From: a virus
Length of the DNA: 20,730 nt
IMG/VR virus record: IMGVR_UViG_3300042904_000223
Location: 1-20,730 of that record
Strand: one strand, 5' to 3'
Positions within the stretch are counted from its first letter, which is position 1; each line of letters opens with the position of its first letter. The notes below the pieces were generated by a model. The model did not search any database. It was not told the DNA's origin and was given only the letters and a program-made list of their open reading frames with translations. Below are positions 1 to 20,730 of the stretch, piece after piece. The position numbers and the translations under genes were made by a program.

Positions 1-2
1 GG

Positions 3-425
3 ATTCAACCCCTGATCCAGGAGCGTCATCAGGAAACGCAATCCAAGAAAGCTCAGGACTACGAGGCGGCAGCGTCAGAACTCGGGAATAAGTTCCCTGG
101 CTGGGAAGCAGAAGAAGACAACATGACCGAATTGCTGGGCTTTTTGCAGGGCGGGGCTATGCGTCATCCCAAATTCGGGAACCGCCTAGAAGTGCTCTAC
201 AAGGCATCGCAGCTGTTAGCTGGCCATCAAGGCCATGTCGTGCAGGAGTATGGCAAGCGCACGGCAGAGGCGGCACGAAGCCGTACAGTGAGCAGCAACG
301 CAGCCAGGCCCAGCTTAGAAAACTACTCCGAACAAATACGTAAAGCCCCCAAGTCTAGCGAAGCCTTCGCTATTGCCACGAAAGTGGCTGAGGAGGAACT
401 ACGTAGGGCCGGGGTGAACCTGTGA
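3..425 (+). CDS. Putative capsid scaffold protein, C-terminal part (left-truncated)
   Basis: The frame is open from the left edge of the window to the TGA at 423-425, giving 140 residues with no need for a start inside the window. The internal ATG at 123 is therefore probably just a methionine inside a longer protein. What can be seen is a charged, Gln/Glu/Lys/Arg-rich and mainly helical chain with a Trp-Glu segment near residue 35 and a C-terminus rich in Ala, Glu and Arg. It lies 10 bases upstream of the major capsid gene, the usual place of a scaffold or capsid assembly protein in tailed phages. The role is inferred from position and composition only; I recognise no family motif. A portal- or protease-associated C-terminal piece cannot be excluded. 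Confidence 0.55.
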   Translation: MQPLIQERHQETQSKKAQDYEAAASELGNKFPGWEAEEDNMTELLGFLQGGAMRHPKFGNRLEVLYKASQLLAGHQGHVVQEYGKRTAEAARSRTVSSNAARPSLENYSEQIRKAPKSSEAFAIATKVAEEELRRAGVNL

Positions 426-435
426 AAGGGTAATT

Positions 436-1527
436 ATGGCACAACCGTCCACTCTCAATGACGAATACGGGTTACTGCTTAGCTCGACCCTTCGAGCCTA
501 TCAGTCCCGTATTCGCGACAACATCGGCAAGGGCAACAAGTTTCTTGGCTGGCTCGATAGCAAAGGCATGTGGAAAAAGCAGGACGGCGGCGAGCGCGTG
601 TCCGTGCCCCTCATGTACGAGCACAATACCACGGCGGATATCTACTCTGGCTACGGCCAGTTGGATGTGCAGCCGCAGGACGGCCACACGACCGCGTTTT
701 ATGAGTGGTCGCAAGCCTCCGTGTCCATTTCAATTTCCCGCAAAGAGGAACGGCAGAACAGCGGCAAGAGCAAGATTTTCAGCATGCTGGAGTCCAAGAC
801 CAAGCAAGCGGAAAACTCACTGAAGGAATTGCTGAATAACTGCATCGTGGCAGGCCGGATCACGGCGTCTGCCGATCTCGGACAGTTCACGGCCCGACGT
901 GGCAGCTTGGACAGCGGGGCGCAAGGCCCCTTACCCCTGGCCGCCTTGGTCGATGCCAACCCGACCCGCTCTGCGGCAATCGGAAACATCAACCCGAACA
1001 CCTACAGCTGGTGGGCGAATCAAATCAAGTCCAGCTCAGCGTCCAGCTTTGCCGGCCTCAAGTCGGAGCTGAACCACCTTTACAACGACTGTTCCAAGGG
1101 TGTGGGCGGCGTGCCTGACCTCATGTTGAGCGATCAGATTGGCTGGGAAACCTACTGGCTCTCCCTCCAATCGCAAGAGCGCTATGTCATCACCGACAGC
1201 CGCACGGTCGATATCCTGGGCGGCAGCGATGCGTTGAAGTTCCGCAAAGCGGCGTGGATCTGGGATGAAGTCGTGCCGGACGTGAAGACGAACGCCAACC
1301 CGATCGACAGCATTGGAACCGCGTCCAAGTCCACAGTCTGGATGCTGAACACGGACTTTATCGAATTCTACAGCGATGCCCAGACCGACTTTATCACGAC
1401 CCCCTTTGTGCGTCCTGAAAACCAGGATGCACGAGTAGCGCAAATCCTCTTTATGGGCGCGCTAGGCGTGAGCAATCGGCGGAAGCATGGCGTGGCCTTC
1501 AATATCGCCCAGAACATCGCATCCTAA
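436..1527 (+). CDS. Major capsid protein, HK97-fold type
   Basis: This 363-residue protein probably forms the icosahedral head. It has the pattern of a broad phage capsid family: a helical N-terminus, a Pro-Leu-x-Tyr segment near residue 58, a Trp-Ser-Gln strand near residue 90, a long charged helix around residues 105-140, and a C-terminal half with Leu-Asn-Thr (about residue 293), a Pro-Phe-Val-Arg stretch and Arg-Arg-Lys-His-Gly close to the end. The ATG at 436 follows an AAAGGG site at 425-430. The length is right for an HK97-fold capsid protein without a long cleaved N-terminal delta domain. The likely scaffold gene upstream and small structural gene downstream agree. No direct family search could be run, so the fold is inferred from pattern and context. 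Confidence 0.82.
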   Translation: MAQPSTLNDEYGLLLSSTLRAYQSRIRDNIGKGNKFLGWLDSKGMWKKQDGGERVSVPLMYEHNTTADIYSGYGQLDVQPQDGHTTAFYEWSQASVSISISRKEERQNSGKSKIFSMLESKTKQAENSLKELLNNCIVAGRITASADLGQFTARRGSLDSGAQGPLPLAALVDANPTRSAAIGNINPNTYSWWANQIKSSSASSFAGLKSELNHLYNDCSKGVGGVPDLMLSDQIGWETYWLSLQSQERYVITDSRTVDILGGSDALKFRKAAWIWDEVVPDVKTNANPIDSIGTASKSTVWMLNTDFIEFYSDAQTDFITTPFVRPENQDARVAQILFMGALGVSNRRKHGVAFNIAQNIAS

Positions 1528-1550
1528 TCACTGACCAAGGAGAACGACCC

Positions 1551-2000
1551 ATGGCAATGTTTCAACGAGTCAACCGAAGTGACCCTGAACGGGCCTTCAT
1601 TGCAGTCCTGTCTAACGAAACCTGTGCGGCAGACGATGCCTGCATCTGGGAAACCGCGTCCGCCTCTATCGATGGCGTGAAGGTGCGTCAACCGGATACC
1701 GGCTTGCTGCATGCGTTCGTCGGCGTGGCGGACGGGGCCATTACTTCTGGCCAATATGGATTGGTCCAGGTCTATGGCTATCGCTCGACCAGCCGCGTGT
1801 TTCAGACCAATACCTCGCAGGATACCGGCGCTGTGTTAGTGCCGACTGCGGGCGCGGCCTATATGGCCACGGTTGCAAGCTCTACCACATCCTCGGCGGA
1901 TGTGGTCTTGCGGCCTGTGTTTGCAGTGCTGGCTGAGACCATCGCATCTAGCTCAGCGTCAGCCACCATTTCTGCAAAACTCTTCCTTCGGGCCATGTAA
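1551..2000 (+). CDS. Small structural protein, possible capsid decoration protein
   Basis: A 149-residue protein that begins 23 bases after the capsid gene, with an AAGGAGA ribosome binding site at 1538-1544 and ATG at 1551. It is rich in Ser, Thr, Ala and Val and has short alternating hydrophobic strands, with no membrane segment and no catalytic motif that I can see. A Ser/Ala-rich stretch (about residues 127-143) precedes a basic hydrophobic end. Composition and position directly after the major capsid gene fit a head decoration (cement) protein, but I recognise no family, so that name is an inference from synteny. A head-completion protein is the main alternative. Confidence 0.7.
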   Translation: MAMFQRVNRSDPERAFIAVLSNETCAADDACIWETASASIDGVKVRQPDTGLLHAFVGVADGAITSGQYGLVQVYGYRSTSRVFQTNTSQDTGAVLVPTAGAAYMATVASSTTSSADVVLRPVFAVLAETIASSSASATISAKLFLRAM

Positions 2001-2009
2001 AGAGGTCTG

Positions 2010-2507
2010 TTGAAGAGCGAAGAGCAAAAGGCAAGGGATCGAGAGCGGATGAAACAGCTCCGCCTCGATCCCGAGTTTCGCAAGCGAGAAGCCGAGAAGG
2101 CCAAGATTTGGCGCAGCAAATTTGGCAATACAGAGATTCATCGTGCGCGCGTTCGAGCATCACGACGAAAGCGCATGATGAATCCTGAAAGCAAAGCAAA
2201 AGGCGCAGCGAATACCAGGGCAAACTATCGACGTATAAGGCAGAAACTTTTCAATCTGTACGGTGCAGCATGCGCCTGCTGTGGCGAAACTGAACCAATG
2301 TTTCTAGAAATAGATCATGTCAACGGCGGTGGTCATAAGCATTACAAAGCACGAAGTGCATATGGAGCCTACCGAGACATGATCAAAGAGGGCCGTTCCC
2401 CGCTCTATCAGCTGCTCTGCTCAAATTGTAATCGAGGACGCCAACGGAATGGCGGCGTTTGTCCGCATCAGTCAGAGGTTAAGCAAACCCTACGTTTAGT
2501 TATATAG
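2010..2507 (+). CDS. Free-standing HNH endonuclease
   Basis: 165 residues starting at TTG 2010, just after an AAAGAGGT site (1999-2006). The next in-frame ATG at 2049 would leave out part of the basic N-terminus. Residues 1-80 are strongly basic and helical, a likely DNA-binding arm. The nuclease core has zinc cysteines C88/C91 and C137/C140, the Asp102-His103 pair followed by Asn-Gly-Gly-Gly, and Asn141 in a Cys-Asn-Arg-Gly segment, ending in Cys-Pro-His (151-153). This spacing is typical of phage HNH proteins that cut DNA and often home into nearby genes. It separates the head genes from the glycosylation block. Its codons look less GC-rich than its neighbours', which fits a recent arrival. 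Substrate and homing activity are not shown. Confidence 0.88.
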   Translation: MKSEEQKARDRERMKQLRLDPEFRKREAEKAKIWRSKFGNTEIHRARVRASRRKRMMNPESKAKGAANTRANYRRIRQKLFNLYGAACACCGETEPMFLEIDHVNGGGHKHYKARSAYGAYRDMIKEGRSPLYQLLCSNCNRGRQRNGGVCPHQSEVKQTLRLVI

Positions 2508-2514
2508 GAGGGCC

Positions 2515-2766
2515 ATGGAGTACGCACCGATTTTTCAGCCCGAGAACGTCATTGAGCGTCTAGCCCAGCGCTGGATGTCGTGGTGGCATGGACACGGAGC
2601 CCCGCACCAGTACCGCTATCACCGATGTAAGGGCTGCCTGAAGCTCTTGACCTGGAATGTCATCCGCAAGGGCGGCTGCGATTGCCTGATCGATAAGCAC
2701 ATTGTGCCAGCCAAGTTGAGCATGACAGAGAAATTCAGAATCCTGGTGATGCCTTGGACGCTGTAA
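2515..2766 (+). CDS. Small four-cysteine, possibly zinc-binding protein
   Basis: 83 residues with ATG at 2515 and an AGGAGGG site at 2506-2512 that overlaps the stop of the HNH gene; the spacing of two bases is short. The N-terminal half is aromatic and His/Trp-rich (around residues 20-36). A C-x2-C pair (C38, C41) and a C-x-C pair (C55, C57) are arranged like a small zinc ribbon. The last residues are hydrophobic. The 3' end overlaps the glycosyltransferase gene by 13 bases, so the two are probably translated together. I do not recognise a named family. A small metal-binding accessory factor is the most one can infer. Confidence 0.65.
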   Translation: MEYAPIFQPENVIERLAQRWMSWWHGHGAPHQYRYHRCKGCLKLLTWNVIRKGGCDCLIDKHIVPAKLSMTEKFRILVMPWTL

Positions 2767-3527
2767 GAATCGCGTTTACATCCACGAACTATGGGCCGCT
2801 CTGGAAGCCTGTTGTGGAGGGGTGGATTGCCTGCGTGGGGTATACCGCGCGGCATTTTGCGATTGAGACTCCAGGGACCAGGGAAATTGCGGGCAATGCG
2901 ATCACTGACCGGATGTATACGCACAGCGCAGAAAACGCCATTGTCGAAAACTTCCTGAACGCCTACCCGAGGCTGACGCATCTGTTCATGACCGAATGCG
3001 ACATGATTTTGCCGCATGATGCGATTGTGAAGCTCCTGGAGGTTGATCAGCCAGTCGTGAGCGGCGTCTATTTCCTTCGCAAGGGCCGTGGGCAACCCTG
3101 CCTGTATGTAAAAACCCACACGACAAAAGATAACCCCTACGTCCATTCGCCCGTCAGTCTGTTTCCGACAGACAGGCCGTTTGCACTGGACCCGAACGGG
3201 CACGGCGGATGCCCTGGCCTTGGCTGCGTGCTCATCAAGCGCGAGGTCTTGGAAGCGGTTCCCAAGCCATGGTTTGACCTCAAGGAAAACTACTACGGGT
3301 CTGACATGTATTTCTGGACCAAGGTACGTGACGCAGGCTTTAACGTCTGGGTCAACCCGGCTGTCCAGTGCGGGCAGATTGATTATGAAGTGACGAGCTT
3401 GGCGGATTACACCAAGCGCATAGGGGAGGATAAAGACTTTGCCGCAAGCGGATACATTGTCGGAACCAATGGTTGGTCCGGTGCCCACAGGCGGATTCAA
3501 CCTGAACCTGGGCGCGGGGAAAAGTAG
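2754..3527 (+). CDS. GT-A-like glycosyltransferase
   Basis: 257 residues, starting at TTG 2754 inside the previous gene; no better ATG exists near the N-terminus. Features of GT-A nucleotide-sugar transferases are present: Glu81-Cys-Asp83 in place of the metal-binding DxD, then Val-Val-Ser-Gly-Val-Tyr and an Arg-Lys stretch (about 100-110), a Gly-x-Gly-Cys-Val-Leu-Ile-Lys-Arg segment near 155-163, and Gly-Ser-Asp with an aromatic Asp-Ala-Gly-Phe segment near 183-197, the usual site of the acidic catalytic region. It would move a sugar from a nucleotide donor to an unknown acceptor in the infected cell. Its last 89 bases overlap the methyltransferase gene. With two methyltransferases and a GT9 enzyme nearby, a glycan-building role is likely; donor and acceptor are unknown. 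Confidence 0.75.
   Translation: MDAVRIAFTSTNYGPLWKPVVEGWIACVGYTARHFAIETPGTREIAGNAITDRMYTHSAENAIVENFLNAYPRLTHLFMTECDMILPHDAIVKLLEVDQPVVSGVYFLRKGRGQPCLYVKTHTTKDNPYVHSPVSLFPTDRPFALDPNGHGGCPGLGCVLIKREVLEAVPKPWFDLKENYYGSDMYFWTKVRDAGFNVWVNPAVQCGQIDYEVTSLADYTKRIGEDKDFAASGYIVGTNGWSGAHRRIQPEPGRGEK
3422..3430 (+). promoter_or_regulatory. Strong ribosome binding site that sets a TTG start
   Basis: AGGGGAGGA lies inside the end of the glycosyltransferase gene, eight bases before the TTG at 3439. It supports that TTG over the later ATG 3469 and GTG 3481 as the start of the first methyltransferase, and so supports an 89-base overlap of the two genes. Confidence 0.65.
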
Positions 3528-4206
3528 TAAGCAGCCGGGCCTGCTGAACTGCGATCTCTACCCAGGGCCGAACATCGATGTGGTCTTTGACCTGACCAAG
3601 CCCTGGCCCTTTCCCGAACATTCGGTCGCTACCATCTACCTGTGTCATGTGCTGGAGCACTTGACGGACCCGAAGGCCTTCTTCCGTGAAGCGCATCGGT
3701 GCTTACGCCCGAACGGCACCATTTTGATACGGGTTCCCTATGGGGCGCATCGTGCCGCCTGGTGGGACCTTGAGCACGTAAGGCCTTGGTTTGCGGAAAA
3801 CTTCGCCATGCTGCAACCCGGCTATGCCGTGGCCGTGGGCAATCCACAGCATGATTCGTGGAAGTATCCATTCGGTATCTCGATTGTGCAGCTGCGCATT
3901 TCGTACCGTCTCGCCCGCTGGCTGAGGCGCTGGTGGTGGAAGTGGCTCTTTGCCAAGTTCCCACACTTGTTTGACCCAGAAATTGAAGAGCTGTGGGCGC
4001 ACCTGTATGCGCTCAAGACGGATGACGCGATTCAATATTATCGCAAGGACCATGACCCCATCGTAGTCGGCACCACGTATTCCGCCTATCAGCATCACCT
4101 GACCGACAAGGCCCCAGAGGCGGGCGTGTGTGTGCTGACAGACCTGATCGGCGGCATCACCATGAACGGTTATATCGGGCGCGTGTTTGGACTGGAAAAA
4201 GCCTAG
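3439..4206 (+). CDS. Class I SAM-dependent methyltransferase
   Basis: 255 residues. The SAM-binding loop is Asn-Leu-Asn-Leu-Gly-Ala-Gly (residues 21-27), followed by Cys-Asp-Leu at 38-40 as the motif II acidic position, and Cys-His-Val-Leu-Glu-His-Leu (69-75) typical of Methyltransf_11-like enzymes; Leu-Arg-Pro-Asn-Gly-Thr near 90 is the usual post-motif loop. The C-terminal half is Trp/Arg-rich (around 150-170) and may bind the acceptor. Start choice rests on the AGGGGAGGA site before TTG 3439. The next gene starts on the last base of its TAG. Neighbouring glycosyltransferases suggest methylation of a sugar or a small precursor, but DNA or protein as target cannot be excluded; it lacks the catalytic NPPY/DPPY signature of DNA adenine enzymes. 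Confidence 0.8.
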   Translation: MPQADTLSEPMVGPVPTGGFNLNLGAGKSSKQPGLLNCDLYPGPNIDVVFDLTKPWPFPEHSVATIYLCHVLEHLTDPKAFFREAHRCLRPNGTILIRVPYGAHRAAWWDLEHVRPWFAENFAMLQPGYAVAVGNPQHDSWKYPFGISIVQLRISYRLARWLRRWWWKWLFAKFPHLFDPEIEELWAHLYALKTDDAIQYYRKDHDPIVVGTTYSAYQHHLTDKAPEAGVCVLTDLIGGITMNGYIGRVFGLEKA

Positions 4207-4718
4207 TGGATAACGTGGTGATGCAATGGCTCATGGACTTTAACGAGGCGCATGGTCCGTTCAATCGCGTCCTAGAGCTGGGCAGCCTGAACGTGAATGG
4301 CACAGCCAGGACCGCCTTCTGGAATGCGAAAGAGTACGTAGGGATTGATAGCAGGCCAGGGCCGTGCGTGGATCATGTGATTGAAGCATCGTGGATAGCC
4401 GAGCACTTCGACGGGCATGACAAGTTTGATTGCGTAGTGGCCACATCGTTTTTCGAGCATGACCGGAATTTTGTACAAACCTTACGAAATGTACATTTTG
4501 TACTCAATTCAGGCGGCTACTTCGTCCTGACAGTCCCAACCCCTGACTTCCCGTACCATGCCGAGCCCAAAGACTATTGGCGCTTTCAGGAAGACGCCTT
4601 GCGTGACGTGTTCTTCGACGGTTTCTCAGAGGTAACAATTTTTAATCCACTCTGGACACCGCCGACTGGGCAAGAGCACTTGCGCTGCCAGCACATGGGC
4701 GGATGGGGGAATCTCTAA
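4206..4718 (+). CDS. Second class I SAM-dependent methyltransferase
   Basis: 170 residues from GTG 4206, which shares one base with the upstream TAG; ATG 4221 is a possible alternative five codons in. The open frame extends further upstream (to 4128 or earlier), but that part is out-of-frame overlap with the preceding gene. Val-Leu-Glu-Leu-Gly-Ser (22-27) is the SAM loop, Tyr-Val-Gly-Ile-Asp (44-48) supplies the acidic residue, and Ala-Thr-Ser-Phe-Phe-Glu-His (about 80-86) matches the motif IV region of small-molecule methyltransferases. It is not a close copy of the preceding methyltransferase. Its TAA is immediately followed by the GTG of the large surface protein. It probably acts in the same glycan-related pathway as its neighbours; the substrate is unknown. 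Confidence 0.75.
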   Translation: MDNVVMQWLMDFNEAHGPFNRVLELGSLNVNGTARTAFWNAKEYVGIDSRPGPCVDHVIEASWIAEHFDGHDKFDCVVATSFFEHDRNFVQTLRNVHFVLNSGGYFVLTVPTPDFPYHAEPKDYWRFQEDALRDVFFDGFSEVTIFNPLWTPPTGQEHLRCQHMGGWGNL

Positions 4719-7097
4719 GTGGCAACGACCTACACCAATCAACCGGCAGGGGCAACCATCTTCTACGACTGTTCGCTGGCCGGCACAATCTGCGGCTTAG
4801 CCAATGTGTACAACACGCAAGACTATGCCACCATGCTCAGGTCCGATGGAACGACAGGGCAAGTGTTCGATTCATACCTGGGCGAATATATCAGGAACGG
4901 AAACGGGGAATGGTGGTTAGCCCTTCCTCGCCCGCGAGAAGTCTATCTCGGCGTGCAGTGGAATACGAACGCAGACTTTCAGGGTATCGCCAACAATGGG
5001 AACAAGATGTTCTTCATCAAGGCCTCAGGCTCTGGCGATAATAGCTTTCTGATCTGGCAGGGCCTTCAGTATAGCCCGCGCACGCTCAAATGGGACTTCC
5101 AGGCGATCTATAGCAACGCGCATATCAACGGCTGGCAAGGGGATGCCAGTGGGCTCTCTGGCTGGCTAGAGCCGAACGTAAATTCCAGCGCAGCCACGGT
5201 GGCGGCTGGCGCGGGCTGGCGCTTTATTGAGATTTACCTGAAGGCAAGCACGACCGGCACATCTCGGGATGGGGTCGTGCGCTGGTGGGTACAGCGTACC
5301 CTGTGCGGGAACTATACCAACGTCAACATTTCCCCTGGTGGGTTCGAGGAATTCGTACTGACCCACACATGGGACAATGGCACGATCTTTGAGCCGCCTT
5401 CCCGCGACTGGTCCAAGGCCTGGCACCATTATTTCTCTGATTTGCGCATCACGACGGGCGGGACAGTGGGAGGCGGCGAGCCGCCACCTCAGGTCGTCCT
5501 GGAGTCACTCACTCCTGCCAATACCAGCACGACCGTAGGCGGAACCAGGCAATTTACCATCAGCATGAGCGGGGCCATGCCTACGGCTACCTCGCTCTTT
5601 ACCACCTCCAGCAATCCAGCGATAGCAACCGTGCCAGCCTCGGTCACGATCTCACAGGGCTCCTCAACGGCAGTATTTAGCGCCACTGGGGTAGCTGTGG
5701 GCTCGACCACGATTAGTACCAGCTATAACGGCGTGAACAAGGCCGGGACCTTGCAGGTTTCGGCAGCGCCCACGACCGGCTCAGATACGACATACACGTA
5801 CTCCACGGACTTTTCAGGCACGCAAGGGCCGTACTGGTACTACATGGAGGAAGACGGTACGGAGATGACCTACGATAGCGGCGGCTCCGTCTGGCTGGGC
5901 GCAGATGCGGCTGAAGTTCAAACGATCTGGGGGAACGGGTTTCACCCTGGGCGATTTGAAGGCTCCATGCTTCGGTTCGTGGTGCCCACTTCGAGCAGCG
6001 CTCATATCACCGGAGCCTACTACGATGCTGACGCGACAGGCGGAACGGGTGTAGTCGCCAGGGTCAACCATAACGGCGTGACGCTCTTTACCCGCACGAT
6101 TGCCAACGGCGAGACCACAGGCGGGGCCTACGATGTCACGGAAACGGTAGCTGCCGGAGATTTCATTGATTTCCTGGTGACGAACCAGACCAGTGATTAC
6201 ACGTACAATTCCACGAACCTGAACCCCGTCATTGTCCTGACCGAGACCACCTCCAATCCTGGCGGCGGGACGCCTCCCGACCCGCCTGCCACAGTGGTGG
6301 ACCTGTTCACGGCCAGCACGACAATCATCAAGGACGTGCCATTTACCTTGACCGTGCGGCTGTCCAAGATTGTGACGGTGGATACCGCGGTCGAAATCAG
6401 GGTTGGCAGTACCAGCTTGATTACAGCGGCAACCTCTGTCACGGTCGCATCGGGCACAAATGAAAAGTCCTTTACCGTTACGCCAATCCAGGTTGGCAGC
6501 GTAGCCATCGATGCGATTTTGACCACCACGGCTCGGTACAACGCGCTCATTCAGCCGAACCCGAACGATAACCCGCCAGTGGAAGAGCCAGAGATTCCGC
6601 CGATCACGCCAGAAAACCCCCTGATCGTGCGTAGCCTGGTCATTTCACCAGATGGGGCCGTGGTGCTCCTGAACAGGCCGGCCAATTCTATGGCCTTCCG
6701 GTACGATGCGCAGCCAGATTGGCGCGTGCTCAGCTCCTTCATTCCAGGCGGCGAGACGTTCACGCATGCATTCACCTGGCCATCAGGAACCACGCTCATT
6801 AGCTACCGTGCGCAGGACGGCGCGGGCACCTGGGGGCCGCATACCAGTGCAGCATTTGTCCCTCCGCAGCCGCCTCCCATTCCTCCACCTGTCACGCTGT
6901 CGGTGACTGACAAGGACGGCATCCGCTGGCAACTGACCGGCAAAATATCGCCCATGATTCTGAAGCGGAACGGCTCGACCATGAATAATACTTACGGCGT
7001 GACCTTGCGCAAGTCCGGGGACGGCTACATGGAAATGCTGCAAACGAATGGGGTCTGGTTGCGCAGGAACGGCAGCGCCTGGGAGTTTGTCGCATGA
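4719..7097 (+). CDS. Large modular beta/Ig-like surface protein, probable virion fibre or glycan-binding protein
   Basis: 792 residues from GTG 4719, placed directly after the TAA of the previous gene and with a purine-rich GGGGGA before it. The layout is: residues 1-245, a Trp- and Gly-rich beta domain that looks lectin/jelly-roll like; a Gly-Glu-Pro-Pro-Pro linker (about 248-256); an Ig-like domain (258-348) resembling the Big_2 type; a beta-sandwich (352-512) with the Gly-Thr-Gly-Val-Val-Ala-Arg-Val and Gly-Asp-Phe-Ile-Asp-Phe strands seen in carbohydrate-active enzymes; a Pro/Gly linker; a second Ig-like domain (525-610); a Pro/Glu linker (610-635); a short beta domain (635-705); a poly-Pro linker (714-724); and a C-terminal domain (725-792) with Arg-Arg-Asn-Gly-Ser. 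No signal peptide. Domain names are by eye. The place among glycan enzymes suggests that it carries or binds glycans. Confidence 0.72.
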   Translation: MATTYTNQPAGATIFYDCSLAGTICGLANVYNTQDYATMLRSDGTTGQVFDSYLGEYIRNGNGEWWLALPRPREVYLGVQWNTNADFQGIANNGNKMFFIKASGSGDNSFLIWQGLQYSPRTLKWDFQAIYSNAHINGWQGDASGLSGWLEPNVNSSAATVAAGAGWRFIEIYLKASTTGTSRDGVVRWWVQRTLCGNYTNVNISPGGFEEFVLTHTWDNGTIFEPPSRDWSKAWHHYFSDLRITTGGTVGGGEPPPQVVLESLTPANTSTTVGGTRQFTISMSGAMPTATSLFTTSSNPAIATVPASVTISQGSSTAVFSATGVAVGSTTISTSYNGVNKAGTLQVSAAPTTGSDTTYTYSTDFSGTQGPYWYYMEEDGTEMTYDSGGSVWLGADAAEVQTIWGNGFHPGRFEGSMLRFVVPTSSSAHITGAYYDADATGGTGVVARVNHNGVTLFTRTIANGETTGGAYDVTETVAAGDFIDFLVTNQTSDYTYNSTNLNPVIVLTETTSNPGGGTPPDPPATVVDLFTASTTIIKDVPFTLTVRLSKIVTVDTAVEIRVGSTSLITAATSVTVASGTNEKSFTVTPIQVGSVAIDAILTTTARYNALIQPNPNDNPPVEEPEIPPITPENPLIVRSLVISPDGAVVLLNRPANSMAFRYDAQPDWRVLSSFIPGGETFTHAFTWPSGTTLISYRAQDGAGTWGPHTSAAFVPPQPPPIPPPVTLSVTDKDGIRWQLTGKISPMILKRNGSTMNNTYGVTLRKSGDGYMEMLQTNGVWLRRNGSAWEFVA

Positions 7098-7990
7098 TCT
7101 TCGTTCACCACGCGGGCAAAATGGGGGATCTCCTCTATGCACTGCCAGTACTGCGGGCGTTGGCAAGGGTCCACCAAACGAAAATCCACCTCACCACATC
7201 AGGGCTGTGCTGGCAGCTCGTGCCCCTCTTGTGGGAACAGCCTTATATCGGGGACGTGGCCCTGGATGACACCAGAGCCTATGAGCTTCCCTTCGGCGTC
7301 GGCATTACAAACCACTGGGACCACTACAAACCAGGCGAAGGCATCAACCTTAGTCTCCAGCCCAAGCACTATGCCGATAACTGCCCCATCAACTGGACCC
7401 AGGCGTATGCGTGGATCGCTGGGGTTGAGCTGGCCCAAGACGATTTTGTTGCGCTCCCATCCCTCATCAATCACCGGCGATGGTTCCAGACCGTAGACTG
7501 CCGCCTGGACGGCAAAAAGCAGGAAGTGACGAAGACCATTGTGGTAGCGCCTGAAGTCGAAACCCTGGAGCCGGCCCCGGCTGAGACATGGACCAAGATT
7601 ATGGACGCGCTCATGGAGAACTATCAAGTGGTCCTGGTAGGCCAGAAGCGGGACACGAACTACCACCATAAAATCATGGCCTGGGCTGGCAGTAAGAACA
7701 ACCACAAGCTTAGCGACATGCGCGGCTGCACGACGGTCCCAACCCTAGCCAGGATCATAGCCGAGGCGTCAGGGTTTATCGGGGCACATTCCATGCCCTG
7801 GCACCTCGCCCGGCTCTCTGGCGTGCCAGCCTTCTGCTTCCAGAAGTGGCGCGAAGGCTTGCGACGGTGCATCCCCATCGACAGTGACCCGAACTTGTGC
7901 CCCTGGCCAGAGGAAATAGAGGACTGGCAAGCCGCCGTAGAATGGATTGAGACGACCACAGGAGGACCCGCCCATGCCGTATCGCAATGA
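7094..7990 (+). CDS. GT9-family (heptosyltransferase-like) GT-B glycosyltransferase
   Basis: 298 residues; ATG 7094 overlaps the upstream TGA by four bases, with GGGAG at 7081-7085. The N-terminal Gly-Lys-Met-Gly-Asp-Leu-Leu-Tyr-Ala-Leu-Pro-Val-Leu-Arg segment (residues 8-21) is the family's opening motif, and Phe-Ile-Gly-Ala-His-Ser-Met-Pro-Trp-His-Leu-Ala (about 228-239) is the C-terminal donor-binding motif of ADP-heptose:LPS heptosyltransferases and relatives. In bacteria these add heptose or another sugar to LPS core. The length is slightly shorter than the usual 320-350 residues. In a phage such a gene could change host LPS to block superinfection, or modify a virion protein. Its coupling to the 792-residue protein favours a shared role, as an inference. 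The sugar is unknown. Confidence 0.82.
   Translation: MIFVHHAGKMGDLLYALPVLRALARVHQTKIHLTTSGLCWQLVPLLWEQPYIGDVALDDTRAYELPFGVGITNHWDHYKPGEGINLSLQPKHYADNCPINWTQAYAWIAGVELAQDDFVALPSLINHRRWFQTVDCRLDGKKQEVTKTIVVAPEVETLEPAPAETWTKIMDALMENYQVVLVGQKRDTNYHHKIMAWAGSKNNHKLSDMRGCTTVPTLARIIAEASGFIGAHSMPWHLARLSGVPAFCFQKWREGLRRCIPIDSDPNLCPWPEEIEDWQAAVEWIETTTGGPAHAVSQ
7960..7965 (+). promoter_or_regulatory. AGGAGG ribosome binding site deciding the next start
   Basis: AGGAGG lies eight bases before ATG 7974, inside the end of the GT9 gene. It supports that ATG as the start of the small downstream gene over an in-frame TTG at 7947. Confidence 0.7.
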
Positions 7991-8267
7991 TGAATTCTTA
8001 CGCAAAGCCCGCGTCACACTCTACTATGATGCGGACGCCCAAAAGCTCTTGGCCTATTGCAAGGTAGAGCCGTTTGATTCCGTCTCAGAATATGACACGA
8101 ATGCTGAATTTTATGTACCCATTCGTATTAGCGCCAACATCTTTGACAAAAACGAGATGCCCTTTCGGGTGGTCATTGAAAATAAGAAGGATGGGGCATT
8201 CCCATCCAGCGCCCACAAGGGCCAGACCGTGGGCACGGTTGAGATTCACCAATACGGGGACCTGTGA
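7974..8267 (+). CDS. Small protein of unknown function
   Basis: 97 residues. ATG 7974 is chosen over the upstream in-frame TTG 7947 because of the AGGAGG at 7960-7965. The protein is mixed alpha/beta in appearance and rich in Tyr, Phe, Asp, Glu and Lys. I see no membrane segment, no metal motif and no known family. It overlaps the GT9 gene by 17 bases and its TGA is used in a GTGA overlap with the first adaptor-like gene. It therefore links the accessory block to the connector block, and could belong to either. A head-tail joining role is possible but not supported by any motif. Confidence 0.7.
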   Translation: MPYRNDEFLRKARVTLYYDADAQKLLAYCKVEPFDSVSEYDTNAEFYVPIRISANIFDKNEMPFRVVIENKKDGAFPSSAHKGQTVGTVEIHQYGDL

Positions 8268-8944
8268 ACCGAGGCCAAATTATTGACCGCGTGCTGACTT
8301 CGCTGAACGAGTCCACAATTGCGCCTGTGTTCTGGACCAGGGCAGAGCTGGCCGATATTCTGCAGGACGGCATGGAAGTCATGGCCGAGGAAGTCATGGC
8401 CCTGAAGCGTTCGGCCTTTGTCGGGCTTGGCCCTGGAAAACTCTATTATCGGACCCGAGGCATTGCCAAGGACTTCCGCGTGCCCTATCGCCTCTGGCTG
8501 TCCAGCAATAACCGCAAGCTCATTCCTGTCACGGTCGAGCAGCTTGACGGCTTTCATCAGCAATGGTCCACGGTAACGGGCGATCCTGAATACTGGGCGC
8601 CCATGGGCTATGACTGGTTCGCGATCTTTCCCCATCCCTCTGCGGGCGGGGGCGTGCTCAGGATTGACTACTTGGCCTGGCCGCGGGTGTTAGGCGGCGA
8701 CGATGACAAGCCGGAATTCTCAGAGTCAGACCATGAAACCCTTATGACCTACGGCATTTACGACGGCCTGCTCAAGCGCTGGGCCGCGCCAGAGGCCATG
8801 GCCATCTTTGCGCAGTTCCTTGAAAAGCTGGGCCTGGCCGTGCCTAAGAGCGGCGTCAATCAGCTCAATGGCCGAACCTGGCAAAAGGCCAGTGCAGAGG
8901 CGAGCGGGTTTAGGAATGGAATAGGGTGGAGGGATAACCGTTGA
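8264..8944 (+). CDS. Head-tail adaptor-like protein 1
   Basis: 226 residues from GTG 8264 in a GTGA overlap. The N-terminus pairs a short helix (Ile-Ile-Asp-Arg-Val-Leu) with a Trp-Thr-Arg-Ala-Glu-Leu-Ala-Asp helix near residue 25, then a strand-rich middle with Tyr-Trp and Ile-Asp-Tyr, and a C-terminal helical part that ends in a basic, Gly-rich tail. The helix - Trp-Thr-x-Ala-Glu-Leu - helix start is also found in the next gene and is typical of adaptor proteins that sit between portal and nozzle in podoviruses (SU10-type adaptors). The assignment rests on this pattern and on the downstream nozzle-like gene. I am fairly sure it is a connector part, less sure which ring it forms. Confidence 0.68.
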   Translation: MNRGQIIDRVLTSLNESTIAPVFWTRAELADILQDGMEVMAEEVMALKRSAFVGLGPGKLYYRTRGIAKDFRVPYRLWLSSNNRKLIPVTVEQLDGFHQQWSTVTGDPEYWAPMGYDWFAIFPHPSAGGGVLRIDYLAWPRVLGGDDDKPEFSESDHETLMTYGIYDGLLKRWAAPEAMAIFAQFLEKLGLAVPKSGVNQLNGRTWQKASAEASGFRNGIGWRDNR

Positions 8945-10272
8945 CGGTTGCTGCCCAACTCTTAAAAGTCCGCGACAAGCTGCATGATGCCGTCGGTATT
9001 CTCTGGACCGATGCTGAGCTGCTCGATTGGTTCAATGATGGCTACGTGGAATTTCTGGAGCAGACCCGGTGCGTAACCGAGCTGTATCAGATGGATCTGC
9101 CCCCACGGTACGCCTATACCTACTGCCACGAGTGGGAAGACGCATTCTGTAGTGATGGGCCTGGCCGCATGATGCTCTTGCCCGCGCTCAACGGGGTCTA
9201 TCGCTGCACCTCGGCCTGGGAAGTGGAATTCCTAGAAGGCGTGGCAACGACCATCAGTGAAAGCGGCATTACCCAAATGTGGGAACGGTCCCTCATGTCG
9301 ACCGATCGGCATTATCAAGTCACGCTGCCGCAGAATCACGAAATCATCCAGCGTGTGGCCTTTGACAATAAGGTGCTCTACCCCTCGACCGTGCGTGAAC
9401 TTGACGAGTTACGGTCTAAGTGGTACATGCAGGGAACACAACCCCACTGGTGGACCAATGGCACAGGCAGAGTCAACACGGTCGAAGTCTACGAAATCCA
9501 AACGGAGTACCAGCAAAGCTATTGCCCAGTCGAGTATGAACGCAGCGGTTTCGCACGTACATTCTCTGGCGCTCGAAATTATATCGTTGATAGCCCTGTG
9601 GCCAATGCATACGCCTATACAACGTCAGGCGATGGGCAAGCTCTTGACCTCGCTGCGAGCGCTCTTATTGCCGGTCTTGGTTGGCGCTTCACCACAGCAG
9701 CCAGTGACAGCGACTCAACCTTCTGCACGCACATCTGGGAAGAAGAGCTAGTCGAGGGCTCCACCACATTTTCCACCTCTCCAGGCTACGTCTGCACCTA
9801 CGCCTGGGAATACCTCATGCTCGGGCTCACGCCTCCATCCTTTGGCGTGGGCACCATCCGCAGTATTGAGTCTGAAGACCGCCAGTACTGGGCCCAGAAC
9901 GCGAGCAACAGCGCGGCCTTTTACGGCGGGATCCGCCAATTTCAAAGCTCAGACGATGCGCTAGAAATCTGGCATACGGTGGTCCCGCGTGTGGACCTGA
10001 CCGCCTACGATACCCCTGACCTTTTGCCATCCCAGGCCCATAAGTATCTGCGCTATTTTGTCCTGCACAAGGCCTTTGGCCGGCAAGGGCCAGCCATGAA
10101 CCTACAACTCTCAGGCCTGTACAAGGCCCAGTTTGACCGCGGCGTGACAGCCTGGAAGCGGCTGACGAACCTGGCCAAGGAAGACCAGATTCTAGGCCGT
10201 GACATGGCCGAGGATAGCCGTGGGGCGAGACTGCCGCTAGTGCGGTTACCAGCTAATTTTGAGGCGTATTAA
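8941..10272 (+). CDS. Head-tail adaptor-like protein 2, with four Cys/Trp-Glu repeats
   Basis: 443 residues, TTG 8941 in a TTGA overlap and seven bases after GGAGGG (8928-8933). The N-terminus (Leu-Trp-Thr-Asp-Ala-Glu-Leu-Leu-Asp-Trp-Phe-Asn-Asp-Gly, about 20-33) resembles the preceding gene. The C-terminus has an Ala-His-Lys-Tyr-Leu-Arg-Tyr helix and an Ala-Phe-Gly-Arg-Gln-Gly turn followed by a long basic helix, as in podovirus adaptors that hold the portal to the tail. Between them is a middle part of about 250 residues, longer than in a minimal adaptor, with Cys and Trp-Glu motifs at about residues 62, 89, 262 and 284. It probably forms a second connector ring or an extended tail-base part. 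The 3' end overlaps a possible antisense gene by 20 bases. Confidence 0.7.
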   Translation: MTVAAQLLKVRDKLHDAVGILWTDAELLDWFNDGYVEFLEQTRCVTELYQMDLPPRYAYTYCHEWEDAFCSDGPGRMMLLPALNGVYRCTSAWEVEFLEGVATTISESGITQMWERSLMSTDRHYQVTLPQNHEIIQRVAFDNKVLYPSTVRELDELRSKWYMQGTQPHWWTNGTGRVNTVEVYEIQTEYQQSYCPVEYERSGFARTFSGARNYIVDSPVANAYAYTTSGDGQALDLAASALIAGLGWRFTTAASDSDSTFCTHIWEEELVEGSTTFSTSPGYVCTYAWEYLMLGLTPPSFGVGTIRSIESEDRQYWAQNASNSAAFYGGIRQFQSSDDALEIWHTVVPRVDLTAYDTPDLLPSQAHKYLRYFVLHKAFGRQGPAMNLQLSGLYKAQFDRGVTAWKRLTNLAKEDQILGRDMAEDSRGARLPLVRLPANFEAY

Positions 10273-10468
10273 TGGATTCTGATCTTACGAGGCGGTTGCG
10301 AAGCATGACCCTGCTTCGTGCAGCGTCCCTACTCATGCCAACGATGGTAGCGATTTTTTCATATGTGAGCCCGGACTCTCTCAGCCAGCAACAGATTGAA
10401 GTCTTATCATCAAGTGCCGCTGCCGACCATCTCCTGGGGCGTTTTGCAGTAACCATGGATGCAATCAT
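10253..10468 (-). CDS. Possible antisense helix-turn-helix regulator
   Basis: 71 residues on the minus strand, from ATG (10468-10466) to TAG (10255-10253). A basic N-terminus with Arg-Pro-Arg-Arg-Trp (10-14) leads to an Asp-rich helix, Cys-Trp-Leu-Arg-Glu-Ser-Gly, and YEKIATIVGMSRDAARSR (about 36-53). The last has Ala at position 5, Gly at 9 and Ser at 11 of a classical HTH, and resembles sigma region 4, GcrA or Myb-like DNA-binding segments. AAGGA on the minus strand (10481-10477) lies eight bases before the start, and a 15-bp palindrome overlaps it. It would bind DNA, perhaps its own start region. Against it: a + strand ORF fills the same bases with perfect stop/start coupling, so the two readings compete. 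Confidence 0.55.
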   Translation of the reverse strand: MIASMVTAKRPRRWSAAALDDKTSICCWLRESGLTYEKIATIVGMSRDAARSRVMLRNRLVRSESINTPQN

Positions 10469-10475
10469 AGCATGA
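10272..10475 (+). CDS. Alternative reading: small coupled hypothetical protein
   Basis: 67 residues on the + strand. ATG 10272 shares its A with the TAA of the adaptor-like gene (TAATG), and its TGA sits in an ATGA overlap with the nozzle-like gene, so position favours translation. The nozzle-like gene has no clear ribosome binding site of its own and could rely on this coupling. The chain is rich in Leu, Ser and Ala, with a hydrophobic stretch near residues 19-31, and matches no family I know. It is the sense shadow of the antisense HTH reading, codon for codon in register. Both may be translated, but I think only one is the selected protein. Confidence 0.35.
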   Translation: MDSDLTRRLRSMTLLRAASLLMPTMVAIFSYVSPDSLSQQQIEVLSSSAAADHLLGRFAVTMDAIIA

Positions 10476-10477
10476 TT
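10463..10477. promoter_or_regulatory. 15-bp palindrome over the divergent start codons (candidate operator)
   Basis: AATCAT-AGC-ATGATT is a perfect 6-bp inverted repeat with a three-base spacer. Its left arm contains the minus-strand start codon (10468-10466) and its right arm begins with the ATG of the nozzle-like gene at 10472. A helix-turn-helix dimer could bind here and control translation or transcription of its own gene. Part of the symmetry follows from two divergent ATG codons, so the palindrome alone is weak evidence. Confidence 0.35.
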
Positions 10478-12211
10478 CCTTCAACGCTGAAAGGCCATGA
10501 CACGGGCGGCTTCCTGGGCGTGAACCTGCGCCAGGACCGGCTCAGGCTCGCAGATGGAGACGTGGCCAGGGCCATTAATGCCGACCTACACACACAGCCT
10601 GGCACGATCATGCTGAGGCTGGGCCGCACGCGGCAGTTTGACACGGCCTTTGCCGATCTCACGATTAGGCAGCTGGTTCGTTACTACGGGGGTGCTCGCT
10701 ATCGAGCAGCAGGCAATTCCCTATACCGCAATGAGACGGCGATCTACAGCGGCCTGTCCAGTGAGCTTGTCACGACCATGGTGCCATTCAGGCCATTGAA
10801 CGATACGACCGCCTACATGTTCATTGCTGATCAGTCCCGCATGCAAAAGGACAGTGGCACGGCCTTATCAGATTGGGGCGTGGCTGCTCCCTCGACCAAG
10901 CCCACGGTAGCAGTCGGAGCCTCAACCGGCCTCTCTGGGGCCTACAGCTTTCGCTATACCTACATTCGCAAGGTAGACGGCGTGACGGTCTACGAGTCGA
11001 ACCCATCCCCTGTGAGTGATACGGTCAACCCTGTCACGCAAGACATTGCCATTAGTGGCCTGATCGATTCCACGGACAGCACGATCACGCATAAGCGCAT
11101 CTACCGAACAACGGGTGATGCGACCACGTACTTGTTTGACCAGGACATTGCGACTGGCACCACGACCGGCACGAGTAGCCAGGGGGATACAGCGCTGGGC
11201 GGCGAAGTTGAGACCGATAACGACCCGCCACCAGAGGCGTCGTGGTGCTTCAGCTACCTAGAGCATATGTTTCTCTTGCGAGATGAAGATAACCCGCATT
11301 TCCTCTGGTGGAGCAAGCGCTATCAGCCCGAGTCCGTACCAGCTGAGAACTTTATCGAAATCGGCCACCCGCAGGACCCGCTGCAATGTGGCGTGGCCTA
11401 TGGTGGTCTGGCTGGCGTGTTCAGCCGCCTGACCAAGTACCGGATACTGGGCAATACCACCAGCGGCTTTGTCCATCAAGAGGCCATGTCCAAGCGTGGC
11501 ACGCCTGCCTTTAAGGCCGTGGTAGCGAGTGAGCACGGCATTATCTTTCCAGCGCTGGACGGTATCTTTGTGACGCAGCTGGTGAGCCCTGACACGGAAG
11601 TGACCAACGAAATTGAACCGTTGTTTTTTGGCGAGACCGTCAATGGCTTCTACCCCATCAACTGGGGCGCGGCCTCGCAATTTACCGCAGCTGTGTTTAA
11701 GGGCCGCTACTACTTGAGCTATGCCGACACACGCAGCCAGACCCCGAACATGCTCATGGTCTACAGCTTTGACACCAAGCGCTGGTATTTCTACGACCAT
11801 CCCTTGAGCAGCTTTTTCGTCGAAGAGGACCGCAACGTACTCACGGCGGGCACCCAGACCGGCTTTGTCATCAACATGGAAACGGGCAGCGATGACGAGG
11901 GCGAAGATATCGCCATGGAAGTGGAGACCCGCGACTATGCCGGCGAAGAGGGTAGCAATATCCTGAAACTGTATCAGTTCATGCGCGTGGACGCGGACAC
12001 GCTGGGCGAGTCCGTGAATGTGGACCTGTATCTGGACGATACCAGAAGGGCTACGCTTTACATTTCGCACAATGGACGGTCCAGCAAGCTCTACAGCCTG
12101 CCGCCGAGCCTGCTTGGCTACAAGTGGCGAGCCAAGGTCCGGTACACCGGCACAGCCAGAGTCAGAATCTATAGTGCAGGGACCATGTATGTTCCGCTGA
12201 GTGCAGCATGA
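10472..12211 (+). CDS. Tail nozzle-like protein (T7 gp12 / podovirus nozzle position)
   Basis: 579 residues from ATG 10472 (ATGA overlap). It opens with a Gly-rich start and Asn-Leu-Arg-Gln-Asp-Arg-Leu (19-25). It continues with many beta strands: a Tyr-Ser-Phe-Arg-Tyr-Thr-Tyr-Ile-Arg fibronectin-like segment near residue 155, Lys-Arg-Ile-Tyr-Arg-Thr near 208, then propeller-like repeats with Ser-Glu-His-Gly-Ile (about 355), Tyr-Leu-Ser-Tyr-Ala and Tyr-Ser-Phe-Asp-Thr-Lys-Arg-Trp-Tyr (about 429). Such long beta-propeller-like proteins after adaptors form the tail nozzle (tail tubular protein B) in podoviruses, through which DNA leaves. There is no clear ribosome binding site, only weak GGAT at 10457, so its translation may depend on an upstream ORF. 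The nozzle call is an inference from pattern and gene order. Confidence 0.72.
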   Translation: MIPSTLKGHDTGGFLGVNLRQDRLRLADGDVARAINADLHTQPGTIMLRLGRTRQFDTAFADLTIRQLVRYYGGARYRAAGNSLYRNETAIYSGLSSELVTTMVPFRPLNDTTAYMFIADQSRMQKDSGTALSDWGVAAPSTKPTVAVGASTGLSGAYSFRYTYIRKVDGVTVYESNPSPVSDTVNPVTQDIAISGLIDSTDSTITHKRIYRTTGDATTYLFDQDIATGTTTGTSSQGDTALGGEVETDNDPPPEASWCFSYLEHMFLLRDEDNPHFLWWSKRYQPESVPAENFIEIGHPQDPLQCGVAYGGLAGVFSRLTKYRILGNTTSGFVHQEAMSKRGTPAFKAVVASEHGIIFPALDGIFVTQLVSPDTEVTNEIEPLFFGETVNGFYPINWGAASQFTAAVFKGRYYLSYADTRSQTPNMLMVYSFDTKRWYFYDHPLSSFFVEEDRNVLTAGTQTGFVINMETGSDDEGEDIAMEVETRDYAGEEGSNILKLYQFMRVDADTLGESVNVDLYLDDTRRATLYISHNGRSSKLYSLPPSLLGYKWRAKVRYTGTARVRIYSAGTMYVPLSAA

Positions 12212-12771
12212 GCAACCGGCAATCCGAAGGCCCTATCCAGGTCTTTACCAATGACGTGCGCGAGATCAATGACGCTCTCGCCCAGATTGGGAACCGCCTA
12301 GACCATCTCAAGGGCCTGCGTGGGCGCACCGAGCTATGGGACCGTGTACGGGCTGACGACCCCACGGCAGACCAGGACGTGCTGACAAAGGGGTCGCTGT
12401 CCACCATGGTACAGGTCGTTTTTTTCTCTAATACGCTCGTCCTGACATTGCGCTCTGGCGTGAGCATTGCGGAGATTAGCGCGGCCCTGCGGAGGCGCTT
12501 TAACTTTTCAGGCCCACGGCCAACTGTGGCCCGCCTGTTCATGCGTGGATGGGCGACGGAATCCGGCACAAAGCAGCTTGTCGTAAAGGCTGTTACGACC
12601 GGAGCGACCGTGTGCAGCTGTTCATGGAGCGGCACCACGGAAGGGTATGTCACTGGTGAGGCCACGACCATTGACATATCCGTTGATACCCAACTGTCCC
12701 TGAACATTATTGCCAGTTCAGCCACGGAATGTATTGTCTTAGATTGGGTGATGCTTGAACTTAGCGGATAG
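12208..12771 (+). CDS. Small tail protein with coiled-coil start and beta-rich end
   Basis: 187 residues from ATG 12208 in an ATGA overlap. The N-terminus carries a short heptad-like helix (about residues 17-37, with Ile, Leu and Arg at regular spacing), as in trimeric tail needles or fibres. The remaining two thirds are Thr/Ser/Val-rich beta strands with Cys residues near 132, 134 and 171. No enzyme motif. Its place between nozzle and GNAT-like gene suggests a nozzle plug, needle or fibre-anchor protein. I do not recognise a family. Its last 17 bases overlap the next gene. Confidence 0.68.
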   Translation: MSNRQSEGPIQVFTNDVREINDALAQIGNRLDHLKGLRGRTELWDRVRADDPTADQDVLTKGSLSTMVQVVFFSNTLVLTLRSGVSIAEISAALRRRFNFSGPRPTVARLFMRGWATESGTKQLVVKAVTTGATVCSCSWSGTTEGYVTGEATTIDISVDTQLSLNIIASSATECIVLDWVMLELSG

Positions 12772-13291
12772 CCTACATGTGTGGCCCTATGTGCGAGGGC
12801 AGTACCCACGCGATACCATGCACAAAATCTGGGCCATGGTGGAAGAGGCCAAGGCGGCCCCGCACTTGTTTTGGGGCTCACAGGAGCCTGACGCAATGAA
12901 AGGGGACCTGACCGCCATTGTCAAATTCTTTGACGACCCGAACCGGATCTTACTTATGGTGGCAACCCCTGACCAATCAGACCTGATCGGCTTCCTGTGG
13001 TTCGATGACTTTATCTCTGACCTGCGCTGTTTTGGCTCAGTCTTTATCAAGCCGAAGTACCGCGGCAAGGTAGGCAATGCGGGGATTGTGAAGGCGTGTC
13101 AGTACGTGTTTGACGTTATGAACGTCCGGGCCATCTGGGGTATTACACCATGGCGTGAAGCCAGAGCCGCCGTCATGGCCTGTGGGTTTCAGCCGGTAAC
13201 GGTTCTGAAGTCGTTTGTCAAGGTGGGGGACGAGGTGCTTGACGCCCATGTCGTAAAGAAAGAGAGGCCAAGCGATGGGCAGCATCTTTAG
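12755..13291 (+). CDS. GNAT-fold protein in T7 gp13-like position
   Basis: 178 residues from TTG 12755; GTG 12779 is a possible later start, and neither has a strong ribosome binding site. Residues 64-72 (Arg-Ile-Leu-Leu-Met-Val) and 78-90 make two strands of the GNAT sheet, followed by Val-Phe-Ile-Lys-Pro-Lys-Tyr-Arg-Gly-Lys (about 95-104) as motif A, where the Arg-Gly-x turn binds acetyl-CoA, then a helix and the strand Ala-Ile-Trp-Gly-Ile-Thr with Ala-Cys-Gly-Phe-Gln-Pro as motif B. T7 gp13, a protein needed for virion assembly, is placed in a GNAT-like family (Phage_T7_Gp13) and lies at the same point after the nozzle gene. The next gene overlaps by 17 bases. Whether it transfers acetyl groups is not known. 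Confidence 0.72.
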   Translation: MNLADSLHVWPYVRGQYPRDTMHKIWAMVEEAKAAPHLFWGSQEPDAMKGDLTAIVKFFDDPNRILLMVATPDQSDLIGFLWFDDFISDLRCFGSVFIKPKYRGKVGNAGIVKACQYVFDVMNVRAIWGITPWREARAAVMACGFQPVTVLKSFVKVGDEVLDAHVVKKERPSDGQHL

Positions 13292-14030
13292 GAAGGGCAG
13301 CGAACAGAGCGGACAGAGCCAGGCCTTATCCAATGACCAGGCTTGGATGGCTAATGACCTGTACGGTAAGACCAGCCCGCTACGTACTAATAGCACGCAG
13401 CAGCTGAACTACTTCTTGGAGAACGGCGTCATTCCCAAGGCCCTGCAAAGCACGGTAGGCCTGGGCGTCCCGATTGCGCAGCAAGAGGCGGAACTGGCGA
13501 ACGCAAAGCGCGGCATTCTTGACACCATGCCAAGGGGCGGCCTCCAGCAACGGGCGCTCATGGAATTGCCCCTGCAACGGCTCTTGCAGCGTGACATGTT
13601 CTCTGCCAATCGAGCACAGATTGACGATGCTACAAAGCAGAACCTGTTTAGCACGGCGCTCAATACCGGATTTGGCCAGGGCAGCACGGCCATGGGGCAA
13701 CTTGGCTCAGCTGCCGGCAACCTGAACAGCCTGGGCCAGCAACGGATTCAGCAAAATCAAACGGCGCAACAGGGCATGGGGCAGGTTGCCGGTAAGGGTC
13801 TTTCGGCTATGAAGATGTGCTGGATTGCTGAACGCCTCTATGGCGTGGATGACGCCCGCACGCACATCTTGCGGGCCTGGTTCCTGTCTCGGCCTGATTG
13901 GTGGGTGACACAGCTCTATCAGCGGCATGGGCAGTGGATCAGTCGGCAGTGGTGGTGTGGCGCGTTACGCCCGCTGTTCACGTACTGGCTAGGGAGGGCT
14001 ACCACATGGGCGCATTCGGCAACGGTCTAG
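13275..14030 (+). CDS. Gln-rich internal virion-like protein with CWIAxxLYG C-terminal domain
   Basis: 251 residues from ATG 13275, after an AGAGAGG-type site near 13260-13267. Residues 1-180 are rich in Gln, Asn, Leu and Ala and look helical and low in complexity, as in T7 gp14-like ejection proteins. The C-terminus changes sharply: Lys-Met-Cys-Trp-Ile-Ala-Glu-Arg-Leu-Tyr-Gly (about 180-190), then Leu-Arg-Ala-Trp and a Trp/Arg-rich amphipathic tail with Tyr-Gln-Arg-His-Gly. This Cys-x-Ile-Ala-x2-x-Tyr-Gly segment resembles a poorly understood C-terminal domain seen on other phage structural proteins and, more distantly, the bacterial CFIATAAYG motif. The gene overlaps the next by 25 bases. 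An internal virion role is inferred from order and composition. Confidence 0.66.
   Translation: MGSIFRKGSEQSGQSQALSNDQAWMANDLYGKTSPLRTNSTQQLNYFLENGVIPKALQSTVGLGVPIAQQEAELANAKRGILDTMPRGGLQQRALMELPLQRLLQRDMFSANRAQIDDATKQNLFSTALNTGFGQGSTAMGQLGSAAGNLNSLGQQRIQQNQTAQQGMGQVAGKGLSAMKMCWIAERLYGVDDARTHILRAWFLSRPDWWVTQLYQRHGQWISRQWWCGALRPLFTYWLGRATTWAHSATV
13991..13998 (+). promoter_or_regulatory. AGGGAGGG ribosome binding site (one of three alike)
   Basis: AGGGAGGG lies seven bases before ATG 14006 and decides that start over upstream in-frame codons. The same eight bases occur at 14229-14236 before ATG 14245 and at 15868-15875 before GTG 15884, each eight bases from the start. Confidence 0.75.
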
Positions 14031-14245
14031 TTGGCGGTATGAACCAGATGGGCGGCTTGCAGCTCCAGCAGCAGCTGGCGAAGCAGATGCAAGGCCAGAA
14101 CCAGGAAGCGCTCGGGAAGCAAATCGTGGCCGGCTCTCAGCAGGCCCCAGGCTTTGAGATGCCACAGAACATGATGCCACAGCTTCAGATGCAAGACCTT
14201 CGCTCGCGTATCCTGCAGAGCATGTTACAGGGAGGGCGCTTCTAA
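14006..14245 (+). CDS. Small Gln/Met-rich virion-like protein, N-terminus shared with the next gene
   Basis: 79 residues from ATG 14006; the frame is open upstream to 13898, but the AGGGAGGG site and the match to the next gene both point to 14006. It begins Met-Gly-Ala-Phe-Gly-Asn-Gly-Leu-Val-Gly-Gly, and the following gene begins Met-Gly-Ala-Phe-Gly-Ser-Gly-Leu-Val-Gln-Gly. The rest is Gln-, Met- and Leu-rich and likely helical. It overlaps the previous gene by 25 bases and the next by one (TAATG). It is probably a small internal virion or assembly protein, or a duplicated fragment of its neighbour. Confidence 0.72.
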   Translation: MGAFGNGLVGGMNQMGGLQLQQQLAKQMQGQNQEALGKQIVAGSQQAPGFEMPQNMMPQLQMQDLRSRILQSMLQGGRF

Positions 14246-15900
14246 TGGGTGCCTTTGGCTCAGGATTAGTGCAGGGATCAATACAGGGCCAGAATATGGC
14301 CTTTGACCTGGAGCAGCGCAAGCAACAGGCTGAACTGTTCAAGCTCAAGTCCAAACAGATGCAGCTTGAAACGGACATGACGGAGCGCCAGCTGAAGGCG
14401 CAATCAGATTTGCAATCGCTCCTCTTTAAAGCGCCACAGCAGCAACAGGTGACGGTCCAGGGGCCGGGTGCCCCGCAACTGCCCGAGGATCAAGCGGCTC
14501 TCCTGGGTGGATACAGCCCTGGCGAACTTGAGAAGGCTGGCGGGCCACAAGCCATCCTCAAGCAATACTCGACGGAAGGGCCGCAGCCCACCGGCATGGC
14601 CAATATCCCAGGAACTGGCGGGCCATGGGCTGGGCTCTCCCCCGAAATGCAGGGCATTGCGCAAAGCATTCTCATCAATACCGGCGACATGGGCAAGACC
14701 ATGGCCACATTGCAGGGCCTCAACGTGTTCCCGAAACAGAAGATTACTCAGGTCATGAAAGAGGGTGAGACCCTGAATGAGTATGACCCCAATACTGACA
14801 AGTCCAGAACGCTCATGTCTGGGCCTCCCAAGTTCCATCCATTGACCAGCGTGGCACCAGACCATGTCGCGCTCGACCCTATCACGCGCCAACCAGTCTT
14901 TACCGCGCCCAGCGCTCCGCCAAAGCCCAGAGAACAGGGTCTCATGAATGTGGCACCAAACGGGACTATCTTTGATCCTGTCACGCAACAGCCAGTCTTT
15001 ACTGCGCCTCCTGCACCAGGGGAGGCAGGCATAAAGCCGATCTCGGACGAAAACCGCATCGCCTTGGCCGATTATCACAAGCCATTCATTGAACTGGACA
15101 GCGCACAGCAAAGGGCCGTCAACGCCCAGATCAAGCAGGACCGCGTAGATGTCTCAGCAGCAACTGGGGCGGAGAGTGCGAAGACATCCCTGGCCAAGCA
15201 GCAGCTTGAATTGCTCTCCCCATCAGAGGCGAATGAGTTGGGCGTACCCTATGGAACGACCAGGGAAGGGGCTAAAGGCATTCCCGTTATTACACCAGTC
15301 CAGCGAGCGACTTTGACGAACTACCAGTCTGCCCGAGCCATCGTCAACGATATTAAGCAATACTCTGAGCGCGTGAATACTGCAGAGCCAGGGTTTTTGG
15401 GACGCCTAGAACAGATCGGCACGCTCTGGGGGTCCTACACGCAGAGCAACCCTGACGGGGCCATGCTCTTGGCGAAGGCTGGCGAGCTGGGCTTGCTGGT
15501 CAAGTCACTGGGCCAAAGTGGGAGCCTGTCCGACGGTGACATGGCGAGAGCCGCAGCGTTGACACCTGGCCCGACGGACACTGTTCAGGTTGCAGTGCTA
15601 AAGCTGAAGGACCTTGAAAACATAATCAATAAGGGAGAGGCCGCGTTCAGGGCATCGTTAGGCCCAGGAGCCAAGCAAGCCTTACAGGCAGAGCAGCAAC
15701 CCGCGCCGGCAGTAAAGAGTATGCCGAAAGAGAAGCCGCAAGCAAAACAACCAGCGCAAACGACGGACGATGACCTCGTGCAACAGCTTGGGCCGATGGG
15801 GCGAGAGGACTATGAGGCCACGCCAGACGCAGAGAAGAAAGATTTTTTGAGGCGATACTTTAAGGCGAGGGAGGGTAAACAAGGTGCCCCCAAACGATAA
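14245..15900 (+). CDS. Coiled-coil internal virion (ejection) protein-like
   Basis: 551 residues from ATG 14245 with AGGGAGGG at 14229-14236. Residues 1-12 match the preceding small gene. A charged coiled coil follows (about 18-60, Gln/Lys/Glu-rich), then a Pro/Gly region, a 33-residue tandem duplication (about 203-268), and a helical part from about 320. The last part has Asn-Tyr-Gln-Ser-Ala-Arg (about 357) and Ser-Gly-Ser-Leu-Ser-Asp-Gly-Asp-Met-Ala (about 425-434), a pattern I associate with phage virion proteins. The C-terminus is Pro/Gln/Lys-rich. No signal peptide. It probably travels inside the capsid and is ejected with the DNA, as T7 gp15/gp16 are, but it is smaller than either. Confidence 0.68.
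   Translation: MGAFGSGLVQGSIQGQNMAFDLEQRKQQAELFKLKSKQMQLETDMTERQLKAQSDLQSLLFKAPQQQQVTVQGPGAPQLPEDQAALLGGYSPGELEKAGGPQAILKQYSTEGPQPTGMANIPGTGGPWAGLSPEMQGIAQSILINTGDMGKTMATLQGLNVFPKQKITQVMKEGETLNEYDPNTDKSRTLMSGPPKFHPLTSVAPDHVALDPITRQPVFTAPSAPPKPREQGLMNVAPNGTIFDPVTQQPVFTAPPAPGEAGIKPISDENRIALADYHKPFIELDSAQQRAVNAQIKQDRVDVSAATGAESAKTSLAKQQLELLSPSEANELGVPYGTTREGAKGIPVITPVQRATLTNYQSARAIVNDIKQYSERVNTAEPGFLGRLEQIGTLWGSYTQSNPDGAMLLAKAGELGLLVKSLGQSGSLSDGDMARAAALTPGPTDTVQVAVLKLKDLENIINKGEAAFRASLGPGAKQALQAEQQPAPAVKSMPKEKPQAKQPAQTTDDDLVQQLGPMGREDYEATPDAEKKDFLRRYFKAREGKQGAPKR
14851..15048 (+). repeat. Two tandem 33-codon repeats in the coiled-coil virion gene
   Basis: The units begin with the same bases (GTGGCACCA) at 14851 and 14950, 99 bases apart and in frame. 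The best preserved part of each unit reads Asp-Pro-x-Thr-x-Gln-Pro-Val-Phe-Thr-Ala-Pro followed by a Pro-rich tail. The DNA copies have diverged mostly at third codon positions, so the duplication is not recent or has been under selection. Confidence 0.7.
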
Positions 15901-17311
15901 ACCACGAAGGACACCGGAAGAGGCGGCCATGCAGGACTTGCTGCAACAGCAGCCAGCCGAGCCGCAAGGCCCACAGTACGGCGTGAGCAATAACACGCCA
16001 GACGTGGGATTCATGGGCAAGTATGTCATCCCTGCCGTTGCCCCGACGATTGGTAGCATGGCTGGAACTGCGATAGGAGGCGCAGCCGGTAGCGTGGTCC
16101 CTGGACTTGGTACTGGGATCGGGGCTGCCGTGGGTAGCGGCCTGGGGAGTGGGGCAGGGGAAGCGCTCAATCAGGCCATGGGCATCACCGACCCGAGCCT
16201 AAGAAACATTGGCCTATCGACTGCCATCCCCATGGGTGTCGGACTTGGGGCAAATGCGCTAAGGGTCGGCAAGTCCATGTTTGGGGCGCGAGGCGCTCAG
16301 ACACTGAATGCCATCGCACCAGAGGAGGCCGCCGCCGCCGTGGCACGGCTCAAGCCCGAAATTCCATCTAAGTTTCTATTTGAAACGGCCTCAGAGGGTG
16401 GGGCCGCCATTCCCATGGGGCGCACGGTCAAGATGATTGATTCCATGCTGGACGACCTTGGGGCATCTGCCGTGCCTGGTCAAGGCGCATCCAAGGGTGT
16501 GCAGGCGGCAAACCGGCAAGTTATTTCGTATCTGAAGGGCCTGAAAGATAAGCTGATTGCTAATCCGAACGGACTCTCCCCGAGAGACTTGCAGCGCGAG
16601 TTAGCCGGGGTTGGAAGTGTCAAGAAAGCGCTTCAGGCTAAGGGCGGGGGCGGATTGGGCGCAGTCAGGCAAACCTTTAAGTCTATGTCGGATGATCTGG
16701 ATGAAGTGGCGAATATGGCCGATGACGTGGGCAGCAATTCGGCGGCCATGCTCAAGGAGGCCAGGCAAGTCTTCAAGAAAGAGGCCGCCGTCGATGAGCT
16801 GGACGACGCCATTCAGGCCGCAGTAAAAACGCTCAGGGGGCAGGGCGGGGACACGCAGTTTAACGCGAACCTAGTCCTAAAGGAGCTGAAGAATAACAAA
16901 TTCATTCAAGACTCTTTCTCGAAAGAAGAAATCAAAGAAATAGAGTCTCTTTTTTCAAAGCTAAACCGCATTCCCGCGTTACGGCCAGGCGCTGGGGCAC
17001 AGGCCGGGAGCCGCAGCGTTCTACAGGGCGCTGTAGCTGGCGGTGGAATGGGGGCTGGCGTTACCACGGCGATGGGCCTTGGCCCAGGCATAGGGGCAGG
17101 CATCGGTACGGCGCTTGGCGTAGCAGTTCCGCCACTGGCCGAGATGTCCAAAAACTTCGCCATTGCCCTGAGCATGAAAACGGGCCGCGCTCTGGTCGGG
17201 CAGCTCCTCAAAAACAGCGACGGGGCCTTAACACCTCAGGCGCTTTCGATTATCTCAGCCTATGCTCAAGCGACACGTGCTGGCGCAGAAAGCGCGGTGG
17301 CACCGCAATGA
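15884..17311 (+). CDS. Glycine-zipper internal virion protein-like
   Basis: 475 residues from GTG 15884, with AGGGAGGG at 15868-15875; it overlaps the previous gene by 17 bases. A Pro/Gln-rich start is followed by a long Gly/Ala-rich segment (about 45-100) with Gly at every third or fourth residue, typical of membrane-active glycine zippers. The middle (about 145-365) is Lys/Asp/Ala-rich and helical. A second Gly/Ala segment (about 382-415) comes before a helical end. Two membrane-active segments fit a protein that enters the host envelope to make a DNA channel, as proposed for podovirus ejection proteins. Position after gp13- and gp14-like genes supports this. There is no lytic transglycosylase motif, which some T7 gp16-like proteins have. 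Confidence 0.68.
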   Translation: MPPNDKPRRTPEEAAMQDLLQQQPAEPQGPQYGVSNNTPDVGFMGKYVIPAVAPTIGSMAGTAIGGAAGSVVPGLGTGIGAAVGSGLGSGAGEALNQAMGITDPSLRNIGLSTAIPMGVGLGANALRVGKSMFGARGAQTLNAIAPEEAAAAVARLKPEIPSKFLFETASEGGAAIPMGRTVKMIDSMLDDLGASAVPGQGASKGVQAANRQVISYLKGLKDKLIANPNGLSPRDLQRELAGVGSVKKALQAKGGGGLGAVRQTFKSMSDDLDEVANMADDVGSNSAAMLKEARQVFKKEAAVDELDDAIQAAVKTLRGQGGDTQFNANLVLKELKNNKFIQDSFSKEEIKEIESLFSKLNRIPALRPGAGAQAGSRSVLQGAVAGGGMGAGVTTAMGLGPGIGAGIGTALGVAVPPLAEMSKNFAIALSMKTGRALVGQLLKNSDGALTPQALSIISAYAQATRAGAESAVAPQ

Positions 17312-18576
17312 CCGAAACGATACGCTATACGCGCATTGCCCTACAGGACCTAGACCTGGGCTCAGGCTCAACGCAAATCACTTTAGCTGATGGCCGTGTG
17401 GTGGTCATGGATCAAGTGAGCTTGGCCGGCATTGCACAGGATGCGGGCGTGCTCAGCTTCGATCAAGTGGCCGTCCAGTCTGTAAAACATCCCTCTCTCG
17501 CCTCAGCCATTGCCACGCTGGGCAGTACCGAGGCCACGATTGTGATCGCCAACTTGCAGACGATCGACAGCAATGCCACGGTGCCGAGCAACATCACGCT
17601 CCAGTTTCTGGACCAGGGCCAAGTCAGTGTTGCCAGCGGCGTGACCTTCCTGGTCAATGGCCGGGTAGTTGCGGCGAACAGGCAGATTTTCTCAGGCTCT
17701 GGCACGACCACGCTGGATAGTAGCGTGAATCCGCTGGAGTATGGCTACTGGAAGGGCGGGGGTGGGCTCCCCTACCTGACCGGCTTCAAGGGCGGGCAAA
17801 GCACCACGACCACGCCTTTTTCCTTGCAAGACGCAGCCGGCACGACTGGCCGTAGGCTGTCACTGGAGGCATCCAGCGCAGGCGGGGCCGAATTCCAGAT
17901 GAAGCCAGGGTCTAGCGCCACTCCTGCCAGCCAAGTGACCAATGACCTGATTATGCAGCACAAGACAGGGACGGACCTGGAGCAATTCAGGATTAGAACC
18001 GCGTCCAATGTCTACACCCTGGACAGCACCTATAGCAACGCAGGCACGGCCAGGCCCATTGCCTTTACCATGGGCGCACGGATCGAACCCTCGGCAGTCG
18101 CTGGCGTAACAGCCCTGACCTTGTATGCGGACGCATCTGTTGATATACATAGCTCGAGCTACACGGCAAACGGAAAAGTGTGGGGGGCGACGTATGCACG
18201 GTTTGTGGATCTTGGAGACAACGGCACTACGAAAGTTATCCTCGACACTCGTTCAACAACTCCCGCCTCCAACACGGCGGACGCCTGCTTCCATGAGTAC
18301 CGCCGAGGAGGAACGGCAAAATGGTCTATTGGCCTTAATGTTACAGCTACAGCAGTTGACTCACTGGACTTCTATTCCTCTGGGGGCCGGTTCGTCCGGT
18401 TCCTTGACCTCAACTCAGGCCCAGTCATCGAACTCAGCGCGGAATGCAGCGCAGACCCAGACGCCCCAGCCGCCAACAGGGCCAGGCTCTATTTGATCGA
18501 TAGCGGGGCAGGGAAAACGATTCTCAAGGTACGATTTGCAACTGGGGCCGTTCAAACGATTGCGACCCAGCCATGA
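17308..18576 (+). CDS. Tail fibre protein 1
   Basis: 422 residues from ATG 17308 in an ATGA overlap. The first 160 residues match the start of fibre 2: Thr-Glu-Thr-x-Arg-Tyr-x-Arg (2-9), Leu-Ala-Asp-Gly-Arg-Val-Val (26-32), Val-Pro-Ser-Asn-Ile-Thr near 92, and Phe-Ser-Gly-Ser-Gly-Thr near 130. This shared part is the likely virion anchor. Residues 165-380 are Ser/Thr/Gly-rich beta strands, and the end, Ala-Arg-Leu-Tyr-Leu with Gly-Lys-Thr-x-Leu-x-Val-Arg-Phe-x-Thr-Gly-Ala-Val-Gln, is a C-terminal motif seen on many phage fibres. No pectate-lyase motif. The part from about 18130 to 18360 seems to use different codons and may be a recombined patch. It probably binds the host surface. Confidence 0.82.
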   Translation: MTETIRYTRIALQDLDLGSGSTQITLADGRVVVMDQVSLAGIAQDAGVLSFDQVAVQSVKHPSLASAIATLGSTEATIVIANLQTIDSNATVPSNITLQFLDQGQVSVASGVTFLVNGRVVAANRQIFSGSGTTTLDSSVNPLEYGYWKGGGGLPYLTGFKGGQSTTTTPFSLQDAAGTTGRRLSLEASSAGGAEFQMKPGSSATPASQVTNDLIMQHKTGTDLEQFRIRTASNVYTLDSTYSNAGTARPIAFTMGARIEPSAVAGVTALTLYADASVDIHSSSYTANGKVWGATYARFVDLGDNGTTKVILDTRSTTPASNTADACFHEYRRGGTAKWSIGLNVTATAVDSLDFYSSGGRFVRFLDLNSGPVIELSAECSADPDAPAANRARLYLIDSGAGKTILKVRFATGAVQTIATQP

Positions 18577-18722
18577 CAGATAGAGATTTTTATATCGTTA
18601 TCGGTATAAAAGAGAGTGAAATTTATACTCTTTCCAATATCAACGCGCAATTAACGAAGGACCTAGAGGCTGCACGAGCCCAACTTGAGGAGTTGGCTCG
18701 TGACAGAAACAGTCCGGTATAG
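18573..18722 (+). CDS. Small AT-rich coiled-coil protein between the fibre genes
   Basis: 49 residues, ATG 18573 in an ATGA overlap with the TGA of fibre 1, TAG at 18720-18722. The N-terminus is Met-Thr-Asp-Arg-Asp-Phe-Tyr-Ile-Val-Ile-Gly-Ile-Lys-Glu, followed by a Leu/Glu/Ala helix (about 22-43) with heptad-like spacing. The bases 18580-18660 are clearly more AT-rich than both neighbours. The last 23 bases overlap fibre 2, so the gene can couple the two fibre genes. I have seen similar short Lys-Glu-x-Glu-Ile coiled-coil ORFs in phage late regions but know no function; a fibre chaperone or an adaptor between fibres is possible. Confidence 0.62.
   Translation: MTDRDFYIVIGIKESEIYTLSNINAQLTKDLEAARAQLEELARDRNSPV
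18687..18692 (+). promoter_or_regulatory. GAGGAG ribosome binding site that sets the GTG start of fibre 2
   Basis: GAGGAG lies seven bases before GTG 18700, inside the small coiled-coil gene. The protein from this GTG aligns from its first residue with fibre 1, which supports it over the in-frame TTG at 18685. Confidence 0.7.
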
Positions 18723-20403
18723 TCGCATCTACCTGCCCGACCTCTCCGTTGGCACTGGCACCGGCCAAGTCGTTCTAGCAGATGGCCGCGTGGTGTCCAT
18801 GGACGACATCAACCTGGACGCGCTGGCCCTTCAGCTCTCGGGCCGCTCTGGCATCCTCCCCATTAAAGTACTGGGCCAGAAATGGTACGCCATGGCTGGT
18901 TACAATACGCTGTCCGATGCGCTCCTGGCCATTGGGAGCGATACCCGTACCCTCCTTATCACGACTCCGCTGACAATCGGCGGGGCCACATCCATCCCTT
19001 CCAACGTGACAGTCTGCCTAGCAGGCGAAGGTTCGTTTACGATTGCCTCTGGCGCTATACTGACCTTCGCTAGCCCGAAACAGCTTATCCCCTTGACCCA
19101 TAAACCGCTTTTTACCGGCGCAGGAACGGTATCTTTTACAGCCGTGGGGACCGTGAGCCCTGCCTGGTGGGGCGCAACGGGCGACGGCTCGACCGATGAC
19201 ACCACGGCGCTCCAGGCCGCCATTACTGCCGCCTCCGCTGGACACGTGATTATCCCGATCGGAACGCATCTCATCTCTACCAAGCTCAGCGTCCAGAGCT
19301 ATACACGCATCAGCGGGCATGGGTACGGGTCTGTCATTAAGAAGGCCGCCAACATCGACATGTTCCAGCTTGGCGTGCGCACGGAAATTGACAACCTGCG
19401 CATTGACGGCGCGGGGGCCTCCTATACGGGCCGCGGCATTCTCATGACCACAGGCGGCGGCACCGATGGCCGGCGCAACATTCACGACTGCTGGATCTTT
19501 GACACGGAAAGCTACTGTATCGAATTCACCGAGTCTGGCGCAGCCTTTCAATCCATCGTCGCGCATAACCAGATGGACACATACAACTACGAAACCTATG
19601 CCGTCAAGCTCCCTGACACCGATGCCAACGGCCCTTGCACGCTGATAGGCAATTTCACGAACGGCCCAGGCGTGAATATCGGCGGGGCCGCTGGCTGCAA
19701 CATGATCGGCAATACCTTCGGGCAAGGTCCGTTTTCCGTGCTCGGTCCATGGACCGTGCCGCCCATCACCATGAATGATGATTGCTTCAAGGTGCTGGCC
19801 GTGGGAAATACCTTTGAGACAACACAATCCGTCACGCTCAAGGGTTCGCGCAGCACCTATACCGGCAACGTCTTCAATGGCGGCTATACCATCGGCGCAG
19901 ACTCGACCTTTATCCATGTCGCTGGCGCAACCGGCACGGCGGCTGTGACCGCGTATGACACGGACAATAGCGCAAGCGTTACGAATGAAATCTACAGCCT
20001 AGAGCATACCTACACCCCGACCTGGACCGGCTCAAGCTCCAATCCTGCCATAGGAGATGGCACGATTACAGGAGCCTGGCAGCGCAATGGCCTGACCGTG
20101 ACGGTCCGCATTTATGTGCTCATGGGCAGTACGACCACCTACGGGACAGGGACGTGGCGCTGGTCCCTCCCCACTGGTGTCCCTACCCCTAGCGGCGTCT
20201 TGGCTCCGTCGTTTGTGTGCGGCACGGCACTCATGACGGACAGCGGCGGCGGCGTGACCTATGGCGGCATGGCCTTCTATAACGGGACAGCCTTTGAAGT
20301 CTATGACGCAGTGGGCGGAGGCGGGCCAGTCACGAACCTGGCCCCATTTACCTGGGCCTCTGGCGATTCCATGCATATCACCATGACCTACCTCTTGCAA
20401 TAA
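18700..20403 (+). CDS. Tail spike/fibre protein 2 with pectate-lyase-like beta-helix
   Basis: 567 residues from GTG 18700. Residues 1-160 are the anchor shared with fibre 1. Then Trp-Trp-Gly-Ala-Thr-Gly-Asp-Gly-Ser-Thr-Asp-Asp-Thr-Thr-Ala-Leu (about 156-171) is the entry motif of the Pectate_lyase_3 right-handed beta-helix, followed by about 250 residues with Asn/Gly-rich turns at regular spacing. A separate end domain (about 430-567) starts near Thr-Pro-Thr-Trp-Thr-Gly and contains Asn-Pro-Ala-Ile-Gly-Asp-Gly and Trp-Arg-Trp-Ser-Leu-Pro, a common tail-protein tip. Many such spikes cut or bind capsule or O-antigen. The catalytic residues cannot be picked out here, so depolymerase activity is an inference. 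Confidence 0.85.
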   Translation: MTETVRYSRIYLPDLSVGTGTGQVVLADGRVVSMDDINLDALALQLSGRSGILPIKVLGQKWYAMAGYNTLSDALLAIGSDTRTLLITTPLTIGGATSIPSNVTVCLAGEGSFTIASGAILTFASPKQLIPLTHKPLFTGAGTVSFTAVGTVSPAWWGATGDGSTDDTTALQAAITAASAGHVIIPIGTHLISTKLSVQSYTRISGHGYGSVIKKAANIDMFQLGVRTEIDNLRIDGAGASYTGRGILMTTGGGTDGRRNIHDCWIFDTESYCIEFTESGAAFQSIVAHNQMDTYNYETYAVKLPDTDANGPCTLIGNFTNGPGVNIGGAAGCNMIGNTFGQGPFSVLGPWTVPPITMNDDCFKVLAVGNTFETTQSVTLKGSRSTYTGNVFNGGYTIGADSTFIHVAGATGTAAVTAYDTDNSASVTNEIYSLEHTYTPTWTGSSSNPAIGDGTITGAWQRNGLTVTVRIYVLMGSTTTYGTGTWRWSLPTGVPTPSGVLAPSFVCGTALMTDSGGGVTYGGMAFYNGTAFEVYDAVGGGGPVTNLAPFTWASGDSMHITMTYLLQ

Positions 20404-20412
20404 GGAACAGCC

Positions 20413-20730
20413 ATGACCTTACGCGACCTCCTCATCAAGCATGAAGGCATCAAGGGCAAGGTGTATGCCGACACCGAGGGCATCCTGACCGTGGGCGTAG
20501 GCCGGAACCTGGAAGACGTAGGGGTGTCCTATGATGAGGCCATGCTCATGCTGGATAACGATATCAAGCGCGTGCTCTACGCTTGCTGGCATGAGTTTCC
20601 ATGGTTTGCTGACCTGACGGAAGACCGCCAGAACGTGGTCGCTAATATGGTGTTTAACCTGGGCCTGGAAGGCTTTAAGAAGTTCAAAAAGATGATTGCA
20701 GCAATCGAAAAGGACGACTACATCGAGGCC
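20413..20730 (+). CDS. T4-type lysozyme (GH24 endolysin), right-truncated
   Basis: ATG 20413 follows AAGGA at 20402-20406; 106 residues are present before the window ends. The catalytic set of T4 lysozyme is intact at the same numbers: Glu11 (in His-Glu-Gly), Asp20 (in Tyr-Ala-Asp-Thr-Glu-Gly) and Thr26 (in Leu-Thr-Val-Gly-Val-Gly). The chain then follows the family through Asn-Met-Val-Phe-Asn-Leu-Gly (about 79-85) and the Phe-Lys-Lys-Phe-Lys-Lys-Met helix. The enzyme cuts the N-acetylmuramic acid - N-acetylglucosamine bond of peptidoglycan and releases progeny. There is no signal peptide, so a holin outside this window is expected. About 40-60 C-terminal residues are probably missing. Confidence 0.92.
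   Translation, partial: MTLRDLLIKHEGIKGKVYADTEGILTVGVGRNLEDVGVSYDEAMLMLDNDIKRVLYACWHEFPWFADLTEDRQNVVANMVFNLGLEGFKKFKKMIAAIEKDDYIEA

Follow-up and report, generated by a model that had tools for sequence, protein, structure and literature searches.

A moron is an extra ORF lodged between neighbours that adjoin in related phages, typically flanked by a promoter and a terminator (PMC3029335). In the Pseudomonas phage Fc02, small genes overlap on opposite strands in the lysis–lysogeny control region, and their transcripts have been mapped (PMC9936078). The locus described here combines an insertion relative to its nearest relative, similarity to helix-turn-helix (HTH) proteins in the minus-strand reading of the inserted DNA, and an open plus-strand frame with start/stop overlaps at both ends. 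It lies in the 20,730-bp viral record IMGVR_UViG_3300042904_000223 (hereafter the window), which comes from an uncultured temperate-type phage and carries a podovirus-like virion module on its plus strand.

A variable junction upstream of the nozzle gene

The inserted DNA (10273–10471, 199 nt) extends from the stop of a gene for a 443-aa virion protein (8941–10272, plus strand; PHROG 399 match at the N-terminus) to the start of the gene for a 579-aa nozzle/phage stabilisation protein (10472–12211, plus strand; PHROG 511), whose own ribosome site is weak in the window. The first-pass annotation had placed the site between the adaptor and nozzle genes, which is right on the nozzle side; the SU10-adaptor family match falls on the gene at 8264–8944, one upstream of the 443-aa gene that is the immediate neighbour.

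Scans with the nozzle protein, the 443-aa gene and the major capsid all yielded only the same two contigs, G001 (locus L002) and G002 (locus L003), with nozzle proteins of 98% and 86% identity, respectively; the nozzle alignment had no matches in genome_contigs, hence no further relatives with the slot. The three genomes are otherwise collinear across most of the window. At L002, the TAG of the 443-aa gene is followed immediately by the nozzle ATG (0 nt, versus 199 nt in the window), so that the insert sits between two genes contiguous in a close relative, the arrangement by which morons are recognised. At L003, the same junction holds 143 nt of unrelated DNA with a plus-strand gene (about 4868–5000), which has its own AGGAGG site and encodes a 44-aa protein with a strongly hydrophobic stretch and no family match. 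Among more distant phages matched by the capsid protein, the nozzle-like gene usually comes directly after the upstream neighbour, with a gap in one; in ctXG1253, matched by the nozzle protein, an annotated holin immediately precedes the nozzle-like gene. Because its contents differ between the window, G001, G002 and these more distant phages, the junction upstream of the nozzle gene is, as judged from sequence comparison, a gain/loss slot. The G+C content of the insert is lower (51.5% vs 57.1%), and a search for mobile-element borders found no direct repeats of at least 8 at its junctions.

Several other features of the window were recorded. A second variable junction lies at 8935–8965, where G001 and G002 have some 80–90 extra bases between the genes for a 226-aa protein and the 443-aa protein that are missing from the window. 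An HNH endonuclease gene (2010–2507; PHROG 2255, E=1.4e-12) is absent at that place in G001 (alignment gap 1960–2506). Within the virion module, two genes encode proteins with methyltransferase domains and a further one weakly matches glycosyltransferase 9 (3439–4206, 4128–4718 and 7094–7990). Two tail-spike-like genes (17308–18576 and 18685–20403), the second with a pectate-lyase-like domain, look alike by eye over their first ~50 residues (TETIRYTRI/TETVRYSRI), possibly a common anchor. No defence families were found.

HTH-coding sequence on the minus strand

The minus-strand ORF runs from 10468 to 10253 and encodes a 71-aa protein, MIASMVTAKRPRRWSAAALDDKTSICCWLRESGLTYEKIATIVGMSRDAARSRVMLRNRLVRSESINTPQN, a predicted small free-standing HTH protein with a sigma-region-4-like core at about residues 21–64. 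This assignment draws on the ORF call, a family profile, weak matches to HTH-clan Pfam models, an AlphaFold2 model and fold matches. Residues 26–61 align to positions 17–52 of the 60-position PHROG 11457 profile, a significant match (E=1.2e-6 against the library, 3.4e-8 within the record). Several HTH-clan Pfam models match weakly (0.009–0.04), all under their curated cut-offs; Sigma70_r4_2 (PF08281), for instance, scores 16.1 bits and does not reach its gathering cut-off of 25.7. Across all six frames of the 20.7-kb record, PHROG 11457 (E<=0.01) and Sigma70_r4_2 (E<=0.1) each match at this ORF and nowhere else.

Two control sets put these values in context: 150 antisense ORFs from G001 and G002, and 50 codon-shuffled versions of the plus-strand ORF. 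The best PHROG E-values were 3.3e-4 among the former and 6.2e-3 among the latter. The antisense ORFs gave scattered Pfam matches (0.006–0.046), including ribbon-helix-helix models (Arc, CopG), and none to the HTH models matched by the minus reading; none of the codon-shuffled ORFs matched an HTH Pfam model.

AlphaFold2, run on the single sequence without an alignment, predicts helices at residues 21–31, 36–43 and 47–64, with a pLDDT of about 84–92 across residues 21–64; in this prediction the protein has the three helices of a tri-helical HTH. The closest folds were those of SIRV1 ORF55, matched by Foldseek with a probability of 1.00, and of sigma region 4, the model lying near that of ECF sigma factors; the comparison with 3vfz (sigma region 4) gave a VIA Z of 8.0. 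The Foldseek E-values are weak (best 0.3 in the PDB) and we therefore claim the fold class alone: the predictions support a tri-helical HTH resembling sigma region 4. The first-pass annotation had also described a Trp-rich helix preceding the HTH, which overstates the composition of the protein: it contains two Trp residues, W14 in the low-confidence N-terminal tail and W28 in helix 1.

No close homologue of the minus reading appeared at a meaningful E-value in viral_contigs, in genome_contigs or in tblastn searches of phages and plasmids. The N-termini of Microvirga IS630 transposases were considered as relatives (46–50% identity over ~36 residues) and rejected at E-values of 0.4 or worse; PDB sequence matches to repetitive chains were set aside as sums of weak repeat matches. 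Altogether, profile matches, controls and predicted fold support the presence of HTH-coding sequence on the minus strand.

The signals around this ORF lie outside the insert. A Shine–Dalgarno-like AAGGA (10477–10481, minus strand), 8 nt upstream of the ATG, falls in codons 2–4 of the nozzle gene and is missing at the corresponding place in both relatives; the ORF's ribosome site and stop are both within flanking phage genes. The anti-SD duplex energy is −5.7 kcal/mol at the minus start versus −5.6 at the plus start, as computed here and below with a generic 16S tail that may differ from that of the host. Within 10000–10900 we found no intrinsic terminator and no promoter of the sigma-70-like type, which may not be the type used by the host. 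The 71-residue ORF, its HTH and the properly spaced AAGGA described initially are all present, and the HTH match goes beyond chance as gauged by the controls.

The plus-strand frame and probable translational coupling

On the plus strand, a 67-aa ORF (10272–10475) exactly fills the insert, overlapping the upstream gene through TAATG and the nozzle gene through ATGA. It had been described as perfectly coupled and devoid of recognisable content, which our searches bear out: both overlaps are present, and no relatives were found among Pfam and PHROG families, in viral_contigs or by tblastn against phages and plasmids. AlphaFold2 predicts a helical structure for it in which every residue stays below a pLDDT of 90. 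A common origin with the 44-aa gene of L003 was rejected, as the two do not align. A membrane protein was likewise considered from a hydrophobic stretch and dropped, since 58% of minus-frame codon shuffles reach the same hydrophobicity.

All three nozzle genes start with ATGAT, and the GAGG site (10261–10264, plus strand) that precedes the nozzle gene in L002 now precedes the 67-aa ORF. On sequence grounds, the simplest view is that the TAATG start of this ORF marks where the nozzle gene once began, together with the GAGG site that served it. The anti-SD energy at the nozzle start is −3.1 kcal/mol in the window versus −5.6 in both relatives. Given this weak site at the nozzle start, translation of the plus frame is probable, if only to couple it to the nozzle gene and irrespective of what its product does.

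The two frames are in register, with third codon positions opposite each other. Phage-trained codon scores are higher for the plus frame (0.06 to 0.08) than for the minus frame (−0.12 to −0.11), and among gene windows the synonymous usage of the minus frame falls in the lowest 0.6% and that of the plus frame at the 5th percentile. Poor synonymous usage in both frames is consistent with foreign DNA. Of synonymous back-translations of the minus protein, about 40% leave the plus frame open, so an open plus frame opposite it is unsurprising; of those of the plus protein, about 11% leave the minus frame open.

These data bear on the simplest alternative, in which the insert is an ordinary 67-aa plus-strand gene of the late operon and its antisense HTH likeness is coincidental. 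The ends of the insert coincide with those of the plus ORF, with coupling on both sides; the codon score prefers this frame; the L003 slot holds a plus-strand gene; and the adjacent junction at 8941 likewise varies in length among the three genomes. Such a gene would, however, have no homologue in anything searched and poor synonymous usage of its own, its hydrophobic stretch is of a kind that codon-shuffled antisense also yields, and the HTH match lies far beyond the 200 control sequences. We regard this explanation as somewhat unlikely.

Origin of the insert and comparison with known systems

The explanation that we tentatively favour, with slightly less than even confidence, is that a small HTH cassette was inserted antisense at the variable slot, in a moron-like manner, and that its plus frame was kept open for coupling. 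A cassette of ~199 bp encoding a small, sigma-region-4-like HTH protein would have been gained antisense at a variable junction of the tail module. Translation of its plus frame would deliver ribosomes to the start of the nozzle gene, where the local ribosome site is weak; because the plus frame hands over ribosomes in this way, only cassettes open in both directions would be tolerated at the junction. The HTH protein might then come from a minus transcript that begins within the nozzle gene, perhaps in the prophage state, and might bind DNA as a regulator.

Several observations count against a working antisense gene: no sigma-70-like promoter and no terminator found nearby, a Shine–Dalgarno site and a stop that both belong to neighbouring genes, atypical codon usage and the absence of a close homologue. 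In an alternative explanation, the insert is a captured antisense HTH-coding fragment whose minus strand is unexpressed; only its open plus frame would have a role, either in bridging translation or as a nascent gene. HTH homology would then persist in an insert that has promoter, SD and stop all missing inside it, neither frame would be adapted in codon usage, and the weak nozzle ribosome site implies translation through the plus frame. Against this, the minus ORF retains its start codon, a rightly spaced AAGGA, 71 unbroken codons and a full HTH domain, and we consider a silent fragment somewhat improbable.

As for a regulator that times late expression by interference or DNA binding, which the first-pass annotation had proposed, its HTH-coding part is supported and its expression in that role is not: no sigma-70-like promoter or terminator was found nearby, the slot is empty or occupied by a plus-strand gene in the two known relatives, minus codon usage is atypical, and the probably translated plus frame matches the slot end to end. 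We give little credence to a two-way cassette in which the minus strand yields an HTH regulator of the late operon, acting through both DNA binding and opposed transcription, and plus-strand translation of the same bases couples the tail genes. Expression of the minus ORF during lysogeny is possible, given that the relative G002 has an integrase. This integrase gene (L011, 4496–5167; PHROG 216, E=4.7e-23), on the minus strand close to where the contig ends, suggests a temperate lifestyle.

Returning to the antisense HTH cassette, expression of its minus gene would make it a regulator embedded, on the opposite strand, in a virion operon of coupled genes. It would also illustrate how tight coupling can be reconciled with an antisense insertion, the cassette having to be open both ways for the downstream tail gene to stay translated.

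Compared with described families, the minus ORF resembles PHROG 11457, of unknown function, in being a small free-standing protein that matches the profile, and differs in that no close homologue of it was found. It shares with the region 4 HTH of sigma-70 and ECF sigma factors (Sigma70_r4_2) the pattern GLTYEKIATIVGMSRDAARSRV and the predicted fold; unlike sigma factors, it scores below the Pfam cut-off and has no sigma region 2. As in Fc02, small phage reading frames occupy the same bases on opposite strands in the window; those of Fc02 lie in a control region and have mapped transcripts, whereas the pair here sits in the virion module. Finally, unlike morons, the insert is open on both strands, with an antisense HTH reading and no sigma-70-like promoter or terminator found; like the morons of tailed phages, it is one ORF-sized segment between genes that adjoin in a relative.
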